This document shows, piece after piece, positions 1 through 64,000 of a stretch of 64,000 bases of DNA. Origin of the DNA: Bradyrhizobium diazoefficiens (lineage in GTDB: Bacteria; Pseudomonadota; Alphaproteobacteria; Rhizobiales; Xanthobacteraceae); contig NZ_CP067041.1 in the NCBI RefSeq assembly GCF_016599855.1, positions 2,666,001 through 2,730,000 of the forward strand, given 5' to 3'. Made by a program: the position numbers and the translations under genes. Position 1 is the first letter of the stretch, and each line of letters starts with the position of its first letter. The notes under the pieces are model-generated. The model had not been told where the DNA came from. It saw only the letters and a program-made list of their open reading frames with translations, and did not search any database.

Positions 1-66
1 GGGATTGTGGGGCGCGCCGGGAAACGGGCCGAAGCCGGTGAGGAGAATGCGGAGCTTTTCGCTCAT
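1..66 (-). CDS. pcp: Pyroglutamyl-peptidase I, N-terminal fragment (cut by window edge)
   Basis: Only the first 22 codons are in the window, starting at an ATG whose first base is 66. They read MSEKLRILLTGFGPFPGAPH and on, which matches the opening beta strand and TGFGPF motif of peptidase family C15. That family removes N-terminal pyroglutamate from peptides in the cytoplasm. The start overlaps the stop of meaB in an ATGA arrangement, so the two genes are probably translated together. The catalytic Glu, Cys and His lie outside the window and could not be checked. Confidence 0.7.
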   Translation of the reverse strand, partial: MSEKLRILLTGFGPFPGAPHNP

Positions 67-1052
67 TGCAGCAGCTCCAGAATCTGCTCGGCAGCAAGCG
101 CTGGAGTCAGATGCCCGTTCGCCACCTCGGTTTCGATCTTCCGGACCTTGCTGCGGACGGAGGCCTCGCTGCGCAGCCGCGACAGCATGCGCTGCTCCAG
201 CATCGACCACATCCATTTCACCTGCTGGTCGCGCCGCCGTGCGGTGAACTCGCCAGATGTGTTCATCGCGTTGCGGTGATCCAGGATCTTCTGCCAGAGC
301 TCGGCGATGCCGGTGCCGGCAAGCGCCGAATAGGTGATGACAGGCGGATGCCAATGTTCGGAGCGCGGCGCCAGAATGTGCAGCGCGCTACGATAGTCGG
401 CCGCGGTGATGTTGGCGCGCTTGAGATTATCGCCGTCGGCCTTGTTGATCGCGATCATGTCGGCGAGCTCGACCAGGCCCTTCTTGATGCCTTGCAGCTC
501 GTCGCCGCCGCCGGGCAGCATAAGTGCCAGGAAGAAATCGGTCATGTCGCAGACCGCGGTCTCGGATTGGCCGATGCCGACGGTCTCGACCAGCACCACG
601 TCGAAGCCGGCCGCCTCGCACAGAAGCATCGCCTCGCGCGTCTTGGCGGCGACGCCGCCGAGTGTGCCTGACGACGGCGAGGGCCGGATGAAGGCAGCGT
701 CGGAGGCCGACAGCCGTGCCATGCGTGTCTTGTCGCCCAGGATCGAGCCGCCGCTGCGCGCCGAGGACGGATCGACCGCGAGCACCGCGACCTTGTTGCC
801 CTGCTCGATCAGATAAGTCCCGAGCGCATCGATCGTGGTGGATTTGCCGACGCCGGGCGAGCCGGTGATACCGACGCGAACCGCCTTGCCGGTGTCGGGC
901 AACAGCATCTGCACGAGCTCGCGCGCCTGCGCCTGATGGTCGCCACGCCGGCTCTCCACCAGCGTGATGGCCCGCGCCAGCGCCGCGCGATGACCGGCGC
1001 GGAGGTCGCGGGCAAGGGAGGTGATATCGAGCGAAGTCTTCTTCTCAACCAT
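63..1052 (-). CDS. meaB: Methylmalonyl-CoA mutase-associated GTPase MeaB
   Basis: A 329-residue G3E-family P-loop GTPase that loads and protects the adenosylcobalamin cofactor of methylmalonyl-CoA mutase. The Walker A motif GSPGVGKS is at residues 64-71, followed by the DPSSARSGGSILGDKTRM region, the switch sequence VETVGIGQSE, and the NKAD base-recognition motif near residue 203. A helical C-terminal arm, used for dimerisation in the family, ends the protein. I chose the ATG at 1052. The same frame stays open far upstream, but that extension is the shadow of the neighbouring binding-protein gene. Its partner mutase genes mutB and mutA lie upstream on the same strand, with one unrelated gene between. 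Confidence 0.95.
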   Translation of the reverse strand: MVEKKTSLDITSLARDLRAGHRAALARAITLVESRRGDHQAQARELVQMLLPDTGKAVRVGITGSPGVGKSTTIDALGTYLIEQGNKVAVLAVDPSSARSGGSILGDKTRMARLSASDAAFIRPSPSSGTLGGVAAKTREAMLLCEAAGFDVVLVETVGIGQSETAVCDMTDFFLALMLPGGGDELQGIKKGLVELADMIAINKADGDNLKRANITAADYRSALHILAPRSEHWHPPVITYSALAGTGIAELWQKILDHRNAMNTSGEFTARRRDQQVKWMWSMLEQRMLSRLRSEASVRSKVRKIETEVANGHLTPALAAEQILELLQ

Positions 1053-1093
1053 ACCCTGCTTTACAACGGCGGAAGCAGGCAGGCGAGGGGCCC

Positions 1094-2080
1094 TCAAGCC
1101 TTGGCAAAGCCGGCCGCCTTCATGGCCTGGCCCATCTGGCGATCCGCCTGGTTCATGAAGCTCTCGAACTGGCCGGCATCGCGCCATACGATGCCAAAAC
1201 CGCGTCTGGTCATGAAGTCCTTGAATGCGGCGGAGTCGTATACCCTCTTCAAGGCCGCGGTCAGCCTGGTTGCGATCTCCGGAGCCAGGCCCCTGGGCCC
1301 GGCAATGCCGCGCCATGAGCTGGTGGAATAGTCGACGCCAAGCGCCTCCTTCAACGTCGGGACGTCGGGGAAGATCGGATTGCGCGCGTTCGCCATGATC
1401 GCAAGGCTCCGCGCCTGGCCGGCCTCGATGGTGGCGCGCGCTTCCGGCACCGAGCAGGTGGTGAGATCGAGGCTGCCTGCGACGAGATCCTGCATCGCCG
1501 GTGCTGCGCCATTCGACGCAGACCACGCGACCTGGTTTGCCGGCAATCCCATGGCCTGCATCCAGCCGGCGAGGGCGAGATGCCAGATGCCGCCTTGTCC
1601 AGTGCCTGATGCCTTGAACCTTCCCGGCGGTGCTAATCGGATGGCCTCCATGAGCTCCTTCGCCGACTTGTATGGCGAGGACGTGGAAACCTGGATGCCC
1701 GGCGGATCTTCGTTCATCAGCGCCAGCGGCGTGTAATTCCGCGGCGTCAGATGCGTAACGGCCTGCCAATGCAGCATCGTGATTTCCACGGTCAGCATGC
1801 CGATCGTGTAGCCATCCGGTGGTGCTGTTGCGATCTCGGCATGGCCAATGACGCCGGATCCACCGGTGCGGTTGACGACGTTGAACGGCTGGCCGAGCTC
1901 CTTCTCCAGCAGCGACGCGACGATGTGCGCGGTCGCATCCGTGCCGCCGCCGGCGCCCCATGGGACGATCATGGTCACCGGCCGCGCCGGATAGGCTTGC
2001 CCGCGCGCAGGTGTGAAGAGAGCGGACGTGGCCGCAGCTACAGAAGAGGCCGCGAAAATGCGACGCGTGATCCCTGACAT
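1094..2080 (-). CDS. Tripartite tricarboxylate transporter substrate-binding protein (Bug/TctC family)
   Basis: 328 residues. An N-terminal secretion signal with paired arginines (GITRRIFAASS) points to export, possibly by Tat. The mature part begins YPARPVTMIVPWGAGGGTD, the usual start of Bug-family periplasmic binding proteins, and has the family's GGSGVIGHAEIATAPPDGYT segment. These proteins bind carboxylates for TctAB permeases, but no tctA or tctB is nearby, so it is an orphan and its ligand is unknown. The ATG at 2080 follows a GGGA ribosome-binding site and gives a proper signal peptide. An upstream in-frame start at 2128 would put 16 residues before it and is unlikely. Confidence 0.88.
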   Translation of the reverse strand: MSGITRRIFAASSVAAATSALFTPARGQAYPARPVTMIVPWGAGGGTDATAHIVASLLEKELGQPFNVVNRTGGSGVIGHAEIATAPPDGYTIGMLTVEITMLHWQAVTHLTPRNYTPLALMNEDPPGIQVSTSSPYKSAKELMEAIRLAPPGRFKASGTGQGGIWHLALAGWMQAMGLPANQVAWSASNGAAPAMQDLVAGSLDLTTCSVPEARATIEAGQARSLAIMANARNPIFPDVPTLKEALGVDYSTSSWRGIAGPRGLAPEIATRLTAALKRVYDSAAFKDFMTRRGFGIVWRDAGQFESFMNQADRQMGQAMKAAGFAKA

Positions 2081-2455
2081 CAATAATCCCGGCGGCGCCC
2101 TCGGGAATCGGGCCCATGTTAATGTCATATGCTACGCGGCTTTGCATGGATGTCGCAAGCGGCCCCAATGGCGGCGTGAGCAACGGTTCCGTTGGGAACT
2201 TATTGCTGCTCGTCAGCGTCGCCTTTTGGGGCAGAAAGCATGGCGATCGAGCGCAGGAAAAATCCTGCGCGCGCATTTGCACGATGATATGTCGCTTCAT
2301 TTTGCATCCGACCGCCGTCGACGTTCGGAGCTTAACGTGAGCGTAGTCAACGCAAGATGAACCGGCGCAGAACGGGCTGTGCGAATATCAGGATGTGAAG
2401 ATTGGTCGCCGCAGCATGCCGGCCGGTTTGGTGCGGGAGTCCAAGGGCGGCGGAA
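2081..2455. other. Intergenic region between the binding protein and mutB
   Basis: About 375 bases with no convincing gene on either strand. It must hold the promoter for the minus-strand binding-protein/meaB/pcp group and the end of the mutB transcript. I see no clear terminator hairpin. Confidence 0.5.
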
Positions 2456-4612
2456 TTACTCCGCCGCCTCGCTATGCCCGAGCCGGGCATTGAGCTTGCG
2501 GATCAGCTCCTCGGCCGCGTCCGCGATCACCGTGCCGGGCGGGAAGATCGCCTCGGCGCCGGCCGCATAGAGCGCATCATAATCCTGCGGCGGGACCACG
2601 CCGCCGACGATGATCATGATGTCCTCGCGGCCCTGCTTCTTCAGCGCCGCCTTCAGCTCCGGCACCGCGGTGAGGTGGGCAGCGGCGAGGGAGGAGACGC
2701 CGAGGATATGGACGTCGTTCTCGACCGCCTGGCGCGCGGCTTCGTCGGCGGTCGCAAACAGCGGCCCGATGTCGACGTCAAATCCGATATCGGCAAAGGC
2801 CGACGCGATCACCTTCTGGCCGCGATCGTGGCCGTCCTGGCCGATCTTGGCGACCAGGATGCGCGGGCGGCGGCCCTCGGCCTCCTCGAACGCGTCGATC
2901 AGCGCCTGAACCTTCTCGACCTGGTTGCCCATGCTGGACGCCTCCCGCTTGTAGACCCCGGTGATGGATTTTATTTCGGCACGGTGCCGGCCGAACACCT
3001 TCTCCATCGCGTCGGAAATCTCGCCGACGGTCCCCTTCGCGCGCGCCGCGTCGATCGCAAGCGCGAGCAGATTGCCGTTGCCTTCGGCGGCCGAGCGCGT
3101 GAGCGCGGCGAGCGCAGCGTCGACGTCCTTCTGGTTGCGCTCGGATTTCAGTCGCGTCAGCTTGTCGATCTGCAAGCGCCGGACATTGGTATTGTCGACC
3201 TTCAGGATCTCGATCGGCGCTTCATCCGTCGGCTTGTATTTGTTGACGCCGATCACCGCCTGCTTGCCGGCATCGATGCGGGCCTGGGTCTTGGCCGAGG
3301 CCTCCTCGATGCGCAGCTTCGGCACGCCGGCTTCGATGGCTTTCGCCATGCCGCCGAGCTCCTCGACCTCCTGGATATGGCTCCAGGCTTTCGCGGCGAG
3401 GTCGCGCGTGAGACGCTCGACATAATACGAGCCGCCCCAGGGATCGATGATGCGGGTGGTGCCGCTCTCCTGTTGCAGGAACAGCTGGGTGTTGCGGGCG
3501 ATGCGCGCTGAGAAGTCGGTCGGCAGCGCCAAGGCCTCGTCGAGCGCGTTGGTGTGCAGCGACTGGGTGTGACCTTGGGTGGCCGCCATCGCCTCCACGG
3601 TGGTGCGCATCACGTTGTTGAACACGTCCTGCGCGGTCAGCGACCAGCCCGAGGTCTGGCAATGCGTACGCAGCGAGAGCGAGCGGGGGTCTTTCGGATT
3701 GAAGGGCTTGAGCAGCTTGGCCCAGAGCAAGCGCGCGGCGCGGAGCTTGGCGACTTCCATGAAGAAGTTCATGCCGATCGCCCAGAAGAACGACAGGCGC
3801 GGCGCGAAGCGGTCGACATCGAGGCCTGCGGCGAGTCCGGCACGGAGATATTCGACGCCGTCGGCGAGCGTATAGGCGAGCTCGAGATCCTGCGTCGCCC
3901 CGGCCTCCTGCATGTGATAGCCGGAGATCGAGATCGAATTGTACTTCGGCATCTTTTGCGAGGTGTAGGCGAAGATGTCCGAGATGATCCGCATCGAGGG
4001 CGCGGGCGGATAGATATAGGTGTTGCGCACCATGAACTCTTTCAGAATATCGTTCTGAATCGTCCCCGAGAGTTTCTCTGGCGCAACGCCTTGTTCCTCA
4101 GCGGCGGCGACATAGAGCGCGAGGATCGGCAGCACCGCGCCGTTCATGGTCATGGACACGCTCATCTGGTCGAGCGGAATCCCTGCGAACAGCGTGCGCA
4201 TGTCGTAGATGGAATCGATGGCGACGCCAGCCATGCCGACGTCGCCGCCGACGCGCGGATGGTCGCTATCATAACCGCGATGGGTGGCGAGATCGAAGGC
4301 GACCGAAAGGCCCTTCTGGCCCGCCGCGAGGTTGCGGCGGTAGAACGCGTTGGAATCCTCCGCCGTGGAGAAGCCGGCATATTGCCTGATAGTCCAGGGC
4401 TGGTTGACATACATGGTCGGGTAGGGACCACGCAGGAACGGCGCGATGCCCGGATAGGTATCGAGGAAATCGAGGCCAGTGAGATCGGTTTCGCCATAAA
4501 CAGGCTTCACCAGAATGCCTTCGGGCGTCAGCCACGGCTCGGCGCTGCCGGTCGGAGCGGCGGTAGCGGCGCGCGCGAAAGCGATGTCAGCGAAATCAGG
4601 AATGCGGCTCAT
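2456..4612 (-). CDS. mutB: Methylmalonyl-CoA mutase, large (catalytic) subunit
   Basis: 718 residues, full length for the alpha subunit. It interconverts (R)-methylmalonyl-CoA and succinyl-CoA using adenosylcobalamin, the last step of propionyl-CoA breakdown. The N-terminal half is the substrate-binding TIM barrel, with the [20 protein letters not shown] signature. The C-terminal domain has the B12-binding motif DGHDRG followed by the Rossmann-like base-off cobalamin fold. I chose the ATG at 4612 ([13 protein letters not shown]). Starts at 4624 (ATG) and 4639 (TTG) are also in frame. It lies 23 bases after the GFA-family gene and downstream of mutA on the same strand, so all three are probably one transcript. 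Confidence 0.96.
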
Positions 4613-4635
4613 GGCTTCAACCATATCATAGGCGC

Positions 4636-5100
4636 TCAATCATGATCCGGATGCTGATGGCTGACGATGGTCGCCATCTTCTCCGGCCCGTAATTCTGCT
4701 GCGTGGTCTGGCTCGGCAGATTGGAGATGCCGACCACCCAGCCGAGGCGGGACTCGGTGCCGAACTGCCGCGTCGGCACGACCCGGTCGGGGCGATCGAA
4801 GGCGCCGGTCATGATCTCGATCCGGTCGCCGTCGATACGGCCAAAGCTCAGCGGCGTGCCGCAGGCGGCGCAAAAGCCGCGCTCGGCGATCGAGGAGGAG
4901 CGGAAGAACGATGGCCGGCCCTTGGTCCAGACAATGTCCGTTTTGTTGATGTCGGCAAACGAGGCGAACGGCGCGCCGCTGGCCTTCTGGCACATCCGGC
5001 AGTGACAGATCGAGACCCGGTTCGGCGTGGCCGTGACCGCGAAGCGCACTGCCCCGCATTGGCAGCCGCCGGTGAGAACGGGTTTGCTGGCGTCGGTCAT
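4636..5100 (-). CDS. GFA-family (glutathione-dependent formaldehyde-activating enzyme/CENP-V) zinc protein
   Basis: 154 residues with the family's zinc-binding cysteine pattern: [10 protein letters not shown] near residue 12, [11 protein letters not shown] near residue 33, and [11 protein letters not shown] near residue 77. Some family members act on S-hydroxymethyl-glutathione, but most are uncharacterised, so a substrate cannot be given. The start ATG at 5100 overlaps the stop of mutA (ATGA), and mutB starts 24 bases further on, so it sits between the two mutase subunit genes in one operon. That placement suggests co-expression with propionate metabolism but does not show a role in it. Confidence 0.88.
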
Positions 5101-6968
5101 GCCTGCTCCATCCGTCGATAGGCGTCTTGCAGCGTCGCAAGCGCATCGCCGGCGGCAAAGACAAAACCCGTGACGCCGGCCGCACGTAGGGCCGCCTCGG
5201 CATCAGTCGGACGGCCTGCTAGATAGATAGGTCGCGCGCCAGCGGTTTGCAGGGCCTTCGCCGCGGCTTCGGCGTGTTCCGCATAGACCTTGTCGCTGGA
5301 ACAAAGGCAGGCAAGTTCGGCGCCGGAGGCCTCGAAGGCGGCAGCCAGCTTGGCGGGATCGCCGAACCCCTCGCTATCGATGGCCTGGATGCCGCCGGCC
5401 TCGAAGAAGCTCTTTACAAATGTTGCACGCGCCGTGAAATCGGCGGGGGTGCCCAGATTGGCCAGGAACACACTTGGCCGCGCGCCGCGCGCCTTCAGTG
5501 CCGCGTCGGATTTGTCACGCAGTGCCTCGAACGGTTGCGCAAGCCGGATCGGGGAGAGCGCGTCGAACTTGTATTTGGCCTCGCCATAAGGTGCGAGCGC
5601 GACCGGCGTTGCTTTCAGCACCGCCGTCTCGCTTTCATGCAGGTTTGGAAATTCGCTGGCGCCGGTCAGCACGTCGCGGCGTTTTGCGATATTGGCCTCG
5701 CGTGCTTTTCGCGCGGCCGCGACCCTGCTCTGGAACAGGCCCTGCTGAAGCGCGGCGAAGGCGCCGCCGGCCTTCTCGCTCTCCTGGAACAGCGCCCATG
5801 CGGCCTCGCAGAGCTGCGCCGTGAGCGTCTCGATGCCGCCCGATCCTGCTGCGGGATCGCTGACCCTGGCGAGGTTGCTTTCCTCCAACAGCAAAAGCTG
5901 CGTGTTGCGCGCCACGCGCCGCGCGAACGGATCCGGCAGCCCGAGCGCCAGCGTATGCGGCAGCACCGCGATCACGTTGGCGCCGGCAAGCCCGGCTGCG
6001 AACGTCGCCATGGTCGCGCGCAGCATGTTCACATAGGGATCACGCTGCGTCAGCATGCGCCATGCGGTATCGGCGGCGATGAACAGCGGCTTTGGCGTCA
6101 GCCCGCACGCCGTCTCGATGCGCGCCCATAGCAGCCGCAGCGCGCGGAATTTGGCCATGGTCAAAAACTGGTCGGCATCGGCGGCGAGCCGCGCAGAAAT
6201 CATGCCCTGCGCCTGCTCCAGCGGAACCCCGGCGCTCTCGATTGCGCGAAGATAAGCAACGCCGCAGGCGAGCACGAAGGCAAGCTCCTGCACCTCGGAG
6301 CCGCCGGCATCATGGATCACACGTCCGTCGGCCGACGCGAACGGCCCCTCGAAGCCGAGCGCGGAGAGACCTTTGATCGCGCCGCTGACGGCGGGAACGA
6401 TCTCATCCCATGTATACGGACTGTGGCCCCATACCGCGCAGGCGGCGAGCGGATCGAGACCGAAGCGGATGTTGCAGGCCGCGGGATCGATGCTCTTGCT
6501 CTTCACATATTCCGCGACATGGATCGCCGCCATCCGCGATTGCGGTCCAATCTCGAGCTCGATTCCGATGCCCGCGTCGAGATGAATATCGTTCAACACT
6601 TTCGCGACCGCATCGGCCGTCGGTTCCAGGCCGAAGCCGTGAGCGCCATTGCTGCCGGCGAACACCAGCGCCAGTCCCGTCGCGCCATTCTCGAGATCGG
6701 ACAGTGCCTGCGCATTCGCCGCGGCCGCATCGGGATGATCGATCCGCTGCATTATCTGCCACGGCGCCGCCGCGGGCCGTCCCATCACCGGTGCAACGCC
6801 CTTGGCGCGCGGATAGAGCGGCTCGATCTTCAATCCGTCATAGGTCTTGCCGACCAGCTTCTCGAACGGCGCGCCTTTCAAAACGCCGTCAACCAGCTTG
6901 CGCCAGTCTTCGATGGTCGCCTTGGGAAAATCGGCCGCCAGCGGCAGATCGTCAGTCACGGAGGTCAT
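5097..6968 (-). CDS. mutA: Methylmalonyl-CoA mutase, small (beta) subunit
   Basis: 623 residues, the usual size of the non-catalytic subunit of the heterodimeric mutase. The mutase barrel is recognisable (LPLAADFPKATIEDWRK at the N terminus, and the barrel end RNTQLLLLEESNLARVSDPAAGSGGIE), as is a C-terminal cobalamin-like fold. The DxHxxG cobalamin-binding signature found in mutB is absent, as expected for this subunit. It is the first gene of the minus-strand group and overlaps the GFA-family gene by four bases. The ATG at 6968 is the only sensible start. Confidence 0.93.
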   Translation of the reverse strand: MTSVTDDLPLAADFPKATIEDWRKLVDGVLKGAPFEKLVGKTYDGLKIEPLYPRAKGVAPVMGRPAAAPWQIMQRIDHPDAAAANAQALSDLENGATGLALVFAGSNGAHGFGLEPTADAVAKVLNDIHLDAGIGIELEIGPQSRMAAIHVAEYVKSKSIDPAACNIRFGLDPLAACAVWGHSPYTWDEIVPAVSGAIKGLSALGFEGPFASADGRVIHDAGGSEVQELAFVLACGVAYLRAIESAGVPLEQAQGMISARLAADADQFLTMAKFRALRLLWARIETACGLTPKPLFIAADTAWRMLTQRDPYVNMLRATMATFAAGLAGANVIAVLPHTLALGLPDPFARRVARNTQLLLLEESNLARVSDPAAGSGGIETLTAQLCEAAWALFQESEKAGGAFAALQQGLFQSRVAAARKAREANIAKRRDVLTGASEFPNLHESETAVLKATPVALAPYGEAKYKFDALSPIRLAQPFEALRDKSDAALKARGARPSVFLANLGTPADFTARATFVKSFFEAGGIQAIDSEGFGDPAKLAAAFEASGAELACLCSSDKVYAEHAEAAAKALQTAGARPIYLAGRPTDAEAALRAAGVTGFVFAAGDALATLQDAYRRMEQA

Positions 6969-7049
6969 ACGGCCAGGGGCTCCCGAACGGCATGTTATTC
7001 GCCGGCGAAATTGCCACGGCGGGCCGTCCCTGCAAACGATTGTTTTTGG

Positions 7050-7541
7050 TTAACCGGTATCCGGAAGCCGCTCAATGCCGCCGGTTGAGACGCTGGCGAG
7101 GCCGTCACGCACACGAATGCCCGATATCACGCGGTCCGGCGCGATTTCGGCCAGCGGCACCAGCACGAAGGCGCGCTCGAACAGGCGCGGATGCGGCAGG
7201 ACCAGGTCGGGCTTGTTCATCGACACATCGTCATAGGCGATTATGTCGAGATCGAGCGTGCGCGGACCCCAGCGCCGCTCCTTGTCCCGCGTGCGGCCGA
7301 ATTTCTGCTCGACCTTTTGCATCACGAACAAGAGCGCGTGCGGATCGAGATCGGTCTCGATCTCGACGCAGGCATTGACGAAGGGTGTCTGGTCCTCGTC
7401 GCCCCAGGGCGGCGTGGCATAATCCGACGAGCGCGCGATCAGCGCGGCTTGCGCCATGCCGCAGATATGGGCGATCGCCTTTTTGAAAGTCGCGCGGACA
7501 TCGCCGACATTGCCACCAAGTGCGATCAGCACGCTCGCCAT
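7050..7541 (-). CDS. folK: 2-amino-4-hydroxy-6-hydroxymethyldihydropteridine pyrophosphokinase
   Basis: 163 residues. It transfers pyrophosphate from ATP to 6-hydroxymethyl-dihydropterin in folate synthesis. Family landmarks are ALGGNVGD at the N terminus, the FVNACVEIET strand, and the signature RWGPRTLDLDIIAYDD with the LPHPRLFERAFVLVPLAEIAP tail. It is the last gene of folP-folB-folK. Its start overlaps the folB stop by one base (TGATG), so translation is coupled. Confidence 0.97.
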   Translation of the reverse strand: MASVLIALGGNVGDVRATFKKAIAHICGMAQAALIARSSDYATPPWGDEDQTPFVNACVEIETDLDPHALLFVMQKVEQKFGRTRDKERRWGPRTLDLDIIAYDDVSMNKPDLVLPHPRLFERAFVLVPLAEIAPDRVISGIRVRDGLASVSTGGIERLPDTG

Positions 7542-7905
7542 CAGGGATGCCGCGAGCGCGTCAGCATGATGCCGACATCGTCGAAGATCGCGGCGATCGG
7601 CGCATGTGGCTTGTGCACGGTGATCTTCACGGCGCGGATGCGCGGGAAGTGCGACAGGATGGCGTCGGCGACCGCGCCGGCGGCGCGTTCCAGCAGCTTG
7701 TAGTTGGTGTTCTTGAACGCCGCCGTCGTGGTCGCGACCACGTCGGCATAGGACACTGTATCGGCGAGCCGGTCGCTGCGCGACGGCTCCGACAGGTCGG
7801 TATAGAGTTCGAGGTCGATGACAAAGCGCTGGCCGACTTCGGTTTCGTGATCCATCACGCCGTGGCGAGCATGGATCGACAGGCCGGTCACGAAGATCGT
7901 ATCGG

Positions 7906-7909
<4 letters not shown>
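7541..7909 (-). CDS. folB: Dihydroneopterin aldolase
   Basis: 122 residues, the usual length. It cleaves dihydroneopterin to 6-hydroxymethyl-dihydropterin and glycolaldehyde, feeding FolK. The N terminus carries the conserved HARHGVMDHETEVGQRFVIDLEL segment, and the active-site lysine region VKITVHKPHAPI lies near the C terminus. Both ends overlap neighbours: ATGA with folP upstream and TGATG with folK downstream. Confidence 0.96.
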
Positions 7910-8766
<857 letters not shown>

Positions 8767-8834
8767 GCCGGTGGATTTGCGCGGTCGGGGAGGGGGTGTC
8801 AAGACGGGAGCGCATCGTGCACCGCTCTATCACC

Positions 8835-8993
8835 CGTCACCCTGAGGTGTGGGCCTTGCGGTGCGGAGCACCTCAAGGCGAGCCTCGAAGGGCGACGGCC
8901 CGGCTCTCTCCGTATGGCGCCAGCGTGGCCGTGCATCCTTCGAGGCTCACCACGGGACGCGTTGCGTCCCACGGTTCGCACCTCAGGATGACG
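8835..8993. repeat. Palindromic intergenic repeat element (REP-like, type 1)
   Basis: An imperfect long palindrome. The outer arms pair CGTCACCCTGAGGTG (8836) with the complementary CACCTCAGGATGACG ending at 8993. Inner arms pair GCCTCGAAGGGCGACGG near 8883 with CATCCTTCGAGGC near 8933. Such nested arms are typical of REP/RPE-type elements scattered through Bradyrhizobium genomes, to judge from memory. It fills the gap between folP and the DUF4332 gene and may act as a transcript end. Confidence 0.75.
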
Positions 8994-9008
8994 AGGAGAG
9001 AGGTCAGG

Positions 9009-9416
9009 CTAATACGTAATCTTCGGCGGCAGCTTCTTGGCCTTGGCGATGATGTCGCCGACCGACTTCTCGGAAGGCAGGATGCGGACGAGCTTCTTCC
9101 GGTCGTTGGCCTCGCGCATGCTCTGTGCCAATCTTGCCGGATTTCGATAGGCAAGCTCGCGCACCGTGGTGACGCCGGCGGCGCGGACCAGGCCGACCTT
9201 GGCCCGGCCCATGCCGGGAATGCGCATGTAATCGGAGACGTTGGCCCACTCAAGCAGGAGCTGCTCGCTGATGCCGGTCTTGGCCGAGAGCGCCTTGCGG
9301 CCCTTTGCGGTGCTCGCGGCGTCCAGCAGCGCGTCGGTGGTGCGGATGCCGTGCGCCTTCAACTTGTTGGCGGCAAACGCTGGCAGGCCCTCAATCTCGG
9401 AGATCGGATATGTCAT
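9009..9416 (-). CDS. DUF4332 domain protein (helix-hairpin-helix type)
   Basis: 135 residues. The sequence has two helix-hairpin-helix-like segments: EIEGLPAFAANKLKAHGI near the N terminus and YMRIPGMGRAKVGLVRAAGV in the middle. That is the layout of DUF4332 proteins. Such motifs often contact DNA, but no function is established for this family. It ends in a lysine-rich tail. The gene stands alone on the minus strand between a palindromic repeat and another small gene. Confidence 0.75.
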   Translation of the reverse strand: MTYPISEIEGLPAFAANKLKAHGIRTTDALLDAASTAKGRKALSAKTGISEQLLLEWANVSDYMRIPGMGRAKVGLVRAAGVTTVRELAYRNPARLAQSMREANDRKKLVRILPSEKSVGDIIAKAKKLPPKITY

Positions 9417-9442
9417 GGTACTCGGTATGAAATGCGACCGCT

Positions 9443-9808
9443 TCAGGCGAACTGGCTGAGGCCCGGCGTTCCCGCGATGATCTTGCCCATCTGATCCGCT
9501 CCGATTTTGTCTCGACCGAAACGGAAAAGTTCACGGGCGATGGTCTGGATGTCGGACATGCCAAGTCCCAGGCCAATCAGGCGCGTGCCGACGGCTATCA
9601 GGCCGCCGCCCACCAGTCGCGACAGTCCGCCGCCGCTCTTGGACGCAGCGATCGCTCCTTCTGCGCCAGGGATGTGGTCGATCAGGGCTTGCACGCTGTC
9701 GGAAGGACCTTCGCTGCGGAGAAAGCCCAGGATAATGCCGATGGTCTTTTCAGCAACAGCACTATCTATGCTGGCGTTTGTCGCCAGCCGCCCGATCAGC
9801 TCGTCCAT
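9443..9808 (-). CDS. Small helical protein, DUF2267-like
   Basis: 121 residues from the ATG at 9808 (MDELIGRLATNASIDSAVAEK). An N-terminal region of short helices resembles the DUF2267 fold (paired helices around a GFLRSEGP turn). A glycine-rich hydrophobic stretch follows (GGGLIAVGTRLIGLGLG), then another helix. The family assignment is a weak resemblance. No function is known. A further upstream start at 9907 is in frame but adds an unconserved leader. It is divergent from the HerA-like gene. Confidence 0.6.
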   Translation of the reverse strand: MDELIGRLATNASIDSAVAEKTIGIILGFLRSEGPSDSVQALIDHIPGAEGAIAASKSGGGLSRLVGGGLIAVGTRLIGLGLGMSDIQTIARELFRFGRDKIGADQMGKIIAGTPGLSQFA

Positions 9809-10151
9809 AGTGGCCCGCCCCTCAGCCGGTTTGCACGCCGGAGTATTTATTTCGAAAAATGATCTTGAGCCGGTGCGATGTGAAATACAAGCGATGAACG
9901 TACGCAACGTTCCGATTCATCCTCGAAGGCGCGAGAAGTGTTGCAGAGATGCAAGAGCGGAGAAGAAATCCATGAAAAATTGCCGCGATGCGAATGTATC
10001 GCTCCGACTTTTGGCGCATGCCGCGCGCGCATTCTCCGGCAATGTCGCATGTCCGCGGCGCCTTGAACGGTTTCAATCGGCTCGCGACATGCGTTAAACT
10101 ACGGAACTGGGGCTCGGGTTTCAATACGCGAAACCAATAATCGAGAGTGTG
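9809..10151. other. Divergent intergenic region, no gene found
   Basis: About 343 bases between two divergently read genes. It should hold both promoters. I found no clear sigma-factor consensus, palindrome or small gene. Confidence 0.4.
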
Positions 10152-11774
10152 ATGACGGCACAGGACAACAAGCTCGGCGATACCGACGACAAGATCTTCG
10201 TCGGCAAGGGAGACGAGCAGGCTTGGCTGACGCTGGCGCTCGCCAATCGCCACGGCCTCGTCACCGGCGCGACCGGAACGGGCAAGACGGTCACGCTGCA
10301 AGTGATGGCGGAAGGATTTGCGCGGGCCGGTGTTCCAGTGTTCGCCGCCGACATCAAGGGCGACCTCTCCGGCATCTCCGAGGTCGGCGAGGCAAAAGAC
10401 TTCATCGTCAAGCGCGCCGCCGAGATGGGGCTGAATTTCCAGCCCGACCAGTTCTCGACGGTGTTCTGGGACGTGTTCGGCGAACAGGGTCATCCGGTGC
10501 GGGCCACCATCACCGAGATGGGGCCGCTGCTGCTGGCGCGCATGCTCGATCTCAACGATGTGCAGGAGGGCGTGCTCAACGTCGCCTTCCGCGTCGCCGA
10601 CGACAACGGCCTCGCCTTGATGGACATGAAGGACCTGCGGGCGTTGCTGGACGCCATCGTGCCCGACAGCGGCAAGAAGGGACCGGACGCGGAGGAGGAT
10701 CCGCTCGCGCCGATCCGCAAAGCGGCGCAGGGGTTCGGCAACGTCACCAAAGCCACCGTCGGCACCATCCAGCGCCAGCTCCTCGTACTGGAGAACCAGG
10801 GCGGCACCAAATTCTTCGGCGAGCCGGCGCTGACCTTGAAGGATTTCATGAAGACCGACCGCGACGGCCGCGGCATGGTCAACATCCTTGTTGCCGACAA
10901 GCTGATGCAGAACCCGCGGCTTTACACGACATTCCTGCTGTGGATGCTGTCAGAGCTGTTCGAGGAATTGCCCGAGGCCGGCGATCTGCCGAAGCCCAAG
11001 CTGGTGTTCTTCTTCGACGAGGCGCATCTGTTGTTCAACGATGCGCCGAAAGCGCTGATGGACAAGATCGAGCAGGTGGTCCGCCTGATCCGCTCCAAGG
11101 GCATCGGCGTCTATTTCGTCACGCAAAACCCGATCGACGTTCCCGACCGCGTGCTCGGCCAAATGGGCAGCCGGGTGCAGCATGCGTTGCGTGCCTTCAC
11201 CCCGCGCGACCAGAAGGCGGTCGCTGCCGCCGCCCAGACCTTCCGGCCCAACCCGAAGCTCGATACCGCCAGGGTGATCATGGAGCTCGGCAAGGGCGAG
11301 GCGCTGGTGTCGTTTCTCGAAGGCAACGGCACTCCGGCGATGGTCGAGCGGGTGCTGATCCGCCCGCCCTCGGCCCGGATCGGGCCCATCACGCCGGAGG
11401 AGCGCAAGGCGATCATGGATGCGAGCCCGGTCAAGGGCAAATACGACACCGCGATCGATTCCGAATCCGCCTATGAGATCCTCCAGAAGCGCATCGCCGG
11501 CACCGCGGCGCCGGCCGACGGCCAGCCGGGAGCCAGCGGCGGCGGCATCCTCGGCCAGATCGGCTCGATGGTCGGCACCATCTTTGGCACCAATACGGGG
11601 CGTAACCGGCTGACAACGGGACAGCGTATCGCGCGCGACGTCGCGCGCACGGTGACCGGCAAGGTGGTCGGCGGCGTCGTGGCCGATCTCGGCAAATCGG
11701 TCGGCGGCCAGCTCGGCGGCTCGGTCGGCCGCGCGCTCGTCCGCGGTGCGCTCGGCGGATTGCTGCGAAGGTAG
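10152..11774 (+). CDS. HerA-like ATPase, DUF853 family
   Basis: 540 residues. The Walker A motif GATGTGKT is near residues 39-46. The DUF853 segment [12 protein letters not shown] follows, then the Walker B sequence [12 protein letters not shown], and a conserved [33 protein letters not shown] block. The family (E. coli YjgR) is related to HerA/FtsK translocases, but its job is not settled. The C-terminal 90 residues are glycine-rich and low in complexity ([17 protein letters not shown]). A GTG precedes the ATG at 10152 directly; I used the ATG. Confidence 0.88.
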
Positions 11775-11920
11775 GTAGAGCGCCCGATTGCCGGCGGCTG
11801 GTCCGCGACCGCACGCCTGCGCGGGAAAGCGCGTTCTTGCCAGCTACAAATTCGGGTGAGGGGGACTCTCCAAGCGTCCGTCGGTCTGCTACGTGCTATG
11901 TGTTTCCGACGGGACATAAA

Positions 11921-13249
11921 GTGACATCATCGAATTCATCAGCCAAACCCGGCGCGCTTCGAACTCTCTCGCTGCGTAGGCCGCTCGACCTGCTCTTCTT
12001 GTTTTGCTGCTTGATCCTGACCGCGGATGTCCTCGGCCCGGAGATCTTCGGCCATGGCAAAACCAAGGATTATGCACTGTGGTACTGGGCCGGGCAGCAG
12101 GTGCTGCATGGCGGCGCGCTCTATCCCAGCGACATCCATTCCCAGTTTGAGTTCATTTATCCGCCGCTACCGGCGATCCTGCTGGCGATCCCGAGCTGGT
12201 TCGGCAAGATCCCGCTCTACATCGTGCTGTCGATCCTGAATGGGGTGGCATGGTGGTACACGGGCATTCTCTCCAATGCCATGACCGGCTCGGATCGCGA
12301 GCCGGGCCCGTGGCTCGAAGCGCTGCCGGCGATCGTCACCGTCTCCTTCGTGTTCGACATGTTCGATCTCGGTCAGCCGAACCTCGTTCTGCTGGCGATG
12401 ATGCTCTACGGCTTCTGGACCCTTCAACATCGGCGGTCCTGGTTCGCGGGATTCATGTTCGCGCTCGCCACCGCCATCAAGGTGTTTCCGATCGCGGTGC
12501 TGCCCTATCTGATTTGGCGGAGGCAATGGGCGGCCGTCGTCAGCATGCTCGCCTTCATCGGCATTCTGCTCTATATCGTGCCGGCGCCGATCCGCGGCTT
12601 CGAACGCAACGCCGCCGAGCTCAACACCTGGTACCAGGGCATGGTCGCATCGAGCTCGGAAAAGGGCTTTGGCCAGCGCGACGAGCAGAACTGGTCGTGG
12701 GTCAACCAGTCGATCATCGCGGTAACGCACCGGCTGGTGCGGCCGATCAACTACAATCTGGAAGATCCCAGCAAGCCGCCGCGCACGATGAATATCATCG
12801 ATGTCGACTACAGAACAGCGAACTGGATCGTGTTCGCGGTATCCGCATTGCTCGGTCTCGGCTTCGTCGCGGTGATGCCGTCGCAGCGGCGGCGCACGCC
12901 GCGCTCGGACGCCGAGGAGCTCGGCATCCTGTTCTGCCTGATGACGGTGGCTTCACCCCTGGCGCGACAATATTACTTCATGTGGCTGTTCCTGCCGCTG
13001 ACGGTGCTGATACATCGGGTCGCTTTCGATGAGCGGCGGAATGTGCGGCTGGGAACCGGGTTCGCGCTCGGCGCTGCCGGCATTCTCATGCTGCTGTCGC
13101 TGCCGCTGTTCCCCAACACCATCCAGGCCTGGAGCAACAATCTCCTCGCCACGGCGGTCCTCGCCGTTACGCTCGCCTGGCACATGCGGCATCCTCCGGT
13201 GGCGGCTAGCTCCGACGCTGCGGCAGGGCTAAAACCACAACCATCCTGA
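11921..13249 (+). CDS. Glycosyltransferase family 87-like integral membrane protein (DUF2029)
   Basis: About 442 residues with roughly ten hydrophobic segments. The first loop carries KTKDYALWYWAGQQVLHGGALYP and FEFIYPPLPAILLAIP, typical of polyprenol-phosphate-dependent GT87 enzymes such as mannosyltransferases. The donor and acceptor are unknown. The start is uncertain. The frame is open from a TTG at 11837, but the GTG at 11921 follows a GACGGGA ribosome-binding site and begins near the first membrane helix, so I prefer it. The gene stands between unrelated neighbours. Confidence 0.8.
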   Translation: MTSSNSSAKPGALRTLSLRRPLDLLFLFCCLILTADVLGPEIFGHGKTKDYALWYWAGQQVLHGGALYPSDIHSQFEFIYPPLPAILLAIPSWFGKIPLYIVLSILNGVAWWYTGILSNAMTGSDREPGPWLEALPAIVTVSFVFDMFDLGQPNLVLLAMMLYGFWTLQHRRSWFAGFMFALATAIKVFPIAVLPYLIWRRQWAAVVSMLAFIGILLYIVPAPIRGFERNAAELNTWYQGMVASSSEKGFGQRDEQNWSWVNQSIIAVTHRLVRPINYNLEDPSKPPRTMNIIDVDYRTANWIVFAVSALLGLGFVAVMPSQRRRTPRSDAEELGILFCLMTVASPLARQYYFMWLFLPLTVLIHRVAFDERRNVRLGTGFALGAAGILMLLSLPLFPNTIQAWSNNLLATAVLAVTLAWHMRHPPVAASSDAAAGLKPQPS

Positions 13250-13274
13250 GACTCGAAAAGTGGGACATCCGGCT

Positions 13275-14672
13275 ATGGCCAATACGCAGCTTCAATCCGT
13301 GCTCGACCACATCGACAAGGACTTTGACAACAGCCTTGAGCGCTTGTTCTCGCTGCTGCGGATCAAGTCGATCTCGGCCGATCCAGCCTTTGCCGCGGAT
13401 TGCAAGGCGGCGGCCGAGCATCTGGCCAAGGACATCGCGAGTCTGGGCGTCGCGACCGAGGTGCGGCCGACCGCCGGCCATCCCGCCGTCGTCGGCAAGC
13501 TTAGGACGGGTGGCCGGCCGCATGTGATCTTCTACGGCCATTACGACGTGCAGCCGGTCGATCCGCTCGACCTCTGGCACCGTCCGCCGTTCGAGCCCGT
13601 GGTCGCCGATCATGCCGACGGCCGCAAGATCATCGTCGCGCGCGGCGCCGAGGACGACAAGGGCCAGGTGATGACCTTTGTCGAAGCCTGCCGCGCCTGG
13701 AAGAAGGTGACGGGCTCGCTGCCGATCGACATCACCTTCCTGATCGAAGGCGAGGAGGAGGTAGGCTCTAAGAACTTCGTGCCGTTCGTCGAGGCCAACA
13801 AGGACGAGTTCAGGGCGGACTACGTGCTGGTCTGCGACACCGGCATGTGGGACCCGAACACGCCTGCGATCACCACGGCGCTGCGCGGTCTGCTCTATGA
13901 AGAGGTGAAGATCACGGCCGCCAACCGCGATTTGCATTCGGGCGTGTTCGGCGGCACGGCGATGAACCCGATCCGCGTGCTGACCAAAATCCTGGGCGGA
14001 CTGTTCGACGACGATAACCGCATCACCATTCCCGGCTTCTATGACGGCGTGAAGGACACGCCGCCCGAGATTCTGGAGCGGTGGAAGAAGCTCAACTTCA
14101 CGCCGGAGTCGTTTCTCAAGCCAGTCGGCCTGTCGATCCCGGCCGGCGAGAAGGGGCGATTGATGGTGGAGCAGGCCTCCACACGTCCGACCTGCGACGT
14201 CAACGGCATCTGGGGCGGCTATATCGGCGAGGGCTCCAAGACCGTGATCCCGTCGCATGCCTCGGCCAAAGTCTCGTTCCGGCTGGTCCAGGGACAGGAC
14301 CCCCAGAAGATCCGCAAGGCCTTCCGCGACTATGTGACCGCTCGGATTCCGGGGGACTGCAAGATGGAGTTCGGTGACCATTCCGCCGCACCTGCGGTGG
14401 CGCTCGACTGGAACATGAAGCCGCTTGCAGCGGCGAGGCAAGCGCTGACCGAGGAATGGGGCAAGGAGACCGTGCTGATGGGCTCCGGTGCCTCGATCCC
14501 GATCGTCGCCGATTTCAAGCGCACGCTCGGCCTGGACTCGCTGCTGGTCGGCTTCGGGCTCGATGACGACAACATCCATTCACCGAATGAGAAGTACGAT
14601 CTCAGAAGTTTCCAGAAGGGCATCCGCTCCTGGGCCCGCATCCTTGCCGCGCTGGCGGAGGTGAAGGGCTGA
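13275..14672 (+). CDS. M20-family metallopeptidase (dipeptidase)
   Basis: 465 residues. M20 landmarks are FYGHYDVQP (first metal His), ARGAEDDKGQ (bridging Asp), and EGEEEVGS (catalytic Glu pair). A dimerisation domain in the middle and the closing GLDDDNIHSPNEK segment with the final metal His complete the fold. Such enzymes hydrolyse dipeptides or acylated amino acids; the exact substrate cannot be read from sequence. The ATG at 13275 was chosen over a GTG 15 bases upstream. It converges with the minus-strand hybrid kinase gene. Confidence 0.9.
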   Translation: MANTQLQSVLDHIDKDFDNSLERLFSLLRIKSISADPAFAADCKAAAEHLAKDIASLGVATEVRPTAGHPAVVGKLRTGGRPHVIFYGHYDVQPVDPLDLWHRPPFEPVVADHADGRKIIVARGAEDDKGQVMTFVEACRAWKKVTGSLPIDITFLIEGEEEVGSKNFVPFVEANKDEFRADYVLVCDTGMWDPNTPAITTALRGLLYEEVKITAANRDLHSGVFGGTAMNPIRVLTKILGGLFDDDNRITIPGFYDGVKDTPPEILERWKKLNFTPESFLKPVGLSIPAGEKGRLMVEQASTRPTCDVNGIWGGYIGEGSKTVIPSHASAKVSFRLVQGQDPQKIRKAFRDYVTARIPGDCKMEFGDHSAAPAVALDWNMKPLAAARQALTEEWGKETVLMGSGASIPIVADFKRTLGLDSLLVGFGLDDDNIHSPNEKYDLRSFQKGIRSWARILAALAEVKG

Positions 14673-14683
14673 TCGCGAGAGGC

Positions 14684-16228
14684 TCAGCGGATGAGCTCCT
14701 GCACGAAGCTTCTGAGCGCAGTGGACTTGAAGGGCTTGTCGATCGTGCGATGCGGGAATCTGTCCAGAAAGGCGGATGCTTCGGCGGAGAAGGCGCCGCC
14801 GGTCATGAACACGACCTTCTCGGCGAGTTCGGGGGCGATCTGTAACAAGGCTTGGTGAAATTCGATGCCCGTCATCTGCGGCATCATCACATCCGAGAGG
14901 ATCAGGTCGAAGTGCTCGCCTCCTTCGATGAGCTGAAGGGCTTGCTTCCCCGATTGGAAGGTCGTGAGGTCGTGTTCGCCCGATAATATGCGTTGGATCG
15001 TTGCACACAGCATCGGTTCATCGTCAACGACGAGGATCCTGCCCCTGCGTTTGGCGTTCTGCGCCGCCACAGGAGCCTCGGCCGTGGGCAGCGATGTCTC
15101 GGCGTGAGGTAGGGACACGCTGAACACCGTGCCGTGCCCGGGACGGCTCACGACGGAAATGTCGCCGCCGAGGCTCAAGACGATGCGATGGCAGATGGCC
15201 AGGCCGAGACCAGTGCCGACGCCCTCGGGCTTGGTAGTGAAGAACGGATCGAAGACGCGGGAGGCGACTTCCGGCGCCATGCCCGTGCCGGTATCGCCGA
15301 CCTCGACGAGTACCCGCTTGTTCTCGCCGCCTCGTATCGACAGCGTGATCCTGTTCTCACTGGCCCGACCCTCGGGGATGGCCTGAGCGGCATTGACGAC
15401 CAGGTTGAGGAAGACCTGACCGAGCCGCGCCTCGTTGCCGTGAACCGGAGGGACCTTGTTGTAGTGTCTGACAACGCTGGCCCGATGCCGTATCTCGTTG
15501 GAGGCCATTCTCAGAGCCGACTCCAGCACGCGCTCGATATCGACCGCTCCGCGCTGCTCCTCATTGGACGACCGCGAGAATATCTTGAGGTCCCTGGCAA
15601 TATTGCTGACCCGCTCGGCAGCTTCGTGCGCGTCGCGCAATGGTCCGATCAATGCATCGAGGGGTGGGGCAGCCGGCGCGGACCCGCCGCGGCCAGGCGC
15701 TTCCAGGTGTTGCAGGACTATTTCGAGATTGGCCAGGACCACCGCCAGCGGATTGTTGATTTCATGCGCAACGCTCGCCGAGAGCATGCCGACCGACGCC
15801 ATGCGTTCGGAGATCAGCAGCTGCTCGCGCATCTTCTTGCGCTCGGCGCGCGCGGCAGCATCGCGCAATTCGCGGTCGATGGCAGGCAAGAGGCGCGCCA
15901 AGGCGCCCTTGGGCATGAAATCATTGGCGCCGGCGCGCATGGCCTCGACGGCGGTCTCTTCGCCGATCGTTCCCGAAATGATGATGAAGGGCAGATCAAA
16001 GCCGCGTTGGCGCACCAGCGCCAATGCAGCCGGCGCGCTGAACCGCGGCATTGAATAGTCGGAGAACACAATGTCCCAGGCCTCGCGGTCGAGCGCGGCG
16101 TTCAGGGCCTCTGCCGTCTCGACCCGCTCCGAATTGAGCTCATATCCGCCGCGATTGAGCTCGCGCAACAACAATATGGCATCGCGCTCATTGTCTTCGA
16201 CGATCAATGCCTTGAGCAACTTCGTCAT
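14684..16228 (-). CDS. Hybrid receiver-histidine kinase-receiver protein
   Basis: 514 residues. An N-terminal receiver domain (about 5-120) has the phospho-acceptor Asp57 in VFSDYSMP. It is followed by a HisKA dimerisation domain with His155 in ASVAHEINNP, a HATPase domain (about 262-374, with GDTGTGMAP and GTGLGLAI), and a second receiver (about 397-514) with Asp446 in LILSDVMMP. There is no membrane segment, so it is cytoplasmic. It is the last gene of the stressosome locus, 15 bases after the response regulator, and is probably the final relay. No DNA-binding domain is present, so the end effect of this locus must pass to another protein. Confidence 0.93.
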   Translation of the reverse strand: MTKLLKALIVEDNERDAILLLRELNRGGYELNSERVETAEALNAALDREAWDIVFSDYSMPRFSAPAALALVRQRGFDLPFIIISGTIGEETAVEAMRAGANDFMPKGALARLLPAIDRELRDAAARAERKKMREQLLISERMASVGMLSASVAHEINNPLAVVLANLEIVLQHLEAPGRGGSAPAAPPLDALIGPLRDAHEAAERVSNIARDLKIFSRSSNEEQRGAVDIERVLESALRMASNEIRHRASVVRHYNKVPPVHGNEARLGQVFLNLVVNAAQAIPEGRASENRITLSIRGGENKRVLVEVGDTGTGMAPEVASRVFDPFFTTKPEGVGTGLGLAICHRIVLSLGGDISVVSRPGHGTVFSVSLPHAETSLPTAEAPVAAQNAKRRGRILVVDDEPMLCATIQRILSGEHDLTTFQSGKQALQLIEGGEHFDLILSDVMMPQMTGIEFHQALLQIAPELAEKVVFMTGGAFSAEASAFLDRFPHRTIDKPFKSTALRSFVQELIR

Positions 16229-16243
16229 CGGAAATTCCCGCGC

Positions 16244-16705
16244 TCAGGATGTCCCGCGCTGCGGCGGCATGGTGTTGAGGAGAAGCCAGTACAGCCCGAG
16301 CTGCCGCACGGCTTCGGTGAACGCGACGAAATCGACCGGTTTGCGCACGTAGCTGTTGGTGCCAAGCCGATATCCCTCCAGAATGTCCTGCTCTTCCGCG
16401 GAAGAAGTCAGGATCACGACCGGCAGCAGCCGCGTATTTTCGTTGGCACGTATGCGGCGCAGGACTTCCAGTCCGTCGATCTTCGGAAGCTTGAGGTCGA
16501 GCAGCACCAATTGCGGCAAAGCCCCTGCGGGCCTGCCGTCCGATCCCAGCAGATAATCGAGCGCTTCGGCTCCGTCACGCGCCACCACGACGTCGGCCTG
16601 GAAGTTGTGCTTCTGGAGAGCACGTAGCGTCAGGGCCTCGTCTTTGGGGTTGTCCTCGACCAGCAGGATGCGCTTGTCATGGAACATCGCTGCCTCAGCC
16701 GCCAT
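16244..16705 (-). CDS. Single-domain response regulator (Rcp1-like)
   Basis: 153 residues, a stand-alone receiver of the cyanobacterial-phytochrome Rcp1 type: ILLVEDNPKDEALTLRAL, acceptor Asp70 in LVLLDLKLPKIDGLE, VVILTSSAEEQD, and the Lys of YVRKPVDF. There is no output domain. The ATG at 16705 lies just after the kinase stop and has a GGAG ribosome-binding site eight bases upstream; an ATG at 16687 is the alternative. It is the likely phosphate acceptor of the adjacent histidine kinase. Confidence 0.93.
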   Translation of the reverse strand: MAAEAAMFHDKRILLVEDNPKDEALTLRALQKHNFQADVVVARDGAEALDYLLGSDGRPAGALPQLVLLDLKLPKIDGLEVLRRIRANENTRLLPVVILTSSAEEQDILEGYRLGTNSYVRKPVDFVAFTEAVRQLGLYWLLLNTMPPQRGTS

Positions 16706-16706
16706 C

Positions 16707-17714
16707 TCAGCTGCTCCAAAGTGTAAAGAAGAAAGTTGCGCCGCGTCCGACTTCGCTCTCGGCCCAGATTCGTCCGCCATGGCGTTTCACGATCCGCTGC
16801 ACGGTCGCCAGCCCGATGCCGGTCCCTTCGAATTCGGCGGCCGAATGCAGCCGTTGGAACGCGCCGAACAGCTTGTCGGCATAGGCCATATCGAAGCCGG
16901 CGCCGTTGTCGCGCACAAAATAAATGCATTCGCAATTGTGCTTCCGCGAGCCGACCTCGATCGTCGCGGTGGCGCGGTTGCGCGTGAACTTCCAGGCATT
17001 TCCGAGCAGGTTCTCCAGCACACTCCGAAGCAGCCGGGCATCGCCGTGCGCGGTCATGTCGTCGGCGACCACCGTCTCCACGACGCGGCCGGGGGCCGTC
17101 CTCTGGAGTTGTGCAAGGACGCTGCGCGCGATTCCCGCAAGGTCGATCGGCTCGCGGCGCAGTTCGCTCCGTGTCACGCGTGACAGACTGAGCAGGCCAT
17201 CGATCAGGGTAGCCATGTCCTGCGCCGCTTCGCGCACGTAACCCAGATGACGTTTCCCGGCTTCATCGAGCGCTTCGGCGCAATCCTCCAGAACGGCCTG
17301 GCTGAAGCCGTCGATACTGCGCAGCGGCGCGCGCAGATCGTGTGCCACCGAATAGCTGAACGCTTCGAGCTCGCGATTGGCGGCGTCGGTTGCGGCCTTG
17401 GCCTGAAGCAGGTCCGCGTTCGCGCCGGAAAGCAGCCGATTGGCCTCGCGATAGCCGCGCATGGACATTTCAAAGGGCGAAAGGCTCTCGGCCAGGAATT
17501 CCGCAGCCCGGTCGAGCCGCAGCGATCCAGAGCGCGCCAATATCGCAAGTGCCTCATGATGAAGCGCGACGATGTCGAGCACACTGACCCCGCTCGCAAG
17601 CGCCTTGCGTCCGAGTTCGTGGGCGTGCAATCGGGCGGCTTCGCCGGCCTCGACGAGATAGCCGCCGAGACTTCCGGCATATTCCTCGCGAATCTCCTCT
17701 CGCGTCGGCGTCAT
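16707..17714 (-). CDS. Histidine kinase with N-terminal RsbU_N-like domain
   Basis: 335 residues, soluble. Residues 1-95 resemble the N-terminal domain of the phosphatase RsbU, ending in LAESLSPFEMSMRGYRE. In Bacillus subtilis that domain binds RsbT. Next comes a phytochrome-type HisKA with His125 in YSVAHDLRAPLRSIDGF. The HATPase has the N box LENLLGNAWKFTR, the G1 box DNGAGFDM and GTGIGLATVQRIV. The start overlaps the stop of the phosphatase gene by four bases. The position directly after RsbT and the RsbX-like gene suggests that RsbT released from the stressosome controls this kinase. That is inference. Confidence 0.88.
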   Translation of the reverse strand: MTPTREEIREEYAGSLGGYLVEAGEAARLHAHELGRKALASGVSVLDIVALHHEALAILARSGSLRLDRAAEFLAESLSPFEMSMRGYREANRLLSGANADLLQAKAATDAANRELEAFSYSVAHDLRAPLRSIDGFSQAVLEDCAEALDEAGKRHLGYVREAAQDMATLIDGLLSLSRVTRSELRREPIDLAGIARSVLAQLQRTAPGRVVETVVADDMTAHGDARLLRSVLENLLGNAWKFTRNRATATIEVGSRKHNCECIYFVRDNGAGFDMAYADKLFGAFQRLHSAAEFEGTGIGLATVQRIVKRHGGRIWAESEVGRGATFFFTLWSS

Positions 17715-18337
17715 GGAATATCCCCGATCACGCGGGCGACCAGGACGAGAGCGTCATCCGTGTGCTTGCCGTAGCTTCGCAGGATGTGGTCCGCGGCCTC
17801 CTGCGGGTACCAGCCGATCGGGGACTCCATGCTGAAAGCGCCGTCGATGCCATCTGTCGCGAAGACAAGCGTATCGCCGTGAGCGAGTGGAAGCGTTGTC
17901 TGACGAAGCGGCGGAATCTGATATCCAACAACTCCGCCGCGATGGGGCAGCGACTCGCGCGCCGGGACCGAGTTGGCGCGATACAACGTGCCGTCGACAT
18001 TTCCCACGCCGAGCCATGCAAGCTCGCGACCCCGCGCCTCGATCATCGCGACGCTGAGTACGACGCCGCGACTCTTCTGGAGCGCCGCATGGCATCGCTC
18101 TATCAAGATCGTGACGGATTCGCCGAGATGGTCATGCAGGGTCGCCGTGGCTATGCGCGACGCGAGGGCCGCCTCCGGGCCGTGCCCGAGGCCGTCGATT
18201 GCAGCAATCAGCACGCCACCCGAAAATGCCTCGACAAAATGCAGATCGCCCGATTCCGGCTGGCCGTGCAACGCGCGGCAAGCCAAGCCCCATTCGACCG
18301 GGCCCGCGCGTGCGTTGGGATAGAGTGCTCCGGTCAT
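17711..18337 (-). CDS. RsbX-like PP2C/SpoIIE serine phosphatase
   Basis: 208 residues. PP2C-type features are GVLIAAIDGLGHGPEA near the N terminus, LAWLGVGNVDG in the middle, and LVFATDGIDGAF plus TDDALVLVARV near the end. It lacks sensory domains, as do RsbX proteins, which dephosphorylate RsbR and RsbS and reset the stressosome. Its start at 18337 overlaps the rsbT stop (ATGA), and an ATG at 18346 is also possible. Its stop overlaps the kinase start. The role is inferred from gene order and domain. Confidence 0.85.
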   Translation of the reverse strand: MTGALYPNARAGPVEWGLACRALHGQPESGDLHFVEAFSGGVLIAAIDGLGHGPEAALASRIATATLHDHLGESVTILIERCHAALQKSRGVVLSVAMIEARGRELAWLGVGNVDGTLYRANSVPARESLPHRGGVVGYQIPPLRQTTLPLAHGDTLVFATDGIDGAFSMESPIGWYPQEAADHILRSYGKHTDDALVLVARVIGDIP

Positions 18338-18738
18338 GCCTTCCATTTCCGCATGATCACGGTCGTTCCGCGTCCGACCACCGAGTCGATCTCGAAATCG
18401 TCCATCAGCCGCCTGGAGCCCGGCAAACCGAGGCCGAGGCTGTTTCCGGTGGAGTAGCCGTCGCGCATGGCGCGTTCGATGTCGGGGATGCCGGGTCCCT
18501 CGTCCCGGGCAACGACGAGGATGCCACGCTTGCCATTCTTCTCGGTGATGCTGAGATCGATGTCCCCGCGGCCGGCATACACCACGATGTTTCGTGCAAT
18601 TTCCGAGATCGCCGTCGCAATGAGCGTCAGGTCGCTGCCCGAAAATCCGATCTGCTGCGCGAGCTCGCGTCCCTTCTGCCGAGCCTCCACGATGTCGCCG
18701 TCGCGTGTGATGGCAACGTGCGTGGCGTCAGCGGTCAT
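18334..18738 (-). CDS. rsbT: Stressosome serine/threonine kinase RsbT
   Basis: 134 residues of the anti-sigma-factor-kinase (GHKL) fold. The N box includes Asn50 in ISEIARNIVVYA. The G1 motif is ARDEGPGIPD, with Asp79 contacting adenine. The GLGLPGSRRLMDDFEI and GRGTTV segments close the ATP lid. In the known system RsbT phosphorylates RsbS and RsbR and leaves the complex to activate a downstream partner. The start ATG at 18738 lies inside the end of rsbS (11-base overlap), so the two are coupled. Confidence 0.93.
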   Translation of the reverse strand: MTADATHVAITRDGDIVEARQKGRELAQQIGFSGSDLTLIATAISEIARNIVVYAGRGDIDLSITEKNGKRGILVVARDEGPGIPDIERAMRDGYSTGNSLGLGLPGSRRLMDDFEIDSVVGRGTTVIMRKWKA

Positions 18739-19102
18739 CGGGTGTCCCCCCGTCCTGCTGGGGGCGCATCCGCGCCAGGCCTTCATCGAGATCAAGCGCG
18801 GTTTCGATCCCGTCAAGTGTGAGACCGAGCTGGACCATCGCAAAGGCGACGTCGGGCTGGATGCCTACAATCACCGTATTGGCGCCGCGCAGCTTGGTCG
18901 CGTGAGCGATGCCCCGCAATGTGCGAGTCGCGAAGGAATCCATCACGTCAAGCGCACTGACGTCGATGGCGACCATGCGCGAACGGAAATGACCGATCCT
19001 CTCGGCCAGTTCGTCCTTCAGCTGGATCAGATCCTGGTCGGTTGGCGCGGCTTGAAGGCTCGCGATCAGGAGGTCGCCTTGCCTCAGGATGGGGATCGCC
19101 AT
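18728..19102 (-). CDS. rsbS: Stressosome scaffold protein RsbS (STAS domain)
   Basis: 124 residues forming a single STAS domain. MVAIDVSALDVMDSFATRTL contains the conserved Ser56 of the MDSF motif, which matches the RsbT-phosphorylated Ser59 of B. subtilis RsbS. RsbS and RsbR build the core of the stressosome, which holds RsbT inactive. The ATG at 19102 is chosen because the longer open frame upstream (to 19264) overlaps rsbR and is unconserved. It lies ten bases after the rsbR stop. Confidence 0.93.
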   Translation of the reverse strand: MAIPILRQGDLLIASLQAAPTDQDLIQLKDELAERIGHFRSRMVAIDVSALDVMDSFATRTLRGIAHATKLRGANTVIVGIQPDVAFAMVQLGLTLDGIETALDLDEGLARMRPQQDGGTPDDR

Positions 19103-19112
19103 GGCGCGTCCT

Positions 19113-20069
19113 CTATGCCGACAGGCGTGGCCCCATGGCCTCGTTCGCGCGAACGGTTCGATACCCGAGCATCCGTTCTGCTTCCTCGAGTCCGCTCTGA
19201 AGATCTCCGGTCGTGCTGATCTTGCCGAGGTCGACGCCGAGCGCGACCAGCGCCTGTGCGACATCGGCGGACAGGCCCGTGACGATGACGGTGCTGCCCA
19301 TCAGCCGAGCCGCGGCGATCGTCTGAATCAGGTGATTGGCGACCTTGGAATCGACCGCAGCGACGCCGGTGATGTCCATCACCACCATTCTGGCCCGGTT
19401 CGCACGAATGCTTCGCAAAAGTCCATCCGTCAGTTGTTTTGCGCGCTGGGAGTCGATCATGCCGATGATCGGCAGAATGAGCAGCCCTTCGCGGATCTGG
19501 AGAACGGGCGTAGACAGCTCGCGGATCGCATCCTGCTGAAGATTGATTGTGCGCTCGCGTTCACTGATCAGCACATCCGTCATGATGCCGATGTCGAAGA
19601 ACGCCACCTTCTTCAGCGACATGAAGCGCTTGAAGGCGTCGTTCGGATCCTTTGCCAGGCTTTTCATGATGTCGTTTCCGAGCGCCCGCAGCAATTGATA
19701 GAACGCGCCGAGAAACACGGGTGTCGATACGCCATGCCGGCTGTAAAGCAGGGCCAGCGCAATCCGCTGCTCGACATAGTTGCGATCATATTGCGCGGCT
19801 GTCATTGCCGCGAGATGCTCGCGTTTGCGGCGCTTGGCCTCTTCCAGTACCTCGCGCTTGCCGAACAGCGCCGGGGCCTCGCCCAGATCGTCAAGATATT
19901 GGAAGAAGGCGTCCGTATAACGATCGGTCTGCTGCGCCACCATGTCCCGCAGCGTGATGATGCGTGAAAGATCCTCGCCCGACAGGTCGACGATCTTCTT
20001 GCGCCGATCGATCTCAGCCTCGGTGAGCGGGATGGAAGATAATTGCAGCCTGGATTGTTGATCCACCAT
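19113..20069 (-). CDS. rsbR: Stressosome sensor RsbR with N-terminal globin-like domain
   Basis: 318 residues. Residues 15-165 form a globin-coupled-sensor-like (protoglobin) domain (LTEAEIDRRKKIVDLS, then REHLAAMTAAQYDRNYVEQR, then GAFYQLLRALG). A linker helix (about 166-186) leads to a C-terminal STAS domain (about 187-310). The two phospho-acceptor positions are Ser207 (GMIDSQRAK) and Ser241 (AAVDSKVAN), spaced 34 residues apart like Thr171 and Thr205 of B. subtilis RsbRA. The ATG at 20069 follows a strong AGGAGG ribosome-binding site. It is the first gene of the locus and would sense gas or redox through heme if the globin pocket is functional. Confidence 0.92.
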   Translation of the reverse strand: MVDQQSRLQLSSIPLTEAEIDRRKKIVDLSGEDLSRIITLRDMVAQQTDRYTDAFFQYLDDLGEAPALFGKREVLEEAKRRKREHLAAMTAAQYDRNYVEQRIALALLYSRHGVSTPVFLGAFYQLLRALGNDIMKSLAKDPNDAFKRFMSLKKVAFFDIGIMTDVLISERERTINLQQDAIRELSTPVLQIREGLLILPIIGMIDSQRAKQLTDGLLRSIRANRARMVVMDITGVAAVDSKVANHLIQTIAAARLMGSTVIVTGLSADVAQALVALGVDLGKISTTGDLQSGLEEAERMLGYRTVRANEAMGPRLSA

Positions 20070-20396
20070 CCGTCCTCCTGCCACAATAGACTGCCCGGCA
20101 TCAATCGATGCTGGTCGGCTATATCATGATGGAACTGTATCGAACGCCACACATGCCTGTCGCAGCGACCTAGCGGAATATTGAAGCCCAACTGGTTACT
20201 GATCGGTACGATTCGTACTATCGCACCGGTAGCAAAACCGTGTCAATGTAGCTTCGCTCGTGCAGCCCGATCGCGGGGATGACCCTTAAAGCAAAGTAAA
20301 ACAAGCAAGGTAAAACGCCGCCCGGAATTGGGCGGCGTTTCATTCCTGAACGTGCAGAGGGTGTTGAAATCTATTCTACACGAAATCCCGCAAATC
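20070..20396. other. Promoter region of the stressosome operon, no gene
   Basis: About 327 bases. It contains a short palindrome TACGATTCGTA at 20207-20217 and the terminator described separately. No sigma-factor consensus could be assigned with confidence. Confidence 0.4.
20313..20340 (-). terminator. Rho-independent terminator after the class II aldolase gene
   Basis: An 11-base-pair perfect stem, AAACGCCGCCC with GGGCGGCGTTT, around the loop GGAATT. On the minus strand the stem is followed by TTTTA. It sits about 57 bases past the stop of the class II aldolase gene, which is read in this direction. Confidence 0.8.
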
Positions 20397-21176
20397 TCAA
20401 GAGCGGTAGCCCGGAAGCTCGCGGTCGAGCTTGCGCAGCAGCGGCGGCCACACCAGGTTGGTCGCGCGCAATTCGGCGCGGTCGCGGTTGGCGAGCAGCT
20501 CGGTGTTCTTCTCGATGGCGTTCCCCTCGACGGGATAGACCGGCGTGCCAAGCGCGCGGGTGCGCACCTGCATCGAGCAGGCGCGCTCGAGGTGGTACAT
20601 GCGTTCGAAAGCGGAGGCGACCGAGCGGCCGACGGTCAAGGTGCCGTGGTTGCGCAGGAGCATGTGATTGTGGTCGCCGAGGTCCTTCTGCAGGCGTGGC
20701 CGTTCGTCGTGATCGAGCGCGATGCCTTCATAATCGTGATAGGCGAGGTCGTGGGTGACGAGCTGCGCGGTCTGGTTCAGCGGCAAGAGGCCTTCGGCGC
20801 TGCTCGAAACCGCGGTACCGTCCAGCGTGTGGAGATGCAGCACGCAGATCGCGTCCTCGCGCACCTCGTGGATCGCCGAATGGATGGTGAAGCCGGCCGG
20901 GTTGACGCTGTATTCGCTCTCGCTGAGCTGGTTGCCGTGCAGATCGACCTTGACGAGGCTCGACGCCGTGATCTCGTCGAACATCAGCCCGTAGGGATTG
21001 ATGAGGAAATGATGGTCGGGACCGGGCACGCGCGCGGAGATGTGGGTGTCGACCAGATCGTCCCAGCCGTACAGCGCGACGAGACGATAGCAGGCCGCGA
21101 GATTGACCCGTTGCTGCCACTCGGCCTCCGTCATGTTCGACGGCACTTCTTTCAGGCGCGCTTCCGCTGGTGACAT
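20397..21176 (-). CDS. Class II aldolase/adducin family protein
   Basis: 259 residues. The zinc-binding His pair is in VLHLHTLDG, with a further conserved His in LRNHGTLTVG. The N terminus has the LAACYRLVALYGWDDLVDTHISAR segment common to this family. Members include fuculose and ribulose-phosphate aldolases or epimerases, but this variant lacks a clear substrate signature. It ends in front of a strong terminator, and no sugar-use genes are adjacent. Confidence 0.88.
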   Translation of the reverse strand: MSPAEARLKEVPSNMTEAEWQQRVNLAACYRLVALYGWDDLVDTHISARVPGPDHHFLINPYGLMFDEITASSLVKVDLHGNQLSESEYSVNPAGFTIHSAIHEVREDAICVLHLHTLDGTAVSSSAEGLLPLNQTAQLVTHDLAYHDYEGIALDHDERPRLQKDLGDHNHMLLRNHGTLTVGRSVASAFERMYHLERACSMQVRTRALGTPVYPVEGNAIEKNTELLANRDRAELRATNLVWPPLLRKLDRELPGYRS

Positions 21177-21335
21177 GGCAGATCTCTCCGGACCTCGTTG
21201 TTGTGGGGAGGGAGCCTAGCCTTGCAAATGGCTGGCAGCAAGGCGCACAGAGCGCAGCAGTTCAGCGTAGCCATCATGCTTGTCCGCCGTAGCTCGAACA
21301 GCGAAGGCGGAGGTCGGCGGCTCAGAAGAAGAATT

Positions 21336-22985
21336 TTACGGCGCCGGAATCGACAGCAGGCTGGAAATGCTGCGGCCGCGGATGTCGTAGACGCGGGCGA
21401 ACACCACGTCGTCGCGCTTGATCTCGACCATCACGGGTGCAGTGAGTCCCTTGCAATAGAACTCGCCGAGCGTCATGGCGAAATCGGCCGCGTTGGAATC
21501 CCAGCCGATGGTGAAGTCGGGGCCGAGCGCGACCTGGGCGGGGCGCTGCGGACCGCATACCGCGACCTTCCATTTGCGATTGCGCGGCGGCACTTCCTGG
21601 CGCTCGACGAGCTGCTCGCGCAGTCCGTCCGAGGCCTGCTTCAGCGCGAGGCCCCAATAGTCCAGCATGAAGCGGTCGTCGGCGGCGCGCACGGTGCCGG
21701 CGATGTGGTTGAAGTGGGTGTATTGATAGGGATGCAGCCGGATCATCTCGGCGAGCGGCAGCGCCAGGCCGAAGCAGAACACGGCGAGAGCGGCCGGCTG
21801 CCAGGCGCGGTGATTGGCGCGCAGCCGTTCCACGATCCAGGCAAAGGCAACGCCACCGAGCACCGCCATCGGCGGGATCACGAACACGAAGTGGCGGATG
21901 CCGTTGTAGAGCGCCGGACGTTTCACCATCGCGATGGCGAGCGGCAGGGTGGCTGCCAGTGTCAACATCAGCAGGATGGTCTTGCGGCGGGCCGGAACCT
22001 CGCGGCGCGGCAGCAGCGCGAAAGTTCCGATCACGGCGCCGGCCATCAGCACCAGCATCACTTCGGGCAGCTGGAGCGCGAACAGCGTTGGCAGATACGA
22101 CCAGGGCATATCAGGCACGGACACGATCGCGCCGTCGAACATCTCCTTCCACGGCTTCTCGAAAAAGTGCGAGAAATAGGTCAGCGCCTCGAAGGGATTG
22201 CCGGGCTCCATGATCGACCACGGCCAGATCAGGCCCATCACGAGATAGCCGAGCGCAAGGCCGGGCAGCAGCACGTAGACGACATGGGCGAAACGGCGCA
22301 CCGCCTCGCGAACGCCCTCGCTGCGCAGTTCGTCCAGGAACAGCGGGACGAAGCCGATCATGGCGTAGACCAGCGCCAGTCCGCCGAGAATGCGCGTGCC
22401 GAGCGAGAGGCCGGCACCCAAGCCGACGATCAGGATCGTGCGCGGCGAAGGCTGCGGATATTCCTCGGCAAGCCGGACCAGGCCAAGCATCAGGATGATC
22501 ATCGCCACCGCGAAGGGCGCATCTTTCGGATTCATGAACATGTGGCCGTAGAAGATCGGGCAGAGCGCCAGCAGCAGGAGCGCGGCAAGACCGGCAAGCG
22601 GTCCGCCGACGCGGCGGCCGAGCCGCCACGTCACCGCAAGCCCGATCACGCCGACGATCGCGCCGACCAGGCGTCGCGTCTCGAACAGCTCCAGCGGAAT
22701 GATTTTGTGCAGGAGGGCTGCGAGCATGTCGAAGCCGCCGCCATACATGTAGAGATTGGCAAAGGAGAGCGCGCCCGTGTCCCTGAACCCGGAGCCGTAC
22801 ATGCGCAGCAGCAGGTCGGCATATTCGGCATGGGTGTAGTCGTCCCAGCCGAGCCCGTAGTCGCGGAAGGTGAGGCCAGCGATGACGGCGACGGCGGCCA
22901 GCACCAGCACGGCGAGATCGTCGCAAGTCCGCTCAACCGAGCGCCCGAGAGGCGTATCGATCGCCGAAGTCGTGATGGATGTCAT
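21336..22985 (-). CDS. Glycosyltransferase family 39-type membrane protein
   Basis: 549 residues with about eleven membrane segments. The first periplasmic loop has the acidic motif DYGLGWDDYTHAEYADLL, where GT-C enzymes place their catalytic carboxylates. Another conserved loop is PIFYGHMFMNPKDAPFA. A soluble C-terminal domain of about 130 residues ends the protein. GT39-like proteins transfer sugars from lipid carriers to proteins or lipids. The acceptor is unknown. The ATG at 22985 is well placed. Confidence 0.82.
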   Translation of the reverse strand: MTSITTSAIDTPLGRSVERTCDDLAVLVLAAVAVIAGLTFRDYGLGWDDYTHAEYADLLLRMYGSGFRDTGALSFANLYMYGGGFDMLAALLHKIIPLELFETRRLVGAIVGVIGLAVTWRLGRRVGGPLAGLAALLLLALCPIFYGHMFMNPKDAPFAVAMIILMLGLVRLAEEYPQPSPRTILIVGLGAGLSLGTRILGGLALVYAMIGFVPLFLDELRSEGVREAVRRFAHVVYVLLPGLALGYLVMGLIWPWSIMEPGNPFEALTYFSHFFEKPWKEMFDGAIVSVPDMPWSYLPTLFALQLPEVMLVLMAGAVIGTFALLPRREVPARRKTILLMLTLAATLPLAIAMVKRPALYNGIRHFVFVIPPMAVLGGVAFAWIVERLRANHRAWQPAALAVFCFGLALPLAEMIRLHPYQYTHFNHIAGTVRAADDRFMLDYWGLALKQASDGLREQLVERQEVPPRNRKWKVAVCGPQRPAQVALGPDFTIGWDSNAADFAMTLGEFYCKGLTAPVMVEIKRDDVVFARVYDIRGRSISSLLSIPAP

Positions 22986-23298
22986 GGCTATTGGTGACCC
23001 GGAATCGCCTCTTGGCCCTGCTGGTGCGCGCGGGCCTGCTCCCCGGATTGCCTATAGCGCAGTTCCATTACCAAGTAATTGGGCATTATGGCTAAATTCC
23101 TGATGCGACGCAGCAATTTCCGATAACTTGGGAGCACATAACAGCTAACGGACCGATGCTGAAGGGAATGTGAATAAGTCCCTGATATCCTTCCCTTTAG
23201 GAACGGCGCCGACAATTGGTCGTTGGCGAGGAACGCAGTATGACGGTATCGTGGCGTAGCGGGTGTTGCGCGTGGATGCGCGGCCGGGGGTTTGTTCG
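22986..23298. other. Divergent intergenic region with an EcfG-type promoter
   Basis: About 313 bases between the GT39 gene and the proline-rich membrane protein. Apart from the GGAAC-N16-CGTT element listed separately, I see no gene or repeat. Confidence 0.5.
23200..23224 (+). promoter_or_regulatory. EcfG (general stress sigma factor) promoter candidate
   Basis: GGAAC at 23200-23204, a 16-base spacer, and CGTT at 23221-23224 match the consensus of PhyR/EcfG-controlled promoters in Alphaproteobacteria. It lies 75 bases upstream of the ATG at 23299 in the right orientation. No other full match was noticed in an intergenic region of the window. Confidence 0.6.
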
Positions 23299-24168
23299 AT
23301 GAACGTGGCAGTGTTGATTGCAGGGATTTTCGCCGTGCTGGCGGGCCTCCTTGCAGTCGCTTTTGGCTATTCGATCAGGGATTTCAGTCTCGGCAGCACG
23401 CTCATAACGAGCGGAACGATTGGCGTCTGCTCCGGGATGTTACTGGTCGGCCTCCACGCCGTGCTGCTCGAACTGCAGGCAATCGCCCGCCGTCTGGCCG
23501 GAACGGCCGCGGCTTCAGAGGTTCGCGTGAGGCCGGTGCTGCCGCCAGGCCTCGCGGCGCCAAATGCACTAAGCGCGCCTGCACCGGAGTCCGCTCAGCC
23601 GATGCGCGTCGAGTCATCGCCATCGCCGGCTGCACCGCCATGGCAGGCCGAAGTGCCCGGGCGCCCGCGCGCGGAGGCACCGGTCGAGCCGGAAGCGCCC
23701 CCGCCCTCCCAGGCGGCGCCGGAAGCACCGCGAAGGCGCAACCTGATGTTCGCCTCGAGCTCGCGCAAGGAGCGCGAGCGAGCCGAGGCCAAGGCTGTTG
23801 AGAGCGCGCCACCGCAGGGACGCGCCGAGCCCACGCAGGCTGCCGCGCCCGAGGCTCCGCCTGCGAGCTTCGACGATGCCTGGCCGAAGCCGGATCGCGC
23901 GCGGCCACCGGAGCCGCCCGCGGCGCGTCGGCCGCCGCCACGCCCGTCGTCGACCTTCGAGCCTGCTGCACCTCAGCCCGCATCACCGCCTGCACCCGAG
24001 CCGCCGCCGGCCGAAGCGCCGCAGGTGACAGTGCTCAAATCCGGCATCGTCGATGGCATGGCCTATTCGCTCTATTCCGACGGCTCGATCGAGGCGCAGA
24101 TGCCCGAGGGCATGATGCGCTTCGCCTCGATCGACGAGCTGCGCGCGCATCTTGACCAGCGCGGCTGA
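23299..24168 (+). CDS. Membrane-anchored proline/alanine-rich protein, function unknown
   Basis: 289 residues. Two hydrophobic segments lie near the N terminus (VAVLIAGIFAVLAGLLAVAF and the GTIGVCSGMLLVGLHAVLL region). A long disordered stretch rich in Pro, Ala and Glu follows (about 75-240). It ends in a small conserved domain, VTVLKSGIVDGMAYSLYSDGSIEAQMPEGMMRFASIDELRAHL. I do not recognise a named family. The ATG at 23299 was chosen over an upstream start at 23263 because it begins directly at the first helix. An EcfG-type promoter precedes it. Confidence 0.7.
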   Translation: MNVAVLIAGIFAVLAGLLAVAFGYSIRDFSLGSTLITSGTIGVCSGMLLVGLHAVLLELQAIARRLAGTAAASEVRVRPVLPPGLAAPNALSAPAPESAQPMRVESSPSPAAPPWQAEVPGRPRAEAPVEPEAPPPSQAAPEAPRRRNLMFASSSRKERERAEAKAVESAPPQGRAEPTQAAAPEAPPASFDDAWPKPDRARPPEPPAARRPPPRPSSTFEPAAPQPASPPAPEPPPAEAPQVTVLKSGIVDGMAYSLYSDGSIEAQMPEGMMRFASIDELRAHLDQRG

Positions 24169-24263
24169 AGACCTTCGGATCCAAGTAAAATCTTGCAGTT
24201 CTTGCCGCGAGACCAGTAATCAGTTCATATTTGCCAGTTGTTGCATTTCGGTCAAATGTATTG

Positions 24264-24269
24264 TTGACA
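24264..24269 (+). promoter_or_regulatory. Possible -35 box (TTGACA) upstream of mucR
   Basis: A perfect TTGACA lies 56 bases before the mucR start in an AT-richer stretch. No good -10 hexamer is found at the standard spacing, so this is only a hint. Confidence 0.3.
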
Positions 24270-24324
24270 GAAATTACTTCTCGTCGCCAATGCAGCGGTT
24301 GAGGATTGGAGAGAGGTCGAGCCC

Positions 24325-24744
24325 ATGTCGGATGCCGGGGCTAAGAATTTCATCGAGCTGACGGCGAGCATCGTGTCGGCCTATGTCGGCAACAACCCGA
24401 CACCGGCCGCCGAGATTCCGAACCTGATCAGCCAGGTGCATGGTGCCTTGACGCGGGTGTCGTCAGGCCGCGCCGAGACCGCGCCGCTCGAGCCGGCAAA
24501 GCCGGCGGTCTCCCTGAAGAAGTCGATCGCGCCGGACTATCTGGTGTGTCTGGAAGACGGCAAGCGCTTCAAGTCTTTGAAGCGCCATCTGCGCACCCAG
24601 TACAACATGACGCCCGAGCAATACCGCGAGAAATGGGGCCTGCCGGCCGACTACCCCATGGTCGCGCCAAACTACGCGGTGGCGCGCTCGCAGCTCGCGA
24701 AGAAGATGGGCTTGGGACAGCAGCAGCGGAAAAAAGGGAAGTAG
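24325..24744 (+). CDS. mucR: MucR/Ros-family transcriptional regulator
   Basis: 139 residues. The N-terminal half (FIELTASIVSAYVGNNPT, IPNLISQVHGAL) is the oligomerisation region. The C-terminal half is the Ros-type finger domain with SIAPDYLVCLEDGKRFKSL, then KRHLRTQYNMTPEQYREKWG and LPADYPMVAPNYAVARS. MucR proteins bind AT-rich DNA and broadly control surface polysaccharide, motility and symbiosis or virulence genes. Compared with Ros (Cys2His2), only Cys75 and His88 remain; the others are Asp78 and Gln92/Tyr93. Loss of zinc ligands is known in some rhizobial homologues, so DNA binding may still be intact. Confidence 0.93.
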   Translation: MSDAGAKNFIELTASIVSAYVGNNPTPAAEIPNLISQVHGALTRVSSGRAETAPLEPAKPAVSLKKSIAPDYLVCLEDGKRFKSLKRHLRTQYNMTPEQYREKWGLPADYPMVAPNYAVARSQLAKKMGLGQQQRKKGK

Positions 24745-24762
24745 AGCCGCGCTCAGTCTCAA

Positions 24763-24847
24763 GGGTGGGCAAGGCGCGGAGCGCCGTGCCCACCATCTTT
24801 CTTCGATCGCGCGCGGAGTGGTGGGCACGCTACGCTTTGCCCATCCC
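24763..24847. repeat. Palindromic intergenic repeat (type 2, GGGTGGGCAA arms)
   Basis: Outer arms GGGTGGGCAA and TTGCCCATCCC bracket inner arms GTGCCCACCA and GTGGTGGGCAC. The unit is confined to the gap between mucR and sufE. This style of repeat is common in Bradyrhizobium intergenic regions by memory; copy number was not tested. Confidence 0.7.
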
Positions 24848-24896
24848 ACGATTTTTGCTGCGTGGCTCGAGACGAGCGCTCCTCACCGTGAGGTCT

Positions 24897-25325
24897 TCAC
24901 GAAGCTTCCGCCAGCGCCTCTTTCGCGTCGGTCTTGATGCGATTGACCATCGAGCGCAGGCCATTGGAGCGCTGCGGCGTCAAATGGTCGCGGAAGCCGA
25001 ATTCGTCGAACACGGAAATCGCGTCGGTCGCGAGAATTTCCTGCGGCGTGCGGCCGGAATAGAGCGCCAGCACGATCGCGACCAGCCCGCGCACGATATG
25101 CGCGTCGCTGTCGCCGCGATACTTCAGGATCGGCGCGCCGCCGTCGCGATCGACCAACTTCTGGAGCCAGACCTGGCTGACGCAGCCCTGCACCTTGTTC
25201 TCGGCCGAGTGCTCTTCCTCCGGCATCGGTTCCAGGGTGCGACCGAGCTCGATGACATACCGGTAGCGGTCGTCCCAATCGTCCAGAAGCTCGAAATTGT
25301 CCCTGATGTCGTCAATCGTCGTCAT
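24897..25325 (-). CDS. sufE: Cysteine desulfuration protein SufE
   Basis: 142 residues. SufE accepts persulfide sulfur from the cysteine desulfurase SufS for iron-sulfur cluster assembly. The acceptor Cys48 sits in KVQGCVSQVWL, and the protein has the typical start IDDIRDNFELLDDWDDRYRYVIELGR. It is separated from any other suf gene in this window. The ATG at 25325 is standard. Confidence 0.95.
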   Translation of the reverse strand: MTTIDDIRDNFELLDDWDDRYRYVIELGRTLEPMPEEEHSAENKVQGCVSQVWLQKLVDRDGGAPILKYRGDSDAHIVRGLVAIVLALYSGRTPQEILATDAISVFDEFGFRDHLTPQRSNGLRSMVNRIKTDAKEALAEAS

Positions 25326-25394
25326 TGGTGGCCCGTGGTTCCCGCTCCTGCCAATATAGGGACGCGGGCGGCCGAAATCGATAGGATCTGAGGC

Positions 25395-25826
25395 CTAATT
25401 CGCCGTCTCCGGCCCGTGCCATTCCAGCGCGAGGTCGTCCTGAGTCAGCGTGTCGCGCGGCGCCTCGCTGGTGGCCGCGACATCACCTTCACCGGCGACC
25501 GCGATCGAGCCGGTGTGGTCGGGCGCCTTCTTGTCGGTCTTGTCGTTCTTCTCGAGCTGCTCTTTCTTGTCGTTGATGATCTGGTAGATCTTCTTCGCGC
25601 CGTCCTGGGCCCGCTGGCCGATGATGGTCGCGGCCTGTCCGCCGACCTCGCAGGCCGCCGGCTGGCGCTTGCAGAACTGGCTCATGTCGGAGACGGCCGC
25701 CGTCGCAGCCTGCACCGCGTCGGCAGCGCCGATCTGCGGCAGCTTCTCCGATTCGGGTGTCTTGTCCCGCGGCAGGAGCACCAGCACCAGCCCGAGCCAG
25801 AATGTGATGCGGAGCAGAAAGCGCAT
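25395..25826 (-). CDS. DUF5330 domain protein (small exported or membrane-anchored)
   Basis: 143 residues from the ATG at 25826. An N-terminal hydrophobic segment (RFLLRITFWLGLVLVLLP) acts as signal or anchor. The domain follows with AADAVQAATAAVSDMSQFCKRQPAACEVGGQA, containing two conserved cysteines. The C-terminal third is charged and disordered. The frame is open much further upstream (to 26201), but that part is not protein-like. Function unknown. Confidence 0.75.
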   Translation of the reverse strand: MRFLLRITFWLGLVLVLLPRDKTPESEKLPQIGAADAVQAATAAVSDMSQFCKRQPAACEVGGQAATIIGQRAQDGAKKIYQIINDKKEQLEKNDKTDKKAPDHTGSIAVAGEGDVAATSEAPRDTLTQDDLALEWHGPETAN

Positions 25827-26236
25827 CTTGTCGACCTGTATGTTAGATCTGGCCCGCGGCGATCTCCGCGCGGCGTTCGGATCTAGCAACTCTCGATAAA
25901 TCGCAAGTGATTGCCTTGAGCTTAATTCGCGGAAAATTGACGCAAAAATCTTCGCAAACTTTGGTGTCGTAAATTTTCGATTGATTCCAGCGTCCGTGGT
26001 TGTCCGGCCCTGCATATCCACCAATTCGAAACCATGAGCGGGGCGACGAAACCCTGTGTTCACCATCCCCGATGATGACATTGTCAAATCGCCTAAAAAT
26101 CTCCGCGATAACGCGGCGTCCGGCCGCACGCCGATCCGCCTTAGCACTCGTTTAAGGTCGCTCTGACACGGTGGCTCAACGATAAGGAGGCGTTCCGGCA
26201 CGTCTTCAAAGACGATTGAGCCGAAGCGCGAGACCC
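25827..26236. other. Divergent, AT-rich intergenic region
   Basis: About 410 bases between the DUF5330 gene and the PAS kinase. It is noticeably richer in A and T than its surroundings near 25900-26000. It contains a short palindrome TGACATTGTCA at 26076-26086. A good AAGGAGG at 26184-26190 is too far from the chosen kinase start to serve it. No gene is evident. Confidence 0.4.
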
Positions 26237-28069
26237 GTGACAGTTTTGAGTATCATCCGCGATTGTCTCGATGCGCTGCTGCATCCCTCCGCGCGTTACG
26301 ATGCGCTGACGCGTGCGCGCCATCGGGCATTCATGGCGCCGCGGCTTCTCGGAAGCCTGGCCGCATTTGCCGCATTTCCGGTCTATCTCGTCCTGCGCGG
26401 CGCGCCGAGCGAGATCGAGGTCGCTGCCTTCGCCTGGCTGATCGCGCCGATCCTGTTGTCCTGGTTCCTGTCGCACACCGGCCGCTATGAAGGCGCCCAT
26501 GTGCTGTCGTCGCTGGCGCTCGCCGGCCTGATCATGGCGACCGCGACCCCGACCGGCGGCATCGAATCATTCGCCGCGATCTGGCTGATCGTGGTTCCCC
26601 TCGAAGCCGCGCTGTCGGCCTCGCGTCGCGCCGCGGCCTTTGCCTCGCTGCTCGCATTGTCCTGCGCTGGCTTGTTGATTCTGGTCAGTCAGCTTGGCTG
26701 GCTGCCGGCTGGCGAACTCAGCGCCGCAGAACGCGGCGTGATGATGGCGTTCGGCATCGCCTCGGGGACGCTCTATGCCGCAGGCCTCGCCTTCGGCGCC
26801 GAGTCGCTCGCGCGCACCAGCGTGACGCTGCTCTCGCGCGAGGAGGAGCGGTATCGCCTGCTCGCGCACAACATGAGCGACGTGATCTCCCGGCATCAGC
26901 GCAACGGCGCGGTGCAGTTCATCTCACCGGCGGCGGAGGCCATGCTCGGCATGCCGGTTGCGCAACTGCTCGGTCATGGCCTGTTCGACCGCGTCCATGT
27001 CGCCGATCGACCGGCCTATCTCACCGCGCTCTCGGACGCCGCGCGCGGCGACGTGCGCAGTGTCGAATTCCGGCTGCGGCGCGAGCCTGTCGGTTCGGAG
27101 CGCGGTCAGGTTGATTTCATCTGGATTGAGATGCGCTGTCGGCCGCTCGATCAGGATATGAGCCGCGATGCCTCGCGCGAGGCAGAAGTCGTCTCGGTGA
27201 TGCGCGACATCACCGATCGCAAGCTGTCCGAGCAGGCGCTCGATCAGGCGCGCAGCGCGGCGGAAGCCGCCGATGCCGCCAAGACGCGCTTCCTCGCCAC
27301 CATGAGCCACGAGCTGCGCACGCCGCTCAATGCCATCATCGGCTTCTCCGAAATGATCGCACAGGAGCAGACCCTGATGCTGGCCGCTGGCCAGCGCAAG
27401 GAATACGCCGAGCTTATCAACGCGTCCGGCCAGCATCTGTTGTCGCTCGTCAACGGCATTCTCGACATGTCGAAGATGGAATCGGGCAATTTCGAGATTG
27501 CGTCGGAGCCGTTCGCGCCGCGCGCTTCGCTGATGCATTGCTGCAATCTGCTGGCGCTGAAGGCGCGCGAGAACGGCATCGATCTCGTCACCGATGCGCC
27601 GCAGGACCTGCCCGTGATGACCGGCGATCCGCGCGCCTTCAAGCAGATCGTGCTCAATCTCGTTTCCAACGCCGTCAAGTTCACCGAGCGCGGCGGCCAG
27701 GTCACCGTATCCGTGTCGGCATCCGCCTCGCAGCTCACGCTGCGCATCAGCGACACCGGGGTCGGTATCGCGCCCGACGATCTCAAGCGCATCGGCGCGC
27801 CATTCTTCCAATGCGACAAGACCTATGAGCGCCGGCACGAAGGCACCGGTCTCGGCTTGTCGATCGTGAAGAGCCTCGTGGCGTTGCATCTCGGCGAATT
27901 GACGGTACAAAGCAAGCTGGGCGAGGGCACCGCCGTCACCGTCAAGCTGCCGCTGGTCTACACGCCGCCGCAAGCAAAGCCGGTGGAGAGCAAGATCGCG
28001 ACGCTGACGCCGGTGCTGCGTCATGAATCTCAGGACCAACCTGCTGCTCTGGTGAAGAGAAGTGCCTAG
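26237..28069 (+). CDS. Membrane-bound PAS-domain sensor histidine kinase
   Basis: About 610 residues. The N-terminal 200 residues hold about six membrane helices. A PAS domain follows (YRLLAHNMSDVISRHQRNGAVQFISP, ending VMRDITDRKLSEQAL). Then come a HisKA with the phospho-His in TMSHELRTPLNAIIGFSEMI, and a HATPase with NLVSNAVKFTERGG, DTGVGIAPDD and GTGLGLSIVK. The style resembles PleC/DivJ-type kinases of Alphaproteobacteria, but I cannot assign it. The start is uncertain: GTG at 26237 or TTG at 26216. Its end overlaps the next gene by eight bases. Confidence 0.87.
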   Translation: MTVLSIIRDCLDALLHPSARYDALTRARHRAFMAPRLLGSLAAFAAFPVYLVLRGAPSEIEVAAFAWLIAPILLSWFLSHTGRYEGAHVLSSLALAGLIMATATPTGGIESFAAIWLIVVPLEAALSASRRAAAFASLLALSCAGLLILVSQLGWLPAGELSAAERGVMMAFGIASGTLYAAGLAFGAESLARTSVTLLSREEERYRLLAHNMSDVISRHQRNGAVQFISPAAEAMLGMPVAQLLGHGLFDRVHVADRPAYLTALSDAARGDVRSVEFRLRREPVGSERGQVDFIWIEMRCRPLDQDMSRDASREAEVVSVMRDITDRKLSEQALDQARSAAEAADAAKTRFLATMSHELRTPLNAIIGFSEMIAQEQTLMLAAGQRKEYAELINASGQHLLSLVNGILDMSKMESGNFEIASEPFAPRASLMHCCNLLALKARENGIDLVTDAPQDLPVMTGDPRAFKQIVLNLVSNAVKFTERGGQVTVSVSASASQLTLRISDTGVGIAPDDLKRIGAPFFQCDKTYERRHEGTGLGLSIVKSLVALHLGELTVQSKLGEGTAVTVKLPLVYTPPQAKPVESKIATLTPVLRHESQDQPAALVKRSA

Positions 28070-28790
28070 AAAATCTGCCAACGACGAAGCCGCTCCGCGC
28101 CGCCGTGGCGCCAAGGGAGGTGTCAAGGGTGGTGTTAAGGCCGCGACCGTGGATGTCGAGACCGAGCGCAATCTCGTGATGCGCGTGCTGCTGCATAGTC
28201 CGAAGGACACGCTGGCCGGCTTCGTCGCCGCCGCTGCCATCAGCGCCATCGTTGCGAACGCGCTGTTCCTGCAGACCGGTCGGCATCCTGCACCGATGTT
28301 CGGCACCGTGATCAATCTTCCTGCGCCGTCCTCCATCACGTTGTCCAATCCCATGCCGCGCCCGCGTCCCGTCGGCGCCGATACCTCGCCGCTCGAGCCG
28401 AAGGCGACCGAGTTTCGCGTCGAGCCGAAACCGGCCGAGAAGGCGCCGGAGAAGCCCGCCGAGACGACGGCTTCGACGCCGCGCTCGGGCGATCCCATGA
28501 CCAATCTGGTCATCAAGTCCACCGCATCAACGCCGCCCGCCGTCGCCATCGCACGTCCGCCGGCGCCGATCCCGGTGCAGCAAAGCCCGGCAGCGCGACG
28601 CCTCGCCGGCGTGCAGCGCGCGCTGTCCGAATATGGCTACGGAAATTTGAAGATCACAGGCACGATGAGCGGCGAGACCCAGTCGGCGATCCAGACCTTC
28701 GAGCGTCAGCACAAGATGCCCGTTGCGGGCCAAGTGTCGGACCGCCTGCTGCGCGAGCTTGCCGCCGCGATCGGCCATCCCGTCGAATAG
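28062..28790 (+). CDS. Membrane-anchored peptidoglycan-binding (PG_binding_1) protein
   Basis: 242 residues starting at GTG inside the end of the kinase gene. A basic N terminus precedes a single membrane segment (DTLAGFVAAAAISAIVANALFL). A proline-rich linker follows. The C terminus is a peptidoglycan-binding domain: VQRALSEYGYGNLKITGTMSGETQSAIQTFERQHKMPVAGQVSDRLL. It probably sits in the inner membrane with its domain in the periplasm. The overlap with the sensor kinase implies co-translation, so the pair may report on or respond to cell wall state. That link is inference. Confidence 0.85.
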   Translation: MPRKSANDEAAPRRRGAKGGVKGGVKAATVDVETERNLVMRVLLHSPKDTLAGFVAAAAISAIVANALFLQTGRHPAPMFGTVINLPAPSSITLSNPMPRPRPVGADTSPLEPKATEFRVEPKPAEKAPEKPAETTASTPRSGDPMTNLVIKSTASTPPAVAIARPPAPIPVQQSPAARRLAGVQRALSEYGYGNLKITGTMSGETQSAIQTFERQHKMPVAGQVSDRLLRELAAAIGHPVE

Positions 28791-28860
28791 CCTTCAGGCC
28801 TGCACGCATCCATAACACCGATCGTTCTCGCGGCCTTTGCGCGGCGGGGGTCGATTATAA

Positions 28861-28889
28861 TTGACCGCAGCTTATTTTGTAGCTACAAA
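28861..28889 (+). promoter_or_regulatory. Candidate brnTA promoter
   Basis: TTGACC (28861-28866) and TACAAA (28884-28889) are separated by 17 bases. The predicted transcription start would fall almost at the brnT GTG at 28899, giving a very short or absent leader. Confidence 0.45.
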
Positions 28890-28893
28890 ATAA
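28872..28893. promoter_or_regulatory. 22-base perfect palindrome, likely brnTA operator
   Basis: TTATTTTGTAG followed exactly by its reverse complement. It covers the proposed -10 box and ends five bases before the brnT start. BrnT-BrnA complexes are known to repress their own promoter, so this is the obvious binding site. Confidence 0.7.
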
Positions 28894-28898
28894 CGCTT

Positions 28899-29159
28899 GT
28901 GAAGATCGTTTGGGGCGAGCCGAAGCGCCGAGCCAATCTCGACAAGCACGAGATGGATTTCGCTGATCTCAACGAGACCTTCTTCGACAACGCTTTGGTC
29001 TTGGGCACGTATCGCAACCGTTGGCGTGCGATAGGCATCAATATTCGCGGTGTCGTCTCGGTCATCTTTGCAACTCGCGGAACCGAGGGCATCAGCATTA
29101 TCAGCATGCGCCCGGCCAGCAAGAAGGAAAGGGAGCTCTATGAAAAAAGCCGCCGCTAA
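28899..29159 (+). CDS. brnT: BrnT-family ribonuclease toxin
   Basis: 86 residues from a GTG. The RelE-like fold of BrnT is recognisable from KIVWGEPKRRANLDKHEMDFADL, the GTYRNRWRAIG strand and the closing ISIISMRPASKKERELYEKSR. In the family the toxin cleaves RNA and stops growth. It overlaps brnA by 20 bases and precedes it, the usual toxin-first order of this type II system. The start codon sits immediately after the palindromic operator. Confidence 0.9.
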   Translation: MKIVWGEPKRRANLDKHEMDFADLNETFFDNALVLGTYRNRWRAIGINIRGVVSVIFATRGTEGISIISMRPASKKERELYEKSRR

Positions 29160-29433
29160 AAAGGGCTACACTGCGAGGGACATGCGTGCGGTGAGCGAAA
29201 ACCCGGAATGGACCAAGGGTGATTTTGCCAAGGCCAAGACTTTCGATGAGATTTTCCCGGGCATGCGGAAGGGCCGCGGTCCCAATAAAGCTCCCACAAA
29301 GCGACAGGTGACCTTACGCTTGAGCCCTTCCGTGGTGGACTATTTCAAGGCTGAGGGCCCGGGTTGGCAGAGCCGGATTGACAAAGCGCTTATCAAGGTG
29401 GTGAAGCGCAAGCGCGGCTCTGCTGCAGGCTGA
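29140..29433 (+). CDS. brnA: BrnA-family antitoxin
   Basis: 97 residues. The N terminus is lysine-rich. The middle binds toxin (ENPEWTKGDFAKAKTFDEIFPG). The C-terminal ribbon-helix-helix region RQVTLRLSPSVVDYFKAEGPGWQSRIDKAL would bind DNA as a dimer. The ATG at 29140 has a GGGAG ribosome-binding site and lies inside the end of brnT, which couples their translation. It neutralises BrnT and represses the pair. Confidence 0.9.
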   Translation: MKKAAAKKGYTARDMRAVSENPEWTKGDFAKAKTFDEIFPGMRKGRGPNKAPTKRQVTLRLSPSVVDYFKAEGPGWQSRIDKALIKVVKRKRGSAAG

Positions 29434-29436
29434 TTC

Positions 29437-29781
29437 ATGCGTTTGAAATCGAATATCTGGGTCTCCGCCTACTTGCGCCGGTGCCAGACCGAGGGCGTGT
29501 TCGGTGCCGTGCGCCGTCGCGGCGCCGAGGAGGCGGGCGCGGTGTTCGTCAAGGTGTCGCTGCTCGACGGCAATGCGATGCTCTACGTGCCGGCGCCGCA
29601 GTCCTCCTATGACGACGGCCGTCCGGTCGATCGCTTCTTTGTGCCGGCCGCGCCGCAGCCGATGCCGGAGCCTGCGGTGGAAGAGCGCCTGACCAAGGAA
29701 ATCCGCTTCGATCCGGATGCGTGGATCGTGGAGACCGAGGATCGGGCAGGGCGGCATTTTCTGGAACTGGCGAAGATGTAA
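29437..29781 (+). CDS. DUF1491 family protein
   Basis: 114 residues. It begins MRLKSNIWVSAYLRRC and includes GAVFVKVSLLDGNAMLYVPAPQ and the C-terminal FDPDAWIVETEDRAGRHFLEL, which fit the DUF1491 family of Alphaproteobacteria. The function is unknown. It starts four bases after brnA, though it is a general genomic family and probably not part of the toxin-antitoxin pair. Confidence 0.85.
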   Translation: MRLKSNIWVSAYLRRCQTEGVFGAVRRRGAEEAGAVFVKVSLLDGNAMLYVPAPQSSYDDGRPVDRFFVPAAPQPMPEPAVEERLTKEIRFDPDAWIVETEDRAGRHFLELAKM

Positions 29782-29793
29782 CTGCAGCCCCAC

Positions 29794-29881
29794 CGTCATT
29801 GCGAGCGCAGCGAAGCAATCCAGAATCCTTCCGCAGAGGGATTCTGGATTGCTTCGTCGCAAGAGCTCCTCGCAATGACGG
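29794..29881. repeat. Palindromic intergenic repeat (type 3, CCGTCATTGCGAG arms)
   Basis: Outer arms CCGTCATTGCGAG and CTCGCAATGACGG enclose inner arms GAAGCAATCCAGAATCC and GGATTCTGGATTGCTTC. This nested palindrome is a familiar rhizobial intergenic element. It lies between the convergent DUF1491 and DUF2336 genes, where it could end both transcripts. Confidence 0.8.
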
Positions 29882-29945
29882 GCCTCGGACGACTTGCGTG
29901 TTCAACAATCAGCATTAGCGCCTCGGGGAGCGGACGCGAACAAGT

Positions 29946-30917
29946 CTATCGGTCCGATGACCCGCCTGTGCGCACCGCCGGGCTCGAGCCGGGCTGCACG
30001 CTCGGCCGCGACTGGCTTGTGCCCGCGCGTGCGCGCTGGCGCTCGCCATCGTGCAGCGACGGCTGATATTTTGCGCGGGTGACGGCGAGCGTCGAGCCGC
30101 GCCAGGCGGCCAGCATCACCAGCGCGGCGCGGTCGCTGAGGCGGTCATAGAGCCGCGACAGCCGGTACACGTTGTTCACGGAATTGCCGATCTCCGGCTT
30201 GAAGAACAGCAGGATGCGCTGAAAGTTCGGGCTCGGCATGTCGAGCGCGCGCGCGGCAATTGCGAGCGCCTCGCCGCCGGAATCGTCGACGATCTGCGCT
30301 GCGACGCGCGAGGGCAGGATCAGGCTGTCGCCGAGCTCTAAGGTGAAGTTCTCGACATCGCCTGCGATCGCCGCCATCTCCAGGATCTGGATCGCGCGCT
30401 TGGCGCGCACGGTCGGAATGCGCGGTGCGGCCTTGAGCGGCGTCTGCGCCAGGTTGTGCAGGATCAGCGCGCGCTGGCTCGCATCGGCGCGGAAGAACAT
30501 GTCGTGGATCTCGGCCGCTTCCTTCGGCTGCATCGCCATGTTTGCCGCCATGCGCAGCTCGGCGTCGGTCGGCGCGCGGGCCGGTGAGGGGACGGGCGCG
30601 GGATGCGGGATTTCGCGCGCCAGCGGCACCCTGCGGCCTTCTTGCGCTGCGACCAGCCCGAGCTTCTGCAGCACCGGGACGGGCGTCTGCGGATAAATCG
30701 CGAGCCGCGCCTTGACGGCGGCGCGCGTCGCATCGTCGACCTGGTCTATCAGCCGCGTTGCAAGCTCGATGAATTGCCGCTGCTCGTCCTCGCTGTGGGT
30801 GCTGGCCTGCACATAAAGATCGGTCAGCACGCGCAGGAGCGTCGGACGAACATCGACGCCCTCGCGACGAGAGAGTGTCATCAGCCCGTCGAATCCGGGA
30901 AACAGCGACTTGGTCAT
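29946..30917 (-). CDS. DUF2336 domain protein
   Basis: About 323 residues, almost wholly helical. The N terminus carries the DUF2336 pattern GLMTLSRREGVDVRPTLLRVLTDLYVQ and TRAAVKARLAIYPQTPVPVLQKL. The C-terminal half has helical repeat-like segments (RVAAQIVDDSGGEALAIAARAL). The function is unknown. Starts at 30950 and 30917 are both ATG. I prefer 30917 because a CtrA-type site then lies 53-67 bases upstream, a normal promoter distance. The tail is arginine and serine rich. Confidence 0.8.
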   Translation of the reverse strand: MTKSLFPGFDGLMTLSRREGVDVRPTLLRVLTDLYVQASTHSEDEQRQFIELATRLIDQVDDATRAAVKARLAIYPQTPVPVLQKLGLVAAQEGRRVPLAREIPHPAPVPSPARAPTDAELRMAANMAMQPKEAAEIHDMFFRADASQRALILHNLAQTPLKAAPRIPTVRAKRAIQILEMAAIAGDVENFTLELGDSLILPSRVAAQIVDDSGGEALAIAARALDMPSPNFQRILLFFKPEIGNSVNNVYRLSRLYDRLSDRAALVMLAAWRGSTLAVTRAKYQPSLHDGERQRARAGTSQSRPSVQPGSSPAVRTGGSSDR

Positions 30918-30969
30918 GGAGGCGTACGCACTTGGGAGAAACTGTCGCATCAGCCTATCAGGGAGCCGT

Positions 30970-30984
30970 TTAAAGCCTCGTTAA
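30970..30984. promoter_or_regulatory. CtrA-type binding site TTAA-N7-TTAA
   Basis: Exact TTAA, seven bases, TTAA, the full CtrA consensus of Alphaproteobacteria. It lies just upstream of the DUF2336 gene and in the divergent region shared with the small gene at 31169. Confidence 0.55.
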
Positions 30985-31093
30985 GGAAAACGAGGTGTGA
31001 AGCAAACCCGCTGAGTTCAACCGTTCTCGTGCCGACGTGGGACGCCTTGGCCGGCCCGTGCGGATACGGTCCAAAGGTCATGTTTACACCCCG

Positions 31094-31101
31094 TTAACCA
31101 T
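31094..31101 (+). promoter_or_regulatory. CtrA half-site-like TTAACCAT
   Basis: TTAACCAT, a common CtrA half-site form, 68 bases upstream of the ATG at 31169. A TTTA seven bases before it makes a one-mismatch full site. It is the second such motif in this 250-base divergent region. Confidence 0.4.
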
Positions 31102-31168
31102 AAACTGATCCTAATGACCCGCATGTTGCAGGGGCGCATTTTGTCGCGCGGCAATTGAGAGAGCTGAC

Positions 31169-31357
31169 ATGGGGACCATCATCGAATTTCCGGCCGGTCG
31201 CCGGGTGGGCTCGTCGGGGGACGCCACACCGCGCGCGGACATGGGGACGATTTTGATCCTTCCCGTCATCCGTATCGAACGCGAGGCCGACGAAACCAGC
31301 GGCGATCGTGGACCGGAAGCGGGCACTGCGCCTGGGCGCCGACGTCGTCGCCGCTGA
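31169..31357 (+). CDS. Small arginine-rich protein, function unknown
   Basis: 62 residues. It opens MGTIIEFPAGRR, and a similar segment recurs at residue 25 (MGTILILPVIRI), so it looks like an internal duplication. The C terminus is a run of arginines. A GAGAG sequence precedes the ATG at a suitable distance. It is followed 16 bases later by a lipoprotein gene on the same strand. I do not recognise a family. Confidence 0.5.
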   Translation: MGTIIEFPAGRRVGSSGDATPRADMGTILILPVIRIEREADETSGDRGPEAGTAPGRRRRRR

Positions 31358-31372
31358 CGTCCGGCTTTTGCA

Positions 31373-32134
31373 ATGCCGGCATCCATCCGCCAGATCCGCA
31401 CCCTCGCATCGGCCGTCCTGCTAGCAGCTGTAGGTGCGACGCTCGCCGCGTGCAGCGGCGGCGATTTCGGCCGCACCCGCGCCGACATGCGCAGCGACGA
31501 CATGCATAGCTGGCTCGGCGCCGAGGTCACCGGCAGCCTCGGCCTGAAGCCGTCGCAATTCCAGCTCACCGACGAAGAGCGCCAGCTTCGCGACCTCGCC
31601 TATCCCATGATCGAGCCGCCGCTGTCGCGGCCGGCCTGGAAGAGTGTGTTCGGCGACTACAAGGCCCTGCCGTCGCCGTGGCGACAGAAGATCGTGTTCG
31701 ATCGCACCATGTACGGGCGCACGCTGATCGATGAGCCGCATCGCTCGCACTCCTCGCGTTATGCGCAGCTGATCGAGGACGTGCGCAACGACATCACCCG
31801 CTTCGAGCCGTTCTTCGCCAGTGCGATCCGCGTCATCGATCTCGACAAGAAGCGCGAAGCCAGCATGGCCCGCGTCTCCGCGCTCTCGCCAAGAGAGAAG
31901 GCAGACGCGATCGCGCGCATGCAAGAGAACTCGCTGATCATCCAATGGGTGCAGCTATCCCTCGAGCAGCGCGTCTCGTCCTATCGCTGGGCGCTGGAGC
32001 GGCTGGTGATCCAGGCGCCCGACGGCGTGGCTGCCGACGCCGATCGCCTGATCGGCGAGCTCGCCGCCCAGACCACCAATCCGCCGGTTGCCTCGCAGCC
32101 GGCCTACGGCCGCGCGGTCGTCTCAAAGGGCTGA
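31373..32134 (+). CDS. Predicted lipoprotein, function unknown
   Basis: 253 residues. A signal peptide with a lipobox (VGATLAAC, Cys27) predicts lipid attachment. The mature part is mostly helical: ERQLRDLAYPMIEPPLSRPAWKSVFGDYK, YGRTLIDEPHRSHSSRYAQLIEDVRNDI, and a coiled region after residue 150. I do not recognise a named family. It sits between the small Arg-rich gene and the CHAT gene on the same strand; 161 bases separate it from the latter, so they need not share a transcript. Confidence 0.75.
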   Translation: MPASIRQIRTLASAVLLAAVGATLAACSGGDFGRTRADMRSDDMHSWLGAEVTGSLGLKPSQFQLTDEERQLRDLAYPMIEPPLSRPAWKSVFGDYKALPSPWRQKIVFDRTMYGRTLIDEPHRSHSSRYAQLIEDVRNDITRFEPFFASAIRVIDLDKKREASMARVSALSPREKADAIARMQENSLIIQWVQLSLEQRVSSYRWALERLVIQAPDGVAADADRLIGELAAQTTNPPVASQPAYGRAVVSKG

Positions 32135-32295
32135 GCACGCCCAGGTGTCACCGGAGTGGGCTCCGGGACCTTGTGTTGGCCGAGGTCCAGCTCTTCAGCA
32201 TATGGTTGGACCGCCCGGATTGGCGCTTGTTCTCCCAAGCCATGTCGATAGTATTGCGCCGTTATACCAAGTCATTTTGCACGAAGGTCTTTGGG

Positions 32296-35200
32296 ATGAG
32301 CACCAATTCCGGGATGCCCTTTGACGGCCGTCGAAATTCTCCGCCTTTGCGAAAGTTGCTGGCCCTTGCCGTCCTGCTCGGATCGACCGGCTCCGCCGCC
32401 GCCCTGACCAAGGAGGCCGCGCTCGAGAACTGCCGGATGACGGTCGGTAAGCCGATCGTGCAGGCCTGCATGCAGGCCCAGGGGGGCCGCAAGGCCGGGG
32501 CCGATATCGAGGGGTGCCGCGCCAAGGCTAAACCGCAGGTCAAGGCTTGCGTGCTAGCCGCCCTCAATGCCGCGAACGGACGCGCCAATGTCGCTGTCGA
32601 GGTACCGAAGGGGGAGGCGCCCAAGCTGGCACCGGGGACCGCGCTGCCGAAGGATTTCATCGCGCCGCCGCGCACCATCTCCGACATCACTGCGATCCTC
32701 GACAGTGAAAAGCCGAACGAAAAGCTGATCGCGGAGCTGAAGGCGGACGCGGATTCGACGCCCACGGGGAAGGAGCCCCGCGAGGACCTCGCCCAGTTCT
32801 ATTTCGATCGCGCCAATGCGCGCTCCCAGCTCGGACGGCTTGCCGAATCCATCACTGACGCCAACAAGGCCGTGGAAGTGGGCCGCGGGGCCGTCGGCCC
32901 GAACATGATGGGGCGATTGTTGCAATTGCAGTCGGTGCAATACGCTCGCGCAGGCGATCCCAAGCGCGCGCTGGAGATCATGCAACAGCTCTTGCGCGAG
33001 TCGGTCAACGTGGCGGGAGCGAAAGGATATCAGTTCAACGCAAACCGCTCGGTTGCGTCCATTCTCCTCCAGATGGGTGATGTCGTGCAGGCAGAAGCCT
33101 ATTTGCGTCGCAGCCTGGCGGCGATTCAGGAGCCGCGCACCAGCGGGCTTCCTGGCTGGCGGTCGTCCTATGCAAAGTTCGGACAGACCTGGGAAGGCGA
33201 AATCGAGATGACCCGCGGGATGATTTTCGAGGCACGGGGGCAGTTTGCTGAAGCCGAGGCCGCCTATCGCACCGCGGAGCTGCGTAAGAGTGCCGGCGAG
33301 AAGGCGGTATTGGAGTCGGAAAACCCGCCTGCAGAGACCCTCCTGCTGCAAGTGGTCGACAGCATGGTGTTGAACCAGGCGCGCATGAAGGCGAGGCAGG
33401 GCAGACTGGCCGAAGCCGAAGCCGACGCGCGCCGGGCGTTGTTGTCGCGCCTGAAGGACACCGGCAAGTACAATCCGGTGACGCCGCGCTTCGTGATGGG
33501 TTTGGCCGGAATCCTGGTCGACCAGGGACGTTACGACGAAGCCGAGCATCTCGGCCGCGTCGCGCTCGAGATCAACAAGACGGTCGGCGTGCCTGACGAA
33601 TCGCAATCGACCGTGCAGCTGCTCTCGCAGCTCGCCGGCATCCTGAATCTGCAGCGCAACAATGCCGAAGCCAACGACATATTTGCGCGGATCGACAAGG
33701 CGGTCGCCAATTGGGATCCGCAGCGACGCCAGGTCATCGAGCTCAATCCGGCGCGCATTTTTGCGCTCTACAATTCCGGCCAGCTCGACGCCGGCATCGC
33801 CGCCGCCGAGCAACTGGTCAAGAAGCAGATCGGGCGGGTCGGGGAGAACCATTTCGATGCGGCGTCGGCGCGCGGCACCCTGGCGATCGGATTGATGCGC
33901 GCGCGGCGCGATGCCGACGCGATCCGCGAGTTCAAGGCCGCCATTCCGATCATGATGGCGAACGCAAACGAGAACGCCGACGACGAGAACACGACCGTCA
34001 TGGCCGCGCGCAGCCAGCGGCTCCAGACCATCGTCGAAAGCTACCTCCTGCTGCTCGCGCGGGCCGAAGGCACCGGCAGCGGGGTCGGCGAGGAGACCTT
34101 CGGTCTCGCCGACGCCATCCGCGGTCGCTCGGTGCAGCAGGCGCTTGCGGCGTCAAGCGCGCGCGCGGCGGCCAAGGATGCGGCACTCGCCGAGCTCGTG
34201 CGCAAAGAACAGGACCTGACCAAGCAGGTCAACGCCCAGCTCGGCACACTGAACAACGTGCTGGCGATCCCCTCTGCGGATCGCGACGAAAAGGGAGTTC
34301 AGCAGATCCAGGCATCGATCGCGTCCATGCGCAACGAACGCGACAAGGCGCGCCGGGAGATCAAACAGAAATTCCCGGCGTATGCCGATCTCGTTTCACC
34401 CAAGCCGCCGAGCGTTGCCGAGATCCGTGCGACGCTTGCCGACAACGAGGCCATGCTGTCGTTCTATTTCGGTCAGAACGGCAGCTTCGTCTGGGCCGTG
34501 CCGAAGTCGGGGCCGGTGGCGTTCGCGGCCGTTCACGCAAATATCGGTGATATCGAGACCAAGATCCGCAAACTGCGGGAAGCGCTCGAGCCGCAGGCTG
34601 CGATGATCTCGGACATTCCGCCGTTCGATCTCAAGCTCGGCTACGAACTCTACGAGCTGTTGCTGAAGCCGATCGAGAGCGGATGGAAGCCGGCCAAGAA
34701 TTTGATCGTGGTCACGAACGGCGCGCTCGGGCTGTTGCCGCTGTCCCTGCTGCCGACCGCACCGGCGGAAGTGGCGGCGGATGAGGATCCGCTGTTTGTC
34801 GGCTACCGCAAGGTGCCATGGCTGGCCCGGACCCATGCCGTGTCGACGGTGCCGTCGGCCGCGGCCTTGCGTACGCTGCGGCAGTTGCCGCCCGGCAAGC
34901 CCGGCCGCGGCGACCTCGTGGCGTTTGGCGATCCCTATTTCAACAAGGACCAGGAGAGCGAAGCAGAAGGTGCCGGCGACAAGGTGAAGGTCGCCGATGT
35001 CGGTGGGAACGTCACGCGCGGCATGCCGCTGAAGCGTCGCAGCAGCCCGAAGCTCGACGGCGTCGACAGCGCCGAGCTCGGTCTCTTGCCCCGCCTTCCC
35101 GACACGGCCGACGAGCTCAAATCGATCGCGCTGGCGCTCCAGGCTGATCCCTCGAAAGTGCTGTTCCTCGGCAAGAGCGCGACCGAGACCGCGGTCAAGA

Positions 35201-35715
35201 CGATGAACCTTTCCGGCTTCAAGATTCTTGCCTTTGCCACGCACGGTCTCGTCCCCGGTGAGCTCAACGGCTTGACTCAGCCGGCGCTTGCCCTGTCGTC
35301 GCCAACGGTGACGGGCGAAGGCGGTGACGGCCTTCTGACCATGGAGGAGATTCTCGGCCTCAAGCTCGACGCCGATTGGGTCATTCTGTCCGCCTGTAAC
35401 ACAGGCGCCGGTGCAGGCGCCGGCGCCGAGGCGGCCTCGGGCCTTGGCCGCGCGTTCTTCTACGCCGGAACGCGTGCCTTGCTCGTGACGAACTGGTCGG
35501 TGCATTCGCAATCGGCGCGGCAGCTGGTGACCGACCTGTTCAAGCGGCAGGCGGATGATCCGAAGCTGTCGCGGAGCGAAGCGCTGCGCCAGGCCATGAT
35601 GGCCCTGGTCGACGGTCCCGGCTACCTGAACAGCGAGGGCAAGACCGAGTTCGCCTATGCGCATCCGCTGTTCTGGGCGCCGTATACGATCATCGGCGAT
35701 GGCGGCGTGCGATGA
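32296..35715 (+). CDS. Secreted TPR-CHAT domain protein (predicted periplasmic cysteine protease)
   Basis: 1139 residues. A signal peptide (LRKLLALAVLLGSTGSAAA) predicts export. Next comes a small four-Cys region (residues about 40-95). TPR repeats fill about 150-560, and a coiled-coil follows (about 620-690). The C-terminal CHAT caspase-like domain runs from about 705 to the end. The catalytic His983 (FATHGLV) and Cys1034 (LSACNTG) are both present, so it should be active as a protease. The frame is open further upstream, but that part overlaps the lipoprotein gene. The ATG at 32296 gives the signal peptide. It heads a tight four-gene group. Confidence 0.9.
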   Translation: MSTNSGMPFDGRRNSPPLRKLLALAVLLGSTGSAAALTKEAALENCRMTVGKPIVQACMQAQGGRKAGADIEGCRAKAKPQVKACVLAALNAANGRANVAVEVPKGEAPKLAPGTALPKDFIAPPRTISDITAILDSEKPNEKLIAELKADADSTPTGKEPREDLAQFYFDRANARSQLGRLAESITDANKAVEVGRGAVGPNMMGRLLQLQSVQYARAGDPKRALEIMQQLLRESVNVAGAKGYQFNANRSVASILLQMGDVVQAEAYLRRSLAAIQEPRTSGLPGWRSSYAKFGQTWEGEIEMTRGMIFEARGQFAEAEAAYRTAELRKSAGEKAVLESENPPAETLLLQVVDSMVLNQARMKARQGRLAEAEADARRALLSRLKDTGKYNPVTPRFVMGLAGILVDQGRYDEAEHLGRVALEINKTVGVPDESQSTVQLLSQLAGILNLQRNNAEANDIFARIDKAVANWDPQRRQVIELNPARIFALYNSGQLDAGIAAAEQLVKKQIGRVGENHFDAASARGTLAIGLMRARRDADAIREFKAAIPIMMANANENADDENTTVMAARSQRLQTIVESYLLLLARAEGTGSGVGEETFGLADAIRGRSVQQALAASSARAAAKDAALAELVRKEQDLTKQVNAQLGTLNNVLAIPSADRDEKGVQQIQASIASMRNERDKARREIKQKFPAYADLVSPKPPSVAEIRATLADNEAMLSFYFGQNGSFVWAVPKSGPVAFAAVHANIGDIETKIRKLREALEPQAAMISDIPPFDLKLGYELYELLLKPIESGWKPAKNLIVVTNGALGLLPLSLLPTAPAEVAADEDPLFVGYRKVPWLARTHAVSTVPSAAALRTLRQLPPGKPGRGDLVAFGDPYFNKDQESEAEGAGDKVKVADVGGNVTRGMPLKRRSSPKLDGVDSAELGLLPRLPDTADELKSIALALQADPSKVLFLGKSATETAVKTMNLSGFKILAFATHGLVPGELNGLTQPALALSSPTVTGEGGDGLLTMEEILGLKLDADWVILSACNTGAGAGAGAEAASGLGRAFFYAGTRALLVTNWSVHSQSARQLVTDLFKRQADDPKLSRSEALRQAMMALVDGPGYLNSEGKTEFAYAHPLFWAPYTIIGDGGVR

Positions 35716-35740
35716 TTGACGTGAGAGGGTTGGAAGGACA

Positions 35741-36184
35741 ATGACGCGGAATATCTTGCTAGGGCTGGTTGCGGCAGGTCTCCTGTTTTCGGGAGCGTCG
35801 CGGGCAACACAATTGATCACCGAAGAGGAGGCCAAGCTGCCGCCGCCGAAGGGCGCGGTTGCGGCTGACCGGCGCGGTATCCTGCGCGGTCCGAAGGTGG
35901 AGTTCGTCTCGCCAGGCGAGTCCGTCGCCTCTCCCTTGAAGCTCCAATTGAAGTTCGAGTCGTTCGGCGGCGCCAAGATTGATCCCGACTCGGTGAAGGT
36001 GGTATTCCTCCGCACGCCGAATGTCGATCTGACGCCCCGGGTCAAGCCGTTCGTGCACGCTGACGGAATCAACATGCAGGATGCGGAATTGCCGCCGGGC
36101 GAATACACCGTGCGGGTCGACATCAAGGACAGTGACGGGCGGCCGGGCACGGCCATTTTTACCCTCAAGGTCGCACCCAAGTGA
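35741..36184 (+). CDS. Secreted Ig-like fold protein, function unknown
   Basis: 147 residues with a signal peptide (NILLGLVAAGLLFSGASRA). The mature protein looks like one immunoglobulin-like beta sandwich: GPKVEFVSPGESVASPLKLQ, then DPDSVKVVFLRTPNVDLTPRV, then PPGEYTVRVDIKDSDGRPG. Such domains often bind partners in the periplasm. A GGAAGG ribosome-binding site precedes the ATG. It follows the CHAT gene by 25 bases, and its stop overlaps the next start (TGATG), so it is probably co-translated. Confidence 0.75.
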   Translation: MTRNILLGLVAAGLLFSGASRATQLITEEEAKLPPPKGAVAADRRGILRGPKVEFVSPGESVASPLKLQLKFESFGGAKIDPDSVKVVFLRTPNVDLTPRVKPFVHADGINMQDAELPPGEYTVRVDIKDSDGRPGTAIFTLKVAPK

Positions 36185-36378
36185 TGTGTCCTTACTGCCA
36201 GGCCGAGACTGCTGATAGCGCGCTGGTTTGCCCATCCTGTGCGCGCGACATCGCCGTACCCGCGACGCTGATTGCGGAGCGCGACGATCTCCTGCGCAAG
36301 CGGGACCAGCTGCGCGACGAGCTGATGCAGGCCAGAAACGAGGTCGAAGCCATCATGCGGCGCCGGAAGTCGCGCTGA
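36184..36378 (+). CDS. Small zinc-ribbon/coiled-coil protein
   Basis: 64 residues. Two CxxC pairs (CPYC at 2-5 and CPSC at 17-20) make a zinc ribbon. A charged coiled coil follows (AERDDLLRKRDQLRDELMQA). No signal or membrane segment is present, so it is cytoplasmic. It overlaps the stop of the Ig-like gene by one base and ends two bases before the next start. The same zinc-ribbon-plus-coil layout begins the next protein. Confidence 0.75.
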   Translation: MCPYCQAETADSALVCPSCARDIAVPATLIAERDDLLRKRDQLRDELMQARNEVEAIMRRRKSR

Positions 36379-36380
36379 CC

Positions 36381-37145
36381 ATGGAGTGTCCGTTCTGCGC
36401 CGAGACGATCAAGGACGAAGCCATCGCGTGCAAGCACTGCTCGCGCGATTTGCGCGTCGTGCGGCCGACGCTTTTGGAGATCGATGACATCGTTACCGAG
36501 CTGGACAGGCTCAGGCGCGACCTCGACCGTGTCAGCGTCCGGCTCGAGCGCTACAAGAACCCGCTGCGCTATTTCGGGACGCATGCCTTTATCTATGTCG
36601 TCGTTCCGTCCGTCCTGCTGACGGTCGCGCATATTCTCGTGACCATCACCTTCAACCTCTCGCCGATCCCGCTGCGGATCGCGTCGATTGTCATCCCGCT
36701 GCTGTTCGGGTTCGCAGCCTATCCTCTGCATCGGGTCTCGGCATTGGGGGCGTTCGTGCTGGCGTTGCTGCTCGCCAGTGTCAGCATCCAGGCGATGCTG
36801 ACGGTGACCGGACTCCACGATCATGTTCCGATCCTGCCGACGGTATGGGTCGAATGGCGCGAAGTGTTCGAATACGGTGCGAGTATCCTGCTCGCCTTCG
36901 TGTCCGGAAACATATTGGGAGTCGTGATCTTCCTGGTCTTGCCGCGCGTTCTGAGCCAGGGCGGGAAGCCCAATGCTTTCGCCTTCAGGGTGGCGCGCCT
37001 GCTCGGGCAGCATATTGGTGAGGAACAGCTCCGCCGCCGCGCGCGGCTGATCCAGGATCTCATGCAGACCGTCGGCCCGCTGGCCGGTGTCGCCGCGACA
37101 GCCGTGGGCTCGATCTATGCCGGACTGAAAGGTTTGCTCGGGTAA
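36381..37145 (+). CDS. Zinc-ribbon integral membrane protein
   Basis: 254 residues. The N-terminal ribbon has CPFC (3-6) and CKHC (17-20). A coiled-coil segment follows (IDDIVTELDRLRRDLDRVSVRL), then four to five membrane helices between about 65 and 205, and a cytoplasmic C-terminal region with a final amphipathic helix. I do not recognise a named family beyond the ribbon. It starts two bases after the small ribbon gene, so the four genes from the CHAT protein on are very probably one operon. Confidence 0.78.
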   Translation: MECPFCAETIKDEAIACKHCSRDLRVVRPTLLEIDDIVTELDRLRRDLDRVSVRLERYKNPLRYFGTHAFIYVVVPSVLLTVAHILVTITFNLSPIPLRIASIVIPLLFGFAAYPLHRVSALGAFVLALLLASVSIQAMLTVTGLHDHVPILPTVWVEWREVFEYGASILLAFVSGNILGVVIFLVLPRVLSQGGKPNAFAFRVARLLGQHIGEEQLRRRARLIQDLMQTVGPLAGVAATAVGSIYAGLKGLLG

Positions 37146-37838
37146 TCAGTCCTCGCGTTGCAGCCGCGAGAAGCGGAAATTGCAGTGGTTCGCGCCGCCG
37201 GCCAGCGTCTGTGTCCGTTCCAGATGAATGCCTCGCGTTGCATAGGCGTCGAAATCGAGCCCGCAAATGTTCGGCAAAATCTCCTTGTCGCCGTGGCGCG
37301 CGGCGAATTTGCAGAAGCCGCATGCTTTGTAGTTGATGCCGAATTCAAAACTGTCATTCGGCCCCGGCTCGACGAAATCGTAGACGAAATCCTCAGGAAA
37401 TTCTGCCTGATGGCTTTCTGTTGTGCTTTTCGCCGCCTGCTCGCGCAGCAAGGTCTGATTCTCCGGCGACATGAATTGATCTCCCGCGGCGAGACGTTTC
37501 GCCTCTGGCGCGGTGAGCAATTGCGCCTTGTAGGTTTCCCGCTCGATGTCGCGGATCACCGGCAGCGGTACACCGTGTCGCTGGAGCACACGGCCGGTTG
37601 CCATGAAGCCGGTGAGGCGCATGAAGAAATCGCTCATGCGGCTCGCGGCGCCGCCGACATAAGGCATCTGGGTGAGCACGATGGCGAACTCGTCCATCAC
37701 CTCCCGCCTGATCCCGTCGATGTCGGTGAGATACGCGCGGTCGCGCAACGTCGCCTCGGCAAGGTCAAGTCGATGGCGCATCGCCGCCTCCATGGCATCG
37801 CGATGCTGCTCGTAAAAGGGATGGATCATCTCAGCCAT
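37146..37838 (-). CDS. L-2-amino-thiazoline-4-carboxylic acid hydrolase-type protein
   Basis: 230 residues. The ATC-hydrolase family features are visible in the C-terminal half: FEFGINYKACGFCKFAARHGDKEILPNICGLDFDAYA, and the closing GGANHCNFRF. In Pseudomonas the named enzyme opens the thiazoline ring on the way to L-cysteine, but most family members are untested, so the name is a family label. It converges with the zinc-ribbon membrane gene, with no gap. Confidence 0.82.
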   Translation of the reverse strand: MAEMIHPFYEQHRDAMEAAMRHRLDLAEATLRDRAYLTDIDGIRREVMDEFAIVLTQMPYVGGAASRMSDFFMRLTGFMATGRVLQRHGVPLPVIRDIERETYKAQLLTAPEAKRLAAGDQFMSPENQTLLREQAAKSTTESHQAEFPEDFVYDFVEPGPNDSFEFGINYKACGFCKFAARHGDKEILPNICGLDFDAYATRGIHLERTQTLAGGANHCNFRFSRLQRED

Positions 37839-37974
37839 GTGACACCGGGGGATCTTTGGATGTTGAGTCGACGGTAGCCGGGAGCATCACTGCGGCGCAA
37901 AGCATCATTCCTGCGGTTAAGCGCAAGAAAATCTATTGCAAGGCCGCGGCCCGTCGGTGTCAAACTGATGCGCG

Positions 37975-38604
37975 ATGACCTACATCCTTCCGCCGCTCAA
38001 CGCGCTCCGCGCTTTCGAGGCCGCCGCGCGCCATCTCAGCTTCAAGCTGGCTGCGCACGAGTTGCACGTGACGCCCGCAGCCGTCGGGCAGCAGGTGAAA
38101 GCGCTGGAGGCGCGCCTCGGCGTGCAGCTGTTCGAGCGGCTGCATAGGCAGCTCATCTTGACCGCGGCCGGCCAGGCCTATCTGCCCGGGATATGCGAGG
38201 GTTTTCGCCGCATTGCGGACGCCACCTCGCAATTGAAGCCGGCAGGCGCAGTGCTGCTGCGGGTCGGCGTCCACGGCACCTTCGATTTGCGCCGGCTCGA
38301 TCTGGCGGCGTTTCGCAGCGCGCATGCGCAGATCGGTTTGCGGGTGCTGCAGCCCGCCGGCTTGCACGAGCTGGTCGAGGGCAAGGTCGACCTGTTGATC
38401 GCCCGCGGGCTCGGCCACCATCCGGGCTATCGCTGCGACCGGGTCAATGACGGATCCGGCCTGGGCGATTGGCTGATCGCGCCGGAAGGCACCGCGGATT
38501 GTCCCGAAATCGTCAGTTTTCGCGAATGGCTGCGTGCCCCGGCGGACGGGAATGGGCGCCTGCGCCATCGCCGACCGCGGCTGGTCGGCGGCGTCGGAAG
38601 TTGA
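37975..38604 (+). CDS. Shortened LysR-family regulator (GcvA-like)
   Basis: 209 residues. The winged helix-turn-helix is intact (LPPLNALRAFEAAARHLSF to FERLHRQLILT). The effector domain is much shorter than usual. After the first subdomain (LRVGVHGTFDLRRLDL to VDLLIARGLGHHPGY) the text jumps to GDWLIAPEGTADCPEIVSFREWL, which normally closes a roughly 300-residue GcvA-type protein. The likely explanation is an internal deletion of about 90-100 codons that kept the frame. It may still bind DNA but probably not a ligand. It lies upstream of the chromate operon on the same strand. Confidence 0.75.
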   Translation: MTYILPPLNALRAFEAAARHLSFKLAAHELHVTPAAVGQQVKALEARLGVQLFERLHRQLILTAAGQAYLPGICEGFRRIADATSQLKPAGAVLLRVGVHGTFDLRRLDLAAFRSAHAQIGLRVLQPAGLHELVEGKVDLLIARGLGHHPGYRCDRVNDGSGLGDWLIAPEGTADCPEIVSFREWLRAPADGNGRLRHRRPRLVGGVGS

Positions 38605-38647
38605 GGGGGCGCTGGCTCTGTCGACTTCGTTCCCTTCCATCGAGGGG

Positions 38648-38676
38648 TTGACAGTCCTGTCATCAGGGCTTTTATT
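38648..38676 (+). promoter_or_regulatory. Promoter of the chromate operon
   Basis: TTGACA (38648-38653), a 17-base spacer and TTTATT (38671-38676). It lies about 75 bases upstream of the first gene of the operon at 38752. Confidence 0.55.
38649..38662. promoter_or_regulatory. Inverted repeat overlapping the -35 box, likely operator
   Basis: TGACAG, two bases, CTGTCA, a perfect inverted repeat lying on the -35 hexamer. A repressor bound here would block transcription of the chromate operon. Confidence 0.5.
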
Positions 38677-38751
38677 CGCGCCACGGGGAATTGCGATCTC
38701 CCCGCGAGGCGACATGCCCAAGAATCGCGTCCTGTTCACCAAGGGCGCAAC

Positions 38752-39570
38752 ATGTCTTCATATACCTCGATTTCATCCGACAAACTCTCCCGCCTGATCG
38801 GCACGTCAAACGCGCCAACGCTCATCGATGTGCGCATCGACGAGGACTTCGCGGCAGATCCGCGATTGATACCCGGCGCCACAAGACGCTCTCACCTCGA
38901 AATTCAAGACTGGGCCTCGCGCCTGACCGGGCAGTCCGTGATCGTGGTCTGCCAAAAGGGGCTGAAGCTCAGCGAAGGAACGGCCGCGTGGCTCCGCTGC
39001 GGCAAGGTTGCGGCGGAAGTGCTGGAAGGCGGCCATGTCGCCTGGAAGGAGGCGAAGCTTCCGACCGTTCCGGTCGACAAGATCCCGAGGCGAGACGGGC
39101 GGGGCCGCACGGTCTGGGTCACGCGATCGCGCCCCAAGATCGACCGTATCGCCTGTCCCTGGCTGATCCGGCGCTTCATCGATCCCACGGCTGTCTTCCT
39201 TTACGTGTCGGCTTCGGAAGTCGAAGCGACCGCTGAGCGATTCGATGCCACGCCGTTCGACATTGAAAATGTGTTCTGGAGCCACCGCGGCGAGCTCTGT
39301 ACCTTCGACGTGATGGTGAAGGAGTTCGGTCTTTCAACGCCGCCGCTGGAGCGGCTCGCGACGATGGTGCGGGCGGCGGATACGGCGCGGCTCGATCTCA
39401 GTCCGGAGGCTCCGGGCCTGCTCGCAGCCTCGCTCGGCCTGTCGCGCATGTACGACGACGACCTCGAACAGCTGAATGCAGGCATGCTGCTCTACGATGC
39501 GTTTTACCGATGGTGTCGGGATGCGACTGGCGAGACGCACAATTGGCCGACCAACAAGGTCAGGCCATGA
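38752..39570 (+). CDS. Rhodanese-ChrB domain chromate-resistance protein
   Basis: 272 residues. Residues 1-110 are a rhodanese-like domain (TLIDVRIDEDF at the start, VIVVCQKGLKLSEGTAAWLR with the loop Cys). Residues 115-270 are the ChrB C-terminal domain (RPKIDRIACPWLIRRFIDP, FDVMVKEFGL, ATMVRAADTARLDL). ChrB proteins accompany ChrA exporters and may regulate the operon, but here the usual N-terminal domain is replaced by rhodanese, so a regulatory role is doubtful. It is the first gene of the chr group. Confidence 0.88.
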   Translation: MSSYTSISSDKLSRLIGTSNAPTLIDVRIDEDFAADPRLIPGATRRSHLEIQDWASRLTGQSVIVVCQKGLKLSEGTAAWLRCGKVAAEVLEGGHVAWKEAKLPTVPVDKIPRRDGRGRTVWVTRSRPKIDRIACPWLIRRFIDPTAVFLYVSASEVEATAERFDATPFDIENVFWSHRGELCTFDVMVKEFGLSTPPLERLATMVRAADTARLDLSPEAPGLLAASLGLSRMYDDDLEQLNAGMLLYDAFYRWCRDATGETHNWPTNKVRP

Positions 39571-39670
39571 TCGGCAGGGCCCTTCGCCCTCGCTGCGACG
39601 CGCGGTCATCGTCTAGGGGCCGACGACACCGATTGAACCTGGGGCTGGGAGCAAGACCAGGAGAACGACG

Positions 39671-39904
39671 ATGCCGAAGCAAATCATCTCGTCTGCAGCC
39701 CTGCTGCTGATGATCGCGGGCGGGTTATCGCCCGCGCAGGCCCTGACCCAGGAGGAGCTTGCCGCCCGACTGCGGACGGCCGGCTACGGGCAGGTCAGCG
39801 ACATCAAGTCGACCGCCGAAGGCACGACAGCGAAGGCGATCAAGGACGGCAAGCAAGTTCGGCTCGTCGTCGACAGCAGCGGCCAGATCAAAGAGCAGAA
39901 ATGA
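39671..39904 (+). CDS. Small periplasmic PepSY-like protein
   Basis: 77 residues. A signal peptide (ISSAALLLMIAGGLSPAQA) precedes one PepSY-like unit (EELAARLRTAGYGQVSDIKSTAEGTTAKAIKDGK). PepSY domains are small periplasmic folds of unclear role. It overlaps the in-frame region of the DUF1259 gene and is read with it, as part of the chromate operon. Confidence 0.7.
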   Translation: MPKQIISSAALLLMIAGGLSPAQALTQEELAARLRTAGYGQVSDIKSTAEGTTAKAIKDGKQVRLVVDSSGQIKEQK

Positions 39905-39948
39905 GATCGGCGTCCCAACAGTCCCGAAAATCGGAAAGGAAGCGAACA

Positions 39949-40893
39949 ATGCGAAAGATGTCCGCTGTATTGATCGGCGCAGGAGCCTGCGTCGCCGTTC
40001 TCTGTGCAATTGGCCCGCAGGCGGGCGGGGATCTGCTCGCGCCCTTTGCCTCGATAGCCCAGGCGGCGGAGAGCGTCGACTGGCAGAAAGTCGACGAAAC
40101 GCTCGGCCGCAAGCCCGCCGTCTCGGACGATGTCCACCGTTACGGTTTTCCCCGTACCGATCTCTCGGTATCTTTGGACGGGGTGACGATCCAGCCGGCG
40201 CTCGCACTTGGCGGCTGGGTCGCGTTCAAGCCCGTCCATGGCGGCGCCATGGTCATGGGCGACCTTGTGTTACTGGAAACCGAGATCAATCCCGTAATGG
40301 CGAAGATGATCGCGAGCGGTCTCGAGATCACCGCCGTGCACAATCATCTGCTGCGCGCGAGCCCGGCAACTTTCTACATGCATGTCGCCGGACACGGAGA
40401 TCCCGTCAAGCTGGCCTCGGCGATCCATGATGGGCTTGCCGAAAGCAAGACCCCGCTCACCGTCGCAGCGCCGGCGAGCCCGCCACCCGCCGTCGATCTC
40501 GATACGGCCAAGCTCGACCAGATCATCGGCGTGAAGGGCCAGGCGAATGGAGGCGTGTACCAGTTCACCGTCAAGCGGCGCGACCCGATCACGGAAGAGG
40601 GCATGTCGCTGACGCCCGCCGGTGCGATGGGCGTTGCGACCGGCATCAACTTCCAGCCAACCGGCGGAGGCAAGGCGGCCATCACCGGCGACTTCGTGCT
40701 GACGGGCAAGGAGGTGAATCCGGTGATCCTGGCCCTGCGAACGCACCGCATCGAGGTGACGGCGCTGCACAGCCACATGTTGGACGAACAGCCGCGGCTG
40801 TTCTTCATGCATTTCTGGGCGAACGACGACGCCATCAAGCTCGCCGAAGGTTTGCGAGCGGCGCTCGACAAGACCGCCAGCACGAAGGGCTGA
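39949..40893 (+). CDS. DUF1259 (LppY/LpqO-type) exported protein
   Basis: 314 residues with a signal peptide ending around IAQAAES. It contains two related halves, each with a His-containing segment: EITAVHNHLLRASPATFYMHVAGHG and EVTALHSHMLDEQPRLFFMHFWAND. The repeated H-x-H and M-H pattern suggests metal binding. The family is uncharacterised. The ATG at 39949 follows an AAAGGA site; the upstream frame from 39901 is a shadow. Chromate operons in relatives often carry this gene. Confidence 0.85.
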   Translation: MRKMSAVLIGAGACVAVLCAIGPQAGGDLLAPFASIAQAAESVDWQKVDETLGRKPAVSDDVHRYGFPRTDLSVSLDGVTIQPALALGGWVAFKPVHGGAMVMGDLVLLETEINPVMAKMIASGLEITAVHNHLLRASPATFYMHVAGHGDPVKLASAIHDGLAESKTPLTVAAPASPPPAVDLDTAKLDQIIGVKGQANGGVYQFTVKRRDPITEEGMSLTPAGAMGVATGINFQPTGGGKAAITGDFVLTGKEVNPVILALRTHRIEVTALHSHMLDEQPRLFFMHFWANDDAIKLAEGLRAALDKTASTKG

Positions 40894-40942
40894 GGCAAGG
40901 TCGCAAGACCGGCGCCGACAAGAAAGCACAGGAGCCAAGGCG

Positions 40943-41539
40943 ATGACCTACCAGGTTAAACCGTTGCCGTTCGACCCAAAATCGATCAGTGGCATCTCTG
41001 AAAAAGTTCTCGTGAGCCATTACGAGAACAACTATGGCGGCGCGGTGAAACGGCTCAATGCGATCAACGCGCAACTCGCCGAGCTGGACTTCGCCAAGGC
41101 GCCGAACTTCCTCATCAACGGCCTGAAGCGCGAAGAGCTGATCGCCGCGAACTCGATGATCCTGCATGAAATCTATTTCGACGGTCTCGGCGGCGCGAGC
41201 AGGCCGGGCGGCGCTCTCGCCGAGGCGATCACGCGTGACTTCGGCAGCATCGAACGGTGGCGGAGAGAGTTTGCGGCGATGGGTAAGGCCGAGGGCGGTG
41301 GTTCGGGTTGGGTGATCCTTTCCTATTCTCCGCGCAACAAGCGGCTCGTCAATCAATGGGCCGCCGACCACACGACGACGCTTGCCGGCGGTCGTCCCGT
41401 GCTGGTGCTCGATATGTACGAGCATGCCTATCACATGGATTTCGGTGCCGCGGCAGCGCGCTATGTCGACATCTACATGGAGGCCATTCGCTGGGCCAAT
41501 GCCTCCGCGCTCTACGATCAGTATGCGAGGGAAAGCTGA
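40943..41539 (+). CDS. sodB: Iron/manganese superoxide dismutase
   Basis: 198 residues. The four metal ligands are present as His26 (SHYENNY), His75 (ILHEIYFD), Asp157 and His161 (DMYEHAYHMD). The usual HTFYW around the second His is replaced by LHEIYFDG, marking a divergent branch. It dismutates superoxide to peroxide and oxygen. There is no export signal. Its place in the chromate operon makes sense, since chromate reduction yields superoxide. Confidence 0.9.
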   Translation: MTYQVKPLPFDPKSISGISEKVLVSHYENNYGGAVKRLNAINAQLAELDFAKAPNFLINGLKREELIAANSMILHEIYFDGLGGASRPGGALAEAITRDFGSIERWRREFAAMGKAEGGGSGWVILSYSPRNKRLVNQWAADHTTTLAGGRPVLVLDMYEHAYHMDFGAAAARYVDIYMEAIRWANASALYDQYARES

Positions 41540-41550
41540 GGAGAGATGAG

Positions 41551-41745
41551 ATGAGGGGGAACTTGCGAATGAGAAACCTTGCTGTCGCAATGTCCGTACT
41601 GGCCGGTCTGCTGGCCAGCGAACAGGCGGCTCGCGCGCAAACCTGCAAGGTTTGCGTCGAACAGCGAGCGGCCTGCATGAAGAACTATGCCGGTCCCGCC
41701 TGCAAGACCGAGTACCAGACGTGTCTGAAGGCTTGCAAGAAGTGA
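41551..41745 (+). CDS. Small exported cysteine-rich protein
   Basis: 64 residues with a signal peptide (LAVAMSVLAGLLASEQAARA). The mature part of about 30 residues has six cysteines in CKVC, C, C, C, C spacing (CKVCVEQRAACMKN, then CKTEYQTCLKACKK). An AGGAGA ribosome-binding site precedes the ATG at 41551; an ATG at 41569 is the alternative. It lies between the dismutase and the next small gene. Such a peptide could bind metal or be disulfide-bonded in the periplasm. Confidence 0.65.
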   Translation: MRGNLRMRNLAVAMSVLAGLLASEQAARAQTCKVCVEQRAACMKNYAGPACKTEYQTCLKACKK

Positions 41746-41747
41746 GG

Positions 41748-42155
41748 ATGGCGGAATCGAAAAACCTACTTGCGAAGTGTCTCATCGCGGCACTCGCGAC
41801 CGGCGTCGGGGGTTCGGTTGCCCTCGACGCCGGCTCTGTCGCGGCGGCAAATCCTCGAAAGCTGACCGGGGTTGAAATTCGCAACCGTTTCGCCGGTAGG
41901 CAGCTTACTGACGAGGTTCACTATCGCCTTGTCTACGGGCAAGACGGCACGCTGCGCAGCTACGCGATGGGCGTAAAGAAGGTAGGCAAATGGGTCGTCG
42001 AGGAGGACGAGCTTTGCCTTCACCTCGGGGAGAGTGACGACGGTTGTTACCAGGTGACGCTGAGCGGCGAACAGATCGAATTGATTCCGACGGGGCTGGG
42101 CGGCTCAATCGATGGCATTTTGCAGCCCGCATATTACGGAAATGGGGACAAGTGA
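41748..42155 (+). CDS. Small exported protein of the chromate operon, function unknown
   Basis: 135 residues. The N terminus has a signal-like segment (AKCLIAALATGVGGSVALDAGSVAAA). The mature domain looks beta-rich: KLTGVEIRNRFAGRQLTDEVHYRLVYGQDG, VGKWVVEEDELCLHLGESDDGCYQVT. It starts two bases after the Cys-rich gene and its stop overlaps the chrA start (TGATG), so it is tightly coupled to the exporter. Confidence 0.65.
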   Translation: MAESKNLLAKCLIAALATGVGGSVALDAGSVAAANPRKLTGVEIRNRFAGRQLTDEVHYRLVYGQDGTLRSYAMGVKKVGKWVVEEDELCLHLGESDDGCYQVTLSGEQIELIPTGLGGSIDGILQPAYYGNGDK

Positions 42156-43330
42156 TGACGACGACAACGACGAGCACCGACAAAGCGCGAATGGGCGAGT
42201 TGGTGCGCTATTTCCTTCGGCTTGGGTGCCTGGGCTTTGGCGGGCCGGTGGCGCTGGTCGGCCAGATGGAGCGCGAACTCGTCAACGAGAAGAAGTGGCT
42301 GACGAAAGAGCAGATGCGCGAGGCCATCGCGATCTGCCAGTCGCTGCCGGGACCGCTGGCGATCCAGGTCGGGGTCTATGTTTCATATCTGCGCGCCGGC
42401 TTCTGGGGCGCCTGGGCCGGCGGCTGGGCCTTCATCCTGCCGAACTTCATTATCGTTGCCTCGCTCGGCGCACTCTATGTTTACCTCGGTGATCTCCAGC
42501 CCGTCACCGCCATCTTTTATGGGGTGAGCCCGGCGGTCATCGCGCTGATCCTGCATTCCTGCTACCGGCTTGCCAGGCTCGGTATGGAGGATTGGCTGCA
42601 ATGGGCCATTGCCGCGGTCTGCTTTGTCGTGACTGTGATCCTGCAGGCCGAGGTCGCGTTGCTGTTCATCGGCGCCGGCATCGTCGGCATTCTCTATTAC
42701 GGTTCGCTGTTCAAGCGTACGCCGGCGGCGTTGAGCGTCACCGCTCCGGTTCTGGCGCAGCTTGTGCCAACCGCGTCGAACTCGATCCTCGGAAAACTGC
42801 TGTTGTTCTTCCTCAAGGCAGGCTCGCTGACCTTCGGCAGCGGCCTCGTGATCGTGCCCTTCCTGGAGCAGGGTCTGGTGCAGCAGTTCGGTTGGCTTGA
42901 TCAAAGGCAGTTCCTGATCGCGGTCGCGATCGGGATGATCAGTCCCGGCCCGGTGGTGATCACCGCGACCTTCGTCGGCTATCTCGTTGCCGGCTTCTGG
43001 GGATCGCTGGTGTCGACCATCGGCATCTTCCTTCCGTCATTTTTGCTCGTGCTGATTGCGGCTCCTCTGCTGGCGCGGCACCGCGGCAATCCGAACGTGC
43101 AAGGCTTCGTCAAGGGCGCCTATGCCGCTGCGATCGGCACGATCCTTGGCGCCTGCGTTCTGCTCGGTCGCGTCGCGATCGGCGACTGGCTGACGGCGCT
43201 GATCGGACTTGTGTCGATCGCGATTCTGTTCCGCTGGAAGGTGAGCAATCCGCTGCTGATTGCCGCGACGGCGGCGGTCGGCCTGATCGCCTATCCGATC
43301 CTCCAGCCAGGATGGGTGATGGTGCACTAA
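42155..43330 (+). CDS. chrA: Chromate transporter ChrA
   Basis: 391 residues, the bidomain long-chain type with about ten to eleven membrane segments. Family signatures are LGCLGFGGPVALVGQMERE and EAIAICQSLPGPLAIQVGVYV in the first half, and LTFGSGLVIVPFLEQ with IGMISPGPVVITATFVGYL in the second. It exports chromate from the cytoplasm. The start overlaps the stop of the preceding gene by one base, so expression follows the operon promoter near 38650. Confidence 0.93.
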   Translation: MTTTTTSTDKARMGELVRYFLRLGCLGFGGPVALVGQMERELVNEKKWLTKEQMREAIAICQSLPGPLAIQVGVYVSYLRAGFWGAWAGGWAFILPNFIIVASLGALYVYLGDLQPVTAIFYGVSPAVIALILHSCYRLARLGMEDWLQWAIAAVCFVVTVILQAEVALLFIGAGIVGILYYGSLFKRTPAALSVTAPVLAQLVPTASNSILGKLLLFFLKAGSLTFGSGLVIVPFLEQGLVQQFGWLDQRQFLIAVAIGMISPGPVVITATFVGYLVAGFWGSLVSTIGIFLPSFLLVLIAAPLLARHRGNPNVQGFVKGAYAAAIGTILGACVLLGRVAIGDWLTALIGLVSIAILFRWKVSNPLLIAATAAVGLIAYPILQPGWVMVH

Positions 43331-43396
43331 AGCGCGAGAGGGACAGCACCTCTGTCGTTGCACCGATCAAGCCTCATCTCAGTGACGCGCTCTGGA

Positions 43397-43648
43397 TCAG
43401 ACTTCAGCGCGGTCACCGGATTCTCTCAAGGAAAAGCAAAGCCGCATAACGGTGTCATGGCCTTCGTTCGTTACGATGAGTTGCCATTCAAGGTCGCTGG
43501 GGTAATTGGCTGCCATGTCGCGCAGGCACTCGCCGGCCGTCTTGATCGCTAACTCGCGCACCGCCTCCGAAGTGGCGCAAAACTCGCCCACGGTATCGAC
43601 GATCAGCTTGCCATCGAGGATAGTGAAGAAATAGCGGCCTGCTTCCAT
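43397..43648 (-). CDS. DUF6894 family small protein
   Basis: 83 residues. It begins MEAGRYFFTILDGKLIVDTVGEF, matching the small DUF6894 proteins common in Bradyrhizobium. The function is unknown. The ATG at 43648 follows a GGAG site. A 33-base element in its leader is also found before the Crp gene at 43865-44557 (listed separately). Confidence 0.75.
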   Translation of the reverse strand: MEAGRYFFTILDGKLIVDTVGEFCATSEAVRELAIKTAGECLRDMAANYPSDLEWQLIVTNEGHDTVMRLCFSLRESGDRAEV

Positions 43649-43665
43649 AGGGCATGCTCCGGTCA

Positions 43666-43698
43666 AGGCGGGAGCGTGCAGCACTCTCAGTCACCGAC
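43666..43698 (-). promoter_or_regulatory. Leader element shared with the crp-type gene (copy A)
   Basis: On the minus strand GTCGGTGACTGAGAGT, seven bases, then GCTCCCGCCT, ending 17 bases before the DUF6894 start. Copy B has the same two blocks with a six-base spacer at 44580-44611. Confidence 0.55.
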
Positions 43699-43864
43699 AT
43701 AGCCAGGATCAGGACGGTGATGGCACCAGCGTAACATCAATGTCAGGTACCCGACACAGGAACTCAGAATTTTTTTCGACGGGCGCCTGGAACCCGGTCG
43801 TTGCGCTATTGCGTCGGCGAACTGCCCCTGAAACGAGGCCGCTGAAGCCGGTAAGCGATAGATG

Positions 43865-44557
43865 CTAATCGCTTGCCAGCAGTCGGTATTGGTCCTTGAC
43901 GGTCTGGTAACATTCGCATGCGGCCTCCTCGAGGCCAAGGACATCGAGTATCTCGATGTTCCCGCGTGTGTACCTGATGATCGCGGCTTGCTGCAGCGTG
44001 CGAGCGACGGTCGTAACGCTCGTTCGACGCACGCCGAGCATCTCCGCCAGAAATTCCTGCGTGAAGGGAAGCTGATCGCTTCCAGACAAATCCCGGGCAC
44101 GCAACAGCCAGCGGCAAAGTCGGGCCTCGATGTCATGGTTCGCCATACAGGCGGTCGACTGCTGCGCTTGTGCAAAGAGCGTCTGCTCGTGACGCATCGC
44201 AGCCGAGATGAGCGTTTCGGACTGCAGAGCCGTCCCCCTGAAAACGCCTTGATCGCAAATGATCGCATCGCCCGCCAACTGAACGATCGCTCTGCTGAAT
44301 GCTATTTTTCCGTCCAGCGCGGCGGCTATTCCGATTGCCCCATCACGGCCGACCATCGCGGCCTCCGTGACCTCTCCTGAACTAAGGGTCACAACAAGAG
44401 AGATGACTGCGCTCGTCGGGAAATACACCGTCTTTGTCGTATCGCCAGCTTCATAGAGCACCGTCTTTTGCTCGAGGTGGACCGTCCTGAGGTGAGGCTG
44501 GAGCGCCGCCAAATCGCTCGTCGAGAGCGAGGACAAAATGACATTGGACTGCAGCAT
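43865..44557 (-). CDS. Crp/Fnr-family transcriptional regulator (first of three)
   Basis: 230 residues. A cyclic-nucleotide-binding-like beta barrel (LRTVHLEQKTVLYEAGDTTKTVYF, GRDGAIGIAAAL) is followed by a Crp-type helix-turn-helix, FTQEFLAEMLGVRRTSVTTVARTLQQAAII. No four-Cys iron-sulfur pattern of FNR is seen, so it is not an oxygen sensor of that type. The effector is unknown. Its leader carries copy B of the shared element. The ATG at 44557 is used; a TTG further upstream is not convincing. Confidence 0.88.
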   Translation of the reverse strand: MLQSNVILSSLSTSDLAALQPHLRTVHLEQKTVLYEAGDTTKTVYFPTSAVISLVVTLSSGEVTEAAMVGRDGAIGIAAALDGKIAFSRAIVQLAGDAIICDQGVFRGTALQSETLISAAMRHEQTLFAQAQQSTACMANHDIEARLCRWLLRARDLSGSDQLPFTQEFLAEMLGVRRTSVTTVARTLQQAAIIRYTRGNIEILDVLGLEEAACECYQTVKDQYRLLASD

Positions 44558-44579
44558 TGTCGTGCTCGCGTCTCGCAAC

Positions 44580-44611
44580 AGGCGGGAGCACAAAAACTCT
44601 CAGTCACCGAC
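44580..44611 (-). promoter_or_regulatory. Leader element shared with the DUF6894 gene (copy B)
   Basis: On the minus strand GTCGGTGACTGAGAGT, six bases, then GCTCCCGCCT, ending 22 bases before the regulator start. The 16-base block is identical to copy A. Confidence 0.55.
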
Positions 44612-44784
44612 GCCCTGAGTCGTGATCGGCAATACCGACGGGTAACACGGAACCTGCGCGGGCTAAGTACGCTGGACGACATAGGCTGACGCATCCTGGA
44701 GCTTATTTCCGCGCTGAGTCGGCTGCCAGACGGAAATTGGCGTGCAGCAGGACTAAATTGTCTGAAAACCCGAAGGAGGAGCCA

Positions 44785-44991
44785 ATGGGAGCAATTCGGC
44801 GGAGGGTTAAACACGCATTGACGTTCGAGGAGCGGTTGGCGGAAGAGGCCAGGCGCTTTACTGAAGCGGCTGGGAGAGAGCCGCCCGGCAGCAAGGCTCG
44901 GGAATTGCTGCTCAGACGCGCCAGGCAGGCGGAGACCGCGTCTCATATGAACAACTGGCTGCGCTCAAGCGGCCTGCAGCAACCGAAATGA
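44785..44991 (+). CDS. Small charged protein, function unknown
   Basis: 68 residues, rich in Arg and Glu and probably helical (ALTFEERLAEEARRFTEAAGREPPGSKARELLLRRARQAE). A strong AAGGAGG ribosome-binding site precedes the ATG at 44785. The stop overlaps the next start (ATGA). It resembles small stress-associated proteins of rhizobia in style only. It is divergent from the Crp gene. Confidence 0.6.
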   Translation: MGAIRRRVKHALTFEERLAEEARRFTEAAGREPPGSKARELLLRRARQAETASHMNNWLRSSGLQQPK

Positions 44992-45173
44992 ATCCTAGAG
45001 TCCTGCTCCTCGGTTCTCGCGCCAAGCTCTCGATGGTTTGTCTTGGCCTGATCGATAATGAGGAAGCGTTGGCACTGGCGAGGCGCATTGCAGATGGCAC
45101 GGGGCGTACCATCAGCGTCAGGGATGCGAACGGCAAGATCATAGAAACGGTTAGAGCGGCACCAAAAAATTAG
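44988..45173 (+). CDS. Small protein, function unknown
   Basis: 61 residues starting at an ATG that overlaps the previous stop. The sequence (NNEEALALARRIADGTGRTISVRDANGKIIETVRA, starting from a D at the first position) is compact and protein-like, but I do not recognise it. The overlap with the gene before it suggests a two-gene operon. Confidence 0.5.
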   Translation: MNPRVLLLGSRAKLSMVCLGLIDNEEALALARRIADGTGRTISVRDANGKIIETVRAAPKN

Positions 45174-45177
45174 AACC

Positions 45178-45214
45178 GGCGGCGGATCGCTCCGCGCGGG
45201 CGTGACGATTTCGA
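45178..45214. repeat. Dispersed hairpin repeat (copy 1)
   Basis: GGCGGAT, loop, CTCCGCGCGGG followed by a GTGACGATTTCGATG-like tail. It is closely similar to the sequence at 59443-59480. Together they look like two members of one repeat family. Confidence 0.45.
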
Positions 45215-45471
45215 TGCGGCCCGTTTTTCCACACCGAGGAGCGTTAGTTCAGGCGAGTCCCGATCATCAAGCTGCGACCGGCTTCGAGTTACCTCTGCAA
45301 AAGAATCGGATGACGGCCGAAAGGGGCAATTGTTGACAGTGCGAGAGCAAGCGCCTGCGTCTGCTCTGGGCAAAAGCTGTCGTCGCGCAGCAGGCCGCGG
45401 TAGCCCGCTACGGTCCAGAGGACAGAAGCGGACGAGCATGGCTGATATGAAATGGCCCCAACCGAGAAGCT

Positions 45472-45558
45472 TTATTGATGTGGTGGTGGCGTCGTGTTGA
45501 GCAGCTGAGACATGGCCGTAACGACCTGCGCAGGCGCGAATGGCTTGTTAAAAGAACG
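45472..45558 (-). pseudogene. Remnant of a response-regulator receiver domain
   Basis: The minus strand reads KPFAPAQVVTAMSQLLN, then TTPPPHQ and a stop, which is the usual C-terminal end of rhizobial receiver domains (KPF plus the last helix). An in-frame stop lies just four codons upstream of the KPF. No start or acceptor Asp is present, so this is a fragment. Confidence 0.4.
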
Positions 45559-45705
45559 CTATTCAATGCACTCGGACGCGGCCGCGAACTACAGGTTGAA
45601 CACTGTGCTCATTCGTGCGTTATTACACTACCACCATGGGAGAACCCCGGGCGTAGGTGGCTGAGAGACATGTTGCGCTCCCGCCTTTATGGAAGGTCGC
45701 GCACC

Positions 45706-46470
45706 ATGCCACATCGCAAGCTGATCACGCGATTGCAGTCCGTCGCCGGTCTGTCGCAGCAAGATCAAGTGCGGCTTACAAGGATGCCGTACAAGATTAA
45801 GACGCTTGAGAACGGCGATTACCTCTTGCGCGAGGGCGACAGGCCGACTCATTCGACGGTTGTCATGAGCGGATTCCTTTCTCGTCAGCGGGTGATCTCC
45901 GACCGAAATCAAATCTCATCATTCTATATACCTGGCGATATGCCGGATCTTCACAGTTTACACTTGCCTCTTATGGATCATGAACTCTGCAGCGTCGGCA
46001 GTTCGACTGTCGCATCTGTGCCTCACGCTTATTTCAGAGACGTAATGAGCGAATCGCCCGGACTTACGCAGGCATTTTGGCGCGAGACCGTGATCCATGC
46101 TGCGATTTATCGCGAATGGGTTGAAAATCTTGGCGCTCGCCGAGCCTTGGGCAGGATTGCGCATCTCCTGTGTGAACTCGCCACCCGGCTAGAGCTCGTT
46201 GAACTGCTCGACAACGACAGCTTCGATCTGCCCTTTACACAACAGAACGTTGCCGACGCGTGCGGACTGTCGGTAGTACATGTGAACAGGACAGTTCAGG
46301 AGCTCAGAAACGAGGGCCTTATCGAGTGGGAGCATGGCAGCGTTCGGCTTCGTGACCGGACTGCATTGGAAGAAGTGGCCGAGTTCAGTGGGTATTATCT
46401 TCACGCGCTGGAAACGGCCCGTTCACCAAGCGTGAAGGCGAGACTCCCAGAGAAGCAGAACCGGGCTTAG
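45706..46470 (+). CDS. Crp/Fnr-family transcriptional regulator (second of three)
   Basis: 254 residues. The N-terminal barrel has LRMPYKIKTLENGDYLLREGDRPTHSTVVMSGF-like text (from position about 26). The HTH is FTQQNVADACGLSVVHVNRTVQELRNEGLI. A Cys pair near LMDHELCSVGS is not the FNR cluster. It belongs to the same branch as the third regulator at 46522. A GGAAGG site precedes the ATG at 45706; longer in-frame starts at 45670 and 45475 look unconserved. Confidence 0.85.
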   Translation: MPHRKLITRLQSVAGLSQQDQVRLTRMPYKIKTLENGDYLLREGDRPTHSTVVMSGFLSRQRVISDRNQISSFYIPGDMPDLHSLHLPLMDHELCSVGSSTVASVPHAYFRDVMSESPGLTQAFWRETVIHAAIYREWVENLGARRALGRIAHLLCELATRLELVELLDNDSFDLPFTQQNVADACGLSVVHVNRTVQELRNEGLIEWEHGSVRLRDRTALEEVAEFSGYYLHALETARSPSVKARLPEKQNRA

Positions 46471-46521
46471 AAATCGGCTCGTGTGGTCCGATAGACTTTG
46501 CTGACACACGCAGAACTGCAG

Positions 46522-47235
46522 TTACAAGTTTTGAAGATGCAGGTAGTGCTGATTGAATTGTCCGGCAGCCCGCAGACCGTTCACATCGAGCACTCTGATG
46601 CTTCCGCGGCGCAAATCGATCAAACCCTCCTCTTGCAGTTTCGCTAGCGAAGAATTGACATGTTGCCGTCCGAGCCCGACGGCATCGGCAAGGTCCGCCT
46701 GTCGGATATGAATATCGCAGCCCTCAGGGGTGGCAAGACCAACCGTTTCGAGTCTCATGCACAGTTCGCTCAATAAGTGCGCTAGCCTCTCGTAGGAGGA
46801 GCGCGTCGCCACATTCATCAACCATTCGCGCAGCGTGCTCTCGTCGACCAGCGTGCCCCACCAGAGCGCTCGCGTAATCCGCGGCTCGGTATCGAACAGA
46901 TGGACAAGCTTTTCTCTTGAGATGTAAGTGAGGGTCAAATTCGTCAGCGCAGCGATGCTGTGATCCATCTTATCCAGCAAAAAGGCGTGCAGGTCGCATA
47001 GATCCCCCGGCACCATGATGCCGACGATCTGACGCTCTCCCGCCTCCGTCAGCTTGTAGCGGCAAGCCAGCCCCTCCAGAATGAGAGCCACCGTGGCGGG
47101 CTTGTCGCCTTGCCTGATCACATCGCGGCCAGCATCCACGCCAAGCTTTTGCCCCGACAGCCCACTCACGGCGTCGATTTCCGCTTCGGACAGTGCGGCA
47201 AAACGTTTCAGTTTCAGCACCAGCGGATTTTGCAT
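46522..47235 (-). CDS. Crp/Fnr-family transcriptional regulator (third of three)
   Basis: 237 residues. The effector barrel (VIRQGDKPATVALILEGLACRYKL, GERQIVGIMVPGDLCDLHAFLL) and the helix-turn-helix RQADLADAVGLGRQHVNSSLAKLQEEGLI are intact. It is convergent with the second regulator, 51 bases away, and the two share the same architecture, so they may come from an old duplication. The target genes are unknown; the copper efflux group starts about 230 bases further on. Confidence 0.88.
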   Translation of the reverse strand: MQNPLVLKLKRFAALSEAEIDAVSGLSGQKLGVDAGRDVIRQGDKPATVALILEGLACRYKLTEAGERQIVGIMVPGDLCDLHAFLLDKMDHSIAALTNLTLTYISREKLVHLFDTEPRITRALWWGTLVDESTLREWLMNVATRSSYERLAHLLSELCMRLETVGLATPEGCDIHIRQADLADAVGLGRQHVNSSLAKLQEEGLIDLRRGSIRVLDVNGLRAAGQFNQHYLHLQNL

Positions 47236-47460
47236 CCGGCGATGCCAGCACGAAGTTCAGTGATCGTCAACCGCGCAGCTTGTCGAAATCCTGCAACGAT
47301 CCATTGAAAAGCCCACGAAAACGGCTCCTGCGCCAGTGGAGTGGCGCAAGCTCGGCCCGCACTCGAAGATGCCCGGCCTCGCGGGTGTCCGATATGGCGC
47401 CAGATTCGGACAAACCATATTGAGGGAGCGGAGCCGGGTTCGCTCCCAAGATCGCCCTAC

Positions 47461-48606
47461 CTAATGTCCCATCGCCGATGGTTTATTCATCATGCGCAAC
47501 ATCGCCGGACCGCCGGTCCTCAGGAAACGCCAAACCAAAAGGGCGCCTAAGCCGAGGAACGCGACGTTGAGCCAAGTAGTGTAATTCCAACTTATCGACG
47601 CCTCGACCACGCGCGCGTTGTGCTGCGCCGGCACCAGACCGAGTGCGCCGAAGATCGCTTCCACTACAAGCGCTGCCCCCGCCATTGCCGCGTAAAACGT
47701 GGCGAACAGGAAGCCCGCCATCCTTAGCCCGTAATATTTCCGGTAGATGTTCAGGACCGGGATCACGATCAGATCGGCCAGGATGAACGCGATCACCCCG
47801 CCGAAGCTGATGCCTCCGTTCCAAAGAACGGCAGCCAGCGGGATGTTGCCGACCGAGCAGACGAAGGAGAGCACGGCGACCAGCGGGCCGATGATCGGGC
47901 CCCACACCTTCGCGAGCGTCGGATGATCGACAAGGAAGAACGACTGCCAGAACGCTTGGGGCACCCACGCGGCCAGCGCGCCGGCGATGAGAAGGCCGCC
48001 GACGATGTCCAGCCAGACCGAGGCCCCGTCCATGACGAAGTAGTGGCTGACCGCGGTTAGACCCTTATCGGACGTGAGCCTTTGCCAGAGCGAGCCGCCT
48101 TCGGTGACCGACATGTCCATTTCGGCGTGGCCCTCCATCCGGCCGGCGACCCCACGGTCCGCCTGTCGCTTGGCGCTCTCCAGCAGGCTCGGAGAAAGGA
48201 AGCTCCGGAACTGCAGCACCAGCAGCAGCACCATGACCGGCGCGCCGATGAATTCGGCCAACATGAACTGCCAGCCCAGGAAAACCAGCATGATGATGCT
48301 CAGCTCAAGCACCAGGTTGGTAGAGGCCATTTCGAAAGCCATGGCCGCAGTGAAATTCGCACCCTTTCGGAACAGCGAGCGGGCAAGCGCGACAGCGGCG
48401 TAGGAGCAGGATGATGATGCCGCGCCCAGCCCCAGGGCCGTCGCAATCGATCGGGCATGGTCGTCCGGCAGCAGGCGGCTCATTTCGCGATGGGACACGA
48501 CGGCCTGCACCGCCGCGGACAGCGCGAAGCCGAGGATCAGCGGCCACAGGATCTCCCATCCCATGGCGAAGGCCATGCCGAGCGCATGCAGCAGCGAGTC
48601 CGTCAT
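47461..48606 (-). CDS. YraQ/DUF318-type permease
   Basis: 381 residues with about eight membrane helices. Family features are LGLGAASSSCSYAAVALARSLFRKGA with adjacent cysteines, and CSVGNIPLAAVLWNGGISFGGVIAFILADLIVIPVLNIYRKYYG. Some members are linked to metal efflux, others to arsenic methylation products, so the substrate is uncertain. A hydrophilic loop with His and Met (RMEGHAEMDMSVTEGG) could contact metal. The ATG at 48606 follows an AGGATAGG site. It lies 91 bases downstream of cusA on the same strand. Confidence 0.82.
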   Translation of the reverse strand: MTDSLLHALGMAFAMGWEILWPLILGFALSAAVQAVVSHREMSRLLPDDHARSIATALGLGAASSSCSYAAVALARSLFRKGANFTAAMAFEMASTNLVLELSIIMLVFLGWQFMLAEFIGAPVMVLLLVLQFRSFLSPSLLESAKRQADRGVAGRMEGHAEMDMSVTEGGSLWQRLTSDKGLTAVSHYFVMDGASVWLDIVGGLLIAGALAAWVPQAFWQSFFLVDHPTLAKVWGPIIGPLVAVLSFVCSVGNIPLAAVLWNGGISFGGVIAFILADLIVIPVLNIYRKYYGLRMAGFLFATFYAAMAGAALVVEAIFGALGLVPAQHNARVVEASISWNYTTWLNVAFLGLGALLVWRFLRTGGPAMLRMMNKPSAMGH

Positions 48607-48696
48607 TTCGAACCTATCCTTGCCAACATGAGGCGACAACGTGAGACCACCTCTTATGGTTCGGTACTCAGCGCATGTCGTGCATCATGGTTCACC

Positions 48697-51600
48697 TCAT
48701 TCGGCTGGCTCCGGGATTCGTATTTTCCTTGCGGTGGCCTTCGTCTTGGCCCGCGGTTGCGGCTTGCCGGCGGGAGGCAACCGGAAGCCCTTGACCAGCC
48801 CGAAGATCGCCGGGATCACGATTAGCGTGAGCAGGGTCGACGAGATCATGCCGCCGATCATCGGAACGGCGATGCGCTGCATGATCTCGGACCCGGTGCC
48901 GGTGCTCCACATGATCGGCAGCAGTCCCGCCATGATCGCCACCACCGTCATCATCTTCGGCCGCACGCGCTCGACCGCGCCTTCCATGATGGCTTCGCGG
49001 AGATCGGTCCGGCTCAACGTTCGTCCCTCGGCGGCGCGGCGCTCCCTAATCTCCGAAAGCGCCTGGTTGAGGTAGATCAGCATCACCACGCCGGTCTCGG
49101 CGGCGACGCCGGCGAGCGCGATGAAGCCGACGGCGACCGCCACGGAGAGGTTGAACCCGAGCCACCACATCAGCCACAGCCCGCCGACCAGCGCGAACGG
49201 CAGCGACAGCATGACGATCATCGTCTCCGTGACCGACCTGAAGTTGAGGTACAGCAGCAGGAAAATGATGAGCAGCGTCGCAGGCACGACGATCTTCAGG
49301 CGGGCCATGGCGCGCTCCAGATATTCGTACTGGCCGCTCCAGACCACGTAGTACCCCGGCGGAAATTGGATGCTGGCTTGGACCGCGCGCTGCGCGTCCG
49401 CGACGTAGCCGCCTAGATCGCGGTCGCGGATGTCGACGTAGATGTAGCTCGCGAGCTGGGCGTTCTCGGTCCGGATCGACGTTGGGCCACGCGCGATCTG
49501 GACGGTGGCGACTTCCGCGAGCGGCACGGCCCCTCCGGCCGGCATGGGAACGAGGATGTCGCTTGCGATCTTCTTCGGATCGTCCCGAAGGTCGCGTGGG
49601 TAGCGCATGTTCACAGTGAAGCGCTGCCGGCCCTCGACGGTGGTCGTGACCGCCTGTCCCCCAAGGGCGGTGGCGATGGTATCCTGGACGTCCTGGACCA
49701 TGATGCCGTAGCGCGCGAGCGCCGACCGGTCAGGCGTGATTTCGAGGTAGTAGCCGCCGATCCCGCGCTCAGCATAGGCGGACGAAGTCCCGGGCACCGC
49801 CCGCAGCACCGGCTCGATCTGCTTGGCGAGCCTGTCGATCTCGGCGAGATCGGTACCGATCACCTTAACGCCCACTGGCGTCCGGATTCCGGTCGAGAGC
49901 ATGTCGATGCGCGCCTTGATCGGCATCGTCCAGGCGTTGGAGACGCCAGGAAATTGCAGCGCCTTGTCCATCTCGGCGATCAGGCTGTCGACGGTGAGGC
50001 CTGGCCGCCATTGCTCCTTCGGCTTCAGGTTGATGACCGTCTCGAACATCTCAGTCGGCGCCGGATCGGTCGACGTCTCGGCCCGCCCGGCCTTGCCGAA
50101 GACCGACGCCACTTCCGGAAATGACTTGATGATCCGATCCTGCATCTGCATCAGTTCGGCGGCTTTGGTCACCGAGATGCCCGGCAGCGTGGTCGGCATG
50201 TAGAGCAGCGTTCCCTCGTTGAGGTTCGGCATGAACTCGGTGCCGAGCTGCCGGGCGGGCCAGACCGTGACGGCGAGCGCGCCGATCGCGAGCAGGATGA
50301 CAAGGGTCTTTGCCCGCAGCACGCCCTTAATGAGGGGGCGGTAGATCCAGATCAGGAACCGGTTGATCGGATTCCTGTGCTCCGGAACGATCCGCCCGCG
50401 AACGAAGATCACCATCAGCGCCGGCACCAGCGTGACCGACAGCAGCGCGGCGGCTGCCATCGAGAACGTCTTGGTGAAGGCGAGCGGGCTGAACAGCCGC
50501 CCCTCCTGCGACTCCAGCGTGAAGATCGGCACGAACGAGACCGTGATGATCAGCAGGCTGAAGAACAGCGGCGGCCCAACTTCCGAAGCGGCGTCGATCA
50601 GGATCGCGCTCCGCGACTTGCCCGGCTCGGCTCGCTCCAGGTGCTTGTGAGCATTCTCGATCATGACGATGGCGGCGTCGATCATGGCCCCGACGGCGAT
50701 GGCGATGCCGCCGAGGCTCATGATGTTCGAGCCGATCCCAAGCAGTTTCATCGCGCCGAATGCCATGAGGACGCCGACCGGCAGCATCAGGATGGCGACG
50801 AGGGCGCTGCGGATGTGCAGCAGGAAAACCACGCAGACCAGCGCGACGACGAGGCTTTCTTCGAAAAGCGTGTGCTTGAGCGTGTCGATGGCGGCGTAGA
50901 TCAGGTTCGACCGGTCATAGACCGGCACGATCTCGACGGATTTCGGCAGGCTGGTGGCGATCTCCTTGAACCGTTTCTTGACGTTCTCGATGACGTCGAG
51001 CGCGTTCATGCCGAAGCGTTGCAGGACGATGCCGCCGGCGACTTCTCCCTCGCCGTTGAGCTCGGTGATGCCGCGCCGCTCGTCGGGACCCAGTTCGACC
51101 CGGGACACGTCCCGCAACAGCACGGGCGTGCCCTTGTCGGTCTTCAGGACGACGTTGCCGAGATCGTCGATGCCTTTCAGGTAGCCCCGGCCTCGGATCA
51201 CGTACTCGAACTCCGACAGCTCGACGGTCCGTCCGCCGACGTCGGCATTGCTGGCGCGGATCGCGTCGCGGATCTTCTGCATGGTGATGCCGAGGTCGCG
51301 CATGCGCTGCGGATCGAGGACCACGTTGTACTGCTTCACGAATCCGCCGACGCTGGCGACTTCGGCCACGCCCTCCGCCTTGGCGAGCGCGAATTTGAGA
51401 TTCCAGTCCTGGATGGTCCGCGTGTCGGCGAGATTGAGTTCTTTGGACATCACTGCGTATTGGTAGACCCAGCCGACGCCGGTCGCGTCCGGGCCGATGG
51501 TCGGCGTCACGCCCGCGGGCAGCCGCGACGCCGCTCCATTGAGGAACTCGAGCACCCGCGAGCGCGCCCAGTAGATGTCGGTGCCGTCCTCGAAGATCAC

Positions 51601-51882
51601 GTAGACGAACGAAACGCCGAAGAAGGAGAAGCCGCGCACGACCTTGGATTTCGGGACCGTGAGCATCGCGGTGGCGAGCGGATAGGTGACCTGGTCCTCG
51701 ATCACCTGCGGTGCCTGACCCGGATACTCGGTGTAGACGATGACCTCGGTGTCGGAGAGATCGGGGATGGCGTCCAGCGGCAGATGGACCAGCGCGTAGA
51801 TCCCCGCCGCGGCCGCGAAGCCGGTGCCGAACAGCACCAGTAGCAGGTTGCGGGCCGACCAGGCGATGAGGCGGGCGATCAT
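48697..51882 (-). CDS. cusA: CusA/CzcA-type heavy-metal RND efflux pump
   Basis: 1061 residues with the RND layout: an N-terminal helix, two large periplasmic loops and twelve membrane helices. The proton-relay Asp lies in GAMIDAAIVMIEN (about 402). Three Met residues at 562 (LLYMPTTLP), 612 (PAPTEMFET) and 661 (RIDMLSTG) keep exactly the 50 and 49 spacing of the copper/silver-binding Met573, Met623 and Met672 of E. coli CusA. This supports Cu(I)/Ag(I) as substrate over zinc or cobalt. The start overlaps the cusB stop (ATGA). Confidence 0.95.
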   Translation of the reverse strand: MIARLIAWSARNLLLVLFGTGFAAAAGIYALVHLPLDAIPDLSDTEVIVYTEYPGQAPQVIEDQVTYPLATAMLTVPKSKVVRGFSFFGVSFVYVIFEDGTDIYWARSRVLEFLNGAASRLPAGVTPTIGPDATGVGWVYQYAVMSKELNLADTRTIQDWNLKFALAKAEGVAEVASVGGFVKQYNVVLDPQRMRDLGITMQKIRDAIRASNADVGGRTVELSEFEYVIRGRGYLKGIDDLGNVVLKTDKGTPVLLRDVSRVELGPDERRGITELNGEGEVAGGIVLQRFGMNALDVIENVKKRFKEIATSLPKSVEIVPVYDRSNLIYAAIDTLKHTLFEESLVVALVCVVFLLHIRSALVAILMLPVGVLMAFGAMKLLGIGSNIMSLGGIAIAVGAMIDAAIVMIENAHKHLERAEPGKSRSAILIDAASEVGPPLFFSLLIITVSFVPIFTLESQEGRLFSPLAFTKTFSMAAAALLSVTLVPALMVIFVRGRIVPEHRNPINRFLIWIYRPLIKGVLRAKTLVILLAIGALAVTVWPARQLGTEFMPNLNEGTLLYMPTTLPGISVTKAAELMQMQDRIIKSFPEVASVFGKAGRAETSTDPAPTEMFETVINLKPKEQWRPGLTVDSLIAEMDKALQFPGVSNAWTMPIKARIDMLSTGIRTPVGVKVIGTDLAEIDRLAKQIEPVLRAVPGTSSAYAERGIGGYYLEITPDRSALARYGIMVQDVQDTIATALGGQAVTTTVEGRQRFTVNMRYPRDLRDDPKKIASDILVPMPAGGAVPLAEVATVQIARGPTSIRTENAQLASYIYVDIRDRDLGGYVADAQRAVQASIQFPPGYYVVWSGQYEYLERAMARLKIVVPATLLIIFLLLYLNFRSVTETMIVMLSLPFALVGGLWLMWWLGFNLSVAVAVGFIALAGVAAETGVVMLIYLNQALSEIRERRAAEGRTLSRTDLREAIMEGAVERVRPKMMTVVAIMAGLLPIMWSTGTGSEIMQRIAVPMIGGMISSTLLTLIVIPAIFGLVKGFRLPPAGKPQPRAKTKATARKIRIPEPAE

Positions 51883-53327
51883 GGGCGCGCTCCCGTGCTG
51901 CCGGCCACCGGCTCGGTCGATTTTTCGCCGTTGGCCTCGGCAAAGCCCTTGAGCGCAGCCTTCAGATTGCTCTCGGCGTCGATCAGGAAGTTTGCCGAGG
52001 TCACGACGGCTTCGCCTTCCTTGACGCCCTCGGTGACTTCTACGTAGCCGCCACCGCGTAGGCCGAGCTTGACCTCGCGCGGTTGGAACCGGCCTTCACC
52101 CTTGTCGATCAGGACGGCTTGGCGAGCGCCGCTGTCGAGGATCGCGCTTTCCGGTGCCGCCAGCACAGGGCCAGGCGAGCCGGCCTCGATCTCGGCGTCG
52201 ACGTACATTTCGGGTCGCAGCAGTTCGTCGGGATTGGGCACCTCGATCCGGATGCGCGCGGTGCGGGTCGCGGCGTTGAGATGCGGATAGATTAGCCCAA
52301 CCGTGCCGGAGAAGGTCCGGCCGGCCAGAGCGCGCGCCCTGATGGCCACCTTCGTGCCGATGGCGACTTGCGGCAGATCGCGCTCCGCGACGTCGATGAG
52401 CACCCAGACCAGGCGGCGGTCGGCGATCCTGAACAGCACGTCGCCGGGGGCCGCCCGCATACCGTTGACGGCGTTGCGCTCGAGGATTTCGCCGTCCTGC
52501 GGGGCGAGCCAGGGAATCGACAGCGAGATCTCGCGGGTGCGCTCGAGCTCCTTGATGGCGGGCTCGGGTGTCGCGAGGTTTTCCAACCTGCGCCGCGCAC
52601 CTTTCAGCTCCTTGCCGGTGGCGCCCGCGTTGATCGCCGAGAGATATTCAGCGGCCGCGCTGGAGAGCGCCGGACTGTAGACGTTCATCAACGGTTGCCC
52701 CTTGTGAACGTGATCGCCCGTCGTGACGTTGGCCACGCTGTCGACGAAGCCTTCGAAGCGCAGCGCGACCACCGAGACGCGCCGCTCGTCCTCTTGCACG
52801 ACGCCCGGCGCCCGGATCGTCGACTTGATGGCCTGCCGCACGATCGGCTCGGATTTCGCCCCGGTGCGCTGGAGCTTGCCGGGCGAGAGCTTTACCGAAC
52901 CGTCGTCGCTGTCCTCGCCCTCGTACACGGGAATGTAGTCCATCCCCATCGAATCCTTCTTCGGCGTCGGGGACGTGTCGGGCAGGCCCATGGGATTGCG
53001 GTAGTATTTGATCCGGCGCTCTGCGGAGCCGTTTGCCGTCGACGATGGCGGCGTTTCCGCCGCGGTATCCTCGTCGAAGGTGACGTCGGAGCCGGCCGGG
53101 ACGGCGCGATAGTCGCGGCCGTCCGGAGTCTTGCGGGGCGTCAGCGAGTATGTCGGCTTGCCGTCCGGATCCTGGAAATAGATGGGAGGGCGCGCCTCTT
53201 CCGCCTCGGCGGAAGTGGTCAACGCGGCGATACGCGCCGGCGGCCGCTGCACGCCGGCCAAGACGAGCGCGGTGCCCGCCGCCGCAATTGACGCGGCGGC
53301 GATGCTTGCCAGAAGAGCGCGGTTCAT
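51879..53327 (-). CDS. cusB: CusB-type RND periplasmic adaptor
   Basis: 482 residues with an N-terminal membrane anchor or signal (LLASIAAASIAAAGTALVLA). A heavy-metal-binding region follows: YYRNPMGLPDTSPTPKKDSMGMDYIPVY, preceded by a degenerate copy. Next are the barrel-sandwich hybrid, a helical hairpin and a beta-barrel of membrane fusion proteins. It links CusA to an outer-membrane channel. The ATG at 53327 overlaps the stop of the FixH-like gene. No CusC-type outer-membrane gene is seen in the window. Confidence 0.93.
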   Translation of the reverse strand: MNRALLASIAAASIAAAGTALVLAGVQRPPARIAALTTSAEAEEARPPIYFQDPDGKPTYSLTPRKTPDGRDYRAVPAGSDVTFDEDTAAETPPSSTANGSAERRIKYYRNPMGLPDTSPTPKKDSMGMDYIPVYEGEDSDDGSVKLSPGKLQRTGAKSEPIVRQAIKSTIRAPGVVQEDERRVSVVALRFEGFVDSVANVTTGDHVHKGQPLMNVYSPALSSAAAEYLSAINAGATGKELKGARRRLENLATPEPAIKELERTREISLSIPWLAPQDGEILERNAVNGMRAAPGDVLFRIADRRLVWVLIDVAERDLPQVAIGTKVAIRARALAGRTFSGTVGLIYPHLNAATRTARIRIEVPNPDELLRPEMYVDAEIEAGSPGPVLAAPESAILDSGARQAVLIDKGEGRFQPREVKLGLRGGGYVEVTEGVKEGEAVVTSANFLIDAESNLKAALKGFAEANGEKSTEPVAGSTGARP

Positions 53328-53728
53328 TTCTGCGCCGTGATGACGAGCTTGTTCTCGACCGTGCCGGTCTCGCCTTGGACCTTCGCGCCCAGCGATAGCT
53401 GCCAACGGCCCGCCATGCTGAAGTTGGCCTTGAACCGGTAGGTCCCCGGCTCCGTGCCCGGCATTGCTGTGAGCTTGGTCGCCATCTCTTGCATGCCATC
53501 TGGCGCCATGTCGAGACGGCTGGCGAAGATCACAGCGTCCGGCACCTGTTTGCCGGTCTTCTTGTTCATGAGCCGCACCGTGACGATCTTGTCCGCACCG
53601 GCCTGAACACTTGGATCGACGAGTTGGAATTCGTAGTCCCTGATATCGGCGAAGGCGGAGTTCGGTGCTGCCAACGACACGCCGATGAGCGCGGCCGCAA
53701 CGGCACGCGCGACTATGGTAATTTTCAT
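53324..53728 (-). CDS. FixH/YtkA-like periplasmic protein
   Basis: 134 residues with a signal peptide (ARAVAAALIGVSLAAPNSAFA). The mature domain is a beta-sandwich of the FixH/YtkA type (DIRDYEFQLVDPSVQAGADKIVTVRLMNKKTG, then PDAVIFASRLDMAPDGM, then PGTYRFKANFSMAGRWQLSL). Met-rich pieces occur near DMAPDGMQEM. The same domain stands next to copper efflux or cytochrome oxidase genes in other bacteria, consistent with copper handling. It is coupled to cusB by an ATGA overlap. Confidence 0.8.
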   Translation of the reverse strand: MKITIVARAVAAALIGVSLAAPNSAFADIRDYEFQLVDPSVQAGADKIVTVRLMNKKTGKQVPDAVIFASRLDMAPDGMQEMATKLTAMPGTEPGTYRFKANFSMAGRWQLSLGAKVQGETGTVENKLVITAQK

Positions 53729-53834
53729 GATCTCATTTCCTCGAAACGTCTGACGTCTGATACGCCGCGGGACGGCATGCGACGACGCGCGTCCCGAATG
53801 GCCGCGCGTCAACATTCCGGCGCTGCAGCGCCGG

Positions 53835-54200
53835 TCAGAGGATCATTCGAGGTGGTTGATCGGGAGGGGGACGGGTCAGCCCGGCGATCTCGGGCTCATC
53901 CAGTGGACGCAACGGCCGAGACGTCGCTTCGCGAACGGGCAAGCCGTCGCTGGACGGCCCGGTCTGTAGCACCTTCGCCATGCAGATCGCCAGGAACGGG
54001 CAGTCCTGGCAGTCGCTCTGCTTCTGCTTTTCGGGACAGCAGGGCATGTCGCCCGACATGGCGGCCATCTGCATCTCGGCGTCGGACGCACTATTCCCGG
54101 CTGCCATTGGCGATGCCAACGGCGCAATGGCCAATCCGACCGCGACCAGCACGGCGAACAGGAGTTTCAGGAATCGGGATCCGTCCATAGAGGTCGACAT
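53835..54200 (-). CDS. Small exported Cys/Met-rich protein, function unknown
   Basis: About 121 residues. A hydrophobic signal (FLKLLFAVLVAVGLAIAPLASPMAA) is followed by a cysteine cluster: MPCCPEKQKQSDCQDCPFLAIC. Met residues surround it (AEMQMAAMSGDM). Possible ATG starts are 54206, 54200 and 54188; I list 54200. It precedes the FixH-like gene on the same strand, separated by about 100 bases. Its composition fits a copper-binding periplasmic protein, but that is inference. Confidence 0.6.
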   Translation of the reverse strand: MSTSMDGSRFLKLLFAVLVAVGLAIAPLASPMAAGNSASDAEMQMAAMSGDMPCCPEKQKQSDCQDCPFLAICMAKVLQTGPSSDGLPVREATSRPLRPLDEPEIAGLTRPPPDQPPRMIL

Positions 54201-54333
54201 TCTCATAAGGGTACCATCGGTGAAAGCCCTTACGTTCACTTCTTCGCGACATGGTCTGCCGATTGTCGGAGCCGAAGTCCGTTCTGAGTCAATTCCGGAC
54301 GTGCTCCTAATCCAGCGATGTCGCCAGTAACTG

Positions 54334-55089
54334 TCAATGACAGCCAATCCCGGCGCCGCCAGGTCGCGCAATTGTACGGACGTCCCGGCCGTCGTCGCTA
54401 AGCCGGCTGTGGCCGTCATCGAATTGATGGCGGCCCTTGGGCGTGAGATCGAGCCACATGAAGGCACCCATCAAATTTTCAATGCCACGGGAATAAGCCG
54501 AGTAGGTGTGGAAGATCTCGCCAGTCTCGTTTTTGGCAAAGATGCTGGCGCCCATCATATCTTCGCTGCTCCTGAGCGGGATCGTGTCGTAATTGAACTT
54601 GGCTGTGCCAGCGACCAGGTCCTCCCTTTTGAATGACACCCCGAAATCGAAGTTGAAGTCGCTGCCATAGGATGACACCCACGGAAAGGTCCAGCCTAAA
54701 GCGCGTTTCACCTGCTCGATTCGCTCGATTGGTGCGCGTGAAATCACAGCAAATGACAGGTCGGCATCATCGAAGTGCTTGCGCGCGGCGTCGAAATGAT
54801 CGGCGACGAATGAGCACCCTTTGCAAACGTGATCGGAGCCGGGGGTTAGCATGAAGTGATAGACGGCGAGTTGGCTGCGACCATGGAACAGATCGGCAAG
54901 TGTGCACTTGCCATCCGGTCCCTCGAACACGTAGGGCTTCTCGATTTTCACCCACGGCAAATCGCGGCGCTTTTTTCTTAGCTCGTCGAGCTTGTGCGTA
55001 ATCTCCTTCTCTTCGACGAACAGTGCCCTGCGTGCGGAAAGCCATTCCTCACGCGAGACGACTTTCAGTGGGGAGAGAGTGCCTGCCAT
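54334..55089 (-). CDS. DUF899 thioredoxin-like family protein
   Basis: 251 residues. DUF899 features are VVSREEWLSARRALFVEEKEITHKLDELRKKRRDLPWV near the start, AVYHFMLTPGSDHVCKGCSFVADHFD with the CKGC motif, and NYDTIPLRSSEDMMGASIFAKNETGEIFHTYSAYSRG. The fold is thioredoxin-like with an unusual Cys pair. The function is unknown. The ATG at 55089 follows a GAGGAG site. Confidence 0.87.
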   Translation of the reverse strand: MAGTLSPLKVVSREEWLSARRALFVEEKEITHKLDELRKKRRDLPWVKIEKPYVFEGPDGKCTLADLFHGRSQLAVYHFMLTPGSDHVCKGCSFVADHFDAARKHFDDADLSFAVISRAPIERIEQVKRALGWTFPWVSSYGSDFNFDFGVSFKREDLVAGTAKFNYDTIPLRSSEDMMGASIFAKNETGEIFHTYSAYSRGIENLMGAFMWLDLTPKGRHQFDDGHSRLSDDGRDVRTIARPGGAGIGCH

Positions 55090-55451
55090 AATCAAGACTC
55101 CTCTGATTGTGGCTTCTAAACGTAGGCCCTCGCCGACCGGTTCCTGGCTTGGAAGTTGGAAGCGTCGCTGAAGTGCCGGTCATGCCGGAAGGGCCGGTCG
55201 GCACCGCCGGTCCACATGATCAAGCTGGCCGCAACGCGAAGCATCACGCCATACAAATGGGTGCATCCGACCGAAGAGCGTCAGGATCGATGGCTGCTTA
55301 CAGTAGTTCGGCCACGTCCAGGAGGTCGATGACGGCCTCGGAGAGAGGGCACAATCGCGTGCTCCTCTAGGTCACGACAAAGCGGATACCGGGCAGGATT
55401 GTCGTGACTGATGGGCCACAAGCGGATTTGGGCCCGTTGGCTACCGCTGAA
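55090..55451. other. Intergenic region, no gene found
   Basis: About 360 bases between two minus-strand genes. It holds the promoter of the DUF899 gene and no clear gene, repeat or terminator. Confidence 0.4.
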
Positions 55452-56333
55452 TCAGGTTAGCAACTCTTCCAGAAAGCCTCTGAGCGCAACGATTCTGCGC
55501 AGATTTGTCTTGTGGCTCGGCCAAACCAGCACGATCGGCCGCGCAGATAGAGTTATGTTCTGCAAGCGCACCAGGCGACCTGACATGAGATCATTCTCGA
55601 TCAGAAAATCCGGCAAGATCGCTGCCCCCATGCCAGCCAACGTCATTTCATATACCGAATAGATTTCGCTCAAGACCATGCGCGGCGCAATCTGCAGGGT
55701 CCTGACCGCTCCGCTTTCGACCACGGACCAAGTCAGGATCGGAGCATAGGTTCGCTGAACCAGGCAGCGATCGATCTCGAGGTCTTTCGCTCGTTCGACC
55801 GGGTTCGCATGGAAGAATTGGGGTGTCGCACAGATGATTCTCTCGACCGATCTGACCGACTTCGCATCCAGGCCCGATGTCTGTGGTTCTGCAAATCTGA
55901 CGGCGAAGTCGTATCCTTCCTGAAGTATATCGACGTAGCGATCCGACAGATCGACATCGAGCCGAATATGTGGATGGAGTTTCGCGAAGCGCGCTAGTCC
56001 GGGCAGAACGACCGCTCGCCCCAGGCCGAGCGGCATCGTGATCCGGAGCAAGCCTTCTGCTTCGGTGCCACCGTCGCCCAGGTTCTCGTCTGCTTCTGCC
56101 AGGCCCGAAATGAGCGCCTTGACCGTCTCGCAATATCGAGCACCGGCCTCGGTCAGGAGCAGCCGCCTTGTCGTGCGCTCGAGCAGCTTGCGGCGGAGAT
56201 GTCGCTCGAGTTCGGCAACCCTCCGGCTCACGGTGGACTGCGTGACCCCCAACTCACGCGCTGCCGAAGCGAACCCTCCAACTTCGACCACCTTGAGAAA
56301 CGTCGCAACATTTTGGAGGTTTGGGCCATTCAT
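55452..56333 (-). CDS. LysR-family transcriptional regulator
   Basis: 293 residues. The helix-turn-helix is FLKVVEVGGFASAARELGVTQSTVSRRVAELERHLRRKLLERTTRRLLLT. The effector domain has the LRITMPLGLGRAVVLPGLARFAKLHPHIRLDVDLSDRYVDIL segment typical of this group. The ATG at 56333 is chosen; a longer frame reaches 56417. It is divergent from the nitroreductase gene, with 132 bases between, which is the usual arrangement for a LysR regulator and its target. Confidence 0.9.
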   Translation of the reverse strand: MNGPNLQNVATFLKVVEVGGFASAARELGVTQSTVSRRVAELERHLRRKLLERTTRRLLLTEAGARYCETVKALISGLAEADENLGDGGTEAEGLLRITMPLGLGRAVVLPGLARFAKLHPHIRLDVDLSDRYVDILQEGYDFAVRFAEPQTSGLDAKSVRSVERIICATPQFFHANPVERAKDLEIDRCLVQRTYAPILTWSVVESGAVRTLQIAPRMVLSEIYSVYEMTLAGMGAAILPDFLIENDLMSGRLVRLQNITLSARPIVLVWPSHKTNLRRIVALRGFLEELLT

Positions 56334-56465
56334 CGAGATTACCGATAAGTGAAATGCATGTTCGCCGTGGAGTGCTTTGGCTGCAATCAGCCTAGTATGA
56401 GGCCGGGTTCGACACAAACCTCAAAGGTTTCAGTGATTTCGCCGCCTGATGGTCATTGTTCGCAA

Positions 56466-57179
56466 ATGAATGTTTCCGATGCGATTTCGCGCCGGACCTC
56501 TGTCCGGGCGTTCCTGCCTGCCGCGGTCTCGGATGCTGTCATGCGACATCTTTTGCAAAAAGCGGCGCGGGCGCCGAGCGGGGGCAATCTGCAGCCCTGG
56601 TGCATCCACGCCCTGGCGGGCGAGCCTCTAAGAGAACTGCTTGATCTGGTAAAGTCACGCGGCCCCGACCCGAGCCCCGGCTATGCGGTTTACCCGCCGG
56701 ACCTATGGGAGCCGTATCGGTCGCGCCGCTTCCAGAACGGCGAACAGCTTTACGCCTCGATCGGCATTGGTCGCGACAACAAAGCCGGCCGCCTCTCGCA
56801 ATTGGCGGAGAACGCCGAGTTTTTTGGCGCTCCAGCGGGCGTCTTCATGTTCATCGATCGAGGGATGGGGCCGCCGCAATGGGCGGATCTTGGCATGTAT
56901 CTACAAAATCTAATGCTGCTCGCAGTTGAACGCGGGCTTTCGACCTGTCCGCAGGAATACTGGGCGCTTTACGCCAACACCGTTTCTGAGTTTCTGAACG
57001 TCCCGGTAAGCCGGATGCTGTTCTGCGGAGTAGCAGTGGGCTACGCCGACGCCTCCAATCCCATCAACAGCTTCAAGACCGACCGCGCGCCTCCCGAGGA
57101 GTGGATGTCGGTGCGTGGTTTCGAGAGTGCGTGCGTGTCCGACGAGAGCAACTTGGCAGTTCCGGGAGCGACATCGTGA
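56466..57179 (+). CDS. Nitroreductase-family FMN oxidoreductase
   Basis: 237 residues. Nitroreductase landmarks are AISRRTSVRAFLP near the start, KAARAPSGGNLQPWCIHAL, and the C-terminal CPQEYWALYANTVSEFLNVP and FCGVAVGYAD. These enzymes use NAD(P)H and FMN on nitro or quinone compounds. The frame is open upstream to 56349, but ATG 56466 begins at the conserved domain. The stop overlaps the next gene's GTG. Confidence 0.88.
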   Translation: MNVSDAISRRTSVRAFLPAAVSDAVMRHLLQKAARAPSGGNLQPWCIHALAGEPLRELLDLVKSRGPDPSPGYAVYPPDLWEPYRSRRFQNGEQLYASIGIGRDNKAGRLSQLAENAEFFGAPAGVFMFIDRGMGPPQWADLGMYLQNLMLLAVERGLSTCPQEYWALYANTVSEFLNVPVSRMLFCGVAVGYADASNPINSFKTDRAPPEEWMSVRGFESACVSDESNLAVPGATS

Positions 57180-58159
57180 AAACCGTGCGAGCCGAGAGGA
57201 TCGGCAGCGTCGACGATTATGCCCTGGTCGACGTCGCGACCCCGACGCCAAAGCCGAACGACGTGCTGATCGAGGTTCGCTCTTGCGGGATGGGCTATGT
57301 CGATGCTCTTGTCGCCCTGGGTGGCTACCAAGTCAAACCGCAGGTGCCATTCACACCCGGCCTCGAGATCAGTGGCCGTGTTGCGGCGATCGGGGCCAGG
57401 GTTTCGCGGGTGAAAGTCGGCGACCGTGTAATGGCCTACGGCTTCGGCGGCGGCTTGGCCGAATGCGCACTCGCGCCCGAGACCTCGACCTGGAATATCC
57501 CAGACGCATTGGGTTTCGCAGAAGCGGCCGCTTTCCGCACCAACTACCTGACCGCACTTCACGGTTTGCGAGATCGCGCGGTCTTGAAACCCAACGAACG
57601 GCTGCTGGTGTTCGGTGCGTCCGGCGGGGTCGGTACGGCCGCAACACAACTCGGAGGACTGATGGACGCAGAGGTCATCGCCATCGCATCCACGGAGGAG
57701 AAGCGCGCATTCGCTTCAGCGCACGGAGCGCATCATGTACTCGATACCGATCCTGAGGGCTGGCGCGACCGCCTGAAGGCCATCTGCAACGGGGCGGGCC
57801 CAAACGTCGTGTTCGACCCGGTGTGCGGCTCCCTGCTGGAGCCGGCGTTCCGATCACAGGTGTGGGGCGGGCGCTATCTCGTCGTCGGCTTCGTCGGTGG
57901 ACCGATTCCCAAGCTGCCGGTCAATCTGTCGCTGATGAAGAGCGCGGCCCTGGTGGGCGTCGACGTCCGCCAATTCGTCGAGTTCGAGCGGGAGCGCGCC
58001 GACGCGCAGATCGCCGAGCTTCTGGATTGGGCCGCGCAGGGCAAACTGAGCCCGGCGGTTGGGCGGAGATTTGCTTTCTCCGAGTTCAAGGAAGCGATGA
58101 ACTTCGCCTTGTCCGGCAAAGGAAGCGGGAAAACGATTATCGACGTCGCCGCGGACTGA
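57176..58159 (+). CDS. Zinc-independent MDR-family NADPH:quinone oxidoreductase
   Basis: 327 residues. The nucleotide-binding motif is LLVFGASGGVGTAATQLGGL. It keeps the MDR N-terminal fold (VLIEVRSCGMGYVDALVALGGYQVK) but lacks the zinc ligands, as QOR enzymes do. The GTG at 57176 sits on the nitroreductase stop (GTGA) after a GGGAG site, so the two are translated together. The pair probably forms a reductive detoxification or aromatic pathway unit. Confidence 0.9.
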   Translation: MKTVRAERIGSVDDYALVDVATPTPKPNDVLIEVRSCGMGYVDALVALGGYQVKPQVPFTPGLEISGRVAAIGARVSRVKVGDRVMAYGFGGGLAECALAPETSTWNIPDALGFAEAAAFRTNYLTALHGLRDRAVLKPNERLLVFGASGGVGTAATQLGGLMDAEVIAIASTEEKRAFASAHGAHHVLDTDPEGWRDRLKAICNGAGPNVVFDPVCGSLLEPAFRSQVWGGRYLVVGFVGGPIPKLPVNLSLMKSAALVGVDVRQFVEFERERADAQIAELLDWAAQGKLSPAVGRRFAFSEFKEAMNFALSGKGSGKTIIDVAAD

Positions 58160-58210
58160 CCGTCATCTGCGGGCGTCCTGACAACCGGCTTGCAACAGGG
58201 AGGAAAAATC

Positions 58211-59400
58211 ATGAAGCATCTCACGCGACGTGAGGCCGTTGGCGCCATGCTGGCCGCCTTGGCGGTCAGCAAATCGGCCATCGCTGCTGAAGACACGCCG
58301 GGTATCACCAGTCAGGAGATCAAGATCGGTGAGGTGCTGCCGCTGTCCGGCCCGGTCTCTTCGTACGGCGTCATTTCGAGGGCGCACGAAGCTTATTTCA
58401 CGATGATCAACGAGAAGGGCGGCGTGAATGGCCGCCAGATCAAGTTGATTGCCGCTGACGATGCCTATAGCCGCCGAAAACCGTCGAGCAGACCCGCAAG
58501 CTGATCGAACAGGACGAAGTCGCGTTCATCTTTTCGAGTCTCGGCACCCCGACCAACCTTGCCGTTCGCAAATATCTCAACGCCAAAGGCATTCCGCACA
58601 TCCTGCTGGCTGCCGGGGCAACGGCGTTTGCCGATGCCGTACATTATCCCTGGACCATGCCCTGGAACCCCAACTACCACGACGAGGCGTTTGCCTACGC
58701 AAAGCGGATCCTCGCCGACAAACCCGGTGAAAAAATTGCACTGATGTATGCGAAGGATGATTCGGGGAGGGATTTCGCCGAGGGATTCAAAGCCGGTCTT
58801 GGCGACAACGTCTCGCTGCTCGCCGGCGAAATGACTTACGAGACCTCGGAGCCGACGGTCACCTCGCAGCTGGCTCGGCTGAAGGCCTCCGAAGCAACGT
58901 CGTTCTTCTTCCACGCAACGCCGAAGTTTGGTGCGCAGATCATCCGCGGAATCTACGAACTCGGCTGGCGACCGACGACCTATGTTGCCTCCACGACGAA
59001 CAGCGTCGCCGGCGCCATCGAACCCGCAGGGTACCAGCAGTCGCAGGGAATCATCAGCTCTTCCTATTTGAAGGACGCCGGCGACCCACAATGGGCGGAT
59101 GATGACGAGATGAAGGCCTGGCGTGCCTGGATGGCCAAGTACTACCCACAGGGCGACGTCAACGATGCCTTGAACGTCTACGCCTACGCCCAGGCCGAAA
59201 CGTTGGTCAAGATCCTCGAGAACGCCGGAAACGGTCTCTCTCGCAAGAAGATCATGGACAGCGCGACCAGCGTCAATTTCCGCGTACCGATGCTGCTCCC
59301 TGGAATTTCCTTGCAGACCAGCAAGACGGACTACCGCATTAACAAGAAGTTCCGCTTGATGCGCTTTGAAGGGAAAAGATGGGTGCTGCTCGCTGAATAG
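58211..59400 (+). pseudogene. Branched-chain-amino-acid-type ABC binding protein, frameshifted
   Basis: The first frame from the ATG at 58211 encodes a signal peptide and EDTPGITSQEIKIGEVLPLSG, the start of a LivJ-type periplasmic binding protein. At about 58471 one base is missing from a C run (AGCC where AGCCC is needed). The frame then ends at a stop at 58502. In the next frame the protein continues unbroken (PPKTVEQTRKLIEQDEVAFI) to a stop at 59400. Restoring one C would give about 396 residues. Either the gene is broken or the base is a sequencing error. Confidence 0.85.
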
Positions 59401-59432
59401 CCGCTGATCATGGCAACCTCTGCTCCGGCATG

Positions 59433-59464
59433 AAAAAAACCCGCGGCGGATTTCTCCGCGCGGG
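59433..59464 (-). terminator. Minus-strand terminator (hairpin plus T run)
   Basis: Stem CCCGC(G)GCGGA with TCCGCGCGGG around a short loop, with seven A residues just before it, which read as a T run on the minus strand. It would end the DUF1214/DUF1254 transcript. Confidence 0.55.
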
Positions 59465-59480
59465 TGTTACGAATTTCGAC
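59443..59480. repeat. Dispersed hairpin repeat (copy 2)
   Basis: Similar to 45178-45214 over the hairpin and the GTGTTACGAATTTCGACGATG tail. It overlaps the terminator above. Confidence 0.45.
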
Positions 59481-59666
59481 GATGCCATTCTGCCAGTGTT
59501 TTGCCCGACGTGTCAAAGCCGATCAGCAGCACTCGGACATGGATGCGTCAGGTGACCGAGAAGCGCTGTTTGGTGCAGGCTCAAAATTGCCAATGGTTTC
59601 AAAGCCCCGCCTACTGTGCATGGGGTTGTTTTCGCGCTTTTGGTATTGCGTTGTTAGAACGGCGCT

Positions 59667-60251
59667 TCAGCGCCGGCCGCGCGGCGCCTCGGCCTTCGCC
59701 GGCGCCTCGGTTTGCGGCGCGCAGGTTGCGGCCTGAAGCGTTGCCTGCGCTTGCGGCATCAGGCCGGGTTCGGCGGCCAGCGCCTTCAGCAAGATCAGGC
59801 CTGTCGTGCTCGGGGAATCGATGATCAGGCGGTCGGCCGCGGTGATCTCTTCGTCCTCGGGCAGGGCGTCGTGCTGAGCCTGCGTCATCAGGTCGAGTTC
59901 GATCACCTTCTTGCCGGCGGAGCGGTCGTTGATGGCGTAATAGGCGATCTCGTTGCGGGTGTAGAACGACACCGACGTGTAGGCCTGGCTCACCGGCACG
60001 GTGAGCTTGATCGGCCCGCCCGAGAGATCGTAGCGGCAGATCGCGAGCGCAAAGGCCGGGTCCATGAACGGCATCGGCGAGGTCTGCGGATCGGCCAGCG
60101 GAAGCTGGGTCACGCCGTTGAGCTTGGTCATCGGCGTCAGCCGCGAATAGGCGTCTTGCGTCGCGATCCGCGGCAGCGCCAGCACGCTGACGAGATGGAC
60201 GACGAGGCCCAGCACCACCCCGGCCAGAATGGTGAACAGCAGCCGGATCAT
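59667..60251 (-). CDS. DUF1254 domain protein, membrane-anchored
   Basis: 194 residues. One N-terminal membrane segment (LLFTILAGVVLGLVVHLVSVLAL) leads into a DUF1254-like domain: PRIATQDAYSRLTPMTKLNGVTQLP, then DPAFALAICRYDLSGGPIKLTVP and SVSFYTRNEIAYYAINDR. In many bacteria DUF1254 and DUF1214 are halves of one protein; here they are separate neighbours. The start overlaps the DUF1214 stop (ATGA), so they should form a complex. The function is unknown. Confidence 0.8.
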   Translation of the reverse strand: MIRLLFTILAGVVLGLVVHLVSVLALPRIATQDAYSRLTPMTKLNGVTQLPLADPQTSPMPFMDPAFALAICRYDLSGGPIKLTVPVSQAYTSVSFYTRNEIAYYAINDRSAGKKVIELDLMTQAQHDALPEDEEITAADRLIIDSPSTTGLILLKALAAEPGLMPQAQATLQAATCAPQTEAPAKAEAPRGRR

Positions 60252-60826
60252 GAGCAGCCCACCGTCGCGATGCTAGGCATCGGCGCATCGCGCTGGGTGC
60301 GCGTCGCGACCCCAACCGGCGTGTCGTAGAGGCGGAACATCAGCGCATATCGCTCGATGCCGCCGGTCGGCAGCCAGTTGCCGGCGCGCGAGCGCGCGGC
60401 GATGTGGATCTCGAACGAGCCGTCGGACTGGCGCACGATCTCCTGGCTGGTGAAGCCGTAGCGCTGCAGCGAGTTGGCGACGAGGTGGCCCTTGCGGTCA
60501 TAGAGCGTCAGCGTCCAGAACCGCGCCGGCGGCGTCACGCCGGAGACGACGACGTCGCAGCGGCCGTCGAGCGCCTTCTTCTTGTCATCAGTGGTCGCGG
60601 TGAAGGCGACGCCATCGCCGGTGCCGATCGGCAGCTCGCCGTTGCGCACGATCGTGGCGCGCGAATAGGGATCGACGTCCGCGGTGCCGGTGCGTGGACG
60701 CGCGGTCCAGGCGCCGATGGTCAATGCGCCGATCTCGGTGCCGCGGGTGGTCGTCATCCAGGTCGCGCCGACGCCGACCACGGTCGCAACCAGGAGAGCC
60801 GTCAATGTGATCAGGATCAGCCGCAC
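60248..60826 (-). CDS. DUF1214 domain protein, membrane-anchored
   Basis: 192 residues. An N-terminal anchor (LILITLTALLVATVVGVGATW) is followed by the DUF1214 fold: DPYSRATIVRNGELPIGTGDGVAF, FWTLTLYDRKGHLVANSLQRYGFTS, and GNWLPTGGIERYALMFRLYDTPVG. It pairs with the DUF1254 gene by a four-base overlap and follows the penicillin-binding protein gene by nine bases. The tail ends in a Cys near the C terminus. Function unknown. Confidence 0.82.
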   Translation of the reverse strand: MRLILITLTALLVATVVGVGATWMTTTRGTEIGALTIGAWTARPRTGTADVDPYSRATIVRNGELPIGTGDGVAFTATTDDKKKALDGRCDVVVSGVTPPARFWTLTLYDRKGHLVANSLQRYGFTSQEIVRQSDGSFEIHIAARSRAGNWLPTGGIERYALMFRLYDTPVGVATRTQRDAPMPSIATVGCS

Positions 60827-60835
60827 GGGATCGGA

Positions 60836-63127
60836 TCAGTTCTTGCGCGGGGTGGATGCGTTCGCGTTCTCCTCCGCCGCATAATTCTGCGGGAAGGCGA
60901 GCGCGCTCGTCGACGATGCCGGTTTGGCCGACTGGCTGTCGTCGGAAGCCGATTTGTTCGCGGTCTTGGCGGCATCGTCGAGCAGCTTCTCGACATGCAC
61001 CAGAATATCGGCGCCGCGCTTGGTCAGCACCGGCGGCGGTCCGGGCTTGGTCTCCAGCACTTTCGGCGCCGCATTGGCCTGCGCGTTGGCGACCTGGTCG
61101 CGCGGCAGCTTCTTGCCCATGCCGACGCCGGGAATTTCGCGGACCTCGACGCCCTGATGCGCCGCGACCATGATGTCGTGCCAGGTCTGCGCCGGCAGCG
61201 AGCCGCCGGTCATGCGGTTGGTCGGCGAATAGTCGTCATTGCCGAACCAGACCGCGCAGGTGAAGTTGCCGGTGTAGCCGACGAACCAGGCGTCGCGATA
61301 CGCATTCGTGGTGCCGGTCTTGCCCGCGGTCGGAATGCCGTCGAGCGCCGCGCGGCGCGCGGTGCCTTCGCTGACGACGTGGCTCATCATGCCGGCCATA
61401 TCAGCGGCGATGTTCGGCGGAATAGCCTGCCGCGGCTTCGGGCCGTCGCGGTCCCAGCGCCAGACCAGATCGCCCGCGCCGGTGCGTACCTCCAGCACCG
61501 CATGCGGCGTCACTGCCTTGCCGCGGTTCGGGAAGGTCGCATAGGCGACGGCGTGCTCGAGCACGGTGACTTCGTCCGAGCCGATCGGCAGCGACGGAGT
61601 ATCGGGCAGCGGCGCCTTGAGGCCGAAGCGGCGGGCGACCTCGACGATCTTGGCGCGGCCGATCTTGGCCGGGTTCGGCGCCTTCGGCTGTTCCTTCTGG
61701 CCGATCATGATCGACAACTTCACCGGCACGACGTTGATCGAGCGCGTGATCGCCTGGGTCAGCGTCACCGGGCCGGAATAGGAATGACCATAGTTCTGCG
61801 GACACCAATTGCCGATGCAGACCGGGCCGTCGACCACGATCGAGTTCGGCGTGAAACCGTTCAGCAGCGCCGTGGTGTAGACGTAGGGCTTGAACGACGA
61901 GCCAGGCTGGCGATAGGCATCGACCGCGCGGTTGAATTGGCTCGCGCCATAATCGCGGCCACCGACCATGGCGCGGATGCCGCCGTCGAGATCGGCGACG
62001 ACCGTCGCAGCCTGCGTCGCGTGATAGTCGCGGCCGAACTGGCGCAGCTGGTTTTCGATCGCGTCTTCGGCGGCCTTCTGCACGTTGGTGTCGATCGCGA
62101 GGCGAACGACGAAGACGCGCTCGGTGTAGGATTTCGGGAAGGTGTCGACGAGCTTGCGCATCTCGTCGAAGGCGTAATCGAGATAATAGTTCGGCGAAGC
62201 CTCGTCGCGGCGGTCGACCGCGAAGGCCGGATTGCGGCGGGCGCCGAACACCTGTCCCTCGGTCATGAAGCCGGCATCGACGAGGTTGTCGAGCACGACG
62301 TTGGCGCGGGCGCGCGCAGCGGGCAGGTTGATGTGCGGCGCGTATTTGGTCGGCGCCTTGAACAGGCCGGCGAGCATCGCGGCCTCGGCCAGCGTCACGT
62401 CGCGCGCGGACTTATTGAAGTAGAAATGTGCGGCGCCGTCGACGCCGAAGGTGCCGCCGCCCATATAGGCGCGGTCGAGATACAGCTTGAGGATCTCGTT
62501 CTTGGTCAGGCGCCATTCCAGCCAGACCGCGAGGAACGCCTCGTTGATCTTGCGCTCGATGGTGCGCTCGTTGCTCAGGAACAAATTCTTGGCGAGCTGC
62601 TGCGTGATCGAGGAGCCGCCCTGGCGGACGCCGCCGGCTTGGGCGTTGGTGACGAGCGCGCGCGCGGTGCCAGCGATGTCGATGCCGAAATGGTCGTAGA
62701 AGCGGCGGTCTTCGGTCGCCAGCGTCGCCTTTATCAGGACGTCGGGAAAATCTTCCAGTGGGATCGAGTCGTTGTGCTTGATGCCGCGGCTGCCGATCGG
62801 GTTGCCGTAGCGGTCGAGGAACGTCACCGCGAGGTCGGACTTCTTCAGCCAATCCTCGTCCGCCGTCTCGCGGAAGGCGGGGATGGCGAGGATCAGCATC
62901 AGCACCATGCCGCCGAGGCCGATGGTCGCGGCCTCCGACAGCGGCTCGATGAACACCCAGCGCTTCCACCGCCCGACATAGAAGCGGTCCATGAAGGTCG
63001 AGTAACGCTCGTAGAGCTCGCGGATGCCCTTGGCCGAGGAGAACAGCGAGGAGTCGATGCGTGCGTCGAGGTCCAGGAAGAAGTTCCGGACACGAGTCTT
63101 CCAGTTGGATAGTGTGTTCTGGACCAC
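60836..63127 (-). CDS. Class A penicillin-binding protein (PBP1a family)
   Basis: 763 residues. An N-terminal cytoplasmic part of about 65 residues precedes a membrane helix (GLGGMVLMLILAIPAF). The transglycosylase domain has EDRRFYDHFGID and GGSSITQQLAKNLFL. The transpeptidase domain has the catalytic SxxK (PGSSFKPYVYT), an SxN-type motif (SIN) and KTGTT. A disordered Ser/Ala-rich tail ends the protein. It polymerises and cross-links peptidoglycan. The start is GTG at 63127 after an AAGGG site; no ATG fits. It may drive the DUF1214/DUF1254 genes downstream. Confidence 0.95.
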   Translation of the reverse strand: MVQNTLSNWKTRVRNFFLDLDARIDSSLFSSAKGIRELYERYSTFMDRFYVGRWKRWVFIEPLSEAATIGLGGMVLMLILAIPAFRETADEDWLKKSDLAVTFLDRYGNPIGSRGIKHNDSIPLEDFPDVLIKATLATEDRRFYDHFGIDIAGTARALVTNAQAGGVRQGGSSITQQLAKNLFLSNERTIERKINEAFLAVWLEWRLTKNEILKLYLDRAYMGGGTFGVDGAAHFYFNKSARDVTLAEAAMLAGLFKAPTKYAPHINLPAARARANVVLDNLVDAGFMTEGQVFGARRNPAFAVDRRDEASPNYYLDYAFDEMRKLVDTFPKSYTERVFVVRLAIDTNVQKAAEDAIENQLRQFGRDYHATQAATVVADLDGGIRAMVGGRDYGASQFNRAVDAYRQPGSSFKPYVYTTALLNGFTPNSIVVDGPVCIGNWCPQNYGHSYSGPVTLTQAITRSINVVPVKLSIMIGQKEQPKAPNPAKIGRAKIVEVARRFGLKAPLPDTPSLPIGSDEVTVLEHAVAYATFPNRGKAVTPHAVLEVRTGAGDLVWRWDRDGPKPRQAIPPNIAADMAGMMSHVVSEGTARRAALDGIPTAGKTGTTNAYRDAWFVGYTGNFTCAVWFGNDDYSPTNRMTGGSLPAQTWHDIMVAAHQGVEVREIPGVGMGKKLPRDQVANAQANAAPKVLETKPGPPPVLTKRGADILVHVEKLLDDAAKTANKSASDDSQSAKPASSTSALAFPQNYAAEENANASTPRKN

Positions 63128-63420
63128 CTAGAACCCTTGAGGCTTGGTTCGAAAGCGTTCAAGCACCCGGCCGGGGCGGCATCGAGACGTCTTGCGGGGA
63201 TTGTTGCGGCAAACCCAAGGCGCCCGTTTCGCATCCGAGGGGACTTGCTGTTCTTCTAGCCGAGCGGGGCCTATAAACCAATGGTCAGGCTCGCAATTTT
63301 GAACAACAGGCCTAATTGAACCCCGGTTCATTGCGGGCCTTGCCGGGGCGTTGCTTGCGGCTCGAGGGCCGCACGCCCTAGATGGCGCTGGCCGCAGCTC
63401 TTTGGAATCGTATCAGGCGC

Positions 63421-63936
63421 ATGACAGCAGCTCGCAAACGACCTTCAGATCAGGATGGATTCTTCTGGAAAACCAAGAAGATGGAGGACATGTCGCCGGC
63501 CGAATGGGAGAGCCTGTGCGACGGCTGCGGCCGCTGCTGCCTGAGCAAGCTCGAAGACGAGGATACCGGCGAGATCTATTACACCGACGTCAGCTGCAAG
63601 ATGCTCGATTCCTGCACCGGCGGCTGCAAGGACTATGCGAATCGCTTCGAATTTGTTCCGGACTGCGTTGTCATGACCCCCGAGAAGGTCCGCACCCTGC
63701 CTTGGCTGCCGCCGAGCTGCGGCTACAAGCTCGTTGCCCAGGGCCGCGATCTTTATTGGTGGCACCCGCTGATCTCGGGCGATCCCAATACGGTGCATGA
63801 GGCCGGCGTCTCCGTGCGCGGCCGGGTTTCAGGCACCGAGGATGAGGTCCCGGACGACAAGCTTGAGAACCACCTCGTGCAATGGCCGGCGCAGGTGCCG
63901 AAACGAGCACGCCTGAAGCGACGTCCCAAGGACTGA
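63421..63936 (+). CDS. YcgN-family cysteine-cluster protein
   Basis: 171 residues from the ATG at 63421. The UPF0260/YcgN pattern is visible: [81 protein letters not shown]. The clustered cysteines suggest an iron-sulfur or zinc site; the function is not known. An in-frame ATG at 63382 is the alternative. The gene is divergent from the penicillin-binding protein. Confidence 0.88.
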
Positions 63937-64000
63937 TCGCGGACTGCTCTGCCCGCCGTATCAGATCAATTGTTCGGGATGACCGCGGTGCGGGATGCAC

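What the first reader, a model, noticed from the sequence alone, without database searches (positions are those of the whole stretch)
32296..37145. Four-gene cassette: secreted TPR-CHAT protease, Ig-like protein and two zinc-ribbon proteins
A 1139-residue exported CHAT protein with intact catalytic His983 and Cys1034 leads an operon with an exported Ig-like protein, a 64-residue zinc-ribbon coiled coil and a zinc-ribbon membrane protein. Gaps are 25, -1 and 2 bases. CHAT proteases in known conflict systems are cytoplasmic and act with TPR partners. Here the protease would be periplasmic, with a membrane protein to connect it to small cytosolic ribbons. This may be an undescribed envelope signalling or defence system.
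Basis: partly seen in the sequence, partly recalled or inferred. Interest (0 to 1): 0.72.

Follow-up and report, generated by a model that had tools for sequence, protein, structure and literature searches.

The report
Exported caspase-like protease gene module
Four adjacent genes in a Bradyrhizobium chromosome form a conserved module: an exported caspase-like protease, an Ig-fold partner, a small zinc-ribbon protein and a zinc-ribbon membrane protein; I found no description of it, and its function has not been tested.

Summary
The four genes are real, placed as described (gaps 25, -1, 2) and under purifying selection. They form a conserved module. In the 80 best named loci around relatives of the membrane protein, the Ig-like gene is present in 80 and a caspase-fold (clan CD) protease in 79: CHAT in 73, Peptidase_C14 alone in 6. 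On a tree of the two partners the protease type needs at least three changes, so the partners are the constant core and the protease is exchangeable. A four-cysteine N-terminal domain was found only in genomes with the cassette (13 of 60). In another class of the phylum all four full-length relatives stand with an Ig gene and a CHAT or C14 gene. Signal sequences, lipoprotein forms of CHAT and OmpA partners support an envelope location. In Afipia and other genera the cassette sits, co-oriented, between clpP and clpX. The membrane protein has no plasmid match; nothing tested supports phage defence. Best reading: a trans-envelope proteolytic module, probably tied to protein quality control. The mechanism (cleavage of the Ig partner, relay through zinc ribbons) is inference. 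Ten open-access literature searches found no description.

The parts
32296..35715 (+). TPR-CHAT clan CD cysteine protease, 1139 aa, with N-terminal signal sequence
   Evidence: hydrophobic stretch and AxA before residue 38 visible in the sequence; crude test: 112 of 117 CHAT N-termini in the loci (redundant set) have a hydrophobic 12-residue core
32407..32595 (+). four-cysteine N-terminal domain (residues ~38-100; Cys46, 58, 74, 85)
32791..33942 (+). TPR region (Pfam TPR stretches between residues ~166 and ~549)
34636..35700 (+). CHAT peptidase domain (residues 781-1135)
35242..35244 (+). codon of catalytic His983 (FATHG)
35395..35397 (+). codon of catalytic Cys1034 (SACNTG); the only Cys outside the N-terminal domain
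35741..36184 (+). exported Ig-like partner, 147 aa; conserved LITxxEAxLP segment, poorly ordered linker with R45-G46, then beta sandwich
36184..36378 (+). small zinc-ribbon protein with charged helix, 64 aa, no signal sequence; similar to the N-terminus of the next protein
36381..37145 (+). zinc-ribbon membrane protein, 254 aa: ribbon, long helix, four hydrophobic helices, C-terminal helix
31373..32134 (+). flanking lipoprotein-like gene, left border of the cassette site; not part of the module
37146..37838 (-). flanking ATC_hydrolase-like gene, right border of the cassette site; not part of the module

Best explanation
The four genes encode a chromosomal trans-envelope proteolytic module. Shown by sequence and comparison: a clan CD protease with an export signal, an Ig-fold exported partner, a four-helix membrane protein with an N-terminal zinc ribbon, and a soluble relative of that ribbon; the Ig and membrane partners are constant while the protease is exchangeable (TPR-CHAT or caspase C14). 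Inferred: the Ig and membrane proteins hold the protease at the periplasmic face of the inner membrane; its four-Cys domain and TPR solenoid sense damaged or foreign envelope protein; the activated protease cleaves the Ig partner, most likely in its conserved Arg-Gly linker (R45-G46), and so changes the state of the membrane protein; the cytosolic ribbons of the membrane protein and the small ribbon protein pass the signal inwards. The place between clpP and clpX in many relatives (tig-clpP-cassette-clpX-lon) suggests that the output serves protein quality control.
For: Catalytic dyad invariant. CHAT/C14 exchange, at least 3 changes on the Ig+membrane-protein tree; C14 identity tested by Pfam in seven of the loci; the L079 and L133 C14 proteins carry the same four-Cys domain. 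Four-Cys domain in exactly the 13 of 60 genomes that have the membrane gene. Envelope location: signal sequences; CHAT lipobox in G434 and G1300; OmpA gene in the operon of G879 and G1467. The four genomes without an adjacent protease have C14 elsewhere, three of them also CHAT. Clp site: 31 loci (about 21 genomes), all co-oriented, both flanks visible in 26 (Tig, ClpP, ClpX, Lon identities by Pfam). Helix pattern of the membrane protein.
Against: No activity, location or interaction was measured. No sigma factor, anti-sigma factor or kinase was recognised in the cassette, so the cytosolic output is unnamed. R45 is present in 77% of 22 diverse Ig proteins, not all. The module is absent from about two thirds of the genus (membrane-gene match in 21 of 60, one only as fragments), so it is not essential. 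In the window the cassette is not at the clp locus, and three clp-site loci (L123, L127, L216; two genomes) have no protease gene between clpP and clpX. The membrane-protein model is weak (pLDDT 70, pTM 0.44); topology rests on hydropathy and an even helix number. Some loci lack the small ribbon (L125, G1300), and L119, L120 and L353 have the Ig gene without a membrane-protein match.
Confidence: 0.45

Rival explanations
1. Processing or assembly machine: the protease matures or clears particular exported proteins constitutively, with Ig and membrane proteins as its anchor and chaperone; there is no signal relay.
For: Purifying selection; clp neighbourhood; Ig plus protease without a membrane-protein match in L353 (C14) and L120 (trypsin-like protease, DUF4384 protein, and a weak C14 match).
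Against: The ribbon is the best conserved part of the membrane protein (mean 0.81 against 0.41-0.62 elsewhere) and a related soluble ribbon is a separate gene; a pure periplasmic anchor needs neither.
Confidence: 0.25
2. Phage defence or programmed cell death: infection or envelope breach activates the protease, which kills or arrests the cell, perhaps by freeing the glycine-rich C-terminal helix of the membrane protein.
For: Patchy presence and absence as a unit at the site in G013; protease exchange as in conflict systems; CHAT and caspase-like enzymes are named as defence effectors (PMC10907252, passages; PMC9729208, start of abstract).
Against: Only weak PADLOC hits in the four proteins (best E 0.018); of ten flanks only a kinase ATPase-domain hit; no plasmid match of the membrane protein; viral matches confined to residues 1-97; co-oriented clp site across diverged genera; no base-composition shift.
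Confidence: 0.15
3. The protease acts outside the cell, on neighbours or host, and the partners secrete or restrain it.
For: Exported protease; extracellular roles were suggested for some bacterial metacaspases (PMC3501461, passages).
Against: None of the recognised cassette genes is a secretion-system gene (neighbours were not searched for them); lipoprotein CHAT forms and OmpA partners point to retention in the envelope.
Confidence: 0.07

Closest known systems
Craspase (type III-E CRISPR gRAMP/Cas7-11 with TPR-CHAT Csx29)
   Same: TPR-CHAT protease; regulated cleavage of a partner encoded nearby (Csx30, which inhibits a sigma factor; PMC10028731, passages)
   Different: Here the protease has an export signal and a four-Cys domain; no Cas protein or sigma factor recognised in the cassette; partners are Ig-fold and zinc-ribbon membrane proteins
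HetF of Anabaena (CHAT, TM, TPR; divisome component; PMC8406250, passages)
   Same: Membrane-associated CHAT/TPR protein in bacterial physiology rather than CRISPR
   Different: HetF has its CHAT region at residues 1-555 and one TM segment, and is cytoplasmic when that is deleted; no Ig or ribbon partners appear in the passages seen
Bacterial metacaspase operons with OmpA (PMC3501461, operon section read)
   Same: Peptidase_C14 genes in operons, some with N-terminal helix or signal sequence; OmpA in 14 of 217 operons; resembles the G879 and G1467 form
   Different: The section read names neither the Ig partner nor a ribbon membrane protein; the word CHAT has no occurrence in that paper's main text
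DegS-RseA-ClpXP envelope-stress relay (recalled; mentioned in PMC10028731 passages)
   Same: Periplasmic protease, membrane partner and cytosolic Clp step, as a working analogy
   Different: No sigma or anti-sigma gene recognised here; the protease is clan CD, not a PDZ serine protease

Membership tests
CHAT peptidases (Pfam PF12770, clan CD) | CHAT domain over curated cut-off | tested here: met
   170.3 bits against cut-off 24, E 8e-50
CHAT peptidases (Pfam PF12770, clan CD) | His-Cys catalytic dyad | tested here: met
   H983 and C1034 invariant in 16 sequences
CHAT peptidases (Pfam PF12770, clan CD) | proteolytic activity | not testable with these tools
   needs assay of wild type and C1034A
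Craspase / type III-E TPR-CHAT (Csx29) | partner Cas7-11/gRAMP in the locus | tested here: not met
   no Cas model among hits of the four proteins or ten flanking proteins
Craspase / type III-E TPR-CHAT (Csx29) | cytoplasmic protease without export signal (recalled) | tested here: not met
   signal sequence in the window protein; lipobox in G434 and G1300 relatives
Peptidase-effector conflict systems with EAD adaptors and STAND/MoxR ATPases | adaptor domain and NTPase partner | tested here: not met
   no NTPase or EAD among Pfam hits of the four proteins; PADLOC hits weak, E 0.018 or worse; NCBIfam FxSxx_TPR matches the TPR stretch only, 34 bits against cut-off 300
Protease-regulated sigma/anti-sigma envelope-stress systems | sigma factor and membrane anti-sigma factor in the cassette | tested here: not met
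   no such Pfam or NCBIfam hit in the four proteins
Ig-like fold | beta-sandwich of Ig/FN3/PKD type | tested here: met
   AF2 model pLDDT 81; Foldseek CopC/PKD/FN3, best E 2.7e-4, probability 1.00, TM by query length 0.42; only 3 matches at E 0.001 or better
Zinc ribbon | two CxxC pairs | tested here: met
   four Cys invariant in A3 and A5; Pfam ribbon hits are below cut-off; zinc binding untested

The most novel reading that the evidence does not exclude
A previously undescribed family of trans-envelope 'caspase relay' systems, shared by two proteobacterial classes, in which an exchangeable periplasmic clan CD protease (CHAT or C14) cleaves a dedicated Ig-fold partner and thereby signals through a zinc-ribbon membrane protein to the cytosolic ClpXP/Lon/trigger-factor quality-control machinery.
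Probability: 0.25. Interest if true: 0.88.

Novelty: new variant of a known kind. Interest (0 to 1): 0.66.

Why it matters
Bacterial caspase-like and CHAT proteases are mostly read as defence or death enzymes inside the cell; a conserved envelope module would give them a different job and a defined set of partners. The exchange of CHAT for caspase C14 beside the same partners suggests that the two enzymes are functionally equivalent here, which turns the open question 'what do periplasmic bacterial caspases cut?' into a direct test: look at the Ig partner first. The clpP-clpX location gives a concrete, testable link to protein quality control.

Tried and rejected
Rejected: mobile-element cargo (no plasmid match of the membrane protein; viral matches within residues 1-97; both scans used that protein only, and the viral scan was seeded on the ribbon); defence-island reading; CHAT as the essential core (C14 replaces it). 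Led nowhere: a conserved promoter motif upstream of the CHAT gene (none clear in the alignment); a partial membrane-protein match in G684 (my gene caller found no module there, and I did not study the 554-residue frame itself); fold search of the membrane-protein model (not completed). Results against the reading: the cassette is missing from most of the genus; the class-wide Ig search matched 5 of 289 genomes, own included, and the phylum search 12 of 398, 10 of them from the window's genus, own included, so the module is sparse outside the family; the membrane-protein profile matched 9 of 274 genomes in the class of G879, only G879 over its full length, and 11 of 200 in its family, 4 over full length. 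The 80 named loci are the best of 393 relatives and lean to near kin. Mistakes mended: the Lon query was out of frame; searches repeated the mapping with Pfam-checked queries and gave the same 31 co-oriented loci. My gene caller missed the Ig gene of G1322; the six-frame search found it. The CHAT hit of G115 overlaps a C14 hit and was not counted as CHAT.
Full report
WHAT IS THERE. The window lies in a 7.1-Mb single-contig genome (G000) of the genus Bradyrhizobium: G055, placed in the same genus, has a contig of 8,416,216 bases, the length of NZ_CP030038.1, Bradyrhizobium sp. CCBAU 51765. The four ORFs are at the stated places with gaps of 25, -1 and 2 bases. Gene 1 encodes a 1139-residue TPR-CHAT protein (Pfam CHAT E 8e-50) with a signal sequence and only five cysteines: four in a small N-terminal domain and the catalytic Cys1034. 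His983 and Cys1034 are invariant in 16 homologues. Gene 2 encodes a 147-residue exported protein; its AlphaFold2 model (pLDDT 81) matches CopC, PKD and FN3 domains. Gene 3 encodes a 64-residue zinc ribbon with a charged helix. Gene 4 encodes a 254-residue protein: the same kind of ribbon, a long helix, four hydrophobic helices and a C-terminal helix (model confidence only moderate). The gene 3 profile matches the N-terminus of gene 4 proteins (for instance E 2e-12 in L079), so gene 3 looks like a soluble copy of that part. All four are under purifying selection (dN/dS 0.09-0.30).

IT IS A CONSERVED MODULE. Among 60 genomes of the genus (own included), 21 have a gene 4 match, one of them only as fragments (G051) and one truncated (G017). 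In the 18 other loci with a CHAT orthologue of 64% or more the four genes keep their order. In G011 the CHAT gene is missing; beside the Ig-ribbon-membrane genes, transcribed the other way, stands a 622-residue protein with the same four-Cys domain, TPRs and a caspase domain (Pfam Peptidase_C14 E 9e-35). A scan of the named genome collection with a gene 4 profile found 393 relatives; the best 80 were kept. Of these 80 loci (flanks up to 7 kb), 80 have the Ig gene, 79 the small ribbon, 73 CHAT, 6 C14 only, and 1 no protease. Some of these loci share a genome, and some named and unnamed loci are the same genome.

THE PROTEASE IS EXCHANGEABLE. On a tree of 71 non-redundant Ig+gene 4 pairs (60 CHAT, 7 C14, 4 none) the protease type needs at least three changes when 'none' is left out. 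Several end branches are long, so details of the tree are unsure, but the two separate C14 groups in the family are on well-supported branches. The four-Cys domain was found in 13 of 60 genomes, exactly those with gene 4 among them, and every match lies in a cassette (in the larger genomes only the best 106 first-look candidates were scored). In G006 an additional small exported protein with two copies of this domain sits between CHAT and Ig.

BEYOND THE FAMILY. The Ig profile matched 5 of 289 genomes of the class (own included). G434 has CHAT with a lipobox, Ig and the start of gene 4 at a contig end; G433 has C14, gene 4 and Ig; G472 has Ig near an OmpA protein and a caspase-like protein (no Pfam caspase match, but E 1e-5 to my C14 profile); G449 has Ig with a trypsin-like TPR protease and a DUF4384 protein. 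In another class, all four full-length gene 4 matches among 200 genomes of one family stand with an Ig gene and a protease: G879 and G1467 carry Ig - gene 4 - C14 with DUF4384 - OmpA - Ig on one strand, with a further C14 gene on the other; G1300 carries CHAT (36% identical over 1039 residues, lipobox) - Ig - gene 4 in the window's order; G1322 carries Ig - gene 4 - C14. A second Ig copy in G162 stands beside a C14 gene without a gene 4 match.

WHERE IT SITS. In 31 loci (about 21 genomes after matching contig lengths) the cassette lies next to clpP and/or clpX, always co-oriented as tig-clpP-cassette-clpX-lon as far as the stretch reaches; both clpP and clpX are visible in 26 (identities by Pfam). 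In L123, L127 and L216 (two genomes) the cassette there has no protease gene; in L123 a C14 gene lies beyond lon. These loci include Afipia and diverged genera whose gene 4 is 35-61% identical to the window's, so this place is probably old; the tree is unrooted, so which place is ancestral is inferred. In the window the cassette lies between a lipoprotein-like gene (matched in all 36 genus genomes searched) and an ATC_hydrolase-like gene. In G013 homology to the window stops at about 32132 and resumes at 37146, with another gene between: the cassette is absent as a unit. Of ten genomes without it that I looked at, G013 and G033 keep both flanks within the stretch; the other eight show the left flank only. 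The gene 4 protein has no plasmid match; its 76 viral-contig matches lie within residues 1-97, mostly the ribbon.

HOW IT PROBABLY WORKS. Export of protease and Ig protein follows from signal sequences, the lipobox forms, the paired cysteines and the OmpA partner of the distant form. The constant partners with an exchangeable protease suggest that the Ig protein is its anchor, inhibitor or substrate. Its mature N-terminus has a strongly conserved segment, then a poorly ordered linker (residues 41-50, mean pLDDT 57) with R45-G46 and, next to it, R49-G50-P51, conserved in 77-100% of 22 diverse sequences. Orthocaspases cut after basic residues (PMC6426788, start of abstract), so this linker is my first candidate substrate; CHAT specificity here is unknown. 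Gene 4 would carry the state of the periplasmic complex to the cytosolic ribbons. The clp location points to protein quality control as the output. Everything in this paragraph after the first sentence, except the cited conservation, is inference.

KNOWN OR NEW. Ten literature searches in the open-access library found no description of this combination; most subscription papers and all bioRxiv preprints are outside that library. PMC3501461 (operon section read) already reports OmpA in 14 of 217 metacaspase operons. Craspase (PMC10028731, passages; PMC9729208, start of abstract) and HetF (PMC8406250, passages) are the nearest CHAT systems that I looked at and differ in location and partners. 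I therefore call it a new variant of clan CD protease systems, with an untested function.

Noticed in passing
L123-L125, L127, L128, L130, L139-L146, and 17 of L199-L234; e.g. L142:3498-9855: The cassette lies co-oriented between clpP and clpX in Afipia and related genera.
   Followed up: yes
L064:9889-10413 and L223: In G017 and Bradyrhizobium sp. Ghvi the gene 4 protein matches only residues 1-140: a probably broken copy beside an otherwise complete cassette.
   Followed up: no
G000:C1:709386-709987 (L082): A second CHAT stretch in the window's own genome is split over two frames, probably a decayed gene.
   Followed up: no
L120:7247-12230: Ig-like gene with a TPR-trypsin protease, a DUF4384 protein and a GNA1162-like lipoprotein: possibly the same partner serving a serine protease.
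   Followed up: partly
L145:1447-8133 and L218: Two TPR-CHAT genes in tandem ahead of the Ig gene.
   Followed up: no
window 38752-43330: Apparent chromate-resistance cluster: ChrB-like, DUF1259 protein, a further ORF and a chromate transporter (Pfam).
   Followed up: no
window 28899-29433: BrnT-type toxin gene (Pfam BrnT_toxin E 8e-16) followed by a small ORF that may be its antitoxin.
   Followed up: no
L160: Record named Frankia sp. RB7 carries a cassette that groups inside Bradyrhizobium; the record is probably mislabelled or contaminated.
   Followed up: no
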